Source of the DNA: a bacterium
Lineage (GTDB): Bacteria; Myxococcota_A; Bradymonadia; UBA7976; UBA1532
Assembly: GCA_030426085.1 (NCBI GenBank)
Contig: JAUHYW010000067.1
Coordinates: forward strand, 1-60,040
Length of the DNA: 60,040 nt
Reading direction: 5' to 3'
Shown piece by piece: positions 1 through 60,040 of the stretch; within the stretch, counting starts at the first letter, position 1, and the number at the start of each line of letters is the position of its first letter. Both the position numbers and the translations under genes were made by a program. The notes under the pieces are model-generated. The model saw nothing but the letters and a program-made list of their open reading frames with translations, ran no database searches and was not told where the DNA came from.

Positions 1-1833
1 CTCGCCGCGGCGGCCGCTGCCGCCCACGCTGCCCGGGGTGCTGTCGCCGCAGCTCCCGTGGTGTGCGCCTCCGGCGCCGCCGCTGCCGCCCCGTCCGCCG
101 GGTGATCCCGCGGCGCCGCGGGCGCCGTCGTCGTCGTCGACGCCGCCGTTGCCGCCGCCGCCGCCATGGGTCGGGCCGTCGTCGCACATCGTCTGCCCGC
201 CGCCGCCCCCGACCCGCCGATCGCAGTTCTGGAAGATGTTCGAGCTGTCCTGGGCGTCCAGCCCGCCGGTGCCCGCGGACCCGTTCTGACCGCTGCCGCC
301 GTCCTGGCCCCGCGCGCCGTCGCCGCCCCGGCCCGAGCGGATGGTGCAGTCGCGGATCGTCAGCTCAGCGCTGTCGACGACGGTCATGGCGACGCTCGCG
401 CCGCCGGGGGCCTCGTTGTCGGCGCTCTCGATGCGCACCCGCTGGATCTCGGTCGCCTGATCGACCCCCCGGGCGAAGACGGAGCGGTGCCCCCCACGGA
501 TGATGGTCTCGAGGCCGCCGTTGCGCTGCCACCCACGGGCCGCGTCGTAGCCGCCGTAGATGTTCACCCCGGGGACGAGCTCGACGGCCTCGCCGTACAG
601 CCCGTGTGAGACGTACACGTCGTGGCCCCGCTCGACCGCGAGCAGCAGGGCGGCCCCGATGCTGCGGACCGGGCTGCGACGCCCGCCGTCGGCCTCATCG
701 TCCCCCGAGGCGGCGTCCACGTACACCGCGCGGCTCGCGTCGCCGTCGATCCCATCGCAGTTGGCGTCGATGCCATCCCGATCGGGGCGATCGACGTCGC
801 TCTGGAAGAAGCACTCCACCTCGCACCCGTCGGCCGTGACGCCGTTGAGATCGACCCAGCCGGCCCGGCAAGGCCCCATGACGCAGCGCCCCTCTTCACA
901 CGCGGGCACGGCGTTGGCGAAGGTGCATCGGTTGCCGCAGCGCCCGCAGTGGTCCGGGTTGCCGGCCACGTCGTAGTCCTCGTCGGTCTCGCCGTCGCAG
1001 TCGTTGTCGAGGCCGTCGCAGTCGAACGCGTCCTCCTCGCCCTGGGTCGGCGGGTAGCGACAGTCCCAGGCGCCTTGGAGGCAGAGCGGGGCGGCCTGGG
1101 CGCAGATGCCGAGGGCGAGGCAGACCCCATCGGGGGGCAGCAGGCTCTCGTCGACCCGGAAGTCGCAGTCGTCGTCGACGCCGTTGCAGTCCTCCGACCC
1201 GCCCTCGTTGATCGCGACGTCCGTCTCGTCGCAGTCGATGCCGGCGCAGTCCGCGCCCGTCCCGTAGCCGTCCCCGTCGGGGTCGTCGCAGCCGGCGCAC
1301 AGGCCGGACTCGGGCACGCATTGCCGCGAGGACTGGCCCTCCTCGGCGGGCACGTCCTCACAGATGTAGCCCTCGGGGCAGGGCGCGTCGGTGCAGTCTT
1401 CGGCGCAGTGCATGCCCCGCCCGATGGGCAGGCAGCGGTCGGGCGGGTCGTCGCAGTCGTCATCCGACGCGCACGGCTGGCAGAGGTCGGTGATGTCGGG
1501 GATGCAGACGAAGGTGACGTCGACCCCGGCGTTGTCCAGCGACGCGCAGCGAGCGCCCGGCGGGCAGTCTTCGGGCCCGGCGCAGCGATCACTGCAGATC
1601 GAGCCCTGCTCGCTCTCGATGCACAGCCCGCTGCAGCACTCGTCGCCGGCCTGGCACGCGTCGCCATAGCGCCCGAGCGAGCAGCCGTCGATCTCCGAGT
1701 CGCGGAGCGGTTCGAAGCGTTCGAGGTCGAGCCCGGCGTCGCTCGGGGCGACCGATGTGGCGTCGGCGCAACCCAGGGCGAACCCGCAGGTGAGGGCGAG
1801 GAGGGCGGCCGGCGTGATGCGGTGGGGCTTCAT
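1..1833 (-). CDS. MopE-like repeat lipoprotein with beta-helix and Gly-rich tail (3' truncated)
   Basis: A secreted lipoprotein of which 611 residues are visible; the C-terminus runs off the left edge. Residues 1-22 form a signal peptide ending in a lipobox (CGFALGC). A Cys-rich segment follows (roughly 50-190), then acidic MopE-like repeats of the C-x-G-x-D-D-D-C-D type ([28 protein letters not shown]) that probably bind Ca2+. After these comes a DUF1565/pectin-lyase-like segment containing VNIYGGY and ETIIRGG, and from about residue 515 a Gly/Asp/Asn-rich tail that continues to the edge. Family role is unproven; such proteins are usually surface-exposed in Myxococcota. The gene at 57346-60040 is a clear paralogue with the same domain order. 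The start ATG (1831-1833) has no Shine-Dalgarno sequence but lies 8 nt from a -10-like element, so the mRNA may be leaderless. Confidence 0.85.
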   Translation of the reverse strand, partial: MKPHRITPAALLALTCGFALGCADATSVAPSDAGLDLERFEPLRDSEIDGCSLGRYGDACQAGDECCSGLCIESEQGSICSDRCAGPEDCPPGARCASLDNAGVDVTFVCIPDITDLCQPCASDDDCDDPPDRCLPIGRGMHCAEDCTDAPCPEGYICEDVPAEEGQSSRQCVPESGLCAGCDDPDGDGYGTGADCAGIDCDETDVAINEGGSEDCNGVDDDCDFRVDESLLPPDGVCLALGICAQAAPLCLQGAWDCRYPPTQGEEDAFDCDGLDNDCDGETDEDYDVAGNPDHCGRCGNRCTFANAVPACEEGRCVMGPCRAGWVDLNGVTADGCEVECFFQSDVDRPDRDGIDANCDGIDGDASRAVYVDAASGDDEADGGRRSPVRSIGAALLLAVERGHDVYVSHGLYGEAVELVPGVNIYGGYDAARGWQRNGGLETIIRGGHRSVFARGVDQATEIQRVRIESADNEAPGGASVAMTVVDSAELTIRDCTIRSGRGGDGARGQDGGSGQNGSAGTGGLDAQDSSNIFQNCDRRVGGGGGQTMCDDGPTHGGGGGNGGVDDDDGARGAAGSPGGRGGSGGAGGAHHGSCGDSTPGSVGGSGRRGE

Positions 1834-1841
1834 GGCGGGAA

Positions 1842-1869
1842 CGTATCAAGCGGGCCGAGGGGCGTTCAA
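1842..1869 (-). promoter_or_regulatory. Candidate sigma70 promoter of the left-edge lipoprotein gene
   Basis: On the minus strand, TTGAAC (1864-1869), a 16-nt spacer, then GATACG (1842-1847). Only 8 nt separate the -10-like hexamer from the ATG at 1833, so transcription would begin at or next to the start codon. The rest of 1870-2045 shows no other recognisable element. Confidence 0.4.
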
Positions 1870-2045
1870 CGGCCCGTCAGGCCGAACGACGGCGGCGCCC
1901 GATGCGCCGCCGCCACCCGAATCGGGCTGCCGCCGTCGAGCGGCGCTCCCCACGCCGACCGACAGGGGCATGATGGGCCAATGGGGCGGGATCGGTTCAA
2001 GCCGCGCCGCAACCGCACTCGGTGCAACGCTTTTGTGAGTGACTG

Positions 2046-3104
2046 TCAGTGGGAGCCCGCGTCCCTGAAGGCTTCGAGCAGGGCTCGGCGCTCGCTGTCG
2101 AGCGCGGTCGGGATCTGCACCACCACCCGCAGGTGCATGTCGCCCCGCCGGGCCCGGCCCCGCTCGACCGAGGGCAGACCCTTGCCCCTCAGCTTCACCA
2201 GCGTCCCGGGCTGGGTGCCGGGCTCGATGTGCAGCGTCTCGGTGCCGTCGAGCGTCTCGAACTCGACCTCGTCGCCGAGGCAGGCCTGGACCATGTCGAT
2301 CTCGACCTCGCCGAGCAGCTCGGTGCCGTGGCGCTCGAAGCGCGGGTGGTCGGAGACCGTGATGACCACGTAGAGATCACCCGGCGGACCGCCCGGGTTC
2401 GACGATCGCTGCCCCTTGCCGCTGACCCGCAGCTTCATGCCGTGGTCGATGCCCGCCGGGATGCGGACCTTGACCCGGTCGGAGATCTGCTTGCCGCCCG
2501 TACCCCGGCACGCCCCGCACGGGTTGGCGACGACGCGCCCCTCACCGCGGCACCGGGGGCAGGCCGTGCGCATGGTGATGAAGCCCCGGTTGACCGCGAC
2601 CTGACCCTGCCCCCCGCAGGTCTGGCACGTCGTCGGCTCGCTGCCCTCCGCCGCGCCGCTGCCGTCGCAGGTGTCGCAGTCGACGGTGCGGGGGATGTCC
2701 ACCTCCCGCTCGATGCCGGTGAGGCAATCGGCCAGCGTCAGCTCCATGTGCATCCGCAGGTCGGCCCCCCGCGACACCCGCCGCCGGCCCCCGCCGCCGA
2801 AGCCTCCGAAGAGATCGCCGAACAGATCTCCGAACTGGCTGAAGATGTCGCCGATGTCGGAGAAGCCGCTGAAGCCCTGGTTCTCGAGGCCCTTCTTGCC
2901 GTAGCGGTCGTAGATCTGGCGCTTCTGATCGTCCGACAGCACCTCGTAGGCTTCGCTGATCGCCTTGAACCGCTCCTCGGCCTCGGCGTCGCCCGGGTTG
3001 CGATCCGGGTGATACTGCATGGCCTGCTTGCGATACGCCTTCTTCAGCGTGCGTGCGTCGGCGTCGCGGGACACACCGAGCAGTTCGTAGTAGTCGTCGG
3101 GCAT
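2046..3104 (-). CDS. dnaJ: Chaperone protein DnaJ (type I Hsp40)
   Basis: Co-chaperone that delivers unfolded clients to DnaK and stimulates its ATPase. The 352 residues contain a J domain (1-70) with the HPD motif at 32-34, a short G/F linker ([11 protein letters not shown]), and four zinc-finger CxxCxGxG-type repeats ([32 protein letters not shown]). The substrate-binding beta domains follow. It is slightly shorter than the 376-residue E. coli protein. I chose the ATG at 3102-3104 because [10 protein letters not shown] is the canonical N-terminus; the reading frame stays open for 87 more codons upstream without homologous sequence. No dnaK or grpE is present. A strong TTGACA promoter lies just upstream and is divergent from serA. 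Confidence 0.97.
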
Positions 3105-3139
3105 CGGTCTCTCGGCTCGTCTGCGGGGATTGTCGGCCG

Positions 3140-3167
3140 AGACTAGGCACGCGCCGCGGCTTGTCAA
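3140..3167 (-). promoter_or_regulatory. Promoter of dnaJ (TTGACA - 16 nt - TAGTCT)
   Basis: A perfect -35 TTGACA on the minus strand (3162-3167), a 16-nt spacer, and TAGTCT (3140-3145), placing the start about 30 nt upstream of the dnaJ ATG. No CIRCE-type repeat was seen. On the plus strand, TTGTGC (3213-3218), 15 nt and GATACT (3234-3239) is a weaker candidate for serA. Confidence 0.6.
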
Positions 3168-3276
3168 CCGCCCGCCGGGAGACGGGGGACATCCGCGGCC
3201 TCGGGGGGCCGCTTGTGCGGCGTCCGGCCATCTGATACTGCCGACTCCACCGTCGAGTGCACGCTGGAGGCGATCC

Positions 3277-4896
3277 ATGACCCGAATCCTGGTGGCCGAT
3301 ACGCTGTCGTCCGGCGCCGTCGAGGTGCTGGCCGCGACGCCCGGTTTCTCGGTGGACGTCCGCACGGGGCTGTCGGCGGAGGCCCTCGCCGCGATCGTCG
3401 GCGACTACGACGCGATCCTGGTGCGCCGCCCGACCCGGATCGACGCGCCGGTCATCGCGGCCGCCGAGCGCCTGCGCATGATCGGGCGCGCGGGCATCGC
3501 GACCGACAACGTGGACGTCGAGGCCGCCACCCGCCGGGGGGTGGTGGTGATGAACACGCCCTTCGGCAACGCCACGACGGTCGCCGAGCACGCGATCGGG
3601 CTCGTCTTCGCCCTGGCCCGCTCGCTGCCCCGGGCGGCGGCGTCGATGGCTCGCGGGGAGTGGGCTCAGGCGTCCCTCGAGGGGCGGCAGCTCGCAGGCA
3701 AGACGCTGGGCATCATCGGGCTGGGCACCGTCGGCCGGCTCGTCGCGCGCCGGGGGCAGGGCCTGGACATGACCGTCATCGGCTTCGATCCGTGGGTCGA
3801 CGCGGTCGACGTGCAACGCCAGATCGACATCGACGTCGTCAGCTTCGCCGAGCTGTTCGCCCGGGCCGACTTCATCTCGCTGCACGTCCCCCACACCGAC
3901 CGCACCCATCACTTCATCGGCGAGGCGGCCTTCGTCGCGATGAAGCGCGACGCCTGCCTGATCAACTGCGCCCGGGGCGGGCTCATCGACGAGCTGGCGC
4001 TCGAGAAGGCGCTCGACGCGGGCGAGATCGGCGGGGCCGCCCTGGATGTGTTCGAAGAGATGCCGCCCCCGGCGGATCATCCGCTGCGGCGGCATCCGCG
4101 GGTCATCGCCACGCCCCACCTGAGCGCGCAGACGCCCGAGGCCCTCGAAGCGGTCTCCCGCCAGCTCGTGGCCCAGACCCGGGACTTCTTCCTCGACGGG
4201 GTCGTGGCCCACGCCGTCAACAGCCCCCGGCTCACCCTCGAGCAGATCAAGCGCCTGGCGCCGCACCTCGACCTCGCAGCGCGGATCGCGACCATCGCCG
4301 GGCAGTTCGTCGGGCCGGATCTGAAGAGCGTGCGTCTGGTGGCCGCCGGCGACTTCGATCCCGATGATCTCGAGCCGCTCGAGGCCCACATGCTCGGCGC
4401 GCTGCTCGAAGCGAGCCGGGGTGAGCCGGTGCCGCCCGTGGCGGCGCGGGTGATCGCCCGGGATCAGGGGATCCACATCGAGACCGTGGCCCGGGACGGG
4501 GAGACCGACTTCAGCAACCTCATCCGGGTCGAGGTGCGGGGCGCCGACGGCGCGCGCCGCTGCATCGAAGGGGCGGTCTTCGGTCGACGGGAGCTGAGGG
4601 TGGTCGGCGTGGACGGGCACCGGCTGGATCTGGTGCCCGAGGGGCACATCCTGGCGATCCGCAATCACAACCGACCCGGGGTCATCGGGGCGGTCGGCAC
4701 GACGCTCGGGCGCCACGGCATCAACGTCGCGCGCATGGCCCTCGGGCTGCGCGGCGCCGACGACGAGGCGCTGGCGCTGTGGTGCACCGACACCGGCGTC
4801 GGCGATGACGTGCTGACGGAGCTGCGTGGGCTGGAGGGGATCGCCGACATCCGGCGGATCGAGCTGCCCCTGGTGGATGCTGCCCCTGGTGGATGA
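3277..4896 (+). CDS. serA: D-3-phosphoglycerate dehydrogenase (long form, ACT domain)
   Basis: Oxidises 3-phosphoglycerate to 3-phosphohydroxypyruvate with NAD+, the first step of serine synthesis. The 539 residues have the long-type layout: an N-terminal substrate domain, a Rossmann NAD domain with [13 protein letters not shown] and a following acidic FDPW, and the catalytic triad in [11 protein letters not shown] (Arg), DVFEEMPP (Glu) and [11 protein letters not shown] (His). The allosteric substrate-binding domain and a C-terminal ACT domain ([20 protein letters not shown]) follow, the latter normally sensing serine. The ATG at 3277 has GGAGG 8 nt upstream, which decides it against longer in-frame starts. 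It is divergent from dnaJ and convergent with the coiled-coil gene, with a perfect hairpin between. Confidence 0.96.
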
Positions 4897-4975
4897 ATCA
4901 GTCAGGGGCGCGGGCGCGGTAGGCGATTCACGGGGTGGGCGCGGGCGTGGGAGGCCATTCACGGGGTCGGGAGGG

Positions 4976-5007
4976 GCGTCGACGTCGCGGGCCGGCGACG
5001 TCGACGC
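4976..5007. terminator. Perfect 13-bp hairpin between convergent genes
   Basis: GCGTCGACGTCGC at 4976-4988 and its exact reverse complement at 4995-5007 flank a 6-nt loop. It sits between the serA stop (4896) and the stop of the convergent gene (5016). There is no T-tract on either side, so it is either a bidirectional transcript-end structure or a non-canonical terminator typical of GC-rich genomes. Confidence 0.55.
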
Positions 5008-5015
5008 TGCCGGAC

Positions 5016-5720
5016 TCAGCGGCCGCGGCGGTGCCCCCGGTCGCCGCGATGGCCGCGGTCGCTCCGCCGGCTGCGGTTCGGCTTCGCCCGCCGGCTGCGG
5101 TTCGGCTTCGCGGGCCGGTAGCTGCTGCCGCGCGGCACGTAGGCGTCACCCCGGGGGCGATAGGCCGCCGGTCGGGTCGCCGGGACGCGGCGGGCCGGGC
5201 GATAGTGGCGGGCCGGCGGGTGGCCGCGGTAGTAGCGGTGATAGTGCGGGTGGCGATGCCAGGCCAGCCGGGCCCGGCGCTCGGCGGCCCGCGCCCGGGC
5301 CTCCGCCCGGCGGGCGGCCTCGAGGCGGCGCTGCGCGTCGCGGTAGCGCTGGCGCTCGCTGCGGATGACGATGCGCAGATCACCCAGCTCGATGCGCAGG
5401 CGGCGGGCGCGCTCGGAGGCGCGTCGGGCCCGCCGCCGATCGGACCGGCGCTCGGCGATCCGCGCCTCCCGCTCGGCCTCGGCGGCCCGGCGCTCGGCAT
5501 CGGCGGCCCGTCGCTCCGCGTCCGCCGCCCGCTCCCGGGCCTCGTCGTGCCGACGCTCGGCGCGGGTCCGGTCGCGCTCGTTGCGGTCCAGCTCGGCCAC
5601 GGCGGCGTCGGCCCGGTCGCGGAGTTGATCGTGTTCGGTGGATGCCGGGCGGGCAGAGGCTGCCAGCGGGACGGCGAGGGTGAGGGTGAAGAGGGCGGCC
5701 AGGGTCTTCAGGCGCTTCAT
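5016..5720 (-). CDS. Secreted coiled-coil protein with Arg/His/Tyr-rich tail
   Basis: No family recognised. The 234-residue product starts with a signal peptide (MKRLKTLAALFTLTLAVPLAASA). Residues 25-150 are one long charged coiled coil of Ala/Glu/Arg heptads, including repeated AADAERRAA units. The tail is basic and aromatic (WHRHPHYHRYYRGH), followed by a tandem AKPNRSRR duplication and RGHRGD repeats. It is probably periplasmic and may bind polyanions or metal, but that is inference from composition. The ATG at 5718-5720 is fixed by an excellent AAAGGAGG site. The DNA encoding the tail carries 24-bp tandem copies near 5085-5130, so this end is prone to length change. Confidence 0.75.
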   Translation of the reverse strand: MKRLKTLAALFTLTLAVPLAASARPASTEHDQLRDRADAAVAELDRNERDRTRAERRHDEARERAADAERRAADAERRAAEAEREARIAERRSDRRRARRASERARRLRIELGDLRIVIRSERQRYRDAQRRLEAARRAEARARAAERRARLAWHRHPHYHRYYRGHPPARHYRPARRVPATRPAAYRPRGDAYVPRGSSYRPAKPNRSRRAKPNRSRRSDRGHRGDRGHRRGR

Positions 5721-5875
5721 GGGAGCCTCCTTTGTGGGCAACGCCCGTTCTCTCGGGCGGGTTCGGTCGGCACGACGAGGCCTCCCGGCTCCCATTCAGA
5801 AAAAATTCTCGGGTGGCCCCGTCGCCGCAGGCTCGACGCACGCTCGCTGTGCATCCGCCCTCGGAGACGGGTAGG

Positions 5876-7162
5876 ATGCGGCCGATGAGAACGCTGCCCA
5901 CCGCCTCCCTGGTCCTGTGCGCCGTGCTCGCGGGCGGCCTACCCTCGCGCGCGCTCGCCGAGCCGAGGCCGACAGCGGTGGATCCGGACGCCGCGCTCCG
6001 GGGCGCGATCCGCAGCGAGCCGGGCGAGGCCGAGCACTACGAGGCGCTCGGGCGGGCGCAGTTGAAGCGCCGCGACTTCGACGGGGCCATCGCGACCTAC
6101 CGAGCGCTGGTCGAGCGGGTGCCGGCGTACGCCCGCGGGCGCTATCGGCTGGCGTTCGCGCTGCGCAAGGCCGGCCGGTTCGACGAGGCGGCGGCGGCAT
6201 ACCGCGCCTACGTCACCGCCGCTCCGGAGGATCCCGACGGATACTTCGGGCTCGCGCGCACGCTGGAGAAGCTCGCTCGCCCGGCCGAGGCCCGCGACGC
6301 GTACGCCCGCTACGTCGAGATCGAGACCCGGCCCTCCGAGGCGAAGTGGGTCGAGCGGGCCCGACGCCGGATCGCGGAGATCGACGCCGCGCAGGCAGCG
6401 CCCGAACCCGAAACCACCGCGGCGGCGCCCCCGGCGAGGGCCCCGACCCCGACGAGCCCGGCCCCGCCGACCTCGCCGCCACGGCCCATCGAGGACGCGG
6501 CGCCGGCATCCGGTGGCGGTGAGCTGCTCGCCGACTCTCCGATCGACCGGCGGGCGGCGGCGGTCGATCCGGACGCTGCGTTCGCCGCGAAGCGCTACGC
6601 CGAGGCGGCGGCCGGCTATCTCGCCCGGGTCGAGGCCCGACCCGACGCCGTGGGGCTGCACTACAAGGCCGCGGTGGCGGCCGCCCTGGCGGGTGATCCG
6701 GTGACGGCGCGCCGGGCTGCGCTCGCGGCCGCGCGGACGAACCCCGGGTGGGCCCCGCCGGAGCGGGTCTCGCGGATCATGAGCGCCGAGATCGCCCGGA
6801 TGCGTCGCCCCGACGAGCCGGGCGCCGCGCAGGCGATGCGCGACGGGCGACTGCGCACGGCGGCCCGGCTGGCGCTCGACGCGGAGGCCGCCGACCAGGG
6901 CTCGCTGCATTGGATCCGAGGGCGCGCGCTGGCCCGGTCCGGCCGCTACGACGAGGCGCTCGACGCGCTCAAGCAGGCGGCGGCGCGATATCCGGCCGAT
7001 CCGAATCTCTGGGCCGAGCTGAGCATCGTCTCTGCCAGGCGAGGTGACACCGCAGCGGCGCAGCGCTTCCTGGCCATCGCCGCCGCCGTCGCGCCGGGCG
7101 GTCACCCCCTGGCCGGCGCGCCCCCCAGGCCCGCCCAACCCACTTCGGTCGAGGCACCATGA
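5876..7162 (+). CDS. Secreted TPR-repeat protein
   Basis: A 428-residue protein with a signal peptide (LVLCAVLAGGLPSRALA) and two blocks of tetratricopeptide repeats. Block one (about 40-170) has canonical helices such as HYEALGRAQLKRRDFDGAI and GRYRLAFALRKAGRFDEAA. A Pro/Ala/Thr-rich linker (about 175-220) leads to block two, ending in SLHWIRGRALARSGRYDEAL and a Pro-rich tail. It is likely a periplasmic scaffold; the partner is unknown. Two ATGs lie 9 nt apart (5876, 5885). The first is preceded by GGAG at a 9-nt spacing and is preferred, although TAGGAT at 5872-5877 could be a -10 element driving a leaderless transcript from 5885. Its stop overlaps the next start (ATGA), so the two are translationally coupled. 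Confidence 0.8.
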   Translation: MRPMRTLPTASLVLCAVLAGGLPSRALAEPRPTAVDPDAALRGAIRSEPGEAEHYEALGRAQLKRRDFDGAIATYRALVERVPAYARGRYRLAFALRKAGRFDEAAAAYRAYVTAAPEDPDGYFGLARTLEKLARPAEARDAYARYVEIETRPSEAKWVERARRRIAEIDAAQAAPEPETTAAAPPARAPTPTSPAPPTSPPRPIEDAAPASGGGELLADSPIDRRAAAVDPDAAFAAKRYAEAAAGYLARVEARPDAVGLHYKAAVAAALAGDPVTARRAALAAARTNPGWAPPERVSRIMSAEIARMRRPDEPGAAQAMRDGRLRTAARLALDAEAADQGSLHWIRGRALARSGRYDEALDALKQAAARYPADPNLWAELSIVSARRGDTAAAQRFLAIAAAVAPGGHPLAGAPPRPAQPTSVEAP

Positions 7163-7752
7163 AGGACGACAGTCGACCCCCCGAGGACGAACCGCAGGAG
7201 GAGGAGCCCGGCGCCCGCCGGCCCCGAGAGAAGCTGCTCGCCGGCCTCGTGCGCAAGGCGATCAGCCAGGGGGTGGAGGCGATCAGCGACGACAAGACCC
7301 GGGACGCGATCGTCGCCGAGGTGCTGCGCAAGGCGCGGCAGACGGGGCACCTCGTCGTCGACACGACCGAGGACTCGGTGCGCCGCCTGGTCGGTGATCT
7401 GCCGCTGCCCAAAGAGGTCGTCGATCGCATCGTCGCCCGGTTCGACGACTACAAGGTCGACGTGCTCGAGGCGGTGAAGGAAGAGCTGCACGACTTCCTC
7501 GATCGCATCGATCTGGGGCACGAGCTGCAGAAGGCGCTGACCAGCCTCTCGCTCGAGGTGAGCACCGAGATCCGGTTCATCCCCAACGACAAGAAGGTCG
7601 GGCGGGTCAAGGCGGACGTGAAGTCGAAGACCCGGGTCCGGCGCACCGGCCCGCGGCGTCGGCGGAAGGACGGCGACGCGAAGGACGGCGACGCGAGGGA
7701 CGGAGACGAGGCCTCGGCGGGCGACGCACAGACCGACGACGCCGAGACGTAG
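7159..7752 (+). CDS. Conserved-looking hypothetical protein, acidic ends
   Basis: Not recognised. The 197-residue protein is soluble and has no signal peptide. The first 25 residues are acidic (PPEDEPQEEEPGARR), and a helical middle (25-125) includes KEVVDRIVARFDDYKVDVLE and a short predicted beta segment SLEVSTEIRFIPND. A basic stretch (TRVRRTGPRRRRK) precedes a degenerate DGDAKDGDARDGDE tail. Charge pattern suggests a nucleic-acid or membrane-associated helical protein, but nothing proves it. It starts inside the stop codon of the TPR gene (ATGA at 7159-7162), so both are made from one mRNA. Confidence 0.7.
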   Translation: MKDDSRPPEDEPQEEEPGARRPREKLLAGLVRKAISQGVEAISDDKTRDAIVAEVLRKARQTGHLVVDTTEDSVRRLVGDLPLPKEVVDRIVARFDDYKVDVLEAVKEELHDFLDRIDLGHELQKALTSLSLEVSTEIRFIPNDKKVGRVKADVKSKTRVRRTGPRRRRKDGDAKDGDARDGDEASAGDAQTDDAET

Positions 7753-7809
7753 CCCGCGCTGATGGCCGGGGCGATGCCCGAGCGGGTCGCCTCGGGCGCC
7801 GGGCACCGA

Positions 7810-7839
7810 TTGACCGCGCGGATCCGTTTCGGTTAGAAG
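7810..7839 (+). promoter_or_regulatory. Candidate promoter of ppdK (TTGACC - 18 nt - TAGAAG)
   Basis: TTGACC at 7810-7815 and TAGAAG at 7834-7839 lie in the 117-bp gap before the pyruvate phosphate dikinase gene, giving a 5' leader of about 24 nt. The downstream genes to 17752 are tightly packed and may share this promoter. Confidence 0.5.
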
Positions 7840-7869
7840 ACTGCGACTTCCACCGACCCCGGGAATGGC

Positions 7870-10524
7870 ATGCGGGTCTACACCTTCGGGAGCGGCACCG
7901 CCGAAGGGCGGCTCGACCTCGTCGAGCAGCTCGGCGGCAAGGGTGCAGGCCTCGCGGCCATGAGCCGCATGGGTGTGCCCGTGCCCCCGGGGTTCACGAT
8001 CACCACCGACGCCTGCCGCGCCTTCCACGCCGACGGCGGGCGCAGCCTGCCCGACGGCCTCCTGCCCGAGTTGGAGCGCGGCCTGACCCACCTCGAATCG
8101 GCGACCGGGCGCCGCCTGGGTGACCCGAACCACCCGCTGCTGGTCTCGGTGCGCTCCGGCGCGGCCGTCTCGATGCCCGGCATGATGGACACGGTGCTCG
8201 ACGTTGGGCTCACCCGGGCCAGCCTCGACGGGCTGGCCGCCATGGGCGCGGGGCGCCGCTTCGCGCTCGACAGCTACCGCCGCCTGATGGAGATGTACGC
8301 CGAGATCGTGCACGGCCTCGATCCGTCGACGCTCATCGGCCTGCGGGACGACATCCTCGAGCTGGCTCGGGTCACCGAGCTCGCCGCGCTCCCGCTGGAG
8401 TACCTCGAGGGCCTGTGCGCGGCCTACGAGAAGGCGATGGCCGAGGCCGACGCGCCCTTGCCCGAGGCGCCCAGAGCGCAGTTGTTCGGCGCGATCGAGG
8501 GCGTCTTCCGCTCCTGGAATACCCGCCGGGCGATCAACCACCGGCGCGCGGCCGGCATCCCCGACGACCTGGGCACGGCGGTGACCGTCCAGGCGATGGT
8601 CTTCGGCAACCTCGGCCCCGACTCGGCGACCGGGGTCGCGTTCACCCGCCATCCGACGACGGGCGAGCCGCGGCTGTCGGGCGAGTACCTGCCCGACGCC
8701 CAGGGGGAGGACGTCGTCGGCGGCGCGCACCACGTCCGGCCGCTGGCCCGGGCCGACGGGCTCAACACCGACGAGAGCCTGGAGGCGACGGCCCCGGCGG
8801 TCTTCGCCGAGCTGCAGTCGATCGCGCAGGTGCTCGAAGGGCACTTCCGCGAGGTGCAGGATCTGGAGTTCACCATCGAGGGCGGGCGGGTGTGGATGCT
8901 CCAGACCCGCCCGGCGAACCGCTCGGTGCGAGCTGCGGTGCGGGCCGCGGTGGAGATGGCCCGGGAGGGCATGATCGACCGCGACGAGGCGCTGCGCCGG
9001 GTCGATCCGGAGAGCCTCACCCGCCTGCTGCACCCCAGCGTCGACGCGCACGCCCGGCCCCGGGTCCTCGCCCGCGGCCTGCCCGCCAGCCCGGGCGCCG
9101 TCTCGGGCATCGCCGTCTTCGATCCCGACACCGCCGTCGAGCGGGCCGGGGCCGGGGATCGGGTCATCCTGGTCCGAGTCGAGACCTCCACCGAAGACAT
9201 GGACGCCATCCGCGCCGCCGTGGGCGTATTGACGTCCCGCGGCGGCCTCACCAGCCACGCGGCCCTCGTGGCCCGGGGGCTGGGCCGCTGCTGCGTGACC
9301 GGCTGCGCCGACATCGTCGTCGACGAGCGGCGGGGGCGGTTCCGCATCCGGCGGGGCAGTCAGGTCGTCGAGGCGGGCGACGTCCTGACGCTCGACGGCA
9401 GCACCGGCGAGGTCATCCTGGGCGAGGTCGCCACGACGCCGGCCGATCCCCCCGAGACCTTCGGCGCGCTGATGGAGTGGGCCGACGCCCGGCGGCGCCT
9501 CGACGTGCGCTCCAACGCCGACGACGCCGCCGCCGCCCAGCAGGGCGTGCAGCACGGCGCCAACGGCGTGGGCTTGTGCTGCACCGAGCACATGTTCCTC
9601 GAAGACGATCGGCTGATGCTGGTCCGCTCGCTGGTGCTCGCGCCCGACGCGAAGGCCCGTCGCCGGGAGGTCGAGAGCATCCTGCCCCGTCAGCGGCGGG
9701 ACTTCCGGGCGCTGCTCGAGGCGTCGGCCGATCAGCCGGTCGGCGTGCGGCTACTCGATCTGCCGCTGCACGACTTCATGCCCACCGAGCGGGCCGAGCT
9801 GCGCGAGGTCGCCGACTGGCTCGAGACCCCGTTCGATCAGGTCGTGACCCGAGCCCAGCGCCTGCGGGCCAACAACCCCGACCTCGGTCACCGGGGCTGC
9901 CGGGTCGGCCTGACGTTCCCCGAGCTGTACGAGGTCCAGGTCCGGGCGCTCTTCGAGGCGGTGGTCGATGTCGGCGGCCATGACCAGCTCCAGGTCATCA
10001 TCCCGATGGTCACCTGCGCCGAGGAGCTGACCCGCCTGCACCGCCGGATCGCCCACATGGCGCGGCGGGTGGCCCGGGAGCGCGCGGTGGATCCCATCCC
10101 GTTCGCCCTCGGGCCGATGGTCGAGTCCCCCCGGGCCTGCCTGGCGGCGGGCGAGCTGGCGAAGGCGGCCGACTTCTTCTTGTTCGGCACCAACGACCTG
10201 ACGATGACCACCTACGGCATGCACCGGGACGACTCGGGGCGCTTCCTGCCGTTCTACGTCGACAACGACGTCCTGCCGGCCGACCCGTTCGTGCGGCTCG
10301 ACCAGGGCACCGTGGGCCGGCTGGTGGAGTGGGCCGTCGCGGCCGGGCGCGCGGCCCGGCCCGGGCTGCCCTGCGGCCTGTCGGGGGCCCACGCCGGGAC
10401 CGCCGACGCGGTCGAGTGGGCCCACCGGGTGGGCATCGATTACGTGACCTGCGCCCCACACCGGGTGCCCATCGCCCGGCTGGCGGCGGCCCGCGCCGCC
10501 ATCACCGGAGGAGAAGACGCTTGA
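7870..10524 (+). CDS. ppdK: Pyruvate, phosphate dikinase
   Basis: Interconverts pyruvate + ATP + Pi and PEP + AMP + PPi, allowing gluconeogenic or PPi-linked glycolytic flux. At 884 residues it is the usual length. The N-terminal nucleotide-binding domain begins with LGGKGAGLAAMSRMGVPVPPG. The swivelling phosphohistidine domain has GGLTSHAALVARG with His463 (455 in the Clostridium symbiosum enzyme). The C-terminal PEP/pyruvate TIM barrel has FGTNDLTMTTYG and the catalytic Cys835 in PCGLSG, where the usual CGEHGG has become CGLSGA. With pyruvate carboxylase 7 kb downstream it forms a pyruvate/PEP/oxaloacetate node. No obvious regulatory kinase-phosphatase (PDRP) gene is nearby. The stop overlaps the next start (TTGA). 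Confidence 0.95.
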   Translation: MRVYTFGSGTAEGRLDLVEQLGGKGAGLAAMSRMGVPVPPGFTITTDACRAFHADGGRSLPDGLLPELERGLTHLESATGRRLGDPNHPLLVSVRSGAAVSMPGMMDTVLDVGLTRASLDGLAAMGAGRRFALDSYRRLMEMYAEIVHGLDPSTLIGLRDDILELARVTELAALPLEYLEGLCAAYEKAMAEADAPLPEAPRAQLFGAIEGVFRSWNTRRAINHRRAAGIPDDLGTAVTVQAMVFGNLGPDSATGVAFTRHPTTGEPRLSGEYLPDAQGEDVVGGAHHVRPLARADGLNTDESLEATAPAVFAELQSIAQVLEGHFREVQDLEFTIEGGRVWMLQTRPANRSVRAAVRAAVEMAREGMIDRDEALRRVDPESLTRLLHPSVDAHARPRVLARGLPASPGAVSGIAVFDPDTAVERAGAGDRVILVRVETSTEDMDAIRAAVGVLTSRGGLTSHAALVARGLGRCCVTGCADIVVDERRGRFRIRRGSQVVEAGDVLTLDGSTGEVILGEVATTPADPPETFGALMEWADARRRLDVRSNADDAAAAQQGVQHGANGVGLCCTEHMFLEDDRLMLVRSLVLAPDAKARRREVESILPRQRRDFRALLEASADQPVGVRLLDLPLHDFMPTERAELREVADWLETPFDQVVTRAQRLRANNPDLGHRGCRVGLTFPELYEVQVRALFEAVVDVGGHDQLQVIIPMVTCAEELTRLHRRIAHMARRVARERAVDPIPFALGPMVESPRACLAAGELAKAADFFLFGTNDLTMTTYGMHRDDSGRFLPFYVDNDVLPADPFVRLDQGTVGRLVEWAVAAGRAARPGLPCGLSGAHAGTADAVEWAHRVGIDYVTCAPHRVPIARLAAARAAITGGEDA

Positions 10525-11861
10525 GCGGAACGCGCCGCACTATGGGCCTGCTGGCCCTGCTGACCCTGACCGTCGCGAGCGGCTGTGGCGTCGACGAGAC
10601 CGGCGAGCCGCCGATCAAGTACAACGACGACGGCACCGCCCGGACGTCGGATTTCCGGCCGCTCTACTTCCCGATCGGCATCGCCACGCACCCCGACGGG
10701 CGCTACCTCTTCATCGCCAACGCCGGGTTCGACCGACGCTACAACGCGGGCACCATCTCGGTGTACGACACCCTCACCGGCACCTTCTCGCCGGACCTCG
10801 CCGTCACGATCGGGCTGTTCGCCGGCGACCTCGTCGCGGGGCGGACGCCGCCGTCCGAGGAGGGCGGTGAGCCGGGGCCGGTGCAGCTCTTCGTCGCGAC
10901 GCGGGACAAGAGCGAGCTGTGGCGGGTCGTGGTCGCGGAGGACACCTCGGGCATCACCGGCCTCACGGCGACACCCACCCGTGACTTCGGCGGCGCGGCG
11001 TTCTCGCCCGAGCCGTACGGGCTGGCGCTGGACGCCGACGGGCAAGGGCTGACCGTCACCCACACCGCCGACGGCGCAGTCTCCCGGTGGAGCGCGCGCC
11101 CCGAGGCGTGGACGATCGCCTCGGGCGACGGGCCGAAGCCGTTCCGCTGCGCCACGGTGGTGAACCGGACGGCGACCGCCGTGACCCGGCACCCGGTCAA
11201 CGGCTGGTGGTACATCAGCGACCGCTTCTCGCCCTTCATCAAGACCGTCGCCGAGATCCCCGAAGAGCCGGGGCGGGCGACGGTGGAGAGCGCGCCCGAT
11301 GGCCCCTGCCGGCTGTTCCAGGCGGGGACCGGCGTCTTCCGGGTCGAGCCGCTCGACGACGGCTCGCGCAGCCGGGGGATCGCGTTCGACCGGAGCGGCA
11401 GCCTGCTGTACGTCGCCGCGTTCACCGCCGGCTCGTCGGGCGGCGCGCTGCGGGTCTTCGACACCACCGTCTCCACCAACGGCCGGCCGGCCAACCGCCT
11501 CGTCAAGGCGGTCGGGCTCGGCGCCCGGCCCAATCTCGTACGAGTCGCCGGCTGCCGCCCCGATCGGTGCCCGGCCGATGTCGACCCCGACTCGATCGAC
11601 GCCAAGGGCGAGGGTCTGGTGTACGTCACGGCGTTCCAGAGCGACCGGCTCTTCGTGGTCGACCCGGCGTCCCTGGCGGTCGTGGCCCGGATCGACATGG
11701 GCGATGGGCCCCACGACATCGTCTTCATGCTCGACGGCGACGGACAACTGCGGGGGTATGTGACCAACTTCAACGACAACACGCTGACGGTCGTCGACCT
11801 CGAGCCGGGGTCGCCGACGCGCTTCACCGTGTTGGCGACCATCGACCCGGAGCAGCTATGA
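10521..11861 (+). CDS. Beta-propeller lipoprotein (YVTN-like)
   Basis: A 446-residue lipoprotein. The signal is MSGTRRTMGLLALLTLTVASGC with Cys as lipid anchor. The mature part is a repeated beta-sheet protein of the YVTN/lactonase-propeller type: blades such as PIGIATHPDGRYLFIANAGF, GIAFDRSGSLLYVAAFT and LFVVDPASLAVVARIDMGDG each end in a strand and turn typical of a surface-layer propeller. The start decides between TTG at 10521 and ATG at 10542. TTG is preferred because GGAGGAG lies 7 nt upstream and its codon overlaps the ppdK stop. Its own stop overlaps the next ATG (ATGA), so it forms a lipoprotein pair with the following gene. No ligand can be named. Confidence 0.8.
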   Translation: MSGTRRTMGLLALLTLTVASGCGVDETGEPPIKYNDDGTARTSDFRPLYFPIGIATHPDGRYLFIANAGFDRRYNAGTISVYDTLTGTFSPDLAVTIGLFAGDLVAGRTPPSEEGGEPGPVQLFVATRDKSELWRVVVAEDTSGITGLTATPTRDFGGAAFSPEPYGLALDADGQGLTVTHTADGAVSRWSARPEAWTIASGDGPKPFRCATVVNRTATAVTRHPVNGWWYISDRFSPFIKTVAEIPEEPGRATVESAPDGPCRLFQAGTGVFRVEPLDDGSRSRGIAFDRSGSLLYVAAFTAGSSGGALRVFDTTVSTNGRPANRLVKAVGLGARPNLVRVAGCRPDRCPADVDPDSIDAKGEGLVYVTAFQSDRLFVVDPASLAVVARIDMGDGPHDIVFMLDGDGQLRGYVTNFNDNTLTVVDLEPGSPTRFTVLATIDPEQL

Positions 11862-14800
11862 GTCGCCGCACATCGTGGCTGGTCGTCCCGGCGCTGCTCA
11901 CAGCCTGGGGCATGGGCTGTGAGGTCGAGGCGCCCCCGCCGCCGTCGCGGATCGGCGGGGCGCAGTTCATCACCTTCCGGTGCGCCCCACGGCCGGCGAC
12001 CGAGCTGCCGGCCACGGGCTTCCCCGAGCTGGGCCGGGCCGGCGCGCCGCTGGACGGGTGCGGCTGCACGCAGTACCTCGACGGCGTGCCGGGCTACCTC
12101 GACGCGGCGTCCTGCGCGCTGGGCAACGCCGAGATCCGGGCCTACGTGGCGGGCAACGCGGTGGGCGAGGTCGCGGCGGTCCGCCTGAACCGGGCGCTGC
12201 GCACCACCGAAGGGCGTATCCTCGACAGCGACGAGACGGTGCCCGGCGTGACCGGCATCTACGTCGACGACATCATCAGCGACATCGAGGCCGATCCCGA
12301 GGGGCGCTTCGTGATGTCGGTCAACGCGACGAGCGGTACGCTGGCGGTCATCGTGGACGACTTCGCCATCGAGCCCGATCTGGTGATCGCGCCGGACGTC
12401 GGCCCGCTGGCGACGATCGCCGTGTGGCCGCCCATCGAGTGGCCCCGGGACGAGGCGCGCACCCTCGCGGGCGGCGGGCGGCGGGCCTGGGTCTCGGCGC
12501 CGACGGCGCGGCAGGTCCTCCAAATCGACCTCGACGCGATCCAGAGGCTGCTCGACGGCGAGGCGGCCGATCCGGTCACCGCCGTCTTCGAGATGCCCGA
12601 CGAGGCCGCGCCGGCCGAGATCGCGGTGCACCCCGCCGGGGATCGCATCTACGTGGGCCACGCCGCCGAGCCGGCCATCACCGCCTTCTCGGTCACGACC
12701 GGCGAGATCGTCGGCCGCATCGACCTGAGCCGGCAGGTGGACTGCGACGACGGCTATCTCACGGGGGTGGTCGCCCGGATCGACGACGAGAGCTGCGCCG
12801 ACGGGCTGGACAACGACGGGGACATGGTGCTCGACGCGGACGACCCCGACTGCGCGGGCCCGTTCGGCAGCGAGTGGCCCAACCCCGCCTGCCCTCAGCG
12901 GGCCGAATGCGCCGACGGGGTGGACAACAACGGCGACGGCCTCGTCGACGGGGACGACCCGACCTGCGCCGACGGCACGGGCCGTTGGGAGGGCGAGCCC
13001 CCGGTGTGCGCCAACGGGGAGGACGACGACGGCGACGGGCTGGTCGACCGCGACGATCACGGCTGCGCGACCGAGGCCGGCGTCGACGAGCTGCCCGTGG
13101 GCGACGGGCTCGAGTCGGGCGACCTGTGCCTCGACGGCGAAGACAACGACGGCGACGGGCTCATCGACATCGCCGAGGATCCCGGCTGCGCCGATCCCGA
13201 GAACGCGGCCGGGCGCTACCTCGAAGAGCGCATCACGGCCTGCGCCGACGGCCTGGACAACGACGGCGACGGGCTCATCGACTTCGTGGGCGGGGACACC
13301 GACTGCTACGCCGCGTCGGACGACGCCGAGGGCGCCGCTCGGGTCGAGCTCGGCCCCCGTGAATTGACCACGGTCCGCTTCGCGATCGACGGGCGCACCT
13401 ACGACTACCTCTACACGACCGAGGCGGTGGGCTATCTGGTCGCGATCGACCTCGACGACCCCGATCTGCGCGCCCGCTACACCGGCATCGACCGCACGGT
13501 GACGAGCAGCGCCGTCCGCCAGCGGGGCGACGCCAACGCGCTGCTGGTGATGGCGTCGGACGGCGCCCTGCGCTCGATGCAGATCACCACGCCCGCGCCG
13601 CTGCGCACGGCTGACGGCCGGGACGTCTTCGCCCGCTTCAGCGACCTCTACGGCGCCTTCGACGACGCCAGCCGCGAGCGCCCCGATCTATACGACCGGA
13701 GCCGCTTCCGCCACGCCGGCGTCGGCGTCGAGGCGTTCTATGCGGTGGAGGACGGCGTAGCCGGGCGCATCGCGGCCCTGGACGGCGTCTGCCCCGACCC
13801 GCTGCCCGACGAGGGCGGCGGGTGCGGCGCCGGGCGCAGCCTGCTGCTCGGCCTGTGCGCGCCCGATACCTGCGAAGGCGCGTCGGAGTGCCCGGGTGGC
13901 TTTGCCTGCCTCGACGGGGCCTGCGCCCGGCGGTGCAGCGCGCACGCGCAGTGCGGCCGGTTCGAGCGGTGTGACGTCACGACGCCGAGCGACGCCGCGC
14001 CGCAGCGGGTGTGCCGCTCGCGCTGCCGGATCGACGACCGGGAGCTGGTCGACGTCGCCCCGCCCCGCGCGCCATGCGACCTCGCCAAGTGCGGCGCGGC
14101 GTGTGCCGCCGACACCGACTGCGGGGCCGGTCTGGCCTGCATCGAGGGCGCTTGCCAGTCGTGGTGCACCGCAGAGTCGTGCGAGGCGCCGTTCGATCCC
14201 CAGACCGCGCCGGTGGTCGAGCCGAGCTCGATCCAGCGCCTCTCGGGCGACCCGCTGGCTCAGCGGGCGGGCCGCGCGTGGGTCGTCAACGACGAGGTCA
14301 ACGTGCTGCGCTTCGCGCGCTCCCGGACGCCGCGGATGACGGCCGCCCCGCGCACGCTCGTGCGCTCCACGCCGATCTCGGTCAACCTCGGTCGCTTCCC
14401 CGGCTTCTGCCGCATCCCCCAGGCCGACGAGACGGCGGCCTTCCCCGGCTGGCCGGATGGGGCGTGCGCGCCGCTCGGGACGACGCTGACCGAGGATCAG
14501 CGGGCGCAGGCGACCCGCTTTCGGGTCGACCTCTTCCCCCATGTACAGGTGCTCGAGAACCGGCCGGGGCGGCTGCCCTCACAGGACTTCAGCGTGGCCT
14601 ACGAGGCGGTCCTCCCACGCTCGGAGAGCCTGACCGGGCGCCACGCCGGGCTCACCGAGGTCACGCTGGACGCCGACGTGTCCTCGACCGGGGCCGAGGC
14701 GACGGTCCCCGGCTGGATCCTCGTCGACTACGAGCAGGACTTCTGCAGCGCTGGGGTCGAGGTCGGCGACGTGCTGCTCATCGACCGCATGACGCCGGTC

Positions 14801-15517
14801 ACGGTGAACGAGTCCGAGGAGGACGCCCTCGCGGCGCTGTGCGAGCCCTTCCTGCGGGTCGACACCGCCCAGCCGCCCGAGAGGCGCCGCGACCGGCTGC
14901 GCTACCGGGTGGCTGAGGTCTCGCCCTTCAAGCTGGTGCTGCGGCCCGACGGCACGGCGGTGACCGATACCCGGAGCTACGGCGGCATGCTGCGCCGCGA
15001 CGACCGCCTCGTGGCGCCCGATCTGGCGCCGGCCCTGGATCCGCCGCCGCCCGACTGCATGGCTCAGCTCACCTCGTATCGGGTGCGCGTGGGCGAGTCG
15101 TTCCTGCTGATCGGGTCGCGGACGGGCTATCGGCACCCGTGGGTCCGGCGGGGCGCCGAGTGTGTCGAGGATCCGCAGCGGCTCGAGCGCCACAGCCGGG
15201 TGAAGCTGGGGGTGCCGTTCGAGAACGAGTGGTTCCGCTTCCAGCTCGGGCCGAACGACCCCGCGCTGCTGGCCGACGATCCGGAGGACGGCCCGACCCA
15301 GCCGTATCTGGTGGACGTGGCCCTCCAGTTCTCGGTGGACGGGGGCGCGCTCGTGCGCCGGCTGGCCGGCTGGTCGTTCATGCCCCAGGGCATGCGCTGG
15401 CTGCCCAACAGCGACCTGCTCTACATCGTCGACGGCGCGCTGCAGACGCTGGTCGAGATCGGCGGGCTCGACGTGCTGCGGGAAGAGTTCACGATCAGCG
15501 AGGCCACCTACGACTGA
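11858..15517 (+). CDS. Large lipoprotein with propeller, Ca2+-binding repeats and Cys-rich domain
   Basis: A 1219-residue lipoprotein; the signal ends at TAWGMGC. Residues 30-300 resemble another propeller (AEIAVHPAGDRIYVGHAAEPAITAF). Residues about 311-487 hold five repeats of the form C-A-D-G-x-D-N-D-G-D-G-L-x-D, each with the acidic ladder of a thrombospondin-type-3 or MopE Ca2+ site; the spacer lengths vary. A second propeller-like region follows, then a disulfide-rich module (about 658-778; CEGASECPGGFACLDGACARRC). The C-terminal 440 residues are beta-rich and unrecognised. It probably sits on the outer membrane beside the preceding lipoprotein, with which it is translationally coupled. 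I cannot assign a function. Confidence 0.8.
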   Translation: MSRRTSWLVVPALLTAWGMGCEVEAPPPPSRIGGAQFITFRCAPRPATELPATGFPELGRAGAPLDGCGCTQYLDGVPGYLDAASCALGNAEIRAYVAGNAVGEVAAVRLNRALRTTEGRILDSDETVPGVTGIYVDDIISDIEADPEGRFVMSVNATSGTLAVIVDDFAIEPDLVIAPDVGPLATIAVWPPIEWPRDEARTLAGGGRRAWVSAPTARQVLQIDLDAIQRLLDGEAADPVTAVFEMPDEAAPAEIAVHPAGDRIYVGHAAEPAITAFSVTTGEIVGRIDLSRQVDCDDGYLTGVVARIDDESCADGLDNDGDMVLDADDPDCAGPFGSEWPNPACPQRAECADGVDNNGDGLVDGDDPTCADGTGRWEGEPPVCANGEDDDGDGLVDRDDHGCATEAGVDELPVGDGLESGDLCLDGEDNDGDGLIDIAEDPGCADPENAAGRYLEERITACADGLDNDGDGLIDFVGGDTDCYAASDDAEGAARVELGPRELTTVRFAIDGRTYDYLYTTEAVGYLVAIDLDDPDLRARYTGIDRTVTSSAVRQRGDANALLVMASDGALRSMQITTPAPLRTADGRDVFARFSDLYGAFDDASRERPDLYDRSRFRHAGVGVEAFYAVEDGVAGRIAALDGVCPDPLPDEGGGCGAGRSLLLGLCAPDTCEGASECPGGFACLDGACARRCSAHAQCGRFERCDVTTPSDAAPQRVCRSRCRIDDRELVDVAPPRAPCDLAKCGAACAADTDCGAGLACIEGACQSWCTAESCEAPFDPQTAPVVEPSSIQRLSGDPLAQRAGRAWVVNDEVNVLRFARSRTPRMTAAPRTLVRSTPISVNLGRFPGFCRIPQADETAAFPGWPDGACAPLGTTLTEDQRAQATRFRVDLFPHVQVLENRPGRLPSQDFSVAYEAVLPRSESLTGRHAGLTEVTLDADVSSTGAEATVPGWILVDYEQDFCSAGVEVGDVLLIDRMTPVTVNESEEDALAALCEPFLRVDTAQPPERRRDRLRYRVAEVSPFKLVLRPDGTAVTDTRSYGGMLRRDDRLVAPDLAPALDPPPPDCMAQLTSYRVRVGESFLLIGSRTGYRHPWVRRGAECVEDPQRLERHSRVKLGVPFENEWFRFQLGPNDPALLADDPEDGPTQPYLVDVALQFSVDGGALVRRLAGWSFMPQGMRWLPNSDLLYIVDGALQTLVEIGGLDVLREEFTISEATYD

Positions 15518-15539
15518 AGTCGGCCGTCTCGGGGGAGGC

Positions 15540-16196
15540 ATGACGCCGCGGATCAAGATCTGCTGCATCCGGGACGAGGCCGAACGGGCGCTGGCCGTGC
15601 GCGCCGGGGCAGACGCGCTGGGGTTCGTCGGCCCGATGCCCAGCGGCCCGGGCGTCCTGGCGATGGAGCGGATCGCGCCCCTCGTCGAGGGGGTGCCGCC
15701 AGGGGTCAGCGCCTTCCTCCTGACCGCCGAGATCGAACCCGGCGCCATCATCGCCGCAGCCCGACAGAGCAGATGCCCGGTCATCCAGCTCGTCGACGCT
15801 GTCGAACCCGAGGCCATCGAGGCGGTCCGGCGGGCGCTGCCCGGGCGCCGGCTGGTGCAGGTCGTGCACGTCCGAGGCCCGGACGACGTGCAGGTGGCCC
15901 GCCGCGCGGCGCCGCGCGTGCACGCCATCCTCCTCGACTCGGGTGATCCCGACGCGGCGGTCAAGCGCCTGGGTGGGACCGGCCGCACTCACGACTGGGC
16001 GCTCAGCCGGGCGATCGTCGAAGCGGTCGATCGCCCGGTCTTCCTCGCAGGCGGGTTGACGCCGGAGAACATCGGGCACGCCATCGCCCGGGTCCGGCCC
16101 TTCGGGGTCGACGTCTGCACCGGCGTGCGCCGGGGCGGGCGCCTCGATGCCGACCGCCTCGCCCGCTTCGTGGCCGCCGCCCGCCGCGCGTCGTGA
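15540..16196 (+). CDS. trpF: Phosphoribosylanthranilate isomerase family protein
   Basis: A 218-residue TIM barrel. TrpF performs the Amadori rearrangement of phosphoribosylanthranilate in tryptophan synthesis. Matching signatures are the N-terminal KICC (normally KICG) with the catalytic Cys8, the acid in HAILLDSGD, and the phosphate-binding end GGLTPENIGHAIARVRPFGVDVCTGV. GGGAGG lies close upstream of the ATG. No other trp gene is in the window, and its neighbours are a lipoprotein and a HEAT protein, so a role outside the standard pathway is possible. Its stop overlaps the next GTG start (GTGA). Confidence 0.85.
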   Translation: MTPRIKICCIRDEAERALAVRAGADALGFVGPMPSGPGVLAMERIAPLVEGVPPGVSAFLLTAEIEPGAIIAAARQSRCPVIQLVDAVEPEAIEAVRRALPGRRLVQVVHVRGPDDVQVARRAAPRVHAILLDSGDPDAAVKRLGGTGRTHDWALSRAIVEAVDRPVFLAGGLTPENIGHAIARVRPFGVDVCTGVRRGGRLDADRLARFVAAARRAS

Positions 16197-17752
16197 GCGC
16201 CGCGCTGGTGATCGTGGCTGCGCTGGGCTTGCTGACCGGCGCCGGCTGGCTCGTGGTGCGCACGGGGCGCGCGTGGCGGGCGACCATCCGCGAGTGTCGG
16301 GAGGCGCTGGGCGGCGAGCTGACGCCGGGCAACCTGCTGCTCCCGCCGCGGCTCTGGCTGCGGGCCGACGACGACCTCTCGCTGGTGGTGGGGCTGGCCG
16401 GCAGCGGGGAGGGCGGCAACCCCCGCACGACCCGCATCGTCGGCGGCGCGCGCTCGCTCATCGCGTCGACCCGGATCTCGGTGGACGGCGGCCGGCTGCC
16501 CCACGACATGAGCATCTACCCCAGCGGCGCGCTGCCCGATCGCGGCTCATCCGACGAGCGGCGCCGGGTCACCCTCGGCATCACCGCGCTGGACAGCCGG
16601 ATGCGGATCGAGGGCGGGGTGTCGTCGGTCCTGTCGCGCATGGGCGCCGAGCGGCGCTCCGCGGTCGCCGCGGCGGTGGGCCAGGGGGCCTCGCTCGACC
16701 ACGGCGTGTGGACCGTCGAGCGCCCCGAGCCCGTCACGCGTTCCTCCGAGCTCATCGGCCTCTCACGCCTGCTGCTCGCCGCCGCCCGGGCGCTGGATCC
16801 CGGGGACACCATCGCCGACGAGCGGCTGTGCGCCTCGGTGCAGCGCGATCCCGAGCCGACGTTCCGGCTGCGCTGCCTCGACTGCCTCGTGACCCGGCCC
16901 GGCCTGTGGCGGACCCGAGCGATCGAGGCCGCGCTGATCGATCCGGCGCCTGAGATCCGGCTGCGGGCGGCCCAGGCGGCGGGGGTCGGCGGCCGGGAGA
17001 CGCTGACCGCGCTGGCCCGGGGGCGGTTCGACGACGGGCTGAGGACGGCGGCCATCGCGGCCCTGGCCAACGATGACGGCCCCGAGGTGCGAGCGCTGTT
17101 CGAGGCGCTGGCGACGACGGGTACACAGGCGGTCCGCGCGGCGGCGCTGCGGGCGATGCGGCAGGTCGGGCACGTGCCGGTCGAGCTGCTGGAGCGGTTC
17201 TGTCGCCACCCGGAGCCCGCCTTGCGCGGCCTGGCGCTTCAGGCTCTGCGGCCGGCGGCTTCGATCGAGGGCCGGGCCATCGAGGCCCTCGACGATCCGG
17301 CGCCGGCGGTGGTGCGGGTCGCGATCGACATCCTGGCCGCGCAGGGTTCGGTGAGCGCGATCCCCGCGCTGCGCACCGTGCGGGTGGGGCCGCTCGACGG
17401 GGCGCTGCGCACCGCGATCGAGCGCGCCACCCGGGCGATCGCCCGCCGCGTGCCGCAGGCCGGGGTGGGGCAGCTCTCGCTGGCCGGCCCCGATCAGCCG
17501 GAGGCCGGTCGGCTGTCCCTGGACGACGACCAGGGCGGGCTCAGCGACGAGGCGCCGGGCGGGTCCGGGCCGGAAGAGGAAGGCGGGCCGGCGCGAGCAG
17601 AGGGCGCCACACCTGTCGTGGATCTGTTCGCCGAGCCGGATCGGCCGCCGGATCTCTTCGCCGACGGACCCCCGCGCGCAGATCCGGCGGGCCCGGCGCC
17701 CGCGGGCGTCGAGCCCGCCGAGGCGCTGTCGTCCGACCGCGAAACGGGGTAG
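16193..17752 (+). CDS. Membrane-anchored HEAT-repeat protein
   Basis: A 519-residue protein with one N-terminal membrane segment (ALVIVAALGLLTGAGWLVV), a short beta-rich region, and from about 215 to 420 a series of HEAT/PBS-lyase-type helical repeats (for example IEAALIDPAPEIRLRAAQAAGV, LALQALRPAASIEGRAIEAL). The last 90 residues are acidic and Pro/Gly-rich and look disordered. The N-terminal anchor places the repeats either in the cytoplasm or the periplasm; I cannot say which. GTG start at 16193 overlaps the preceding stop, which fixes it. HEAT arrays usually bind proteins, and no enzyme motif was seen. Confidence 0.75.
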   Translation: MSAALVIVAALGLLTGAGWLVVRTGRAWRATIRECREALGGELTPGNLLLPPRLWLRADDDLSLVVGLAGSGEGGNPRTTRIVGGARSLIASTRISVDGGRLPHDMSIYPSGALPDRGSSDERRRVTLGITALDSRMRIEGGVSSVLSRMGAERRSAVAAAVGQGASLDHGVWTVERPEPVTRSSELIGLSRLLLAAARALDPGDTIADERLCASVQRDPEPTFRLRCLDCLVTRPGLWRTRAIEAALIDPAPEIRLRAAQAAGVGGRETLTALARGRFDDGLRTAAIAALANDDGPEVRALFEALATTGTQAVRAAALRAMRQVGHVPVELLERFCRHPEPALRGLALQALRPAASIEGRAIEALDDPAPAVVRVAIDILAAQGSVSAIPALRTVRVGPLDGALRTAIERATRAIARRVPQAGVGQLSLAGPDQPEAGRLSLDDDQGGLSDEAPGGSGPEEEGGPARAEGATPVVDLFAEPDRPPDLFADGPPRADPAGPAPAGVEPAEALSSDRETG

Positions 17753-17831
17753 GCTCTCCCGCGACCGCCCGCCCGAGACGCGCATCCTCTGGCCGGCGAG
17801 TCCACGCCCCCGCACGCCATCGGAGTCCGCA

Positions 17832-20800
17832 ATGCCGCAGCCGCCGCGCCCTTTTCGCAAGGTCCTCGCCGCCAACCGGGGGGAGATCGCGATCCGCATC
17901 TTCCGGGCCTGCAACGAGCTGGGGCTGCGCACCGTCGCCATCTACAGCCAGGAGGATCTGCTCTCGATCCACCGCTACAAGGCCGACGAGGCGTTCCTCA
18001 TCGAAGGGCAGGGGGTGCAGGCGTACCTCGACGGCGAAGCGATCCTGGCGCTGGCCAAGCGGCGAGGCGTCGACGCGATCCACCCGGGCTACGGCTTCTT
18101 GAGCGAGAACGCGGACTTCGCCCGGCGCTGCGCCGAGGAGGGCATCGTCTTCATCGGGCCGAGCCCCGCGGTGCTCGAGCGCATGGGCGACAAGACCTCG
18201 GCCCGCGAGGTCGCGATCGAGGCCGGGGTGCCGGTGGTGCCGGGCACCGACGAGGCGGTGCACGACGTCGAGAGCGTGCGCGCGTTCGCCGAGGCCCACG
18301 GCTACCCGATCATCCTCAAGGCCGCGTTCGGGGGCGGCGGCCGCGGCATGCGGATCGTGCGCGCGCCCGGCGAGCTCGACGACGCCTTCGCCCGGGCGTA
18401 CGGCGAGGCGAAGGCCGCGTTCGGGCGGGGCGAGGTCTTCTGCGAGCGGTTCGTCGAGCGGGCCCGACACATCGAGGTGCAGGTGCTCGCCGACGCGGCC
18501 GGCAACTGCGTGCACCTCTACGAGCGCGACTGCTCGGTGCAGCGACGGCATCAGAAGGTCGTCGAGGTCGCCCCGGCGGTGGCGCTCGGCGACGCGCTGC
18601 GCCACGAGCTGTATCAGGCCGCGCTGCGCCTCGCGGGGCACGTCGGCTACGTGAACGCCGGCACCGTCGAGTTCCTGGTCGATGACCAGGGCCGCTACTA
18701 TTTCATCGAGGTCAACCCCCGGCTCCAGGTCGAGCACACCGTCACCGAGATGATCACCGGGCGCGATCTGGTCCAGGCCCAGATCCGCATCGCCGAGGGC
18801 CGCCGGCTGGCCGATCCGCTCATCGGCATCGGCAATCAGGCCTCGATCACCCGCTCGGGCTGCGCGATCCAGTGCCGGGTCACCACCGAGGATCCGGAGA
18901 AGGGCTTCCTGCCCGACACCGGCAAGATCCGGGCGTACCGCTCGGCGGCGGGCTTCGGCATCCGGCTCGACGCGGGCACCGGCGGCGCGGGATCGGTGAT
19001 CACCGCCGACTTCGACAGCCTGCTGGTGAAGGTCACCGCCTGGGCCCTCGACTTCAAGGCGGCGGCGGCCAAGATGTCGCGCTCGCTGCGCGAGTTCCGC
19101 ATCCGGGGTATCAAGACCAACATCCCGTTCCTCGAGAACGCGGTGAAGCACCCGACCTTCCTCGCCGGGCAGACCACCACCCGCTTCGTCGACGAGACGC
19201 CCGAGCTGCTGAAGTTCCGCCCCCGGCTCGACCGGGGCACCAAGCTGCTGCGGGCGCTGGCGACCAGCGTGGTCAACGGGCCCCACGGCGCCGAGCGGCC
19301 CTACGCCCGCCCGCAGCCGTTCTTCCCACCCATCGTGCCGGCGATCGATCCCCACCGCCCGGCGCAGCACCGGGGCGCGATGTCGGCCTTCACCGCGGGC
19401 GGCCCCGAGGGGCTCTCCGCGTGGCTGCGGGCCCAGGAGCGGGTCCAGATCACCGACACGACCTTCCGCGACGCCCACCAGTCGCTGCTCGCCACCCGGG
19501 TGCGCACGACCGATCTGCTGGCCATCGCGCCGGCGACCGCCCGGTTGGCCGATACGCTGTTCAGCGTCGAGATGTGGGGCGGGGCGACGTTCGACGTGAG
19601 CTATCGCTTCTTGCAGGAGGACCCCTGGGAGCGCCTGCGGCGGCTGCGCGAGGCCATGCCCAACCTGCTGTTCCAGATGCTGCTGCGCGGAGCCAACGGG
19701 GTCGGCTACACCAACTACCCGGACAACGTGATCCGGCGCTTCGTGCGGCAGGCGGCGGCCGACGGCATCGACGTCTTCCGCATCTTCGACGCCCTCAACT
19801 GGGTGCCGAATATGGAGCTGGCCATCGAAGAGGTCGCCAAGGCGGGCAAGATCGCCGAGGCGTGCCTGTGCTACACCGGCGACGTCTCCGACCCGGCGCG
19901 GGGGTCGAAGTACGACCTCGACTACTACGTGAAGCTGGCCCGGACCCTCGCCGATCGCGGGGCGCACATCATCGCGATCAAGGACATGGCCGGCCTGCTC
20001 AAGCCCCGGGCGGCGCGCATGCTCGTCGAGGCGCTGCGGGACGCGGTCGATCTGCCGATCCACCTGCACACCCACGATACGAGCGGCAACGGGGTGGCGA
20101 TGCTGCTCGCGGCGATCGACGCCGGGGTCGACGCGGTGGACGCCGCGCTGAGCAGCATGTCGGGCCTGACCAGCCAGCCGTCGCTCAACGCCCTCTGCGC
20201 GGCCCTCGAAGGCACCCCGCAGGCCCCGGACCTCGACGCCGAGGCCCTCCAGACCCTCTCCGACTACTGGGAGGGCGTGCGCGAGATGTACTACCCGTTC
20301 GAGTCGGGGCTGCGGGCCTCGACCGCCGAGGTCTACCTGCACGAGATCCCCGGCGGGCAGTACTCGAACCTGCGGCCTCGGGCGATCCAGCTCGGGCTGG
20401 GGCACCGCTGGGGCGAGATCAAGCGCCGCTACCGGGAGGTCAACCTCGCGCTGGGCGATCTGGTCAAGGTCACCCCGACCAGCAAGGTGGTCGCCGACTT
20501 CGCGATGTTCCTGGTGCAGAACGACCTCACCGTCGAGGCGGCCATCGAGCAGGCCGACGGCCTCGACTTCCCCCAGTCGGTGGTCGACTTCTTCATGGGG
20601 CGCCTGGGGCAGCCCTACGGCGGCTTCCCGGAGCGACTGCAGAAGGCGGTGCTCAAGGGGCGCACGCCGATGACCGGGCGGGCCGGCGAGGCGCTGGCCG
20701 ACCACGACTTCACGGCCGCTGCCGACAAGCTGACCGAGCGCCTCGGCCGGGCCCCGACCGAGCAGGAGCTGCTGGCGGACGCGCTGTACCCCGCGGTCCT

Positions 20801-21290
20801 GGCCGACTTCCACAGCTACACCGACGACCTGGGCGACATCAGCCACCTGCCCACGCCGGCGCTGCTCTACGGGCTCGAGGTCGGCGAGCAGATCACCGTC
20901 GAGATCGAGCCGGGCAAGACGCTGGTGGTCAAGCTGATGGCGGTCGGCGGGGTCGACCGCGACGGTCAGCGCATGGTGTATTTCGAGCTCAACGGCCAGC
21001 CGCGGGAGGTCGTCGTCGTCGATCGGGTGGCCTCGGCCCGCATCGAGACCCGGCCCCGGGCCGAGAAAGGCAACCCGCGCCACGCCGGGGCGAGCATGCC
21101 GGGCAAGATCATCTCGGTCGAGGTCGGGGTGGGGGACACCGTCGACGCCGGCGATACGCTGGTGGTGGCCGAGGCGATGAAGATGGAGACCGCGATCACG
21201 GCGGCGATCGCCGGCCGGGTGGCCGAGATCCTGGTGGGGGCGGGGGAGACGGTGAAGGCCGGCGATCTGCTCGTTCGTATCGAAGGGTGA
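17832..21290 (+). CDS. pyc: Pyruvate carboxylase
   Basis: ATP- and biotin-dependent carboxylation of pyruvate to oxaloacetate (anaplerosis). The 1152 residues carry the complete single-chain architecture. The biotin carboxylase domain (about 8-460) has AFGGGGRGMR and the FIEVNPRLQVEHTVTE active-site strand. The carboxyltransferase domain (about 540-810) has RDAHQSLLATR, EMWGGATFDVSYRF and the metal ligands in HTHDTSGNG. The allosteric/tetramerisation segment follows, and a C-terminal biotinyl domain has EAMKMETAI with biotin on Lys1117. Start ATG 17832 follows CGGAG. A 79-bp gap with no clear promoter separates it from the HEAT gene. A hairpin directly after the stop suggests transcription ends here. 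Confidence 0.97.
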   Translation: MPQPPRPFRKVLAANRGEIAIRIFRACNELGLRTVAIYSQEDLLSIHRYKADEAFLIEGQGVQAYLDGEAILALAKRRGVDAIHPGYGFLSENADFARRCAEEGIVFIGPSPAVLERMGDKTSAREVAIEAGVPVVPGTDEAVHDVESVRAFAEAHGYPIILKAAFGGGGRGMRIVRAPGELDDAFARAYGEAKAAFGRGEVFCERFVERARHIEVQVLADAAGNCVHLYERDCSVQRRHQKVVEVAPAVALGDALRHELYQAALRLAGHVGYVNAGTVEFLVDDQGRYYFIEVNPRLQVEHTVTEMITGRDLVQAQIRIAEGRRLADPLIGIGNQASITRSGCAIQCRVTTEDPEKGFLPDTGKIRAYRSAAGFGIRLDAGTGGAGSVITADFDSLLVKVTAWALDFKAAAAKMSRSLREFRIRGIKTNIPFLENAVKHPTFLAGQTTTRFVDETPELLKFRPRLDRGTKLLRALATSVVNGPHGAERPYARPQPFFPPIVPAIDPHRPAQHRGAMSAFTAGGPEGLSAWLRAQERVQITDTTFRDAHQSLLATRVRTTDLLAIAPATARLADTLFSVEMWGGATFDVSYRFLQEDPWERLRRLREAMPNLLFQMLLRGANGVGYTNYPDNVIRRFVRQAAADGIDVFRIFDALNWVPNMELAIEEVAKAGKIAEACLCYTGDVSDPARGSKYDLDYYVKLARTLADRGAHIIAIKDMAGLLKPRAARMLVEALRDAVDLPIHLHTHDTSGNGVAMLLAAIDAGVDAVDAALSSMSGLTSQPSLNALCAALEGTPQAPDLDAEALQTLSDYWEGVREMYYPFESGLRASTAEVYLHEIPGGQYSNLRPRAIQLGLGHRWGEIKRRYREVNLALGDLVKVTPTSKVVADFAMFLVQNDLTVEAAIEQADGLDFPQSVVDFFMGRLGQPYGGFPERLQKAVLKGRTPMTGRAGEALADHDFTAAADKLTERLGRAPTEQELLADALYPAVLADFHSYTDDLGDISHLPTPALLYGLEVGEQITVEIEPGKTLVVKLMAVGGVDRDGQRMVYFELNGQPREVVVVDRVASARIETRPRAEKGNPRHAGASMPGKIISVEVGVGDTVDAGDTLVVAEAMKMETAITAAIAGRVAEILVGAGETVKAGDLLVRIEG

Positions 21291-21316
21291 CCGCCTCGCC
21301 GCGTTCTGCGAGGCGG
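21291..21316 (+). terminator. Hairpin directly after the pyruvate carboxylase stop
   Basis: CCGCCTCGC (21291-21299) and GCGAGGCGG (21308-21316) form a perfect 9-bp stem with an 8-nt loop, starting at the first base after the TGA. ACCGAAGCGTTTT follows, so a short T-run lies about 9 nt away. It is a good candidate intrinsic terminator. Confidence 0.65.
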
Positions 21317-21413
21317 ACCGAAGCGTTTTCTGGCGATCCGGGGCGATCGCGTCCAATGTAAGGCGTCGCTGCGGCCCGGGTGGATCCGGCGCCGTCGAGC
21401 CGACGGAGGGGCG

Positions 21414-22283
21414 ATGGCCGAGAGCCTCCTCAAAGTCGTCATGCCCGCATCCATCTTCTTCATCATGATGGCGATGGGCCTCGAGCTGACCCCCCGGGAC
21501 TTCAGGCGGGTCTTCGTGCAGCCGCGGGCGGTGCTCACCGGCGTACTGGGGCAGATCCTGATCTTGCCGGCGTTCGCCCTGGGGCTGGTGCTGGCGCTGC
21601 CGCTGCCCGACGAGCTGGCGATCGGGCTGGTGATCCTGGCGGCGTGCCCCGGCGGGGCGATGTCCAACGTGATCAGCTACCTCGCCCGGGCCGACACCGC
21701 GCTGTCGATCAGCATGACCGCCATCTCGAGCGTGCTGAACATCATCTCACTGCCGCTGCTGGCCAACCTCGCGCTGCACATCTTCGCCGACGACGGCACG
21801 CAGGTGCGGCTGCCCCTCGGCATGACGATGGGCCAGCTCGCCGCGCTGACGGTCATCCCGGTGGCCATCGGCATGATCCTGCACCACAAGAAGCAGGCGG
21901 CGGTCGAGCGGGCGCTGCCCACGGTCAAGAAGGCGGCCACGATCGTCTTCATCGGCATCGTGATCGGGCTCTTCTCGGCCCATTGGGACGATCTCTACGA
22001 CTACATCAGCAGCGCGCTGATGCACGCGTTCATCGTGGGCATCGCCAGCACCTTCATGGGCTACGGGCTGGCCCGAGTGGTGGCGCTGCCGCCCATTCAG
22101 CGCATCACCATCGCGGTGGAGTTCTGCATCCAGAACGTCGCGATGGCGACCCTGGTGGCGGTGAGCCTGCTCGAGAAGGGGGAGTACGGCATCTTCGCCG
22201 GCATCTACGGCATCGTCTGCCTGCTCATCATCCTGCCCGCCATCTCGTTCTACAAGCGCAGCGTCCAGCGCGGCGCGGGCTGA
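21414..22283 (+). CDS. Bile acid:sodium symporter (BASS) family transporter
   Basis: A 289-residue inner-membrane protein with about nine hydrophobic segments, the usual length for the family. The signature CPGGAMSNVISYLARAD is the conserved Na+/substrate crossover of BASS proteins, and EFCIQNVAMATLV near the C-terminus is the second crossover region. Members carry organic anions such as bile acids, pyruvate, pantoate or sulfonated compounds with Na+; the substrate here is unknown. GGAGG precedes the ATG. It ends 51 bp before the sigma-54 activator and may share its mRNA. Confidence 0.9.
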   Translation: MAESLLKVVMPASIFFIMMAMGLELTPRDFRRVFVQPRAVLTGVLGQILILPAFALGLVLALPLPDELAIGLVILAACPGGAMSNVISYLARADTALSISMTAISSVLNIISLPLLANLALHIFADDGTQVRLPLGMTMGQLAALTVIPVAIGMILHHKKQAAVERALPTVKKAATIVFIGIVIGLFSAHWDDLYDYISSALMHAFIVGIASTFMGYGLARVVALPPIQRITIAVEFCIQNVAMATLVAVSLLEKGEYGIFAGIYGIVCLLIILPAISFYKRSVQRGAG

Positions 22284-22334
22284 GCCGGGGTCTACGTAGG
22301 GCTCCGGTATGCGCTCCGCCATGCGCCGCGTAAC

Positions 22335-23324
<990 letters not shown>

Positions 23325-25140
23325 TCCGCTCGGCGCCGGCCTCGGCCGGCTCCGGGCAGTCGGGGCCGTCGACGCAGGTCAGCGGCGACTCGCTCGCCGG
23401 CCGCCGGGGCGGCGCGTCGGGGTCGAGATCGGCGACCGCGTCGGCCAGATCGAAGTAGAACCGCTGCCCGCCCAGCCGCTCGATGAGCCCCACCCGGGCC
23501 ATCATCGCCCGCACCGGTCCCTTGACCGAGGCGAAGCGGACCTCCACCGCGCGCGCAGCGTAGTCATCGACCAGATCGGCCAGGGTGTCGGCGGCCGAGG
23601 CGTCGAGCCCGTTGATGCCGCTGGCGTCGAACACCAGGTGGGTCAGCGGCCCCCGGGTCTCCTCCTCGCAGGCCAGCCGGTCTTCGAGGAAGCTGGTGTT
23701 GCCGAAGTAGAACGGCGCGTCGAAGCGCAGCATCAGCACCCCGGGCAGCGTGCGGGCGTGGGGGTAGTGCCGCAGGTTGCGGAAGGTGTTCGAGCCGGGC
23801 AGCCGGCCCAGCACCGCGTAGTGGGGCCGGGTCGAGCGGATGACGAACAGCGCCAGCGAGGCCCCGACGCCGGTGGCGATGCCCTCGGTGATGCCGAGCT
23901 GCAGCGTCGCGGCGAAGGTGATCGCCAGCAGGGCGAAGTCGGGCTTGCTCGTGCGCCACAGCCGGCGGGCGGCCTCCACATCGACGAGCCCGAAGACCGC
24001 GACCATGATGATGGCCGCCAGCGCGGCGATGGGCAGGTGCTCGAAGAGGGGGGTGAGCAGCGCCAGGGTCAGCCCGACGAGCGCGGCGGTGATCAGCGAG
24101 GCCAGCGGGGTCCGGGCCCCGGCCTGCACGTTGACCGCGGTGCGGGAGAAGCCGCCGGCCACCGGGTAGCCGCCGGTCAGCGCGCCGCCGAGGTTGGAGA
24201 CGCCGAGGCCGATGAGCTCCTGGTTGGGGTCGACGGTGTACTTCTCGCGGCTGGCGACGAAGCGGGCCACCGAGATGGCCTCCATGAAGGCGACCAGGGC
24301 GATGGTGCCGGCGACCGGCAGCAGATCGACCAGCCAGGCCTGCTCGAACTTCGGCAGCGCGAGGCCGGGCAGGCCGGCGGGCACCGTACCCACCGCCGCG
24401 AGGCCGCCGGCGCCGTCCAGATCGCCGAGCACGACCGCGATCGTGGCCAGCGCGACGACCACCAGCGCCCCGGGCAGCGCCCGGCCGACCTTCTTCTGCA
24501 AGCGCTTGAAGCCGAGCAGCATCACGATCGCCGCCCCGCCGACGGCCAGGGTCGTCAGGTGGGTGTCGCCCAGCTTGCCCGCCGCCTCCCACAGCAGCAG
24601 GTGCACCCGGTGATCCCGGGGCAGCTCGACGCCGAGCAGGTGCTTGAGCTGGCTGAAGCCGATGATGAGCGCCGCCGCCGAGGTGAAGCCGCTGACGACC
24701 GGCTTGGAGAGGAAGTTGACCAGGAACCCGGCCCGCACCAGCCCCAGCACGAGCTGGATGGCCCCGACCATCGCCGCGAGCAGGATCGCCATGGCCAGGT
24801 AGGTGTCGCTGCCGCTCTCGGCCAGCGCGCCGACGCCCATCGCGACGAGCAGGGAGTCCATCGCGACCGGGCCGACCGCGAGCTGGCGCGAGGTGCCGAA
24901 GAGCGCGTACAGCGCCGGCGGCACGAGCGCGGCGTAGAGCCCGACCACCGGCGGCAGGCCCGCGAGCAGGGCGTAGGCCATGCTCTGGGGCACCAGCATG
25001 ACCGCCACCGTCAAGCCGGCGATGACGTCGCCGGAGAGGTCGGCCCGCCGATAGTTCGGCAGCCAGTGGAGGATGGGCAGAAACCGGGTGATGGACATGG
25101 CGGACGTCCTCCGGGGCGGGGGCTGCGGTGAGCGGCGGGA

Positions 25141-26043
<903 letters not shown>

Positions 26044-26098
26044 GGTGCGTCTCCGGGTCCGGGGGTCGAGAGTCGAGTCGTTTCAGGCCGCGGGGTGA

Positions 26099-26557
26099 TC
26101 AGGTGGGGGTGGCGTCCGCGGTGCCGGGGGCGGCGCGTCGCGCGTCGCGAAACATACCGTAGAGCGAATACACCCCCATCCCGCCGAGCATGGCGCCGAG
26201 GAAGACGAAGACCGTGCCGCTGCCGGCGGTGATCGAGGCCAGCGCCGGGCCGGGGCAGAATCCGGCCAGCCCCCAGCCGACGCCGAAGAGCGCCGCGCCG
26301 CCGACGAGCGAGGGGGTGATGTCGCGCCGTTCGGGGATGCGGAACAGGCTGGCGAAGACCGGGCCCTTGCGGCGGGTCACCACCGGGAACAGCGCGCCGT
26401 AGGTGGCGATGGCCCCGACCATCACGAAGGCGAGGCTGGGATCCCACTCACCGAAGAAGTCGAGGAAGCCGATGACCTTCTGGGGCTGGGTCATGCCGGC
26501 CAGGGCGAGGCCGACGGCGAACAGGGCGCCGGCGAGGAAGACGATGAACGCGGGCAT
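26099..26557 (-). CDS. YeeE/YedE family sulfur transporter half (C-terminal type)
   Basis: A 152-residue membrane protein with about four hydrophobic helices. YeeE/YedE proteins import thiosulfate or other reduced sulfur by passing it along conserved cysteines. Here [16 protein letters not shown] carries the conserved Cys motif of the second half. It starts [21 protein letters not shown]; its ATG shares one base with the stop of the preceding half (TGATG), so the two are translated together and probably form one channel. Confidence 0.9.
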
Positions 26558-26985
26558 CAGACCGTCCCTCCGAAGAGCTGGCCGACGACGAGCACGGTGA
26601 GCGCGCCGGTGGCCATGAAAGTGAGCGTGGCGACGACCGAGCGTCGGGAGAAGCGGCCGATGCCGCAGACGCCGTGGCCGCTGGTGCAGCCGCTGCCGAG
26701 GCGGGTGCCGACGCCGACGAGCAGGCCGGCGAGCGCCACCGCGCCCACCGAGCGATCGACGGTGATGGCGAAGGCCTCGGGCCGGGCGAGCAGCATCGCG
26801 AGGCCGCCGACCACCAGGCCGCCGACGAAGAGCGCCCGCCATGCGGTGTCACCCGCGCGGGGGACCAGCAAGCCCGAGACGATGCCGCTGATGCCGGCGA
26901 TACGGCCGAGGAAGGCCATCATCGCGATCGCCGACAGCCCGATGAGCACGCCGCCGAGCAAGGGGAAGAAGACCGTTTCGAGCAC
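26557..26985 (-). CDS. YeeE/YedE family sulfur transporter half (N-terminal type)
   Basis: A 142-residue membrane protein, first gene of the sulfur operon. It contains [20 protein letters not shown], the Cys-rich signature of the first YeeE/YedE half, and four hydrophobic segments. The start is decided by the site CGGAGG five bases before a GTG at 26983-26985 (product [12 protein letters not shown]). A longer reading from ATG 27042 would begin at about the predicted transcription start and is disfavoured. Paired with the following gene, it makes the bipartite form of this transporter. Confidence 0.88.
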
Positions 26986-27046
26986 GGGGACCTCCGAAGT
27001 CCGGGTCGGGAGTGGGGCGATTCCGCCGCCGTCGCGTCCCATGCTC

Positions 27047-27063
27047 TACAAGGACCGTGCCGA
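27047..27063 (-). promoter_or_regulatory. Candidate sigma-54 (-24/-12) promoter of the sulfur operon
   Basis: Minus-strand sequence TCGGCACGGTCCTTGTA matches the consensus YTGGCACGRNNNTTGCW at all but two fixed positions. The -24 GG is at 27060-27061, and the -12 GC is GT here. Predicted start is near 27036, giving a leader of about 50 nt to the GTG at 26985. A sigma-54 activator gene lies at the other end of this locus. Confidence 0.55.
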
Positions 27064-27119
27064 GCCTCGAGAGCCCGGCGCACGCCGCATCGGGCCGCGC
27101 TCCGGCCGCCAATGGTGCG

Positions 27120-27133
27120 ATATGTCGACACAT
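27120..27133. promoter_or_regulatory. Palindrome upstream of the sulfur operon (possible activator site)
   Basis: ATATGTCGACACAT, with a perfect 8-bp core TGTCGACA and matching AT ends, lies in an unusually A+T-rich patch about 70-85 bp upstream of the -24/-12 element. That is the normal distance for an enhancer-binding-protein site. A redox or persulfide-sensing repressor is an alternative. Confidence 0.4.
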
Positions 27134-27155
27134 GTTTCGAAAGAATGAGGCGGCG

Positions 27156-27980
27156 TCAATCGACGACGCCGCCTTCGCCGATGACCGGCAGCAACGGGCG
27201 GCTGAAGCCGATGTCGTCGCCGTAGAAGTAGCGCAGGATGTCGGCGGTCTCGTAGCCGAGGTTCTCGGCGAGGCACACCGCGGCGTACTGGGCGAACGCC
27301 CCCCGGTTGGTGGCCCGCTTCGGGGCCATGGGCGTGTGCTGCACCGCCGCGCCCCGCCGCCCCTCGTTGCGGGTCACGACCACCTCGGTCCAGCTCACGC
27401 CCCCGAACCGGGCCCGGATGCGCGCCCGTCGCCGCCGGAGGTACTCCCGGCGCATGGCGTCCCACGAGGCATAGCCCGAGTAGCCCTGGGCCTTTGGCGG
27501 CTTCGGCTGACAGTCAATGGACAGCTTGCGCGCGCCGCTGACGTAGTTGGCGTCGATCAGCCGCCCGTCGACGTGCAGCACCGTGCCGGCGGTGTGGCGG
27601 GCGGCGTCCTGAGCCCGGGTCCGCTCCGGCGGGGCCCAGCACTGGAAGCGGGGGCCGATCGGGACCTCGGCGTCGGGCCCCCGCCGCTCAAGGTAGCGCC
27701 CGAGGTAGGTCCGGGCCAGCACCGCGAGCGCCTCGAGCGCCGCGTGGGCGTCGGTCAGCGGGGCGAGCTCGCACTGCACGACGCCGGCGATGTAGACGTC
27801 CTCCACCGGCATGATGCCCCGCTCGGTGTCGATGCAGCCGGGCAGGGGGCTCTCCGGCCGGGGCGGGTGCATGGAGCGGCACTCGCCGAGCGTGACGAAC
27901 GCGGTGGGGGGGGCGCCGCCGCACGCGGCGAGCAGCAGCGCGATCAGGGCGAAGAGTCCCGGTGCGTACGGGCGCGGCAT
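27156..27980 (-). CDS. SpoIID/amidase-enhancer-like lipoprotein
   Basis: A 274-residue lipoprotein; the signal MPRPYAPGLFALIALLLAAC ends in the anchor Cys. The SpoIID-type core begins VEDVYIAGVVQCELAP, where the Glu matches the catalytic residue of SpoIID lytic transglycosylase, followed by ALEALAVLARTYLGRYL. TAGTVLHVDGRLIDANYVSGA corresponds to the second conserved block. SpoIID acts on peptidoglycan glycan strands that have lost stem peptides; relatives in non-sporulating bacteria help cell division or septal wall turnover. The ATG shares a base with the stop of the upstream Cys-rich lipoprotein (TGATG), so they are coupled. The third block is divergent, which leaves activity uncertain. Confidence 0.75.
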   Translation of the reverse strand: MPRPYAPGLFALIALLLAACGGAPPTAFVTLGECRSMHPPRPESPLPGCIDTERGIMPVEDVYIAGVVQCELAPLTDAHAALEALAVLARTYLGRYLERRGPDAEVPIGPRFQCWAPPERTRAQDAARHTAGTVLHVDGRLIDANYVSGARKLSIDCQPKPPKAQGYSGYASWDAMRREYLRRRRARIRARFGGVSWTEVVVTRNEGRRGAAVQHTPMAPKRATNRGAFAQYAAVCLAENLGYETADILRYFYGDDIGFSRPLLPVIGEGGVVD

Positions 27981-30931
27981 CAGCGCTCGGGCTGGGGTTC
28001 GGGCTGCGGCTCGGGATCCACCGGATCGGGGGGCGGGCCGATCTGCTCGGCGCACAGCGAGAAGCCCTCGATGTCGCAGCGGTCCGCCAGGAACCGGAAG
28101 ACACACTCGAGCTGCTCCTCGATCTGGGGCGCCCCCTGGCATCCGATGATGCACTCCTCGAAGTCGCCGTCGGCCAGCCCGCATTGGAAGAGCACATTGC
28201 AGGCCCCTTCGCAGTCGACATCGGGCACCGGCGGCAGGTCGAAGCAGGCCGCCCCCTCTGCCGCGCAGGCGACCGGGTCATCGGCCACGCCGTCGAGGCA
28301 CCGGCCCACGTCGTCGAGGTAGGTCCGCGGGACCCGGGGGTCGAGCAGCGCCGCACTGCAGCGGTCGATGCAGGCGGCCTCCTCGGGGAAGGCCCCGCAG
28401 CCCACCGCCCTGTCGCAGACGTCGGCGCATCGCCTGGCCGGCCCGCTGTTCAGGATGCACTCCGCCAGATCGGGGCACGACAGAGCGTCGCGGCACTCCA
28501 GCGTGTTCGCCAGGGCGCCGTTCGGGTCGCGCTGCAGGGTGTTGACGCAGCTCGATGTGCAGTCCCGGATGCTGTCTTCCAGCTCGCCGCACCGCCCGCG
28601 GGCCTCGCACAGAGCGGCGCAGGGGGCGAGCGCCTCCGGGTCTCCCGGGCGACCGCCGAGGCACAGGTCGATCACCAGGAACGGATCGGGCGGGCAGGGG
28701 GAGATGGCCTGCTCGACGCAGCGCAGGGTCGCGTCGTCGGGGGCGAACTCCTGGATCAGGAGCTGGCAGGGGAAGAAGTCCTCGAGGCCACACGCCCGGT
28801 AGTCGGCGCACAGCGCCACGACGTCCACCGGCGGCGGCACTTCGCCTTCGGGATCGACGTAGCACGCCATCGCGACGTCGCAGTCGGCCGCGTCGGCGAG
28901 GCACTCGACCTGGGTGACCGCCCGCAGCCGGCTCAGCGGGTCTTCCGGGCAGGCGGCCCCGCAGTCGGCCGGGGCCGCGTCGCACGCGGCGAGTGGATCA
29001 CACCACGCCGGGCAGTCGACCGCCGGCGCCTCGGGGATGCAAGCCTCGAGCGGGGCGCACGCGCCCGCCGGGTTCGCCCTCTCCAGGCACTCCCGGGCCT
29101 CGAGGAACCGCAGCCCCTCGTCGCCCACGAAGCCCTCACCGCAGCGCACGAGGCAGTCCACCAGCGGCTCCACCGCCTCGATGTCGCACCCGGTCTGCGC
29201 CCGGCAGTACCCGAGGCACGCCTGCCCCGCGGCGTCGGGGCTGCCGGCGCAGGTCGAGACCGGGGACAGCCCCGCCGTGCACAGGGGCGCGGTCAGCACG
29301 CAGGCGGTCCGCCGGGCGGCGGTCAGCGGATCGGCGAAGCTCTCGTCGTCGCACAGGGCCTCGCAGTCGAGCGGCGCGATGCGGCACAGCGCCTGGCGCT
29401 CGCAGCGCTCGGCGCAGCCCATCGGCAGGCCGGGATCGCAGAGGGCCATGGCGTCGCAGTCGTCGCCGGCGTCGTCGACACACGTCCGCAAGGCGCCCTG
29501 TCGGGCCCGGAAGTACAGCGTGTCGCAGCGCTCGGCGCAGTCCGCGTCGGCGAGCCCGCAGCCATCGAGCGCGGCGCAATGCGCGGCGCAGGCGCTGACC
29601 GGGCTGTTGTCGACCAGGCACTCGCTCAGCTCGTCGCAGGTCCGGGCGATGCCGCACGGGAACAGCGCCCGCTGACGCTGCGCGCTCTCACCGTCCCGCC
29701 CCTGGATGGCCTGACTGCACTCTTGCAAGCACTCGAGCTGCTCCTGCCCGTCGGGCAGCATCCCGCAGACGCCGCGGGCCTCGCACAGCTCGGCGCAGCC
29801 CGGCCCGAGCTGGCCGTTGGGGTTGCCGAGGCAGGCCTCGAGCGCGAAGAACGGGTCGTCGGGGCAGCCGTTCTGGAGTTGGGCGACCACGCACTCGGCG
29901 AAGCCGGGCTGATCCTGGGCGATGAACCACAGCTCATCGCAGGGGAAGCCGAACTGCGCGCCGCAGGGATCCCACGCGGCGCACAGCGTCGCCCGATCGA
30001 CCTGCACCGGCCCGGCCTGGGGGTTGAGGCACTCGTCGGCCCGGCGGCAGTCGTCCCCGACGCGGTTGATGCACTGCGTGCTCTGGCGCCCGCGCAGGCG
30101 GGCGAGGGGATCCTCGAGCGAGGCCTCGCCCACGCACGCTTGCAGGCAGCCCTCGGCCCGCTCGAGGTTGCAGGCGACGGAGACCTCACAGCGGCTGGCG
30201 CAGGCGGTGTAGACCGAGTCGCCCAGGCAGCTCCAGAAGCCGTCTCCGTCGCACACATCCCCGACGAGCGCCTCCCCGCACAGCGCGAAAGGCGGCGCCT
30301 CGGGATCCCCGCCGTCGCGGTCTTCGCACTCGGCCGGGCAGTCGGGGAAGGGCAGCTCGAGGCCACAGCCATCGGCCGCGACGCAGACCTCGTCGCAGGT
30401 GAGCGGCGGCGGGTCGGGCAGGCGGCAGACCTGGAGCAGCCGGCAGTTCTCCTCGAATTGCAGGCAGGTGAACCAGTTCTGAGGCGGTTCGCGGCGCGAG
30501 GCGCGGGCGCAGGCGTCGAGGCAGGCGTCGTAGTCGCCGAAGATGTCCAGCCGCTCGCACGCCGCGACGCGTCCGCAGGCCGTCTCACAGTCGTCCACCG
30601 CGCAGGCTTCCACCCCATGGCACTCGCGGTCGATGCAGTCGACCGCGCCGTCCCCATCGTCGTCGACGCCGTTGTCGCAGATCTCGGCGGGGGGCGGCGC
30701 GGCGTCCCCCGGCGCCATGTCCGGCGCGGCGTCGGGGGGCGCGGCGTCGGGATCGGGCTCGGGCTCGGCGGCGTCCGGTTCGCTGCCGTCGGAGTCGGGG
30801 CCGACGTCCCGCACGGTGCCATCGATCTCGACGGTGCCGTCCGCCGTCTCGGGGTCCGAGCCGTCGTCGGGTACGCAGCCGACGAACACTGGGATCAACG
30901 CGACGAGCAATCGGGCGCGATGGGTGGTCAT
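27980..30931 (-). CDS. Giant cysteine-rich lipoprotein
   Basis: A 983-residue lipoprotein with about 105 cysteines by hand count, nearly 11 %. The signal ends at VFVGC (Cys19). A Pro/Asp/Ala-rich linker runs to about residue 84, followed by an acidic EICDNGVDDDGDGAVDC unit. The rest is a chain of disulfide-type modules of about 45-65 residues, roughly C-x3-C-x5-C-x6-C-x3-C-x15-20-C-x7-C-x4-C. Residues about 314-500 and 704-897 are an internal duplication, sharing ALCEARGxCG, SCPDLAECI/TCDELSECL and matching PCPPDPF/GCPDDPF blocks. A P-E-P-Q repeat ends the protein. GGAGGAG precedes the ATG. It is probably a rigid cell-surface stalk or scaffold; no family is recognised. It is divergent from the GHKL giant. 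Confidence 0.85.
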   Translation of the reverse strand: MTTHRARLLVALIPVFVGCVPDDGSDPETADGTVEIDGTVRDVGPDSDGSEPDAAEPEPDPDAAPPDAAPDMAPGDAAPPPAEICDNGVDDDGDGAVDCIDRECHGVEACAVDDCETACGRVAACERLDIFGDYDACLDACARASRREPPQNWFTCLQFEENCRLLQVCRLPDPPPLTCDEVCVAADGCGLELPFPDCPAECEDRDGGDPEAPPFALCGEALVGDVCDGDGFWSCLGDSVYTACASRCEVSVACNLERAEGCLQACVGEASLEDPLARLRGRQSTQCINRVGDDCRRADECLNPQAGPVQVDRATLCAAWDPCGAQFGFPCDELWFIAQDQPGFAECVVAQLQNGCPDDPFFALEACLGNPNGQLGPGCAELCEARGVCGMLPDGQEQLECLQECSQAIQGRDGESAQRQRALFPCGIARTCDELSECLVDNSPVSACAAHCAALDGCGLADADCAERCDTLYFRARQGALRTCVDDAGDDCDAMALCDPGLPMGCAERCERQALCRIAPLDCEALCDDESFADPLTAARRTACVLTAPLCTAGLSPVSTCAGSPDAAGQACLGYCRAQTGCDIEAVEPLVDCLVRCGEGFVGDEGLRFLEARECLERANPAGACAPLEACIPEAPAVDCPAWCDPLAACDAAPADCGAACPEDPLSRLRAVTQVECLADAADCDVAMACYVDPEGEVPPPVDVVALCADYRACGLEDFFPCQLLIQEFAPDDATLRCVEQAISPCPPDPFLVIDLCLGGRPGDPEALAPCAALCEARGRCGELEDSIRDCTSSCVNTLQRDPNGALANTLECRDALSCPDLAECILNSGPARRCADVCDRAVGCGAFPEEAACIDRCSAALLDPRVPRTYLDDVGRCLDGVADDPVACAAEGAACFDLPPVPDVDCEGACNVLFQCGLADGDFEECIIGCQGAPQIEEQLECVFRFLADRCDIEGFSLCAEQIGPPPDPVDPEPQPEPQPER

Positions 30932-31047
30932 GGGTCTCCTCCATTGCATGACACGACTCGTGGATAGCACGAACCGGGGGGCGGCGGCAGGCCACAAGGG
31001 CGTCGGCTGCGGTTTCATCGGGCGGGCCGGTGGGGCATCCTGGCTCC

Positions 31048-34000
31048 ATGGATCTGGCCGCCCTCGCCCGCCGACCGCTCGCCGAGCAATGTGCCCGGCT
31101 CGCTCGCCTGATCGACCCGACGCCCCCCCCGGGCCTGCTCGCTGCGCTGGCCCGCTGGCCCGACCCGGCGCCGCTGGCCCACGCGATCGAGCGGGCCCTC
31201 GCCGGCGGCTGCGTGCCCCCCGACCTGGCCCCGGCGCTGGCCGCCGCGCCCGACGCCCACCTGGGGCGCGTCCTGCGGGCGCTGCCCGGAGACCACCCGT
31301 CGAGCCTCCGGGCGCCGTTGATCGACCGGGTCGTCGAGGCGCTGGACGCCTTGCCCTTCGAGCGGGTGGCGGCGGCCTGCTTCCTGCTGCGGTGGATCGG
31401 CCGGGCCGACCCCGAGCGGGGCGCGGCGCTGGCCCGGGACGCGTTCGAGGCCGCCCGGGCCGCGGTGGCCGTCGAGCCCGAGGCGATCCCCGACGCGACG
31501 CTCCTGCGGGTGCCCGGCCGGGCCTGCGCCGAGCTGACCCGGGCGGCGAGCCGGGCGGGGCACGCCGCCCGGTGGCAGGCCCGCTCGAGGGCGTTCGCCG
31601 CGGCGACGCTCGCCGGGCTCCAGAGCCAGCCGAAGTCGCTGTCCCAGATGGGGGCCGAGGATCTGTTGTCCCAGCGGGTCTACACCGACCCGGGCCACTT
31701 CCTGATGGAGCTGATCCAGAACGCCGAGGACGCCGACGCGCGGACGTGGCGGCTGGCGGTCGAGCCCGAGCGGCTGGTGGTCCGTCACGACGGCGTGCCG
31801 TTCGACGCCCGGGACGTCGTGGGCGTGCTGTCGATCGGCCAGACGACCAAGTCGGCCGCCCGCATCGGCTTCTTCGGGGTGGGCTTCAAGTCGGTCTATG
31901 CCATCACCGACCGCCCGCGGGTGCGCTCGGGCCCGTTCGACTTCGAAATCGCCGATGTCAGCATCCCCCGGCGCATCGATGATCCCGAGGTGGAGCAGGG
32001 GACCCGCCTCGATCTGCCGCTGAGGGCGCCCGACGACCCCCGGCTGGGCTGGCGGGCCATCGCGACGCGGGCCGAGGGGCTGCCGGCGGCCCTGCTGCTG
32101 ACCCTGCGCCACATCCGCCGGATGGAGGTCGAGGTCGGCGGGCGCAGCCGGATCGTGGAGCGGGTCGAGACGGGCGCCCCGGGCGAGGTGCTGCTGCGCG
32201 ACGGCGCCGACGGGGCCCGCTGGCTGGTGCTCGGCGAGTCGGATCCGGTGGACGGTACGCTGGTGGCGGTGCCGCTCGATGACCAGGGCCAGCCGACGCC
32301 GATGCCCGCCGGGGCCCCGACCGTCTTCTGCTTCCTGCCCACCCGCGATCGGCCGGGGCTGCGGATCATGGTGCACGCCCGCTTTCCGCTGCCGGTCGAC
32401 CGGGAGCGGGTCGACGTCGGCGCGCCGAAGACCCGGGCCGCGCTGCGCCGGGCGGGCGCGCTGCTGTTCGAGGCCGCCGAGCGGGCGCATCCGTGGGCCG
32501 TGCTGCGGCTCCTGCCCCTGCCGGGGGAGGTGCAGCCCCCGATCTGGGAGGACGTGCGGATCGGGTTCGCCGAGGCGGCCGGCGCGCGCCCGTGGATCCC
32601 GACGCCGGGCGCCGGTCGGGTGGATCTGGCCCGGGCCCGGCGCGCGGAGGCGGCGCTGGCGGCGGCGCTGGGCGACATCGCGCTGCCCGACGGCGGGCGC
32701 CCGATCCACGCCCCCGACGCCCGGGCCGACGCCATGCTCGCTGCGCTCGGCGCGCCGCGGTTGACGGCTGCCGACTTGATCGAGCTGATCGACCACGCGG
32801 CGGGCGCCGGCCGGGCCGAGCACCTGACCTCGGCGCTGCCCGAGATCCTCGCGGCGCTGGCCGCCGCGCCCGAGCTGAGCCGCAACGCGGACGCGTGGGC
32901 CGACGCGCCGATCGCCCTCGACGCCCACGGCGCCTGGCGCCCGCCCCGCGCGCTGGCCCGATGCCCGGCGCGCCTCCGACCGTTCTTCGCCCACCGCCCG
33001 CTGCTCGCGCCCGCCCTGGACGACACGCCCCGCCTCGCGCCGCTGTGGATCGCGCTGGGCCTCGTCCGGCTGGATGACGCCGCCGTGGCCGACGCGCTGC
33101 GCGACCGGGAGACCGGGCCGGCCATCTGCGCCCGGGTGCCGGCCGGCGTCCTCGAGTGGATGGCCGACCAGCCGCCGGACCGCCTCGTCGGGCTGAGCCA
33201 TCTGGTGGTCGTGCCCGACGAGCGCGGCGCCCTGCGCCCGATCGCCGGCGGGGCCGATCTGCCGCCGGTGGGGCCGCTCGCCGCCTGGGCCGAGCGCTGG
33301 CCCCGGGCCCGCTCGCCGCTGGTCGCCCGCTCGATCGCCGAGCGGTTCGGCCCGACGCTGCTCGCGCTCGGCGCCCGGCGCCTGGACATCGGCCGGCTCC
33401 TCGACGGGGTGGCCGGGGCCGGGCCTGTCCCTGCCGGCTCGGCGCTGGACGCGCTGCACGGCGTGCTCGATCGGCTGGCGGCCGACCTGAGCCCCCGGCT
33501 GGCCGAACGCCTCGCCCGGGCGCCGATCTTCACCGATGTGCACGGCACCGACCGGCCTCTGAGCGGCCCGCGGCGGGCGATCGTGGCCGAGTCGGACGAG
33601 CTGCGCAGCTTGCTGCCCGACGGGCCGTGGCTCGTCGACGGCCTGCGGAGGGCCCGGCACGTCGCGGTGATCGACCCCCCGACCGTGGGCCCGCTCGACG
33701 CGGTGCGGGGTCTGTTCGAGCCGTCGGCCGCGCTGTACGCCGAGCCGGGCAGCGCGCGCTGGCGCCGGCTGGTGGCGTGGGCGATCGCCCACGGGCCGCC
33801 GCTCGACGACGCGCTCAAGAGCCGCCTGCGCGCGGCGCCGATCTGGGCCGGCGGGGATCAGCGGGCGCCGCTCGATGCGCTGCGCGCGCGGCCCGAGAGC
33901 TCCGCGTGGGCCACGCTCTACGACACCTGGGATCGCTGGCCGCCGCCCACCGACGAGGCCCGGGCGCTGTCAGCGGCGCTGGGGCTCGCCGAGCGGGGGG

Positions 34001-37000
34001 ACGCGGGCCGGCGGCTCATCGCCGATCTGAAGTGGATGCACACCGAGGATCCGCACGGGGCGTGGCTCGACGGGCCGGCGCTGCCCGAGGCGCTGGCCGA
34101 GCTCGGCCGGCGCTCGGAGCCCGACGCGCTGCGCCCGCTGGCCGAGCTGGCGATCCACCCCGACGCGGCGGGCGCGCGGCGGCCCCTCGGCGACGCGCTC
34201 CGGTCCGATCCACCGTGGCGGGCCATCCTGGCCGACGGCGCGCGCCCGCTGCTCGACGCGGGCTGGCAGGCGCGGATCGAGCCGCTGCTGGAGCGCCTGA
34301 GCGTCCCCCGACACGGCCTCGAAGCCGCGGTCGCCTTCGCCGAGACCGATCCGGCGTTCCCCGAGGCGCGCGACGCGCTGAGGGCGGCCCTCGCCGACGC
34401 GGGCGGCCCGTGGGGTGCGGGGCTGACCGGCCGCATCTCGGCGCTGCCGCTGTGGCCCTCCGACGGGCGCTTCGTCCCAGCCACCGCCGTCGTGCCCCCC
34501 GGCCGGCTGGGTGCGCTGGCCGGGCTGCCGGTCGGCGCGCTGGCGGCGCAGGTTGACCCCAGCGCCGCCGAGCAGGCCGACCGGCTGGCCGACGCGCTCG
34601 ACTTCGCGTCCGTCGGCGCGCTCCTCGCCGAGCGGGTGGCAGCCGAAGCCGTGGCCGGCGAGCCGCTGGACGCGCAGGCGCCGTGGCTCTCGTCGGTGGA
34701 GGCCGTCGCCGCCGTGCGCCGGGCGCTCGTGGCCGAAGGCCAGGCGATGGACGCGCTGCCGCTCCGGGTCGACCTCGACGGGCGGCTGGTCGTCGGGCCG
34801 CTGTTCGACGCCTCGCGCGACGTCCGGCATCTAGTGGGTCGTCCGCGAGATCCGCATGACGATTCCACGGCCCTTTCACCCCCGCTCGGCGTTGGTTCTC
34901 CTCGACGTGCCCCTGGCACGCCTTCGTCGGCCCGCCTTGATCGGGGTCGAAATGACTCGCGGGCTCATCACGCGGACTTCGCGTCCGCCCCACTGGCCGC
35001 CCGCTTGCCGATCCGGGCGCGTATCACCCACGCCGACGACCCCGGCGGCGCGCCGCTGCCCGCCCGCTGGCTGCTGTCCGACCTGGCCGACGCGCAGCGG
35101 GAGGCGGGCCCGATCGACGATCACCCGGTCCTCGCCGAGCAGAGCGCCCGACGGGCGCTGTATCGCTGGATCGAGGCCGTCGCCGACGAGATCGAGGCCG
35201 ACGAGCAGGCCCGCGGGCAGCTCGGGCGGGCGCCGGTCTGGCCCACGACGGGCGGCACGCTGCGCGCCGCGCGGGAGCTGATGCCGGTCGATGATCCGCT
35301 GGCGGACGACGCCGCGGTGGATCCGGCGCTCGACTGGGTGCCGGCGGACGAGATCCCCGCCGAGGTCCGCCGCCGGCTCCGCGGGTGGTTCCGGCTCGAC
35401 GCCCGCCGGCTGCGCACCGCGGTGGAGCACCTCGTCGACGCCCACCGGCAGATCGACGATCCCGCCCGCTCGGCCCGGCTGCTGACCCTGCTCGCCCGCC
35501 TCCTGACGGCGGCCGAGAGCGAGGAGGCCCCGCTCGACGCGCTGGTGGCCCGCTTCAAGCTGCATCGGCGGCTCAAGGTGGCCGACGCCGACGGGCGATT
35601 CGACCGACCCAAGGCGCTGCTCGCGCCGACCCAAGCCGCTCAAGCCAAGCGGATCGCGCTGTTTCACCCCGACCCGCCGCGCCGACCGCACCCGGCCTAC
35701 CCCGAGGCCGTCCGACGCTTGCTGCGGGCGGCGGGCGCCGATGTCGACCTCTCCGATGACGCCTTGAGCGCGGCCCTCGACGCCCCGGTGCCCGGGCTCG
35801 ACGCCGGCCTCGCCCGGGTGGCCTACCTCGGCGCCCGGGCGGCGGATGCGCCGGCGCTGATCGAGCGGCTCGATCTCGGGGCGCGCCCCTGGCTCTTCGA
35901 TCGCGACGGGACGCCGTGCGCGCCGGCCGATCTCGACTGGCCCGATCCCGATCTGGACGCGCTCATCGGCTCCGAGGGCGGGCGGCGGCCCCACCCGGCG
36001 GTGGTGCACGGCCTGCCGCCCGCCGTGCTCGCCCGGCTGCCGGTGCGGACCGCGGCCGACGCCGATCCCCACGCGGTCGCCCGGCATCAGCCCGAGGGCA
36101 CGCCGTTGCCGATGGCCGTGCTGCGCTGGTTCGACGACGGCCTCGACGCGCGGCGCATCCGCCCCGACGACGCCCGCGCGGCGCTCGCCGGGCGCCGGAT
36201 CTTCGGCGCCGACGACGGGCGCTGCCGCCCCCCCGAGGCCCTGGTGCGCGATCTGCCCGCCCCCGGCCTCGGACGCCGCCGGAGCGGCTTCTCCGACGGG
36301 CGCCCCGTGCCCCGCCTGATCGGCGCGCTGGGTATCCCGGCCACGCCCGACGTCTCGGTGTGGCTGGGGCTCGCCGAAGAGATCGCCGCCGACGCCCGCC
36401 GCGCCGACCTCCTGGCCGACGAGCCCGAGCTGCGCGAGGTGCTGCCCCGTATCGTGGGCCGGCTCGCGCTGGCCGGCGCCTCCCGCCCGGCGGCGGTCCT
36501 CGCGACGACGCCGCGGGGCGAGCGGATCGTACCGATCGATGATCGCGCGCTCACGATGCCCTGGCCGCCGACGCTCGCCGCCGCAGCCGGCCCGGCGGAC
36601 CTCGCGCTGATCGCGCTCGACGCGCCCCCCGAGTCACTGTCGAGCGCCGCCACCCGTTGGGGCGTCCCGACGGTCGAGGCCCGCTGGCGCCCGTCGTCGA
36701 CCCCGGCCCCGGCGGGGCGACCGCTGCCCGATCTCACCCGGACATTGACCGATCTCTGGGCCCGTCTGCCGCGCGTGCTCGACGGGGCGCCGGGCGATCC
36801 ACCCACCGCGCGCGAGGTCGCCGACGCCGACGCCCCGGGCCGCATCGGGCGGGCGAACGTGCCCTGGCCCCGCACCGCGCGGTGCGTCGACGGCGTGCTG
36901 TGTGTCGCCGAGGGCGCCGGCGCCGACGCCATCGCCGACGCGCTGTGGCGCGACCGCCTGCGCCCGGACGACGCGCCGACCGAAGCCGTCGCCCGGCTCG

Positions 37001-38619
37001 CGCGCCTGATCGCGTGCGGGCACGGCGCGGCGATGGATCTGCTGCTCGACGCGGAGGGTCTCCCCCGGACGGGCCCGCCGCCGCGACCGACCCGCACGAC
37101 GAACCCGATGGAGGAGCCGGCCGCGCCTCCCCGCTCGACCGCTCCACGCTCGGCCGTGGAGCCCGCATCCGCAGAGCCCGAGACCCCGCCGCCCGAGCCG
37201 CCGGCCGCCGAGCCCGCACCCGACGAGGACCGCCTGCTCGACCGGCTCAAGCGCTGGTGGCGTGGCGATGAGCCGACCCATCCGCCGCGTCCCCCGGATC
37301 CGCCCACGCCCCGGCGCCCCGAGCCGCCGCGCCCCGATCCGCCGCGTCGGCCTCCGCCCCGGGCCCCGCAGCGCGACGACGACCCCGGCTTTCAGCCGCC
37401 CGATACGAGCCGCTTCTTCCAGCCCCAGCGCGCGGTCGAGCCTCAGCTCCGCGCCGATCCCAACTGGCTCGCCACCCGCCAGACCGCGACCGATATCGGC
37501 TTCGCCTTCGCCCCGGGCCGGCTGGCCGGGGTCCACCAGTACGGGCCGGCGCTCATCACCGACCGCTTCGATCCCCGCAGCCGCCGCTGGGTCGCCGCCG
37601 CGATCGACCCCGAGTGGTCCGCGCCGCCCGCCGGGGGTGGCTTCCGGGTCGCGTTCACCGGGCGGCTGCCCACCGGCGAGGCCGCGCTGGCGGTGCCGCT
37701 CTTCGGCCGGGTGTCGGCGCTCGACGCGCCCGACGCCCGCCGCTTGACGCGCGACGAGGCCCGCCCGCTGCTGGTGATGCCCCGCCCGACCGACGTGCGC
37801 TACACGGTCGACCTCGCCCGCCCGCCGCGCTACGTGGACGCCGATCCGCCCCGCGTCGCCGGCCTGCTCGCGCCCACCGCGCCCGACGACGAGCTGCCCG
37901 CCGAGTGCCACGATCTGCTCGGCGGCCTGCTCGACGCGCCGCCGCGGGCCCGGCTCTCGGGCATCGGCCAGTTCGTGCGGCGGCACTATCGCTACGACCC
38001 GAGCTACCTCGAAGACCCGGCCCACGCCCGCTGGCTGCGCCGGGTGACCCGGGGGCGGCCGAACGTACACCTCGCCGCGCTGCACGCCGGCCGCGACGGG
38101 CGGCACCTGGGCGCGGGGGTGTGCTACGAGCTCAACGCGCTGGTCTGCGAGCTGGCCCGGCGGGCGGGCATCCCCGCCGCGATCGCCACCGGCTGGACCT
38201 TCGATCGGGGGTGGATCGATCAGCCCGATCATCTGTGGGCGATGGCGCTGCTGGCGACCGGGGACGGGCCCCGCTGGATGCCGGTCGACGCCTCGACGAC
38301 CCACGAGGGCCGCCCGCTGCACGCGACGCCGCGCCCGCCGGGCCCGCACCGGGCGCAGGCGCCGCGCCAGGACCTCCGCCCGCCTCGCCCGGTGGATTGG
38401 ACCGACGTCGCGCCGCCGCCCGAGCGGCCCGGAGCCCCGCTGCGCGAGCTGCTGCGGGTCATCCGCCACGCGGAGCGGCTCGGCGAGGCGCCCGAACGGA
38501 GCGAAGCCGAGCGCCTCGCCGCCGCCCGAAGCCTGCTCACCGAGCCCGATCGGGCCCGAGCGCTGCTGGCGGTGCTCGACGGGGGCGGGGCAGGGGAGCG
38601 CGACCCGGAGGCCCGCTAA
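31048..38619 (+). CDS. Giant sacsin-type GHKL ATPase fused to a transglutaminase-like domain
   Basis: About 2523 residues with no signal peptide, so cytoplasmic. Residues 195-310 form a sacsin/NOV-type Hsp90-like (GHKL) ATP site: N-box FLMELIQNAEDAD, G1 HDGVPFD, and G2 IGFFGVGFKSVY, the family signature. A long Ala/Leu/Arg-rich region of sacsin-repeat-like alpha/beta sequence follows (about 310-2000). A Pro-rich linker (about 2007-2125) leads to a C-terminal transglutaminase-like fold. Its catalytic triad reads Cys2359 (GAGVCYELNAL), His2395 (PDHLWAM) and Asp2414 (MPVDAST). Such folds are thiol proteases, peptide-crosslinkers or deamidases. The fusion of nucleotide-driven clamp and thiol enzyme is unfamiliar to me. 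Residues about 1262-1316 come from an inserted cruciform element. GTG 31030 is an alternative start; neither start has a good ribosome site. Stress chaperone or defence roles are both possible. Confidence 0.85.
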   Translation: MDLAALARRPLAEQCARLARLIDPTPPPGLLAALARWPDPAPLAHAIERALAGGCVPPDLAPALAAAPDAHLGRVLRALPGDHPSSLRAPLIDRVVEALDALPFERVAAACFLLRWIGRADPERGAALARDAFEAARAAVAVEPEAIPDATLLRVPGRACAELTRAASRAGHAARWQARSRAFAAATLAGLQSQPKSLSQMGAEDLLSQRVYTDPGHFLMELIQNAEDADARTWRLAVEPERLVVRHDGVPFDARDVVGVLSIGQTTKSAARIGFFGVGFKSVYAITDRPRVRSGPFDFEIADVSIPRRIDDPEVEQGTRLDLPLRAPDDPRLGWRAIATRAEGLPAALLLTLRHIRRMEVEVGGRSRIVERVETGAPGEVLLRDGADGARWLVLGESDPVDGTLVAVPLDDQGQPTPMPAGAPTVFCFLPTRDRPGLRIMVHARFPLPVDRERVDVGAPKTRAALRRAGALLFEAAERAHPWAVLRLLPLPGEVQPPIWEDVRIGFAEAAGARPWIPTPGAGRVDLARARRAEAALAAALGDIALPDGGRPIHAPDARADAMLAALGAPRLTAADLIELIDHAAGAGRAEHLTSALPEILAALAAAPELSRNADAWADAPIALDAHGAWRPPRALARCPARLRPFFAHRPLLAPALDDTPRLAPLWIALGLVRLDDAAVADALRDRETGPAICARVPAGVLEWMADQPPDRLVGLSHLVVVPDERGALRPIAGGADLPPVGPLAAWAERWPRARSPLVARSIAERFGPTLLALGARRLDIGRLLDGVAGAGPVPAGSALDALHGVLDRLAADLSPRLAERLARAPIFTDVHGTDRPLSGPRRAIVAESDELRSLLPDGPWLVDGLRRARHVAVIDPPTVGPLDAVRGLFEPSAALYAEPGSARWRRLVAWAIAHGPPLDDALKSRLRAAPIWAGGDQRAPLDALRARPESSAWATLYDTWDRWPPPTDEARALSAALGLAERGDAGRRLIADLKWMHTEDPHGAWLDGPALPEALAELGRRSEPDALRPLAELAIHPDAAGARRPLGDALRSDPPWRAILADGARPLLDAGWQARIEPLLERLSVPRHGLEAAVAFAETDPAFPEARDALRAALADAGGPWGAGLTGRISALPLWPSDGRFVPATAVVPPGRLGALAGLPVGALAAQVDPSAAEQADRLADALDFASVGALLAERVAAEAVAGEPLDAQAPWLSSVEAVAAVRRALVAEGQAMDALPLRVDLDGRLVVGPLFDASRDVRHLVGRPRDPHDDSTALSPPLGVGSPRRAPGTPSSARLDRGRNDSRAHHADFASAPLAARLPIRARITHADDPGGAPLPARWLLSDLADAQREAGPIDDHPVLAEQSARRALYRWIEAVADEIEADEQARGQLGRAPVWPTTGGTLRAARELMPVDDPLADDAAVDPALDWVPADEIPAEVRRRLRGWFRLDARRLRTAVEHLVDAHRQIDDPARSARLLTLLARLLTAAESEEAPLDALVARFKLHRRLKVADADGRFDRPKALLAPTQAAQAKRIALFHPDPPRRPHPAYPEAVRRLLRAAGADVDLSDDALSAALDAPVPGLDAGLARVAYLGARAADAPALIERLDLGARPWLFDRDGTPCAPADLDWPDPDLDALIGSEGGRRPHPAVVHGLPPAVLARLPVRTAADADPHAVARHQPEGTPLPMAVLRWFDDGLDARRIRPDDARAALAGRRIFGADDGRCRPPEALVRDLPAPGLGRRRSGFSDGRPVPRLIGALGIPATPDVSVWLGLAEEIAADARRADLLADEPELREVLPRIVGRLALAGASRPAAVLATTPRGERIVPIDDRALTMPWPPTLAAAAGPADLALIALDAPPESLSSAATRWGVPTVEARWRPSSTPAPAGRPLPDLTRTLTDLWARLPRVLDGAPGDPPTAREVADADAPGRIGRANVPWPRTARCVDGVLCVAEGAGADAIADALWRDRLRPDDAPTEAVARLARLIACGHGAAMDLLLDAEGLPRTGPPPRPTRTTNPMEEPAAPPRSTAPRSAVEPASAEPETPPPEPPAAEPAPDEDRLLDRLKRWWRGDEPTHPPRPPDPPTPRRPEPPRPDPPRRPPPRAPQRDDDPGFQPPDTSRFFQPQRAVEPQLRADPNWLATRQTATDIGFAFAPGRLAGVHQYGPALITDRFDPRSRRWVAAAIDPEWSAPPAGGGFRVAFTGRLPTGEAALAVPLFGRVSALDAPDARRLTRDEARPLLVMPRPTDVRYTVDLARPPRYVDADPPRVAGLLAPTAPDDELPAECHDLLGGLLDAPPRARLSGIGQFVRRHYRYDPSYLEDPAHARWLRRVTRGRPNVHLAALHAGRDGRHLGAGVCYELNALVCELARRAGIPAAIATGWTFDRGWIDQPDHLWAMALLATGDGPRWMPVDASTTHEGRPLHATPRPPGPHRAQAPRQDLRPPRPVDWTDVAPPPERPGAPLRELLRVIRHAERLGEAPERSEAERLAAARSLLTEPDRARALLAVLDGGGAGERDPEAR
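34831..34996. mobile_element. MITE-like 166-bp imperfect palindrome inserted in frame
   Basis: The ends are about 30-bp imperfect inverted repeats: GTGGGTCGTCCGCGAG from 34834 against GTGGGGCGGACGCGAA read from the other strand at 34993, with 22 of 29 positions identical. Inner arms continue (CCACGGCCCTTTCACCCC on the left), and a perfect CGTGCC-CCT-GGCACG hairpin sits exactly at the centre (34906-34920). The segment is less GC-rich and encodes Ser/Thr/Asn/His-rich sequence foreign to the flanking Ala/Leu/Asp-rich protein. No clear target duplication remains. There is no transposase, so it would have moved in trans or is a REP-like relic. Confidence 0.6.
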
Positions 38620-38674
38620 TCACGGGGTTGGACCCCAGCGGCCGCGACGGCTCACGGCGCCGATGCCCCCGTGA
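38620..38674. terminator. Weak inverted repeat between convergent genes
   Basis: TCACGGGG (38620-38627) and CCCCGTGA (38667-38674) are exact inverted copies enclosing a GC-rich 39-nt loop. They span the 62-bp gap between the stop of the GHKL giant and the stop of the SprT-like gene. A transcript-end function is plausible but the loop is long. Confidence 0.3.
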
Positions 38675-38681
38675 ACAGGCT

Positions 38682-39335
38682 TCACTCGACCGGCTCGAGC
38701 GCCTCGATCGGCACGTAGTACTTCGCGTAGCACTGCCCATCCGAGTACCGCCGCCCGCCGGGGTCGGGGACCAGCACCGTCGCCCGCCGGGTGATGCGGT
38801 TGACGACGCCCTCGTGCACCCGGCGCCCGGCGCGGAAGCGCACCCGACTGCCGACGCCGACGCCCAGCGCCTGCCGGGCCCGCTCGTGGGGCGTGACCAG
38901 CTCGTGGGTCGCCTCGGTGTGGCCGAAGAAGCCGTGCACGAAGCGGGCGAAGGGCCGCCCGCGGCAGTTCGACGCCTGCCACACCAGGAACTCGCACAGG
39001 TGGATCAGCTCGTGCTCGAAGATGCGCAGCAAGGCGTCCAGCCGATCCTCGCAGCGCACGCCGCAGACGTTGATCGCCCGCGCCTCGCCGCGGAACGTGC
39101 CCCCGAGCAGCGTCGCCGAGACCCCGATCGAGAACCGCCGCTCGACGCCGCTCGGCCCCCGGCGCTCCTCCCGGCGGGTCATGCCGCCCGAGCGGATCAT
39201 GCGCCGCGACACGTCGAACGTCAGCGCGCCGCCGGTGGGCCCGTCGAGCGCCTCGCGCATGGCCCCGTCGAAGAAGCGGGCGTCGTAGGCCTCGAAGAGC
39301 AGCGCCAGATCCGACGGCACGATCCGGTGGAACAT
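38682..39335 (-). CDS. SprT-like zinc metalloprotein
   Basis: About 217 residues. The zinc site is IFEHELIHLCEFLVW, an HExxH helix (HELIH), with the supporting helix LALLFEAYDARFFDG at the N-terminus as in SprT/Spartan-type proteases. The rest has a beta-rich C-terminus (GVGSRVRFRAGRRVHEGVV) that may be an SH3-like fold. Substrates are unknown; SprT-like proteins cleave DNA-protein crosslinks in eukaryotes, while bacterial ones are poorly studied. The start is uncertain: ATG 39335 begins just before the conserved helix, and GTG 39449 would add about 38 residues. Neither has a ribosome site. It converges on the GHKL-transglutaminase giant. Confidence 0.75.
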   Translation of the reverse strand: MFHRIVPSDLALLFEAYDARFFDGAMREALDGPTGGALTFDVSRRMIRSGGMTRREERRGPSGVERRFSIGVSATLLGGTFRGEARAINVCGVRCEDRLDALLRIFEHELIHLCEFLVWQASNCRGRPFARFVHGFFGHTEATHELVTPHERARQALGVGVGSRVRFRAGRRVHEGVVNRITRRATVLVPDPGGRRYSDGQCYAKYYVPIEALEPVE

Positions 39336-39346
39336 CGGTCGGTTGA

Positions 39347-41040
<1,694 letters not shown>

Positions 41041-41041
<1 letters not shown>

Positions 41042-42582
41042 TGGCCCACCAGACCGTCCTCATCCTCGACTACGGCAGCCAGTACACCCAGCTCATCGCC
41101 CGCCGGGTGCGCGAGCTGTCGATCTACTGCGAGATCGTGCCCTTCGACGCCGATCCGGCCGGCCTCGCCGCCCGCAAACCGACGGCGATCATCCTCAGCG
41201 GCGGCCCGTCCAGCGTGACCGCCGAGGACGCCCCGGCGCTGTCCCCGGCGCTGCTCGAGCTGGGCGTGCCGGTCCTCGGGATCTGCTACGGGCTCCAGGT
41301 CGTGACCCGCACGCTCGGCGGCGAGGTCGACAAGGCCCGACTGCGGGAGTATGGCCGGGCCGAGATCCAGATCGTCGACCGGGGCGACCTGTTCGCCGGC
41401 ATCGACGGCCCGCGCACTCAGGTCTGGATGTCGCACGGCGATCACGTCGAGCGCCCGGCCCCCGGCTTCGACGTGCTCGCCCGCACCGGCGACGGGGTCA
41501 TCGCCGCCGTCGCCGACCGCACGCGCCGCATCTGGGGGGTGCAGTTCCACCCCGAGGTGGTGCACACCCCGGCCGGGGGGCGCATGCTGCGCAACTTCCT
41601 GGTCGAGACCGCCGGGCTGCGGGGGGACTGGACGCCGGCCAGCTTCGTGCACGACGCCATCGACCGCATCCAGGCCCAGGTGGGCGACGCCCGGGTCATC
41701 TGCGGGCTCTCGGGCGGGGTCGACTCGGCGGTCGCCGCAGCGCTGCTGCACGCGGCCATCGGCGATCGGCTGACCTGCGTCTTCGTCGACAACGGGCTCC
41801 TGCGGCTACACGAGGCGGAGCAGGTCGTCGAGCTGTTCTCCGGCCGGTTCGGCTACGATCTGCGCCACGTCGACGCCAGCGACCGCTTCCTCTCCGAGCT
41901 GGCCGGGGTCACCGACCCCGAGACCAAGCGCAAGATCATCGGGCGGGTCTTCGTGGAGGTCTTCGAAGACGTCGCCAAGACGATCGACGGCGCCCGCTTC
42001 CTGGCCCAGGGCACGCTGTACCCCGACGTCATCGAGAGCGTCAGCGTGCGGGGCCCGGCGGCGGTCATCAAGAGCCACCACAACGTCGGCGGGCTGCCCG
42101 AGCGCATGGATCTCGAGATCTGCGAGCCGCTGCGCGAGCTGTTCAAGGACGAGGTGCGCAAGGCGGGGCTCGAGCTGGGGCTGCCCGAAGAGGTCATCTG
42201 GCGCCACCCGTTCCCCGGGCCGGGGCTCGCGATCCGCATCCTGGGGGCGATCGATCGGGATCGCCTCGACGTGCTGCGGCGGGCGGACCACATCCTGCGG
42301 GAAGAGATCCGCACCGCGGGCCTGCATCGGGCCATCTGGCAGGCCGGCGCGGTCCTGCTGCCGGTGCGCTCGGTGGGGGTGATGGGCGACGACCGGACCT
42401 ACGAGAACGTGTGCGCCCTGCGGGCCGTCTCGAGCCTGGACGGCATGACCGCCGACTGGTATCCGATCCCGTACGAGGTGCTGGGCCGCATGTCGACCCG
42501 CATCATCAACGAGGTCAACGGCATCAACCGGGTGGTCTATGACATCTCGAGCAAGCCACCGGCCACGATCGAATGGGAGTAG
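41041..42582 (+). CDS. guaA: GMP synthase (glutamine-hydrolysing)
   Basis: Amination of XMP to GMP with glutamine and ATP. The 513 residues contain the class I glutaminase domain (nucleophile in GICYGLQ, His-Glu in [11 protein letters not shown]), the ATP-pyrophosphatase P-loop [12 protein letters not shown], and the C-terminal dimerisation domain with the canonical end PPATIEWE. The start overlaps the guaB stop. The next gene begins 44 bp before its end in another frame. Confidence 0.98.
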
Positions 42583-43348
42583 GGGAGCCGCCCTGGCGCT
42601 CGCCCTGCTCACCCCGGCCGCCCTGCTGTGCCTCTGCGCGCCCGCCGCGGCCGAGCCGGTCGTGACCGAGACCGACGACGGCGTGGTCGACTGGACCCGC
42701 CGCACGGTCGAGGCCATCGGCGTCGGCACCCCCGACATCATCTCGCCCACCGGCGCGCTGACCCCCCGCGAGCCGTACGACGTCGCTCGGGAAGACGCCG
42801 AGAAGCGCATCACCCGCCTGCTGGCCCGGCTTCCAGTCGATGGCGAGCGGCGGCTGCGTGATCTGGATCCGCTCGACGCCCGGCGGGCGGCCGTCGCCAA
42901 GGCCCACGTCGCCGCCGAGACCCGCCACTTCAGCGACGGCACGGTGCACCTGCCGGCCAGCGCGTCGTTCGCCTGGGTCGCCGCCGAGTGGCCGGCCGAT
43001 CCGGCGGCGAAGATCGACGTGCCCGTCGGCCCGCCGCTCCCCGGGCCCAGCGGCCTCATCGTGAAGCTGGGCGCGCCGATGAAGCCCGCCGTGCGGCTGC
43101 GCCTGACGACCCCCGCGGGCGCGACCCTCGCCGCGGGCACGGTCCACGACCCGCTGGGCCCGACGGGGGCGGTCTTCGCCTACGCCGAGGCCGAGGTCGA
43201 CCTGCCCGCGCTCGTCGGCGACGCGCCGCTGCTCGTCGAGGCCGCCCCCGGCGAGGGCCGGGGCGCGATCACGCTGCCCGACGAGGCGCTGGTCGGGCAG
43301 CGGATCCCCGGCGCCATCGTGATCCTGTGGCCGGAGCCGAAGCGATGA
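42539..43348 (+). CDS. Exported LPP20-like protein
   Basis: A 269-residue exported protein with a signal peptide ([21 protein letters not shown]). The mature N-terminus [20 protein letters not shown] resembles the start of LPP20/FlgP-type envelope proteins, followed by helical residues where family members have repeated ARxxAxxDA patterns. The C-terminal 120 residues are beta-rich. The start at 42539 lies inside guaA (44-bp overlap) and gives a long positively charged n-region. No nearer ATG exists, but a non-standard start near 42590 cannot be excluded. It is coupled to the PEGA lipoprotein through ATGA. Function is unknown; envelope localisation is likely. Confidence 0.65.
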
Positions 43349-43683
43349 CCCGCCGCGCCTCTCTGCTCGCCACCGCCCTGATCGCGCTCGTCACCCTCGG
43401 CTGCGGCGGGGACGGCGTCATCCGCAAGGTCGGTGATCTGCCGCCGCCGCCCCCCGGGGCCGGCTTCGTCGAGATCAAGTGCGACCCGCCGACCGCCGAT
43501 CTCTATGTCGACGGGGTCTACCGCGGCCGGCTGGACGGCTACCGCAACGGTGTGATCCGCATGCCCGAAGGCCCTCGGCGGGTGGCGCTGCGCAAGAACG
43601 GCCACTACGCGTGGTACGGCACGGTCACGGTGGGGCAGGCGACGACAGTCATCGAGACCCGGCTGGTGCCCGAGGTGCCCTGA
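43345..43683 (+). CDS. Small PEGA-domain lipoprotein
   Basis: A 112-residue lipoprotein; the signal ends in ALVTLGC. The mature part is a PEGA beta-sandwich (EIKCDPPTADLYVDGVYRG ... PRRVALRKNGHYAWYGTVTVG), a fold common in Myxococcota surface lipoproteins that bind other envelope components. It overlaps the preceding stop (ATGA), so it ends the guaB-guaA-LPP20-like run. Confidence 0.85.
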   Translation: MTRRASLLATALIALVTLGCGGDGVIRKVGDLPPPPPGAGFVEIKCDPPTADLYVDGVYRGRLDGYRNGVIRMPEGPRRVALRKNGHYAWYGTVTVGQATTVIETRLVPEVP

Positions 43684-43758
43684 GCCCCCGACGCCACGGC
43701 GGTCGGCCGCAGGCCCGGCGGTTGACCCGAAGATGGAAGACGCCCGGCGGGCACCGGG

Positions 43759-43786
43759 TGGACAGCGACGAGAATCGGGCTAGAAT
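43759..43786 (+). promoter_or_regulatory. Strong promoter candidate (TGGACA - 16 nt - TAGAAT)
   Basis: TGGACA (43759-43764) and TAGAAT (43781-43786) each match consensus at five of six positions. They show that the ATG at 43820, not an in-frame GTG at 43787 inside the promoter, starts the next gene, with a leader of about 27 nt. Confidence 0.65.
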
Positions 43787-43819
43787 GTGCCGACGCACCT
43801 CCTCACAGAAGGCCCCCAG

Positions 43820-45655
43820 ATGTCCGCAAGCAGCGGCAAGCTCGAGCCGCTCAAACTGTTCAAGGTGTTCCGCAGCATCCTCGAGCGCCGGCTCGGGGGC
43901 ACGCTGACCGTGCGGCGGGGGCCGGTCGTCAAGCAGGCCCGCCTCGCGTTCGGCCAGGTGCTCGCCGCCGCCTCGAACCGCCCCGAGGAGAGCCTCGCCC
44001 GGGCGCTGGTGGACGAGGGGCTCATCTCGTCCACCGAGCGGGTCGAGATCGACGCCGCCCGCCGGGCCGACCGACGCAGCTTCGAGGCCCACGTCCGCGA
44101 GCGGGGGCTGGTGGCCGAGGGCCGACTCGAAGGCATCGAGCGCCGCATCTCGCGCACGGTCTTGCTGGAGTGCTTCGGCTGGCCCGATGGGACCTTCGAA
44201 TTCGCGGTGGCCCAGGTGCGGACCAACCCCGAGAAGCGGCCCATCGACACCGTCGAGCTGCTGCTCGAAGCCGCCGCCGCCCACCTGCCGACGCCCATCT
44301 GCGAGCGCTTCCTCAACACCTTCTCCGGCCAGCAGCTCGGCGCGACCGAGTGGATGCAGACCTACGCCGAGGTCTACGACCGGCTGTTCCCGCCGCCGAA
44401 CCTGCGGGGCATGCTGCAGAGCCCACTGCCGGTGGCCGCGGTGGCCAGCCTGCCGGGGGACAAGCCACGCAACTTGAGGGAAGGGGCCGCGCTGGTCCTG
44501 TCCGGCCTCGGCGCGCTGTCTCGGCTCGAAGGCGCCCGAGGGCCCGCGGCTCGGCAGGCGACCCGCTCCGGCCCGCAGCGGCCGGCCACCGCGAGCGGCC
44601 CTCAGCCACGCGCGGGCGGGTCTCGGGCTTCCGGCGGCCGCCGTCGAGCCGAGCGCTCGGTCCCGCCTCGACCGGCCTCGGTCGCGCCGCACCCGACCCG
44701 CTCTGAACCCCCGAGCGCTCGCCCGCCCGTCCGATCGTCCTCCGACTCGGCCGACCGGCCGGTGCGTGTGCGGGCCAGCCGAGGCCCCGGCGCGGCCCGC
44801 CCCGAGCGCGCGTCCGGTTCCAAGCGGCCCATGCGCCGCTCCGGCGCTCGCCGGGCGGCCCCGGCCGAGAAGAAGCCGATCCCGTCGAAGGTCCAGGCCA
44901 ACCTCGACCGGGCCGTGGCGCTCGCGCCAGAGCTGGAGCAGCGGACCCACTACGAGCTGCTCGAGATCGAGCAGGGCGCCGACGAGAAGGCCATCCGGCT
45001 GGCGTTCCGCCGGATGGCCCGCGACTTCCACGTCGATCGCTTCGCCCGCTACGGGCTCGACAAAGAGACCCTCGCGGCGGTGCAGAAGGTCTTCGTCGCG
45101 GCCAACAAGGCCCACGAGGTGCTGTCGTCGGCCGACAAGCGCAAGGAGTACGACATCGGCCTCGAGATGAAGGCCGGCGGGGCCAAGGTCGCCGCCGGCG
45201 GCGGGCCGCAGCTCGATCAGGTCTTCAAAGCCGAGAAGCTCATCAAGGACGCGACGGTCCTCATCGGCCGGGGGCAGCCCGACGCGGCGCTGGAGCGGCT
45301 CGAGACGGCGGGGCAGTCACTGCCCGACGACCCGGTCTACAAGGCGGCCAGAGCGTTCGCCGAGCACCTGCTCGCGCAGGGGCAGGGGGGCTCGCAAGTC
45401 GTCCTCGGGCGCACCCGGGAGGCGCTGGAAGAAATCTGCGCCGAGCTCGACAATCGCGAAGAGCCCTTCTTGTATCTCGGGCGCATCTATCGCACGCTCG
45501 ACGAGCCGGAGAAGGCCATCCGGGCCTTCGAACGCGCCTTGAAGATCAACCCGCACTATGCCGAGGCGGGCAGCGAGCTGCGCCATGTGCAGCGCAAGAT
45601 CGAGCAGAGCAAGAGCAGCGGTCTGGCCGGGCTGTTCGGCCGGCGGAAGAAGTAG
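43820..45655 (+). CDS. DUF4388/PATAN-type protein with degenerate J domain and TPRs
   Basis: A 611-residue cytoplasmic protein. Residues 1-200 resemble the DUF4388/PATAN module of Myxococcota and Geobacter signalling proteins (LGGTLTVRRGPVVKQARLAFGQVLAA). An Arg/Ser/Pro-rich disordered linker (about 230-350) follows. A J domain (about 375-445; THYELLEIEQGADEKAIRLAF) has HVD (404-406) in place of the HPD that drives DnaK, so it probably cannot stimulate ATPase. A TPR tail ends in EEPFLYLGRIYRTLDEPEKAI. It is followed with no gap by another PATAN protein, suggesting they work together. Confidence 0.8.
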   Translation: MSASSGKLEPLKLFKVFRSILERRLGGTLTVRRGPVVKQARLAFGQVLAAASNRPEESLARALVDEGLISSTERVEIDAARRADRRSFEAHVRERGLVAEGRLEGIERRISRTVLLECFGWPDGTFEFAVAQVRTNPEKRPIDTVELLLEAAAAHLPTPICERFLNTFSGQQLGATEWMQTYAEVYDRLFPPPNLRGMLQSPLPVAAVASLPGDKPRNLREGAALVLSGLGALSRLEGARGPAARQATRSGPQRPATASGPQPRAGGSRASGGRRRAERSVPPRPASVAPHPTRSEPPSARPPVRSSSDSADRPVRVRASRGPGAARPERASGSKRPMRRSGARRAAPAEKKPIPSKVQANLDRAVALAPELEQRTHYELLEIEQGADEKAIRLAFRRMARDFHVDRFARYGLDKETLAAVQKVFVAANKAHEVLSSADKRKEYDIGLEMKAGGAKVAAGGGPQLDQVFKAEKLIKDATVLIGRGQPDAALERLETAGQSLPDDPVYKAARAFAEHLLAQGQGGSQVVLGRTREALEEICAELDNREEPFLYLGRIYRTLDEPEKAIRAFERALKINPHYAEAGSELRHVQRKIEQSKSSGLAGLFGRRKK

Positions 45656-46948
45656 ATGGGGCGCCGCGACGACAAGAAGGGCTACGTGCAGATCGACGAG
45701 TCGGGCCGGATCTACGTGCTCGGCAGCGGCCTGCGCAAGACCCTCGGCAAGCTCGCCGGCTACTACACCCACCTGCCGTCCGACGCGGCGCTTCTGCACT
45801 TCCAGCGCGCGACGAGCGTGCCGACCTACGACGAGTTCCGCGACCCGATCATCCTTCAGGGCGACATCGCGGCGATGGGCTCGACCATCGAGGTGATCAA
45901 CTTCGTCACCTCGGCCCAGCTCTCGGGCAACCTCGTCATCGTCAGCGAAGACACCCGCAAGTGCCTGTATTTCAAGAACGGCGAGGTGCGCGGGGCGGCC
46001 TCGAACCGGGCCGAGGACCGGCTCGGCGAGATCATGTACCGCTTCGGGGCGCTGACCCGCGAGGCGCTCGAGGCCGCGCTCGAGCAGTGCCGCCGCATCC
46101 GCCGGCCGCTGGGCAACTTCCTGCTCGATCAGGGCGTGCTGACGCAGGTCGAGCTGTACAAGTTCGTGCGCAAGCAGGTCGAAGAGACCTTCTACTCGAT
46201 CCTGCTCATCAGCGACGGCGACTTCTACCTGACCCGATTCGACGTCGACGCGCTGCCGAGCCCGCTCTCGCTCAACGCCCAGAACCTCTTGATGGAGGGC
46301 CTGCGGCGGATGGACGAGATGTCATACTTCCGCAAGCAGATCCCCGAGATGACGACCCGCATCGGCCTCGGGCGCAACGAGCCGTCGAGCCGGAACGCCA
46401 TCGGCCAGAAGGAGCGGGTGATCCTGCGGGCCCTCGAGCAGCCGCGCACCGTGCAGGAGCTGATGGCCCGGTGCCGCTTCGGCGCGTTCGAGACGATGAA
46501 GCAGCTCTTTCACATGCTTCAGGCGGGCTTCATCCAGATCATCGAGGCCGACGACACCGCCGAAGCCGCCGCCGAGGTCGACCCGACGACCGCCGAGTCG
46601 GCCCGGCTCATCGACACGTTCAACTCGGTCTTCCAGCGCATCTATCAGGCGATCGCCCGCCACGGTCGGCAAGACGCGCTCGACCAGGGGCTCGAGACGT
46701 TCCTGCAGTTCTACGGCTTCGTCGAGCTGTTCCAGGGCGTCGCGTTCGACGGCAAGGGCCAGCTCGACAAGGCCCGGCTGCTGACCAACCTCAGCGGGCA
46801 GGCGGCCGAGAACCGGGTGAGCTTCTTGTCGCAGGCGCTCAACGAGCTGCTGTTCTTCGAGATGTTCGCCGCCCGCGAGTGGCTCGAACGCGACGAACAG
46901 CAAGAGCTGCAGAAGATCATCAATCAGCTCTTCATCGACATCGGCTGA
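45656..46948 (+). CDS. DUF4388/PATAN-type protein
   Basis: A 430-residue cytoplasmic protein. The core (about 75-210) is a DUF4388-type domain: INFVTSAQLSGNLVIVSEDTRKCLYFKNGEVRGAAS, followed in the same module by LGEIMYRFGAL and GNFLLDQGVL. Such domains occur in bacterial signalling and motility proteins and are proposed to be interaction modules. Two more helical blocks follow, the last FLSQALNELLFFEMFAAREWL. The ATG abuts the preceding stop (TAG-ATG) with GGAAGAAG as ribosome site, so it is co-translated with the J-domain partner. Confidence 0.8.
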   Translation: MGRRDDKKGYVQIDESGRIYVLGSGLRKTLGKLAGYYTHLPSDAALLHFQRATSVPTYDEFRDPIILQGDIAAMGSTIEVINFVTSAQLSGNLVIVSEDTRKCLYFKNGEVRGAASNRAEDRLGEIMYRFGALTREALEAALEQCRRIRRPLGNFLLDQGVLTQVELYKFVRKQVEETFYSILLISDGDFYLTRFDVDALPSPLSLNAQNLLMEGLRRMDEMSYFRKQIPEMTTRIGLGRNEPSSRNAIGQKERVILRALEQPRTVQELMARCRFGAFETMKQLFHMLQAGFIQIIEADDTAEAAAEVDPTTAESARLIDTFNSVFQRIYQAIARHGRQDALDQGLETFLQFYGFVELFQGVAFDGKGQLDKARLLTNLSGQAAENRVSFLSQALNELLFFEMFAAREWLERDEQQELQKIINQLFIDIG

Positions 46949-47077
46949 CGCAGACCGGAATCCGCCGCAGATCGCACTTCGGGTCGACCAACCGGCCAGA
47001 ACCGGCTGAAAACGGCCGATCCGGCGGGGGGCCTCGCTCACCACGTCAACGTCGCACAATGAGCATTATGTCAACTC

Positions 47078-48178
47078 ATGGATTCTGAGACGCCAGGGAC
47101 CCCATTCACGAAGTCAGCGACGGCGACGCCGAGCTGCGCCCCGCCCCTCGATCGGGCCCTCGTCGACGCCCGTATCGAAGACGACCCGATGATCCGCGCC
47201 GTGCGCGGCCTGCCCGACCACTTCGATCTCGGCTGGCGCGCGGCGGCCGGCGTCGCCCGTGGATTCGCCGGCGCCGTGGATCGGGTCGTCGTCTGCGGGC
47301 TCGGCGGCTCCGCCTTCCCCGCCGATCTGGTGTGCGTCGCGGTCGACGTCCCGTTGGCCGTCTCCCGGGACTACGCCGTGCGCGCCCCGATCGACGGCCG
47401 CGCCCTCGTCGTCGCCAGCTCGTTCAGCGGCAACACCGAAGAGACGCTCGCCGCCTTCGAGGACGCCCGCCGCCGTGGCGCGCGCCTCCTCGCGCTGACC
47501 GGCGGCGGACGTCTCGCCGCCCGCGCCACCGAGCTCGGCGTGCCCGTCATCCGGCTCGAGCGGCCGTTCCCCGGATTCCAGCCGCGCGCGGCCACCGGCA
47601 TGTTCATCGGCGCCCTCGGCCGCGTGCTCGAAGACGCCGGCCTCGCCGCGGGCTTCGCGAAGATACTCGACGGGCTCGGCGATCGGATCCGCGGGCTCGT
47701 CGATGTCGAGGCCCGCGCCACCGAGCTGGCCGAGGCGCTGCACGGGCGGATCCCGATCGTCCTGGCCACCGCGCCGTTGGCCCGCTCGGCGGCGCGCATC
47801 ATCAAGATCAAGCTCAACGAGAACGCCAAGATCGCTGCCTTCTGGAGCGCGATCCCCGAGTTCAACCACAACGCGCTGGTGGGCTTCACCCGGCAGCATG
47901 GCCCGTTCTCGGCGGTGATCCTGCGCGACCCGAGCTGCGCGTCGCGCATGGCTCATCGGGTCGAGATGACCGCGCGAACCCTCGCGGGGTGCGGCGTGCC
48001 GGTGCACCCGATCACGTTGCCGTCGGCCCCGCCCATCGAGCAGGCGTTCGCCGCGCTGTATCTCTTCGACTTCGTGAGCTGCCGACTCGCGCTTCAGGCC
48101 GGGATCGATCCCAACCCGGTGGCGCTGATCGAGTCGTTCAAGGCGAGCCTCGGCCCGAACCCGTCGCCAGCGGGTTGA
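47078..48178 (+). CDS. Bifunctional phosphoglucose/phosphomannose isomerase-type SIS protein
   Basis: A 366-residue tandem SIS-domain protein of the archaeal-type bifunctional PGI/PMI family (aldose-ketose isomerisation of glucose 6-phosphate or mannose 6-phosphate). The first SIS domain has VVVCGLGGSAFPADL and the phosphate loop ASSFSGNTEETL. The second domain carries IIKIKLNENAKIAAFWSAIPEFNHN, where Glu and His residues of the active site are expected. The ATG at 47078 lacks a ribosome site and is 8 nt from CATTAT, so translation may be leaderless. The 129-bp upstream gap otherwise shows only weak repeats. Its 3' end overlaps the convergent BamB gene by 41 bp. Confidence 0.85.
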   Translation: MDSETPGTPFTKSATATPSCAPPLDRALVDARIEDDPMIRAVRGLPDHFDLGWRAAAGVARGFAGAVDRVVVCGLGGSAFPADLVCVAVDVPLAVSRDYAVRAPIDGRALVVASSFSGNTEETLAAFEDARRRGARLLALTGGGRLAARATELGVPVIRLERPFPGFQPRAATGMFIGALGRVLEDAGLAAGFAKILDGLGDRIRGLVDVEARATELAEALHGRIPIVLATAPLARSAARIIKIKLNENAKIAAFWSAIPEFNHNALVGFTRQHGPFSAVILRDPSCASRMAHRVEMTARTLAGCGVPVHPITLPSAPPIEQAFAALYLFDFVSCRLALQAGIDPNPVALIESFKASLGPNPSPAG

Positions 48179-49367
48179 CCGGGGGCAGCGGCGGCAGCAG
48201 CGCGCCGGGGCGGAAAGCGAAGAACTTGCCGGCGTTGGCCAGCGCGAACAGCGAGCCGTCGCGCCCGACGGTCGCCGGGGCCATGAACCCCCCGCCCGGC
48301 GCGAAGTGCCACACCGGGCGCCCGCTGCGGGCGTCGATCAAGCGCAGCGCGCCGGTGGCGGTGCTCACCGCGAGCAGCTTGCCCATCGGCTCGATGGCGG
48401 TCGGCGAGCCGTCGTGCTCGGGCAGCTTCACCCGCCAGCGGGCCCGCCCGGTCTCGGGATCGATGCGCACGATGGCGCCCTGGTCGATGCCGGCGAAGAG
48501 GTCGCCGTGGTAGCCCCGCATCACCACGACGCCCCGCACGGTGCGGGTCCAGACGACCTCACCGGTGGCCGGGCGCAGGGCGTACAGCCCGCCGGCGACC
48601 GAGGCGGCGTACAGCGTGCCGTCGATCACCACCGCGCGGGCGTCGATGTCTTCGAATTGCTCGGCCTCGGGGGCCAGATCGCGGGTCCACAGGACCGCGC
48701 CGTCCTTGCTCGACAGCGTGACGAGCACCCCGTCGGAGAAGCCGACGTGCACCCGGCCGCCGACCACGGTCGGCGGCGCCTCGCCGTACAGCGCGAAGCG
48801 ACCGGGCGCCTCGCGCCGATACTGCCAGCGCCATGCGCCCGAGCGGCGGTCGAGCGCGTAGATCGCGTTGGTGCCGTCGACGACCAGCAGCGTATCGCCG
48901 CTGACCTCGGGGGCCGCGACGACCGCGCCGGGCACCGAGTAGCGCCACTTCACCTCGCCCGTCGCGCCGGCGAACGAGACCACCTCGCCGCCGTCGCTGC
49001 CGACCACGACCTGCCCGTCGTCGAAGATGGCCCGCCCGCTGGTGCCGCCGGGCAGCGGCGTCTTCCACAGCAGATGTCCGTCCGACGCGCGGAACGCGTA
49101 GAACCAGGCGCGATCGGCCGAGCCGACCCACACCCGGCCGCCCTGGGGGTCGTAGGCCGCCGCCGCGAGCTGCTGCCCGTCCTTGCGGGTCACCCCGCTC
49201 GGGGCCAGATCGACCCGCCAGATCGGGTCGATCGGCACGGCCTGCATGTTCTTGGTGCGCCCGGTCAGCGGCGTCTCGTCGCCGGCGACGCCGAACGCGG
49301 TGCCGCACCCGACGAGAGCCAGCGCGCCGACGAGCGCCGTCAGCGGGCCCGCTACGCTCCGGATCAA
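48138..49367 (-). CDS. bamB: BamB-like PQQ-propeller lipoprotein
   Basis: A 409-residue lipoprotein. The signal MIRSVAGPLTALVGALALVGC ends in the anchor Cys. The mature part is an eight-bladed PQQ/WD-type propeller with repeated motifs such as ASDGHLLWKTPLPGG, GATGEVKWRYSV, SKDGAVLWTRDL and PATGEVVWTRTV. BamB is the propeller subunit of the BAM complex that inserts outer-membrane barrels. The upstream neighbour is YfgM-like, reproducing the E. coli yfgM-bamB order, which supports the name. The start is a TTG overlapping the YfgM stop (TTGA) and gives the only in-frame signal peptide. The 3' end overlaps the convergent isomerase by 41 bp. Confidence 0.82.
   Translation of the reverse strand: MIRSVAGPLTALVGALALVGCGTAFGVAGDETPLTGRTKNMQAVPIDPIWRVDLAPSGVTRKDGQQLAAAAYDPQGGRVWVGSADRAWFYAFRASDGHLLWKTPLPGGTSGRAIFDDGQVVVGSDGGEVVSFAGATGEVKWRYSVPGAVVAAPEVSGDTLLVVDGTNAIYALDRRSGAWRWQYRREAPGRFALYGEAPPTVVGGRVHVGFSDGVLVTLSSKDGAVLWTRDLAPEAEQFEDIDARAVVIDGTLYAASVAGGLYALRPATGEVVWTRTVRGVVVMRGYHGDLFAGIDQGAIVRIDPETGRARWRVKLPEHDGSPTAIEPMGKLLAVSTATGALRLIDARSGRPVWHFAPGGGFMAPATVGRDGSLFALANAGKFFAFRPGALLPPLPPVNPLATGSGRGSP
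48158..48176. terminator. Small hairpin in the convergent overlap
   Basis: AACCCG (48158-48163) and CGGGTT (48171-48176) form a 6-bp stem with a 7-nt loop in the last codons shared by both convergent genes. It is weak as a terminator. Confidence 0.25.
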
Positions 49368-50230
49368 CTCGACCGCCCGAGCTGCGCGATGCGGCGCTCC
49401 AGATCGGCCTTGAGCGCCCGGTTGGCGAGCTGTTCGAGGCTGGCGGCGTGGTCGGCCTGCACCTGCTCGTAGACCGCCTTGGCCTCGGCGTCCTTGCCCT
49501 GCGCCTCGAGCAGCCGGCCGGTCTGCATGCCGGCGATCAAGCCGAAGGCCTCCCGATCGACGCCCTCGACCGCCTTCCAGGCGGCGATCGCGCCGTCGAG
49601 GTCGCCCTTGCCCTCCAGCGCAGCGGCCTTGCCCTGCAAGGCCAGCGCCTCGACCATCGGGGTGAGGTCGGGCCCGGCCAGCGCCTTCTCGTACAGCGCC
49701 AGGGCCGCGTCGGCGTCGCCCAGATCCATGCGGGTGCCGGCCTCGCCCAGCGCGCTGAGGCGGCTGATGGGCTGGTCGGCGTAGGCCTGCGCGGTGCGGG
49801 CGAAGGCCTGACCGGCCTTCTCGACCCGCGCCTTGCGCTCGTCGGCGGACAGCGCCTTCTCGTCGCTGCCGGGGGCCGGCGGGCGCACCGTCTCGACATA
49901 CGTCTCGGCGGCGTCGCCGAACGCGGTCGCCGCCTCCTCCGAGCCGGACGTCTTCTGCCCCTGCATGACGATGATGGCGATGACGACCGCCGCGGCGATG
50001 CCCAGCCCGGCGATGATGATCCCCCGGTTGTCGACGAGCCAGCTCACCCCGCCGGCCACCGTGCGGGTGAACTCGTCTTCGCCGAGGCTCTCGAGCTCGG
50101 CCCGGAAGCCGGCCCCGGGGTCCGCTGGGGCCTCGGGCACCTCCGGGCTGCCGCCGTCGACCACCTCGTCGGTGCCCTCGGGGGCCGTGTTGTCGCTCTT
50201 GGAGACTCGCTTCCTGATCCGCTTGACCAC
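49364..50230 (-). CDS. YfgM-like membrane-anchored TPR protein
   Basis: A 288-residue protein: an acidic cytoplasmic stretch (about 10-60), one membrane helix (GIIIAGLGIAAAVVIAIIVM, about 70-89), and a periplasmic tail of TPR-type helices (AQAYADQPISRLSALGEAGTR, GDLDGAIAAWKAVEG). The layout matches YfgM/TPR_21 proteins, which bind the SecYEG translocon and periplasmic chaperones and sit beside bamB. The GTG at 50228-50230 follows GGAG. Its stop overlaps the bamB TTG start, so both are translated together from the TTGACA promoter upstream. Confidence 0.85.
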   Translation of the reverse strand: MVKRIRKRVSKSDNTAPEGTDEVVDGGSPEVPEAPADPGAGFRAELESLGEDEFTRTVAGGVSWLVDNRGIIIAGLGIAAAVVIAIIVMQGQKTSGSEEAATAFGDAAETYVETVRPPAPGSDEKALSADERKARVEKAGQAFARTAQAYADQPISRLSALGEAGTRMDLGDADAALALYEKALAGPDLTPMVEALALQGKAAALEGKGDLDGAIAAWKAVEGVDREAFGLIAGMQTGRLLEAQGKDAEAKAVYEQVQADHAASLEQLANRALKADLERRIAQLGRSS

Positions 50231-50275
50231 CGGGCGCTCCCATATCCTCGTTCGACGGCCAGCGGCCGGCGCGGG

Positions 50276-50305
50276 AATCTATCACCCGATTTTTCGCGGT
50301 GTCAA
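50276..50305 (-). promoter_or_regulatory. Promoter of the yfgM-bamB operon (TTGACA - 18 nt - TAGATT)
   Basis: On the minus strand a perfect TTGACA (50300-50305), an 18-nt spacer and TAGATT (50276-50281). The leader to the GTG is about 40 nt. It is divergent from the outer-membrane gene promoter 38 bp away. Confidence 0.65.
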
Positions 50306-50342
50306 CGCACCCGGCGACCGGCATCAGGCCCATTCGCGGCGG

Positions 50343-50371
50343 TTGACCGGGCGTCGGGCCTCTCCTACCGT
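50343..50371 (+). promoter_or_regulatory. Promoter of the outer-membrane barrel gene (TTGACC - 17 nt - TACCGT)
   Basis: TTGACC (50343-50348) and TACCGT (50366-50371) with the ideal 17-nt spacer. Only six nt separate the -10 from the ATG at 50378, so the mRNA would start at the initiation codon and be leaderless. Confidence 0.5.
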
Positions 50372-50377
50372 GCGCTG

Positions 50378-50932
50378 ATGTCACGCCGCCCGCTCGCCGC
50401 CCGCCTCCTGCCGCTCCTCGCCGGGTGCCTCGCCCTGGGGTTCGCCGCCCCCGCCCGGGCGCTCGACGAGCCGGTGCTGCGGCTCGACGCCGAGGTGGGC
50501 TACGCCGGCTACGCCGACGAGCGGCGCTACCACGGCATGTTCGCCGGGGCCGACGCCGGGTTCACGTTCAACGACTTCTGGGGCCTGCGGGCGGGCTATG
50601 GCTTCGGGCTGCACCGGGGCAAGAGCCGGGCCTTCGAGACCCACCAGCTCGGCGCCGGCCTGCGGTATCAGTTCGACGTCTTCCACTACGTGCCGTGGCT
50701 CGACATCTCCCCGACCCTGTATGTGGTCTCGGGCGACGGCGGGCCGGGCGCCGGGTCGCACTTCGGCGTCGCCGCCGGCCTGGGCTTCGACCGGCTGCTC
50801 GACCCCCGCTGGTCCATCGGCGCCGGGGCCCGCTACCACCAGCTCTTCGGCCAGGAGCGCTTCCCGGCCTACCTCACGGTCGTCGTGCGGCTCGGGCATC
50901 GGTGGACCTTCGGCGACCCGTTCGCCCCGTAG
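50378..50932 (+). CDS. Small outer-membrane beta-barrel protein
   Basis: A 184-residue exported protein. The signal (LAARLLPLLAGCLALGFAAPARA) is followed by alternating beta strands with aromatic girdles typical of 8-strand barrels (FAGADAGFTFNDFWGLRAGY, HQLGAGLRYQFDVF, FPAYLTVVVRLGHRWTF). Repeated G-x-G-Y/F patterns suggest an OmpW/OmpA-like fold. Ligand or role is unknown. It lies next to YfgM/BamB, whose complex would insert it. The lon gene follows after 76 bp. Confidence 0.75.
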   Translation: MSRRPLAARLLPLLAGCLALGFAAPARALDEPVLRLDAEVGYAGYADERRYHGMFAGADAGFTFNDFWGLRAGYGFGLHRGKSRAFETHQLGAGLRYQFDVFHYVPWLDISPTLYVVSGDGGPGAGSHFGVAAGLGFDRLLDPRWSIGAGARYHQLFGQERFPAYLTVVVRLGHRWTFGDPFAP

Positions 50933-51008
50933 TCCCCCTCCCCCGCCCTTGCGCTCCGGCTCACGGTGCGCATGGTCCCGCGGCTCGACCCGCCGAGGAG
51001 TCTCCCCC

Positions 51009-53423
51009 ATGAGTGAATCCGCGCTTCAGATCAGGCCCGATGTGCCCGGCGAGATGCCGGTCATCGCGGTCAAGAACGCGGTCATCTTCCCCGTCCCCAA
51101 CCTGCCGATCCCGCTCGGGGTCGGCCGCCCCCGCACCATGACCGCCATCGAGAAGGCCGCCGCCGAAGAGGCGGTGATCCTCGTGCTGACCCAGCGCGAT
51201 CCGGATGACGAGCGGCCGGGGCCCGAGGGGCTGTACGACGTGGGCGCGGTCGTGCGGGTGCTGCGGCTGACCCGCTCGATGGAGGGCCCCGACGAGCTGC
51301 TCATCGAGGGGGTCTGCCGGGCTCGAGCCGAGAGCGTCGTCGAGGTGGACGGCCACCTGCGGGCGACGGTCACCCCCATCATCGAGCACAAGCCGCCCGA
51401 CGCCGAGACCCAGGCCCTGCTGCGCGCGCTCAAGGATCTGGCGGGCAAGGTCATCGAGCTGTCGCCCCGCATCCCCGACGAGGCGCTGTCCATCGTCGAG
51501 GGCATCGATGACGCCGGCCACCTCGCCGATCTGGTGGCCTCCCAGCTCCGCATCGGCCTCGAAGAGAAGCAGGAGCTGCTCGAGGTGTGGGACGTGAAGG
51601 TGCGGCTGAACCGGGTCATCTCGGCGCTGGCCCACGAAGCGGCCGTGCTCGAGATCTCGGGTCGCATCCGCACCGAGGTGCGCGACAGCCTCGACAAGCA
51701 CCAGCGCGAGGTCTACCTGCGGGAGCAGCTCCGGGCCATCCGCAAGGAGCTGGGCGACGACGAGGACGGCGAGGACGACATCGACGAGCTCGGCGACCGC
51801 ATCCAGCTCGCCGAGATGCCCGAGGCCGCCGACAAGGCCGCCCGCCGCGAGCTGCGTCGCCTGCGCCGCATGAACCCCCAGAGCGCCGAGGCCACCGTCG
51901 CCCGCAGCTACATCGACTGGCTGCTCGACGTGCCGTGGAACACCGTCACCGAGGACAACCTCGACGTGAAGGCCGCCGCCGCGCTGCTCGACGCCGATCA
52001 CTACGGCCTCGAGCGGGTCAAGCGGCGCATCACCGAGTACCTGGCGGTCCGCAAGCTCAAGGGCGACATGAAGGGCCCGATCCTGTGTCTGGTGGGCCCG
52101 CCCGGGGTGGGCAAGACCTCGCTGGGCAAGTCCATCGCCAACGCGCTCGACCGCAAGTTCGTGCGCATCAGCCTGGGCGGCGTGCGGGACGAGGCCGAGA
52201 TCCGGGGCCACCGGCGGACCTACATCGGCTCGCTGCCGGGACGCATCGTCAAGGGGCTCAAGAAGGCCGGGTCGATCAACCCGGTGTTCATGCTCGACGA
52301 GATCGACAAGCTCGGCGCCGACTTCCGCGGCGACCCCTCGTCGGCGCTGCTCGAGGTGCTCGATCCCGAGCAGAACGACACCTTCAGCGATCACTACCTC
52401 GAGGTGCCGGTCGACCTGTCATCGGTGCTCTTCATGGCCACCGCCAACCGGCTGGACACCATCCCCGGCCCGCTGCGCGATCGCATGGAGATCATCGAGA
52501 TCCCGGGCTACATCCAGGAGGAGAAGCGGGAGATCGCCCGGCGGCATCTGCTGCCCCGGCTGCTCGCCGATCACGGGCTGGACGACGGCCTCGTCGAGCT
52601 GACCGACGAGGCGCTGGAGGTCGTGATCGACCAGTACACCCGCGAGGCCGGGGTGCGCACGCTCAACCGGCAGCTCGCCGCGGTGCTGCGCTCGGTGGCC
52701 CGGGACATCGCGATGGAGGAGGTCGAGCCGCCGGTGCAGATCGACGCCGAGCGGGCCCGACAGGCGCTGGGGCCGCAGAAGTTCTTCCCCGAGTCCAAGC
52801 AGGACATCGCGACCCCCGGCGTCGCGGTGGGCATGGCCTGGACCCCGGTCGGCGGCGAGATCCTGCTGATCGAGGCGACCGCGATGAAGGGCAAGGCCCA
52901 GCTCACCCTGACCGGGCAGCTCGGCGAGGTGATGAAGGAGTCGGCCCACGCGGCGATGTCGTTCATCCACGCCCGGGCGGCGGTGCTCGGCATCGACGAG
53001 GCGCTGTTCTCCGAGCGCAAGATCCACCTGCACCTGCCCAGCGGGGCCATCCCCAAGGACGGCCCGAGCGCGGGCATCACCATCGTCGTGGCGCTGACGT
53101 CGCTGCTGACCCAGACCCCTATGCGGGAGGGGCTGGCGATGACCGGCGAGCTGACGCTGCGGGGGGTCGTGCTGCCGGTGGGCGGCATCAAGGAGAAGGT
53201 GCTCGCCGCGGCCCGGGCCGGCATCCGCGAGATCGTGCTGCCCCACCACAACATGGGCGACGTCGAAGAGATCCCGGCCCACCTGCGGCGGGAGATGACG
53301 TTCCACCCGGTGGAGCGCATCGAGGACGTCATCCGCATCGCGCTGGGCATCGACATCCCCTCCCCCTCGGCGCCCATCCCGCTGCCGACCGGGGCCGACC
53401 GGGTCGACTCCGAGAGCGCCTGA
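51009..53423 (+). CDS. lon: ATP-dependent protease Lon
   Basis: Degrades misfolded and regulatory proteins in the cytoplasm as a homohexamer. The 804 residues have the N-terminal substrate domain (about 10-210), the AAA+ domain with Walker [16 protein letters not shown], Walker [11 protein letters not shown] and sensor-1 ATANRLD. The C-terminal Ser-Lys protease has Ser687 in [10 protein letters not shown] and Lys730 in [10 protein letters not shown], spaced exactly as Ser679/Lys722 in E. coli. GAGGAG lies 8 nt upstream of the ATG. Between the barrel gene and lon only a weak TTGCGC...CATGGT pair was seen. Confidence 0.98.
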
Positions 53424-53465
53424 CAGCCCCCGGGGCCCCGAATCGCCGCCGATCCCGCCATGCGG

Positions 53466-53495
53466 TTGACGCGCAGGGCGGCTTCGGCCCATAAC
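53466..53495 (+). promoter_or_regulatory. Promoter of the acyl-CoA dehydrogenase gene (TTGACG - 18 nt - CATAAC)
   Basis: TTGACG (53466-53471) and CATAAC (53490-53495). The -10 runs into the FadR-type palindrome, so a repressor bound there would block initiation. Confidence 0.55.
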
Positions 53496-53514
53496 TGAAT
53501 GACGGTTCATTCAG
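53495..53514. promoter_or_regulatory. FadR-type (TetR-family) operator palindrome
   Basis: CTGAATGA, a CGGT spacer, and TCATTCAG make a perfect 8-bp inverted repeat. The TGAATGA-N4-TCATTCA core is the known operator of Bacillus FadR (YsiA), a TetR-family repressor of fatty-acid degradation released by acyl-CoA. It overlaps the -10 and start of an acyl-CoA dehydrogenase gene, the expected kind of target. No TetR gene is in the window. Confidence 0.7.
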
Positions 53515-53528
53515 CGACCGGAGGACCC

Positions 53529-55301
53529 ATGGCCCAGCAGACTCCCGGCGGCGTCGACTTCCTGCTCAGCGAGGTGGCCAGCCGGCCGATCTTCACCCCC
53601 GAGCAGTTCAGCGAAGAGCAGCGGATGTTCTACGAGAGCACGCTGGAGTTCATGAACCGCGAGGTGCTCCCGGTCAATGAGCGCATCGAGCAGATGGAGG
53701 ACGGCCTGCTGCCGGCGCTCATCGGCAAGGCCGGCGCGCTGGGCCTGCTCGGCATCGACGTGCCCGAGCAGTACGGCGGCCTGGGGCTCGACAAGACGAC
53801 CTCGGCCCTGGTCGGCGAGGCGATGGTGACCCAGGCCAGCTTCGCGGTGGCCACCGGGGTGCAGACCGGCATCGGCACCCTGCCGATCCTCATCTTCGGC
53901 ACCGAGGAGCAGAAGACGCGCTACCTGCCCGATCTGGTGGCCGGCGCGCGCATCTCGGCCTACTGCCTCAGCGAGCCCGGCTCGGGATCGGATGCCCTCG
54001 GCGCCAAGACCACCGCGGTGCGCGACGGCGACGACTGGATCCTCACCGGCGTCAAGCAGTGGATCTCCAATGCGGGCTTCGCGGACATCTTCATCGTCTT
54101 CGCCCAGGTCGAGGGCTCGAAGTTCACCGCCTTCATCGTGGAGCGCGGCTTCGACGGGGTGAGCTTCGGCGCCGAAGAGAAGAAGATGGGGCTCAAGGGC
54201 TCCTCGACCCGCCAGGTCATCCTCGAAGACGTCCGGGTGCCGGGCGCCAACCTGCTCGGCGAGATCGGGCGGGGGCACGTCATCGCCTTCAACATCCTCA
54301 ACATCGGCCGCTACAAGCTGGGCATCGCCGCGGTCGGCAGCGGGCGGGCGGCGCTCAAGCACGCGCTGGACTACGCCTCGGAGCGGCGGCAGTTCGACAC
54401 CCGGCTCATCGACTTCCCCGCCATCCGGGAGAAGCTGGCCCGGATGGCGGCGATCATCTACTCGACCGAGTCGATGGGCTACCGGCTGACCGGCATGCTC
54501 GACGACCGCATCGAGAGCCTCGACAAGCGTGATCCGGCCCACTGGAAGCACGCGGTCGATGTCATCAAGGACTATGCCATCGAGGCCTCGATCCTGAAGG
54601 TGCAGGGCAGCGAGGGCGTGAGCGTGGTGCTCGACGAAGCCCTCCAGATCTTCGGGGGTTACGGCTTCACCAGCGACTACCCCATCGAGCAGCAGCTTCG
54701 CGACTCGCGGGTCAACCGCATCTTCGAAGGCACCAACGAGATCAACCGCATGCTCATCCCGGGCACCCTGCTCAAGCGGGTGATGCAGGGGCAGGTCAAC
54801 CTCATGCCGAAGGTGCAGGCGGTGGGCGCCGCGGTCGAGGGCCGGGAGCAGGCCGAGCCGCCGGTGGACGACGCCGATCCACTGGCCCTGCCCCGCTTCA
54901 TGACCGAGCAGGCCAAGAAGGTCTACCTCTACGTCGCTGGCGCGGCGGTGCAGAAGTACATGGCCAACCTCGACCGCCAGCAGGAGCTCTTGATGATCAT
55001 GGCCGACATGATCATCGACGTGTTCGCCGCCGACAGCGTGGTGGCCCGGGTGAGCCAGCGGGTGGCCGACATCGGGCCCGAGAAGGGCGCCGCGCACCTG
55101 GCCCTGGCCCGGGTCGTGGCCACCGACGCCTACCGCCGCAACGCCGCCCGGGCGCGGGATCTGGCGGGCCACCTCGCCCACAAGCCGGCCCGGATGATCG
55201 CCGGCATCGACCTGCTCGCGCCGTACGTGCCCCAGGATCTCATCGCCGACCGCCGGACCATCGCCGCCCACCTCGTCAACGCCGGGCGCTACCGCTTCTG
55301 A
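53529..55301 (+). CDS. Acyl-CoA dehydrogenase, VLCAD-like long form
   Basis: A 590-residue flavoenzyme that introduces the 2,3-trans double bond in acyl-CoA in the first step of beta-oxidation. FAD-binding signature AYCLSEPGSGSDALGAKT, substrate pocket KQWISNAGFADIFIVFAQ, and the catalytic Glu region NRIFEGTNEINRM are present. The C-terminal 170-residue helical extension is the hallmark of VLCAD/ACAD9-type enzymes and of bacterial homologues that act on long chains. The ATG at 53529 has GGAGG close by; the longer frame from 53499 would begin inside the operator. Regulation by acyl-CoA through the upstream palindrome is likely. Confidence 0.95.
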   Translation: MAQQTPGGVDFLLSEVASRPIFTPEQFSEEQRMFYESTLEFMNREVLPVNERIEQMEDGLLPALIGKAGALGLLGIDVPEQYGGLGLDKTTSALVGEAMVTQASFAVATGVQTGIGTLPILIFGTEEQKTRYLPDLVAGARISAYCLSEPGSGSDALGAKTTAVRDGDDWILTGVKQWISNAGFADIFIVFAQVEGSKFTAFIVERGFDGVSFGAEEKKMGLKGSSTRQVILEDVRVPGANLLGEIGRGHVIAFNILNIGRYKLGIAAVGSGRAALKHALDYASERRQFDTRLIDFPAIREKLARMAAIIYSTESMGYRLTGMLDDRIESLDKRDPAHWKHAVDVIKDYAIEASILKVQGSEGVSVVLDEALQIFGGYGFTSDYPIEQQLRDSRVNRIFEGTNEINRMLIPGTLLKRVMQGQVNLMPKVQAVGAAVEGREQAEPPVDDADPLALPRFMTEQAKKVYLYVAGAAVQKYMANLDRQQELLMIMADMIIDVFAADSVVARVSQRVADIGPEKGAAHLALARVVATDAYRRNAARARDLAGHLAHKPARMIAGIDLLAPYVPQDLIADRRTIAAHLVNAGRYRF

Positions 55302-55330
55302 GCGCGGCCGGGGCCTGGGGGAACGCCCGG

Positions 55331-55360
55331 TTGGCGGATCGCGAGGATCGGGGATAGCCT
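55331..55360 (+). promoter_or_regulatory. Candidate promoter (TTGGCG - 18 nt - TAGCCT)
   Basis: TTGGCG (55331-55336) and TAGCCT (55355-55360) in the 106-bp gap after the acyl-CoA dehydrogenase; the start would fall in the 14-bp tandem duplication that follows. Confidence 0.4.
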
Positions 55361-55384
55361 GCACCGAGTCGCCTGCACCGAGTC
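55357..55384 (+). repeat. Perfect 14-bp tandem duplication
   Basis: GCCTGCACCGAGTC occurs twice head to tail (55357-55370, 55371-55384) in the leader of the next gene, overlapping its -10 element. It looks like a recent slippage or duplication and sets the leader length. Confidence 0.8.
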
Positions 55385-55407
55385 GAGCGCGGATCCCGCG
55401 GAGCCGA

Positions 55408-56580
55408 ATGACCGCCCCCATCCACTGTTGCTATCGCGGCTGCGCGCTGACCGTGTGGGCCCCGACCGACGCCGGGCTGACGGTGCAGCGCAGCAGCGCG
55501 ACGTGCACCGCCTGCCGCCGGGTCGCGCTGTGCCTGCCGCACTTCGAGGCGGTCGCCGAGAGCCAGCGGGATCTGCGCTGCCCCAACTGCCGCGAGCAGC
55601 GGTGGTACGTGCGGTTGATGAGCGGCGACCGGCTGCCCGCCGCGCTCGAGGTCGCCGTCCGGGCGACGGGCGGACGCATCGAGGCCGACGAGGCGCCGTC
55701 CCGCTCGACCGGGTCGGGCGGCGAGCCCGGTGACGCCCGGCGCGACGCGCTGGCCTCGATCTGGCGCTGGGTCCCGGCCAACCGGGTGCCGGCCGACGCC
55801 CGCATCCTCGCCCGGGGGGTCCTCGCCCGGGTGCACGCCAAGGGGGCCGTCGTCCTGGTCGACGGCCGACCCCTCGACTGGCTGTGCCCCGAGATGCCAT
55901 CGGCCGCAGCCCGCTCGACCGCCGCCGACGACATCGTGCTGGCCCACGGGCCCTCAGCGATGTCGTGCCTGTCCTGGGTCGGGCCCGAAGGCCTGCACCT
56001 CACCATCGCCGGGCTGCCCGACGGCGGGGTCGACCGCCCGGTCTTCGTCGACGCCCGCCGGTTCGTCTATGTGAGCCGGGCCCCGTCCAGCGACGAGTCG
56101 CTGTGGGAGGCGAACATCGAGCAGTCGACCCGGGTGCGCCAGCGGCGGGTGACGCATCTCGGCCGGGGGCCGCACCGCGCGCCGGCCCCGGTGGTGGTGC
56201 AGCACCGCGAGGCGGTGGTCGCGCTGGCCTCGGATGGCGAGGTCTGCGCCCCGGTGTGGATCCGGCTGAGCGACGGCCGGCGGACCCCGCTCGCGGCGCA
56301 CGGTCCCCCGCCCCGGGCTCTGGTCGGCGCCGCCCGGGGTCGGCGGGCGGCGTGGATCGACGCCGACGGCACGGTGCGCTGCGCTGGCGAGCACCACCCG
56401 ATGCAATCGCTGGGGCGAACCGACGGACACCTGCTCGCGATCACCGAGGACGGGCGCGCCGTCGCGTGGACCACCGGGGATGCGCCGGGCGCCATCGAGA
56501 CCTGCGACCTGCGGACCGGGGCTGTCCATCGCGACCCGCTGCAAGCGCCGCTCGCCTGGCTCGGGCCCCGCTCGACCTGA
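55408..56580 (+). CDS. Unknown protein with zinc-ribbon start and propeller-like body
   Basis: Not recognised. The 390-residue product has eight cysteines in the first 65 residues arranged in pairs (HCCYRGC, CTACRR, CLPH, CPNCRE), which suggests a zinc ribbon or treble clef. From about 110 the sequence is beta-rich with repeats of the type VGPEGLHLTIAGLPDGG, REAVVALASDGEVCAPVWIR and GRRAAWIDADGTVRCAGE, resembling a WD/YVTN-like propeller. No signal peptide. Upstream is a TTGGCG promoter and a 14-bp tandem repeat. It stands alone between a beta-oxidation gene and APS kinase; function unknown. Confidence 0.7.
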   Translation: MTAPIHCCYRGCALTVWAPTDAGLTVQRSSATCTACRRVALCLPHFEAVAESQRDLRCPNCREQRWYVRLMSGDRLPAALEVAVRATGGRIEADEAPSRSTGSGGEPGDARRDALASIWRWVPANRVPADARILARGVLARVHAKGAVVLVDGRPLDWLCPEMPSAAARSTAADDIVLAHGPSAMSCLSWVGPEGLHLTIAGLPDGGVDRPVFVDARRFVYVSRAPSSDESLWEANIEQSTRVRQRRVTHLGRGPHRAPAPVVVQHREAVVALASDGEVCAPVWIRLSDGRRTPLAAHGPPPRALVGAARGRRAAWIDADGTVRCAGEHHPMQSLGRTDGHLLAITEDGRAVAWTTGDAPGAIETCDLRTGAVHRDPLQAPLAWLGPRST

Positions 56581-56586
56581 TCCCGC

Positions 56587-57213
56587 TCAGCCCTCGAGCG
56601 GCGGGAAGACGCCCCCCGCCACCAGCATGCGCTCCAGATCGGCGACGCAGTCGTCGAGCGCCCGATCGGCGGTGTTCAGCGTCAACTCGGGCGCGGTCGG
56701 CGGCTCGTAGGGCGAGTCGATGCCGGTGAACCGGGCGATGTGGCCCGCGCGGGCCTTCTGATACAGCCCCTTGGGATCGCGGTCTTCACACACCGCCAGC
56801 GGCGTGGCGACGTGCACCTCGAAGAACCGCCCCGCCGGGACCCGCTCGCGCACGGCGGCCCGATCGGCGGCGAAGGGCGAGATGAAGGCCGCGATGACGA
56901 TGAGCCCCGCATCGGCGAAGAGCGCCGCGACGTGGCCCACCCGGCGGATGTTCTCCGCCCGATCGGCGTCGCCGAAGCCCAGATCGCCGTTGAGCCCGTG
57001 GCGCACGTTGTCCCCGTCGAGCACGTAGGCCGGCCGCCCGGCGCGCACCAGGCGGTCTTCGAGGGCCATGGCGACGGTCGACTTGCCCGACCCCGAGAGG
57101 CCGGTCAACCAGACGACCGCGCCCGACTGGCCCAGGGCCGCCCGGCGGGCCTCGGGGTCGATGCGGGTGCGATGCCAGGTGAGGTTGCGGTCGGCGGGAT
57201 CGGGTGACGTCAT
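56587..57213 (-). CDS. cysC: Adenylylsulfate (APS) kinase
   Basis: Phosphorylates APS at the 3' position to give PAPS, the sulfate donor for sulfotransferases and one route of sulfate assimilation. The 208-residue single-domain enzyme has Walker [32 protein letters not shown], the APS-kinase ISPFAADR, and the lid [10 protein letters not shown]. No cysD/N sulfurylase or PAPS reductase is in the window. The ATG at 57211-57213 lacks a ribosome site, and a -10-like CATGGT lies only 6 nt upstream, so it may be leaderless. The only other sulfur genes are those of the SulP operon 30 kb away. Confidence 0.95.
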
Positions 57214-57219
57214 GGCCGC

Positions 57220-57248
57220 ACCATGCCAGCCCCGGCAGCCCGCGGCAA
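57220..57248 (-). promoter_or_regulatory. Candidate promoter of cysC
   Basis: Minus strand TTGCCG (57243-57248), a 17-nt spacer and CATGGT (57220-57225), 6 nt from the ATG. Weak on the -10. Confidence 0.35.
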
Positions 57249-57287
57249 CGGGCCTCGCGCCGGCGGCGCCGGGTTTCGACGGTACCG

Positions 57288-57317
57288 TTGAATTACAGAA
57301 AGAGCGGTCGCTAGGAT
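57288..57317 (+). promoter_or_regulatory. Promoter of the right-edge lipoprotein gene (TTGAAT - 18 nt - TAGGAT)
   Basis: TTGAAT (57288-57293) and TAGGAT (57312-57317), followed by a leader with the strong ribosome site GGAGGAAGG before ATG 57346. The paralogue at the left edge lacks such a leader. Confidence 0.55.
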
Positions 57318-57345
57318 GGCGCCACCCATCATCGGAGGAAGGCTC

Positions 57346-60040
<2,695 letters not shown>

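Follow-up and report, generated by a model that had tools for sequence, protein, structure and literature searches.

A giant bacterial protein joining a sacsin-type GHKL ATPase, a repeat array and a transglutaminase-like domain: an apparently undescribed family

Introduction

One giant gene in the window, by which we mean the whole 60,040-nucleotide stretch of bacterial DNA that was analysed, encodes a sacsin-type GHKL ATPase, a long repeat array and a transglutaminase-like domain in a single chain, with conserved active-site residues and no recurring partner genes. This chain represents a real and apparently undescribed family, because about two dozen rare relatives show the same layout. Two enzyme folds are joined here in one protein, a combination that we have not found reported. 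The preliminary description of this DNA likewise knew of no system of this form, and our search agrees, although most subscription journals lay outside it, which makes the agreement weak evidence. The reading that we favor, with a probability of roughly 0.4, is that a stand-alone, ATP-switched capture arm brings a client to a cysteine acyltransferase or protease within the same chain, most likely inactivating foreign (e.g., phage) proteins. With this family, the poorly understood ATPase cycle of sacsin-type proteins could be followed in a bacterial model by a simple enzymatic assay; if the role is defence, the GHKL systems would gain an effector that modifies proteins covalently.

Gene and domain architecture

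The open frame comprises 2,523 codons without an internal stop (Table 1). Both domains that the preliminary description had placed in this ORF gave Pfam matches above the curated cut-offs, and the catalytic residues Cys2359, His2395 and Asp2414 as well as the G-box GFFGVGFKSVY lie exactly where it had put them. Its estimate of about 1,800 residues between the two enzymatic modules proved too small: the SACS match ends at 296 and the transglutaminase match starts at 2352, a distance of about 2,050 residues that is largely occupied by the repeat array. The gene has a GC content of 78% and long antisense ORFs are common across the window, as would suit a frame that is open by chance at high GC or two genes fused by misassembly. 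However, the architecture is shared by 17 other complete ORFs aligned over their full length, including that of the isolate Paraliomyxa miuraensis. Relatives with identical architecture rule out such an artefact, to which we assign a negligible probability.

Neither a transmembrane helix nor a signal peptide was evident in the window protein, whose highest 19-residue hydropathy mean is 1.39 and whose start is not signal peptide-like; the protein is probably cytosolic. We also considered whether its lysine depletion reflects self-protection from the transglutaminase, an idea that was dropped since several other genes of the GC-rich window are equally lysine-poor.

Table 1. Features of the giant gene and their positions in the window
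Feature	Position	Strand	Basis
Whole giant gene, 2,523 aa, stop included	31048..38619	+	open frame; full-length relatives
Family-specific helical N-terminal domain, aa 1-190	31048..31617	+	profile in most complete relatives; helical in model
Sacsin/Hsp90-type GHKL ATP-binding domain, aa 195-375	31630..32172	+	profiles, alignment, model
N-box E221/N225	31708-31722	+	invariant motif
G-box, aa 274-284	31867-31899	+	motif GFFGVGFKSVY
DRER, aa 451-454, invariant; candidate catalytic arginine loop of Hsp90-like middle segment	32398..32409	+	alignment; comparison with sacsin R474
About 13 diverged alpha/beta repeats of ~105 aa, aa ~500-1880	32545..36687	+	profile self-alignment, unit positions, secondary structure of first half
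Family-variable insert in array, near aa 1250-1320			
Pro-rich variable linker, aa ~2005-2110	37060..37377	+	composition, alignment
Beta domain ahead of transglutaminase core, as in TgpA, aa ~2120-2260	37405..37827	+	model; 6g49 match over model residues 17-324
Transglutaminase-like core, aa ~2263-2430	37834..38337	+	profile, alignment, model
Cys2359 codon	38122-38124	+	triad
His2395 codon	38230-38232	+	triad
Asp2414 codon	38287-38289	+	triad

The ATPase end

The window protein is a member of the sacsin-type GHKL ATPases, as the preliminary description had it. The SACS profile (PF25794, Pfam) matches residues 212-296 (1.2e-11; 45.3 bits against a cut-off of 32.8), and P_loop_sacsin (NF047352, NCBIfam), the model of the sacsin N-terminal ATP-binding domain, is matched more strongly still (3.4e-22; 78.7 bits, cut-off 50). 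SACS was present in all 18 complete relatives scanned. The N-box reads E221-L-I-Q-N225, and in the alignment of 18 complete sequences E221, N225, G249, G274, G277, G279 and K281 are invariant, with D248 nearly so. Searching the PDB with the single protein sequence returned sacsin chains as the only matches. The best solved match of the N-terminal structure model is sacsin SR1 (5v44; Z 14.6, rmsd 2.7 Å over 164 residues), while the N-terminal and middle domains of Hsp90 match over a longer stretch of 250-275 residues with Z of about 14. In the Hsp90-like middle segment, D451-R-E-R454 sits where Hsp90 and sacsin have the catalytic arginine loop, and it may be equivalent to the catalytic arginine position R474 of sacsin (PMC9880540).

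These two best fold matches of the ATPase bring up protein quality control as an alternative role. Sacsin has been described as a chaperone-like protein (PMC9880540, PMC3710099), and the giant protein might similarly be a sacsin-like chaperone equipped with its own thiol protease, which would bind misfolded or aggregating proteins along its array and nick or degrade them upon clamp closure.

The transglutaminase end

At its other end, the window protein belongs to the transglutaminase-like superfamily, possessing both the core fold and the Cys-His-Asp triad. The profile match expected by the preliminary description is present, with Transglut_core (PF01841, Pfam) at residues 2352-2415 (2e-8; 34.9 bits against a cut-off of 23). 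Relatives at 27-78% identity retain the triad: none of the 25 aligned sequences departs from Cys2359 or His2395, and Asp2414 has a single exception (L063). Neither of the outcomes that were to refute the preliminary description, a missing transglutaminase hit or an unconserved triad, came about. Searching PDB sequences with the C-terminal profile brought no useful match. The C-terminal structure model (pLDDT 89.9) found as its best solved matches by Foldseek the periplasmic domain of TgpA (6g49 and 6g4h; E 8e-8 and 1e-7), with a Z of 15.8 and an rmsd of 4.0 Å over 254 residues, the next match having a Z of 8.7; it matches transglutaminase folds as well.

What reaction such a domain performs may be read in two ways. 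Bacterial transglutaminase-fold domains are mostly read as peptidases. Those in giant conflict proteins in particular have been interpreted as protease effectors (PMC3710099). On the other hand, TgpA is the nearest relative of this module with a solved structure, and its periplasmic domain gave transglutaminase activity without calcium in a biotin-cadaverine assay (PMC3507681), which would suit a true transglutaminase joining Gln and Lys side chains of clamp-selected cytosolic proteins, i.e., crosslinking or amine modification in cell development or structure. We regard this role as improbable, given the prevailing peptidase reading, the membrane-bound and periplasmic position of TgpA as opposed to a window protein showing no transmembrane segment, and phylum labels among the relatives that differ in a way that does not suggest a common developmental programme.

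The repeat array

When the array profile was aligned to itself, off-diagonal matches appeared at shifts of about 106, 205, 311 and 416 residues (best E 7e-36). Seeds placed unit starts near 501, 598, 699, 795, 902, 1009, 1107, 1365, 1476, 1589, 1690 and 1801, with weaker matches from the later units; the total of about 13 takes in a unit near 1220 that is visible as a motif only. The structure model of the array covers its first half. Among other sacsin-type proteins, kinship of the array was indicated for a Rhizobium plasmid protein only, and weakly (whole-sequence E 0.008), with nothing convincing for a Sulfuricurvum protein and no match for that of genome G003.

Between the window and its sister species, the array diverges faster than both enzymatic modules. 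Its first and second halves are 45% and 56% identical, compared with 70% for the GHKL region and 79% for the transglutaminase region; the N-terminal domain stands at 55%. Neighbouring genes are also better conserved (Cys-rich lipoprotein 66%, SprT-like protein 75%, MBL 81%, SpoIID 85%, GuaB 87%). An array that changes faster than everything around it speaks against quality control. To judge from these sequence comparisons, its divergence fits a recognition surface, and relaxed constraint could also be its cause.

Relatives and distribution

Using the C-terminal 421 aa of the window protein as the query against 58 near genomes, we found seven places outside the window's own genome, with 33-73% identity to the query; they lie in ORFs of about 2,450-2,990 aa, apart from one truncated by the end of its contig. 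When 84,980 species genomes were scanned with a profile, 25 loci emerged, mostly in Myxococcota, a lower bound because the scan depends on short conserved patterns; some of them overlap with the 58-genome search. Locus labels include Myxococcota, 'Deltaproteobacteria', Proteobacteria and plain bacterium, and further loci come from four Planctomycetota MAG records, one Candidatus Obscuribacter MAG and the named strain Paraliomyxa miuraensis. The only strong matches in 392 Planctomycetota genomes were three that were already known from the searches above. Phylum labels are mixed in the tree of relatives, and the family is likely spread over several phyla, to the extent that MAG phylum labels, which can be wrong, are to be trusted.

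The one-ORF union of GHKL and transglutaminase occurs in relatives of many genera. With few exceptions, complete ORFs hold the family's GHKL, middle and transglutaminase profiles in that order in one frame, and most also have the helical N-terminal profile. Two loci depart from this layout. The gene of L042 is distributed over several frames, and that of L063 (2744-11359) is interrupted by an in-frame TAG exactly where the GHKL part gives way to the array. L063, also the only sequence in which the triad Asp is not kept, may be a two-subunit form or a decaying gene. One genome (G056) carries two distant copies (L034 and L037), whose C-terminal regions are 49% and 33% identical to that of the window. 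A same-family genome encodes a 2,632-aa protein with SACS matches and neither array nor transglutaminase (L039:2577-10475, minus strand), adjoining two other very large ORFs.

Thirteen of the 379 Myxococcota genomes carry the array (about 3%), and it is therefore not a general quality-control factor. No array with a different effector was seen among these 379, and such constancy of the effector module favors quality control. The one apparent exception (G305, L102) was set aside, as it stops close to the edge of its contig and may contain a frameshift. Neither query found a relative in viral contigs, phage records giving GHKL-level matches only, and the C-terminal match was absent from plasmids; phage origin and plasmid spread were both rejected.

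Genomic surroundings

The window appears chromosomal, with DnaJ, PPDK, pyruvate carboxylase, GuaB and Lon recognised from sequence; it contains no tRNA. The order SpoIID, Cys-rich lipoprotein, giant gene, SprT-like gene and GuaB is the same in the sister species, and outside the genus the surroundings vary. The two neighbours to which the preliminary description had drawn attention, the lipoprotein and the SprT-like gene, are syntenic within the genus and did not turn up again at other loci. The former (27980-31018, minus strand), oriented divergently to the giant gene, resembles a lipoprotein and contains 105 cysteines; its match to an acidic double-disulfide repeat falls just under the cut-off. 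The latter (38682-39557, minus strand; FEHELIHLCEFL) encodes a putative metalloprotein, for which the label 'SprT-like' found no Pfam or NCBIfam match.

No partner gene recurs across the loci; flanking ORFs that resemble each other between loci form just one larger group, which matches protein kinases. No defence-island context was found at any locus. Generic protein-kinase models were the commonest defence-library matches of 84 flanking ORFs, whose Pfam matches are mainly metabolic genes. Such housekeeping surroundings favor quality control, as does one locus (L060) where an Hsp70-like gene (3-1940) on the same strand ends about 50 nt upstream of the giant gene. In the giant protein of this locus, and in that of no other relative, the transglutaminase core is followed by a Prok-RING_1-like Cys cluster (residues ~2738-2797). 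A link to quality control is possible there, but the Hsp70 neighbour is confined to this one locus.

Among plasmids, the nearest GHKL relatives adjoin helicases or a Qat system. On two rhizobial plasmids (L001:6669-13009 and L002:6668-16389), the gene directly after a helicase-related one encodes a sacsin-type GHKL protein of about 1,040 aa, in one case with a RecB-like nuclease behind it; the pair is possibly a defence operon.

Proposed mechanism and role

Judging from its complete conserved motifs, the sacsin/Hsp90-type GHKL domain would bind and hydrolyse ATP and act as the switch. The repeat array, by its size, repeat nature and fast divergence, is a candidate capture or recognition arm. 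Held on a flexible Pro-rich tether, the TgpA-like domain would form a thioester between its Cys and the captured protein, followed by cleavage or by modification or crosslinking. Through its ATP cycle, the switch may move the arm between open and closed states, restricting the enzyme to bound clients. The preliminary description had proposed an ATP-gated clamp with a thiol enzyme; this is supported in part, profiles and folds bearing out the domain assignments and single-chain layout, with ATP gating as a candidate property and a putative protease or crosslinker as the enzyme. It would be bolder, and in our view unlikely, that an Hsp90-type clamp whose array recognises specific foreign or damaged proteins, with a tethered transglutaminase that cleaves or crosslinks them, makes up a chaperone-enzyme of a kind for which our search found no bacterial precedent.

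By analogy, we slightly prefer a role in conflict or defence over protein quality control: TmtA and GHKL proteins beside defence genes are the nearest kin of the ATPase, the family is patchy (13 of 379 Myxococcota genomes) and the array is fast (first half 45%, against 70-79% for the modules and 75-87% for several genes nearby). Swapping of effectors is usual in conflict systems, whereas here the effector is always the same, and stable synteny with ordinary genes within the genus also argues against defence. Quality control stays close behind as a tentative alternative, because no defence neighbour was found and an Hsp70-like gene adjoins the giant gene in L060.

Comparison with known systems

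The window protein resembles sacsin in its GHKL fold and motifs, its giant chain, its Hsp90-like middle segment, where an Arg motif is invariant, and the long repeated region behind the ATPase. This last likeness is one of place; kinship of the array to the sacsin repeats (SIRPT) is no part of it, SR1 being the one region of sacsin represented in the PDB. Sacsin proper has three GHKL-bearing internal repeats together with DnaJ and HEPN domains. The window protein, in contrast, has one GHKL and ends in a transglutaminase; with a single SACS stretch, no ubiquitin-like domain found, and no DnaJ or HEPN among the Pfam matches of 18 members, it is not sacsin proper. It is not Hsp90 either: the HtpG/HSP90 models of NCBIfam score far under their cut-offs (20.6 vs. 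455 and 12.4 vs. 371 bits), and only the N-terminal plus a middle-like fold is found here, whereas full Hsp90 has middle and C-terminal dimerisation domains.

Tiamat (TmtA), an anti-phage protein that is likewise large and stand-alone, also has a sacsin-type GHKL ATPase at its N-terminus, and TmtA models match the ATPase region of all 18 complete members. In the window protein, the PADLOC match (E 1e-34) covers residues 151-496 of 2,523 and profile positions 31-385 of 1,486, whereas the remaining ~2,000 aa with array and transglutaminase have no match; since the match fails over the protein body, this is not Tiamat. The HEPN-helicase-transglutaminase giants proposed for defence (PMC3710099) are similar as one-gene giants with a transglutaminase-like peptidase. 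The ATPase here is of the GHKL type instead, no HEPN, SF-I helicase or Vsr nuclease occurs among the Pfam matches of the 18 members, and the window protein is not one of those giants.

TgpA (PA2873) of Pseudomonas aeruginosa shows the same beta domain followed by a transglutaminase core, with the same Cys-His-Asp order. The window protein is not of the TgpA family, having no evident transmembrane helices and no further Pfam domain: TgpA is an inner-membrane protein with its enzyme in the periplasm, whereas the enzyme here shares its chain with a GHKL ATPase and repeats.

Follow-up and report, generated by a model that had tools for sequence, protein, structure and literature searches.

A probable IS630-like miniature transposon carried in frame by a giant gene belongs to a phylum-wide hairpin superfamily of Myxococcota

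In-frame palindromic insertions in bacterial genes are best known from Rickettsia. The Rickettsia palindromic elements (RPE) are described as palindromic repeats of ~105-150 bp that form long stem-loops and lie in frame in unrelated genes (PMC2229807, PMC10969869). Hairpin MITEs that duplicate a TA target are also already known, among them RUP, ERIC and the Correia elements (PMC10969869, PMC2229807, PMC2759123, PMC3049150). RUP of Streptococcus pneumoniae is described as a non-autonomous element of 107 bp with TA at its ends and terminal repeats like those of a resident IS630 (PMC3049150, PMC2229807). ERIC, or RU-1, is described as an enterobacterial imperfect palindrome of fixed size (127 bp) that duplicates TA and occasionally lies in coding frames (PMC2759123, PMC2229807). 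The units of REPs are given as 20-40 bp (PMC3733652).

The window analysed here is a stretch of 60,040 nucleotides that forms one contig (C157) of a 10.1-Mb draft genome in 178 contigs (G000). It contains a giant gene whose product has, near its C terminus, a transglutaminase-like core (PF01841, E 2e-8), and within this gene the original prediction had placed a MITE-like palindromic insert kept in frame. The features of the locus are as follows, with the minus strand of the element, the structured one, named canonical.

31030..38619, plus strand: host gene, 2529-aa product, with a sacsin-type domain (PF25794, E 1.2e-11) near the N terminus
34831..34992, plus strand: codons 1268-1321, 54 residues absent in the homologue, from the homologue alignment
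34832..34833, no strand: left target-site copy TA, inside CTAG, from sequence and flank comparison
34834..34993, minus (canonical) strand: hairpin element of type A, 160 bp, edges set by other copies
34834..34868, no strand: outer arm on the left of the gene side, which varies between subfamilies
34869..34959, minus strand: conserved core; covariance model R1 scores it at 100.9 bits, and the runner-up in the window at 18.8 bits
34904..34922, minus strand: central hairpin GGCGTGCC-AGG-GGCACGTC of the canonical strand
34960..34993, no strand: outer arm on the right of the gene side
34994..34995, no strand: right target-site copy TG, presumed to be an altered TA, from sequence and flank comparison

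A search of the same genome for other copies of the predicted insert recovered seven further full-length copies. When all eight, including that of the window (88-98% identity), were aligned with their flanks, agreement ran from GTGG to CCAC over 159-160 bp, with none beyond. The copies are short and dispersed, have unique flanks and are without a transposase, and terminal inverted repeats are present in the element, as in MITEs. A homologue of the giant protein in a sister species (L055; JAUHXC010000002.1, G001:C26) aligned from end to end, with identity at 1400 of 2441 aligned residues, and showed a gap of 54 residues exactly at the inserted segment. The missing residues correspond to 162 bp, that is, the element plus 2 bp. 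An in-frame protein insertion had been predicted at residues 1262-1316 (about 55 residues); the insertion stands, but the alignment places it at residues 1268-1321. Among gaps of at least 8 residues, to which this comparison was confined, no second internal gap was present on the side of the giant protein. In an independent search, the matches covered residues 6-281 and 332-567 of the query but left out the interval between them.

Joining the flanks of the element in the window gives CAT CTA GCC (His-Leu-Ala), compared with Phe-Leu-Ala in the homologue, and an empty site of CTAG. The 162-bp gap and the CTAG at the joined flanks together indicate that a 160-bp element and one duplicated TA entered CTAG. 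A TA target, terminal inverted repeats, the absence of any coding capacity of its own and an empty site all accord with the predicted MITE-like in-frame insertion. Neither outcome that the original prediction had named as refuting it occurred, since the sister-species homologue lacks the residues and further copies exist in the genome. A weak R1 match also lies in the homologous locus, ~55 bp from the empty site (L055:11878-11968; 20.7 bits, E 0.017), and is probably due to chance.

The long palindrome described in the original prediction was recovered, with 44-nt arms at 34826-34869 and 34958-35001 that are 70% complementary, while several of its details required correction. There is a palindromic centre, but the edges of the element place it at 34913.5 and not at 34913. 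The central hairpin has a stem, but one that is perfect over 6 bp only (CGTGCC/GGCACG). GC content, measured in 100-bp windows, does fall to 0.66-0.71 over the element against mostly 0.73-0.84 nearby; the fall is not confined to the element, however, as positions 35550-35649 are also at 0.70. When folding was computed for single strands only, the minus strand reached -104.7 kcal/mol (z -7.6) and the gene strand -82.1 kcal/mol (z -3.4), each beating all of 200 dinucleotide shuffles. The description of the insert as cruciform-forming is unsupported, and the strand bias of the mismatches, given below, points to one folded strand and not to a two-strand cruciform. Rfam gave no matches in the window at the gathering score, and at E up to 1 its models matched eight loci only as a tRNA, a plastid UTR and a snoRNA, all outside the hairpins.

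The reading frame of the giant gene stays open through the element, as had been claimed. Four of six frames are without stops in most type-A copies, so that little can be concluded from an open frame by itself; the frame survived because 162 is divisible by 3 and because of these stop-free frames. The resulting 54-residue insert is rich in Pro, Arg and Ser. Three of the eight type-A copies lie in frame within genes, namely the giant gene, a Cas3 gene (L002) and a 1054-aa acidic ORF (L004) without a Pfam family match; in each of the three, the gene reads the element's non-canonical strand, in the same frame and with the same peptide. Alignment of the L002 Cas3 with the solved Cas3 4q2c halts at residue 501, where the element starts, and resumes at residue 604, with 102 query residues in the interval against 43 in the 4q2c chain; the empty-site comparison with a homologue was made for the giant gene. 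Elements of subfamily C, at 162 bp plus 2, would break the frame, which argues that element length is not tuned to the reading frame, and most copies of subfamilies other than A appear intergenic. Counting copies within ORFs by ORF length was abandoned as unreliable at 75% GC, where the ORF translation at L133 is Arg-rich nonsense.

The element is one member of a structured hairpin superfamily that extends across the phylum Myxococcota. The outer arms, which double as terminal repeats, are particular to each subfamily and surround an inner core common to all. The sister genome (G001) holds one full-length relative of the element and several elements that share the 53-nt centre only, with arms that are unrelated yet paired. 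Between types A and B, 46 of 53 centre bases are common, and the outer arms are 57-59% identical (51% for shuffled sequences). The covariance model R1, which represents the hairpin core and was built from 14 sequences, gave 26 matches in G000, 32 in G001, 39 in G006, 18 in G007, 9 in G008, 5 in G003 and 1 in G005, and none in 11 further genomes (E up to 0.01, with scoring of 150 candidates in each genome). Of the 26 G000 matches, at least one (L146, 29.4 bits) looks like plain coding sequence and was set aside. As a control, R1 was run on 126 kb made up of the window, homologues and IS loci; apart from the element, at 100.9 bits, no match exceeded 20.7 bits. Within the class, Bradymonadia, 24 of the 57 genomes contained relatives (E up to 1e-4), as did 110 of 377 genomes and 82 of 234 genera of the phylum (E up to 1e-5). 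Elements measured 156-166 bp (65 copies). At the loci compared, copies within a genome were mostly 94-99% identical over ~160-175 bp with unrelated flanks, which indicates recent movement. Searches of phages, plasmids and viral contigs with one core and one pattern, able to detect near relatives only, gave no match. Open-licence literature, searched by title and abstract start, contained no evident description of the hairpin family.

Several members and assemblies showed further peculiarities. Two hairpin types of Persicimonas caeni, L113 and L120, have outer arms that are 92-100% alike and inner parts that are 74% identical, as if modules had been exchanged or homogenised. L147, L150 and L155 form a core subtype with seemingly unpaired outer arms, and the flanks of L155 look repetitive. 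Draft contigs (in G056, G008, G000:C77 and C13) often terminate within hairpins, which are assembly breakpoints; copy counts in drafts are therefore probably underestimates.

Although the outer arms diverge almost entirely from one subfamily to the next, they remain complementary. In an alignment (A3) of 57 members, 56 of them distinct, 93.5% of cells were paired and the covariation score was 0.777, in an alignment that was fitted to the model's own structure and so favours pairing; sliding the partner by 1-3 columns gave at most 0.109, and shuffling a mean of 0.191. Double changes were present in 26 of the 27 modelled pairs. Strand bias was measured after aligning the two arms of each element by Watson-Crick matches only, a procedure that gives G.T no advantage over A.C. 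For 38 of the 39 subfamilies (L147, with its unpaired outer arms, left out), G.T outnumbered A.C in the two arm bins by 69:26 and 56:16, or 125 to 42 in sum, and A.G outnumbered C.T by 119:11 and 57:2, or 176 to 13, although binomial p values are too optimistic for subfamilies that share ancestry. In the core bin the wobble bias was reversed (G.T 33 vs A.C 80), with A.G vs C.T at 168:7. Over the whole element, G.T and A.C did not differ significantly (161:134 in 39 subfamilies, from 55 of the 57 aligned hits, two without flanks being left out). At the centre, conserved unpaired purines adjoin the central stem and can be read as tandem G.A. The covariation and the one-sided mismatches of the arms argue that at some point the canonical strand folds by itself, and we infer that it has been selected to fold as a single strand, either RNA or ssDNA.

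Copies that stay in place seem to behave differently from lineages that spread. In a comparison of seven of the nine type-A members, those of equal length, with L002 as the reference, the five other copies of G000 showed 11 pairs preserved by a one-sided change, 12 pairs broken and none changed on both sides, and L032 of the sister species had two double changes. Orientation to neighbouring genes was unbiased (20:20 on the left, 22:23 on the right; confident calls among 96 copies, with the three in-gene copies and L146 omitted). Because in-place copies apparently drift and orientation is unbiased, selection seems, from these small numbers, to act on the spreading lineage and not on each copy.

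IS630 elements duplicate TA, and CTAG is a preferred target. Among 65 hairpin copies of families with definable ends, a set from which the pattern missed 4 of 8 type-B copies, the flanking dinucleotide was TA in 84 of 130 cases, often within CTAG, and the left and right dinucleotides were identical in 38 copies (permutation mean 28.9, p 0.0006). Six of these 38 identical pairs were not TA (CA, TG, GA), and the window copy itself has TA on one side and TG on the other. Flanking dinucleotides that are rich in TA and matched indicate a 2-bp duplication with a preference for TA. Two other targets were considered and rejected. An IS5-like 4-bp YTAR duplication conflicts with left and right 4-mers that mostly disagree and with a net insert of 162 = 160 + 2, and a stop-codon target was suggested by several copies that abut TAG stop codons, among them L007 and L032, but gave way to TA once more copies were compared.

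The original prediction had proposed looking for a transposase with matching ends; G000 has no hits to the IS630 family PF13358, but such a transposase was found in one relative, P. caeni. IS630 transposases were likewise not found in the sister genome or in 10 other hairpin-bearing genomes of the class, where drafts may lose repeats. In the class as a whole they occurred in 12 of 24 hairpin genomes and in 6 of 33 others (Fisher p 0.02, uncorrected for kinship). P. caeni carries five near-identical IS630 copies (L168, L170-L173) of ~1.16 kb in TTAA or TTAA-like sites. Their ends read AGTGCAAACAC..., and the right end has 27 of 31 terminal bases in common with hairpin L119 by a hand count from the printed sequences (27/38 in the computed comparison itself). 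Despite these similar ends, the IS630 differs from the hairpin in its length, in possessing a transposase and in lacking the hairpin core. In the same genome, neither an IS nor any other autonomous element with the AGTAAC ends of the commonest hairpins was found. At L170 and L173 (G047:C1 near 382848 and 8022180), an IS630 lies flush with a hairpin and TTAA is common to both, so that the target duplication of one element serves as the target of the next. L171 and L172 (G047:C1:6018402 and 6019558) are near-identical IS630 copies arranged head to tail, 1156 bp apart.

Among 12 IS630 loci of other genomes, inverted ends were clear in L167 (G006) and L225, with weaker candidates in L219 and L224. 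L167, which is IS630-like and 1519 bp long, has perfect inverted ends that lie in CTAG, and its stretch CACAGGGGTTT is similar to the end of L034, a hairpin from another genus. No scanned IS630 matched a hairpin of its own genome, the explicit search being that for the G032 hairpin end in L222 only. The sharing of ends in one genome, P. caeni, suggests that the hairpins are probably moved by IS630-type transposases supplied in trans.

Set beside the described systems, the element is a MITE with IS630-like target choice; what is new is a phylum-wide, covarying, strand-specific hairpin. Like RPEs, with which it was compared by description only, the type-A hairpin recurs in frame in protein genes. 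RPEs, however, come from another phylum, whereas the Myxococcota hairpins have a phylum-wide core with covarying arms; in addition, only 3/8 type-A copies are in frame and the other subfamilies are mostly intergenic. The hairpins resemble RUP in being short, non-autonomous and flanked by TA, and in that the end of L119 resembles a resident IS630, but the IS630 of RUP is a common resident, while a matching IS630 for the hairpins is present in one relative only. With ERIC, again by description only, they share an imperfect palindromic hairpin of fixed size, TA duplication and an occasional place in a coding frame, and differ in size and host (156-166 bp in Myxococcota against 127 bp in enterobacteria).

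We favour, with a probability of about 0.7, the reading that the insert is an in-frame, non-autonomous IS630/Tc1-mariner-like miniature transposon from the Myxococcota hairpin superfamily, with a selected single-strand fold. The 160-bp element entered the TA of CTAG in the giant gene, and duplication of TA on entry added 162 bp, or 54 codons, without a frame shift; as the frame entered is open, the protein carries a 54-residue insert. These steps are shown by the copies, the empty site in the homologue and the frame. Movement would be provided by IS630-type transposases in trans. The fold most likely serves the spread of the element itself, because in-place copies decay like neutral DNA and spreading lineages keep pairing; the folded strand may, for example, be recognised by a transposase or a host factor. 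A more tentative proposal is that of an ancient hairpin chassis, in which the single-strand fold and the conserved purine-mismatch core would be needed for mobility while the element swaps arms and rides different TA-specific transposases across the phylum; modular exchange of this kind would give the pattern of L113 and L120.

Other origins account for part of the evidence. A host-serving regulatory RNA spread by transposition, either an mRNA-stability element or a small RNA, would suit the strong RNA-like fold of one strand and the phylum-wide core, but it is unlikely given that orientation to neighbours is unbiased and that in-place copies have lost pairs in roughly as many cases as they have kept them. 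Template-switch correction is known for imperfect palindromes, and replication template switching that copies arm onto arm would yield double changes like those of L032, with the hairpin shape an unselected by-product. Such switching should be blind to strand, yet the arm mismatches are biased in both classes, and the conserved unpaired purines of the centre are left unexplained; we regard it as improbable. IS200/IS605-like transposases use a single folded strand. A REP/BIME-type element moved by such an enzyme would fit the single folded strand, and the left end GTGG slightly resembles the GTAG tag of REPs; units of 156-166 bp, against 20-40 bp for REPs (PMC3733652), ends that differ between subfamilies in place of a GTAG-type tag, and matched 2-bp flanks make this very improbable. 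Practically no weight is left for a segment native to the giant protein and encoded by a chance palindrome, which would explain the open frame but was ruled out by the gap in the homologue and the seven other full-length copies.

The miniature-transposon reading places an in-frame palindromic insertion in a GC-rich bacterium related to predatory ones, with the empty site visible in a homologue, and Cas3 provides a second clear case of in-frame insertion. The comparison exposes a phylum-wide mobile hairpin family that has no counterpart in Rfam, although its covariation matches a structured RNA's in strength. Should spread depend on the single-strand fold, DNA transposition would be linked to a folded RNA or ssDNA, a link that could be tested in a cultivable species.

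Follow-up and report, generated by a model that had tools for sequence, protein, structure and literature searches.

Gene pair and domain organization

The window, the 60,040-nucleotide stretch of DNA analyzed here, contains two directly adjacent genes on the forward strand. Both encode proteins with a DUF4388 domain, which we take to be the PATAN family. The features of the two genes are as follows.

43820–45655, + strand: DUF4388(PATAN)–linker–J–TPR protein, 611 residues (open reading frame with ATG start; Pfam; orthologues)
43832–44275, + strand: DUF4388/PATAN domain, residues 5–152 (Pfam PF14332, 48.3 bits, cut-off 25)
44525–44914, + strand: low-complexity Arg/Pro/Ala/Ser linker, residues 236–365, limits set by eye (poorly conserved relative to the sister-genome copy, L001)
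44945–45154, + strand: J domain, residues 376–445 (Pfam DnaJ PF00226, 42.5 bits, cut-off 27.8)
45029–45037, + strand: HVD in place of HPD, residues 404–406, CAC GTC GAT (read from the sequence)
45254–45568, + strand: TPR region, residues 479–583 (Pfam TPR_19 and TPR_2/TPR_14; TPR_2 at residues 551–580)
45620–45652, + strand: C-terminal GLAGLFGRRKK tail (read from the sequence)
45656–46948, + strand: partner gene, a second DUF4388 protein of 430 residues directly after the stop codon of the J-protein gene (open reading frame, Pfam)
45860–46321, + strand: DUF4388 domain of the partner, residues 69–222 (Pfam, 77.6 bits, cut-off 25)
46019–46177, + strand: MshEN-like c-di-GMP motif pair within the partner DUF4388, residues 122–174 (NF053729, 40.2 bits, cut-off 38)
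46328–46945, + strand: C-terminal region of the partner, residues 225–430 (search of 111 genomes; f2 copies aligned)

The open reading frame at 43820–45655 translates to RMARDFHVDRFARYG. Besides its PF00226 match, the J domain scores 46.3 bits in a genome-wide search for J domains and also matches solved DnaJ chains; PF00226 is likewise matched by all 28 of the class members scanned (E≤0.01). The linker preceding it is basic in character. An LFG-plus-basic C-terminus, as in the tail of the window protein, is present in most members of the order, as judged by eye from a 25-row alignment. Structure prediction gave no model of useful confidence for either the J-TPR part (mean pLDDT 59, with values of 31–47 per ten-residue block over model residues 1–100, which include the J domain) or the partner (mean pLDDT 40).

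The TAG stop codon of the J-protein gene (45653–45655) abuts the ATG of the partner at 45656. A GGAAG stretch lies six bases upstream of this ATG. The DUF4388 match is stronger in the partner than in the J protein, both scores being above the cut-off.

The HVD motif in the sister genome

The sequence-only reading had placed HVD at residues 404–406 of the J domain, and both the motif and its coordinates are correct. A sister genome of the same genus (G001, which contributes locus L001 and is counted once) encodes the same protein, with 72% identity in the best segment. Its HVD codons differ from those of the window at the third base for both His (CAC in the window, CAT in L001) and Val (GTC and GTG, respectively). 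The 31 codons of residues 390–420 contain 11 synonymous differences and one amino-acid difference between the two genomes; in the linker, 128 codons were aligned, and 49 synonymous and 43 amino-acid differences were counted. A further relative (L002) is 43% identical.

Because the sister genome encodes the same His and Val by other codons, HVD is not an error. A sequencing or assembly error at 45032–45034 can be given practically no probability: the Val is recoded in the other genome, proline is missing from all 41 of the class orthologues read, and no point in favor of an error was found. It had been proposed that orthologues with intact HPD would indicate such an error. A survey for HPD loss did find HPD in distant relatives (34 of 38, see below), but this does not imply an error, as proline is absent throughout the class orthologues.

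Survey of the class and of the window's own genome

Two profiles were used to survey the window's class. The first, a J+TPR profile made from the window protein and its sister, matched 34 of 38 genomes, the window's own included, at ≤1e-10. The second, built from 25 rows, matched 187 of 188 genomes of the phylum, again including the window's own; at ≤1e-43, 32 of 37 class genomes match, and two of these 32 (G017 and G102) are partial, with the motif unread. Among class orthologues read from 41 genomes, a non-random sample composed of best-scoring matches and of regions picked by score from different families, the motif is HVD in 23, HAD in 7, GAD in 6, HID in 3, HLD in 1 and SAD in 1 (40 of these genomes are also in the tally of the rebuilt tree described below, the other being L063). 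The canonical HPD is thus found in none: proline occurs in 0/41, aspartate in 41/41 and histidine in 34/41. The seven orthologues without histidine are all seven that were read from family f4, and histidine and aspartate are both present in all 34 read outside this family. The aspartate of the motif is one of four invariant columns in the 25-row alignment.

Other J-TPR relatives encoded in the same class genomes have HPD in six of the seven read (L160–L164 and L166), the seventh (L165) having KAD. The class as a whole, therefore, did not abandon HPD. Unlike these six, the two DUF4388-J paralogues in the window's own genome lack the motif.

That genome contains 13 J domains, ten of them with HPD. 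The three without HPD are the three that share an open frame with DUF4388, namely the window gene (HVD), L014/L154 (DPH), and L017/L153, an 840-residue frame whose motif reads KGV or GVE depending on the alignment. DUF4388 itself is matched 15 times in the genome.

Relatives outside the class

In 37 genomes from outside the class, 38 related J-TPR stretches were read; 34 of them have HPD, and the others read HID, HTD, SIG and DPA. This count excludes the weak second J-like frame of L140 (50.8 bits, motif gapped) as well as L153 and L154 from the window's own genome. These J-TPR proteins, among them the DUF4388-J-TPR proteins of the same phylum, resemble the window protein in that the J fold is followed by TPR. 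DUF4388 was detected in 30 of the 37 relatives scanned (36 from outside the class plus L153, with L134 and L138 left out). They differ, however, in that the outside-class relatives mostly combine HPD with a hydrophobic residue at the position equivalent to residue 26 of DnaJ, whereas members of the window's order combine H-V/A/I/L-D with a basic residue at this position.

The presence of proline at the middle position of the motif is clustered in the trees. In a tree of 80 rows, in which L143 (DPA) is counted as having proline, this label requires 5 changes compared to a mean of 26.2 after shuffling. In a tree rebuilt with the HPD columns removed, it requires 4 changes compared to a mean of 25.0; four rows were dropped for the rebuild, L054 (a duplicate of L106), the long-branch rows L147 (SIG) and L143, and L150, a very long HPD row. 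In the 80-row tree, the class clade includes L123 (support 84, long branch), which has HPD and is not a member of the class; in the rebuilt tree, the class rows need three changes, not one. Most simply, the proline would have been lost early and once, in a single orthologue lineage. This is the simplest reading rather than a proven one, because L123 lies within the class clade, the shuffles show clustering only, and branch support consists of SH-aLRT values alone.

Residues at the Hsp70 interface

In the crystal complex of DnaJ with DnaK, H33 is hydrogen bonded to L391, and D35 to R167 and Q378, while P34 makes a hydrophobic contact with P419 of DnaK (PMC8215388). Simulation of P34A gives a longer helix II and a looser orientation of H33 and D35 (PMC13012618), and changing the basic residue of helix II compromised the J domains tested (PMC1906734).

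When residues are numbered by alignment to E. coli DnaJ, the window's order together with families f5 and f6 (29 rows) has His33, Asp35, a basic residue at position 26 and Phe47 in 29/29, and Pro34 in 0/29. Family f3 (5 rows from 4 genomes) has the histidine and aspartate, with F or H rather than a basic residue at position 26. In family f4 (7 rows), position 33 is G/S, position 26 is F/M and position 47 is N, and the joint loss of the histidine, the basic residue and Phe47 is seen in f4 only. Among 39 rows of the outside-class set, which includes the own-genome paralogue L153, position 26 is F, L or M in 26 and non-basic in at least 32. The basic residue of helix II is, in other words, held by most of the lineage without proline and mostly missing from the HPD relatives. 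The helix III contacts Lys48 and Lys51 are mostly missing, from the lineage without proline and from the HPD relatives alike.

Five long matches to Hsp70 were found in the window's own genome. The position equivalent to P419, placed by eye, is readable in four of these, and proline is kept in all four; it is unreadable in L038, a frame with an in-frame TGA, and in the short matches. Among the four, no DnaK was found whose P419 had changed along with the J domain.

Conservation of the gene pair

Among 16 genomes belonging to the window's order, 13 contain an orthologue; it is absent from G004 and G008, and G012 has a weak paralogue only. The partner adjoins the J-protein gene in all 13 order loci (L072–L082, L084 and the window), which bears out the earlier remark that a second PATAN-type gene follows without a gap and makes it a conserved neighbor. 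The two genes abut in the window and in L072, are separated by a gap in L081, L082 and L084, and start within a few bases of each other in others. In eight class loci from families outside the order, where some contigs are short, no such adjacency was seen.

A search of 111 genomes from the phylum with the C-terminal region of the partner gave scores of ≥260 bits in just five genomes, all from the window's family, and weak scores (38–67 bits) in eight genomes from four families outside the class. No genome of the same class from outside the order is among these 13, and 16 such genomes are shown as unmatched. The f2 copies of the partner were identified from the order loci and not from this search.

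DUF4388 was detected in six of 28 class J proteins scanned, a set that includes six members of the order, the DUF4388 carriers not being identified individually. The open frames of the other class members are 253–369 residues long and carry the J domain close to the N-terminus; consequently, they have little or no room for DUF4388. The DUF4388 of the J protein and the DUF4388 partner thus occur together in the genomes examined, and this co-occurrence points to PATAN-PATAN pairing between the two proteins.

An MshEN-like motif in the partner

The DUF4388 domain of the partner also matches PDB chains of PilF (1.3e-7), MshE (0.0044) and PilB. MshEN, a c-di-GMP domain, contains two RLG...LxxxLxxQ motifs with an arginine and a glutamine in each (PMC5013675). 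The arginine of motif I and the glutamine of motif II are invariant in 13/13 partner orthologues, whereas the glutamine of motif I is replaced by A/C and the arginine of motif II by P in all 13. The partner, therefore, passes the NF053729 cut-off with half of the key Arg/Gln residues, not with all four as in MshEN. A role of the partner in sensing c-di-GMP or another nucleotide is speculative.

Since six of the ten matches to the MshE-type motif in the window's own genome fall within DUF4388 matches (four of the six above cut-off), a relationship between the PATAN insert and MshEN is possible. A search of PMC5013675 for PATAN and DUF4388 returned neither term, and such a relation is not stated in the available portions of PMC5013675 and PMC9090330.

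Functional implications

Type IV, or pseudo, J proteins have a recognizable J domain in which HPD is altered by non-conservative replacement, and HPE seems to be the only tolerated change, according to the accessible part of a recent review (PMC13254874). In the window's order, the proline is replaced by aliphatic residues, with the histidine and aspartate kept. The J domain of the window is similar to those of Pam16 (DKE) and DnaJB13 (HPL) in being recognizable despite an altered HPD (PMC13254874). However, it retains both H and D and has only the proline replaced, is bacterial, and is fused to DUF4388 and encoded beside a second DUF4388 protein.

The HVD observation holds, and it applies more widely than the sequence-only reading claimed. 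The accompanying interpretation, that the domain had probably been turned into an interaction module, is half right: canonical stimulation is probably impaired, judging from the literature, but the retained H/D, basic residue 26 and Phe47 do not support a simple former J domain. We tentatively favor, with somewhat less than even confidence, a PATAN-J-TPR adaptor with an attenuated, but not dead, J domain, in which DUF4388 pairing places the complex on a TPR-bound client. The J domain probably still docks on Hsp70 but stimulates it poorly. This reading is based on the persistence of the histidine, the aspartate, the basic helix II residue and Phe47 in 29/29 rows, which is what continued selection for Hsp70 docking would predict; ongoing docking with weak stimulation would fit a domain in which H, D and the basic residue have stayed and the proline has gone. 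Against it, K48 and K51 are not kept, f3 lacks the basic residue at position 26, and f4 lacks the histidine, the basic residue and Phe47. H and D could also be kept for another contact, and they may not suffice, given that HPE seems to be the sole tolerated change (PMC13254874).

Close behind is the possibility, which we consider somewhat doubtful, that the J fold has no Hsp70 function at all and serves as a protein-interaction module resembling the pseudo-J domain of Pam16. Changes to H and D abolish stimulation in the systems tested (PMC8215388, PMC13254874), and f4, with G/S-A-D and neither basic residue 26 nor Phe47, looks module-like. Hsp70 function also appears losable in the DUF4388-J architecture, as seen from DPH and KGV in the own-genome paralogues and KAD in the class paralogue L165. 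A domain freed from Hsp70 should, however, lose the histidine in time, as f4 did, and the histidine in 34/34 orthologues outside f4, the aspartate in 41/41, and basic 26 and Phe47 in 29/29 would be unexpected; Pam16 and DnaJB13 have indeed lost one or both of H/D (PMC13254874). An ordinary, fully active J domain, in which V, A or I is accommodated by the DnaK of this lineage or elsewhere in the J domain itself, is improbable. The retained H, D and basic helix II residue would agree with it, as would the stimulation of Hsc70 by a designed domain without HPD (PMC13254874), but HPD is kept in 34/38 outside-class relatives and in 10/13 J domains of the own genome, the P419 position is unchanged in the four Hsp70s read, and P34A disturbs the H/D geometry in simulation (PMC13012618).

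If the J domain is indeed attenuated, V, A, I or L would have taken the place of the HPD proline early in one class, and selection would have maintained the histidine, aspartate, basic helix II residue and Phe47 in f5, f6 and the window's order. The domain would then dock on Hsp70 with the histidine and aspartate ill-placed, and the J protein would recruit or hold the chaperone while its stimulation of the ATPase is weak or conditional. Its DUF4388 would pair with that of the partner, which is possibly nucleotide-responsive, and the paired complex might be positioned on a TPR-bound client of speculative identity. It is rather unlikely, though conceivable, that loss of the proline by itself uncouples Hsp70 docking from ATPase stimulation, and that in one order a co-evolved PATAN partner, whose MshEN nucleotide pocket is modified, switches the resulting chaperone tether or brake.

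No match for DUF4388 together with DnaJ was found in the open-licence literature, where DUF4388 by itself turned up in work on another subject. Nothing was recognized as this family among the matches listed for PATAN, MshEN, J-domain and HPD in open-licence papers, which does not prove its absence there. In the accessible parts of the literature, the middle residue of HPD has been addressed by simulation and by engineered changes. The present proteins provide a natural series in one orthologue lineage, from HPD in the relatives to HVD, HAD, HID and HLD, and then GAD and SAD. As most families retain H and D but have lost P, the series amounts to an inherited natural test of the role of the proline, and makes testable whether a J domain can dock on Hsp70 without driving it.

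The gene pair also connects DUF4388 proteins with the chaperone system and, possibly, with nucleotide signaling. The PATAN-REC regulators of Synechocystis, PixE and others, bind PilB1 (PMC9090330). The window pair shares the PATAN domain with these regulators but has no receiver match, carrying J and TPR instead. In the DPH paralogue L014/L154, the N-terminus appears receiver-like by eye.

Loss of HPD in other J proteins

The HPD motif is also gone from the two remaining DUF4388-J proteins of the window's own genome, where its place is taken by DPH in one (L014/L154, contig C149) and by KGV in the other (L017/L153, contig C169). By eye, the DPH protein appears to carry a receiver domain ahead of its remaining part. 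The canonical dnaJ-like gene of the window is located ∼40 kb from the HVD gene:

2046–3365, minus strand: canonical dnaJ-like gene (L006), HPD intact; J match at 2907–3095, 103 bits

Elsewhere in the same genome, an HPD-bearing J protein is immediately preceded by an Hsp70-like frame that contains an in-frame TGA (L038 and L009, G000:C34:53560–56091), and the two could possibly be a dedicated chaperone pair, decayed or divergent.

Outside the class, HID and HTD are found in one protein each (L120 of genome G148 and L125 of G192), which occupy separate positions in the J-TPR tree. These may represent independent losses of the same proline. An HPD-bearing protein from outside the class (L123, G038) is placed in this tree on a long branch within the clade of class orthologues that lack this proline (SH-aLRT support 84), and is either misplaced or a close relative that has HPD.

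MshE-type motifs within DUF4388

In a comparison of profile matches across the window's own genome, 6 of 10 matches to NF053729, the NCBIfam MshE-type c-di-GMP motif, fall inside DUF4388 matches (46019–46177, within the partner, and loci L189, L192, L193, L195 and L197), which suggests a relationship between the helical insert of PATAN and MshEN.

Genomic neighborhood

The J/DUF4388 gene pair is flanked by:

43342–43683, upstream of the J protein: small PEGA-like ORF, scoring 20.2 bits, slightly below the PEGA cut-off of 20.8 bits
47078–50230, downstream of the pair: three genes syntenic in several members of the order, which by eye look sugar-phosphate isomerase-like, BamB-like and TPR-like, one of each
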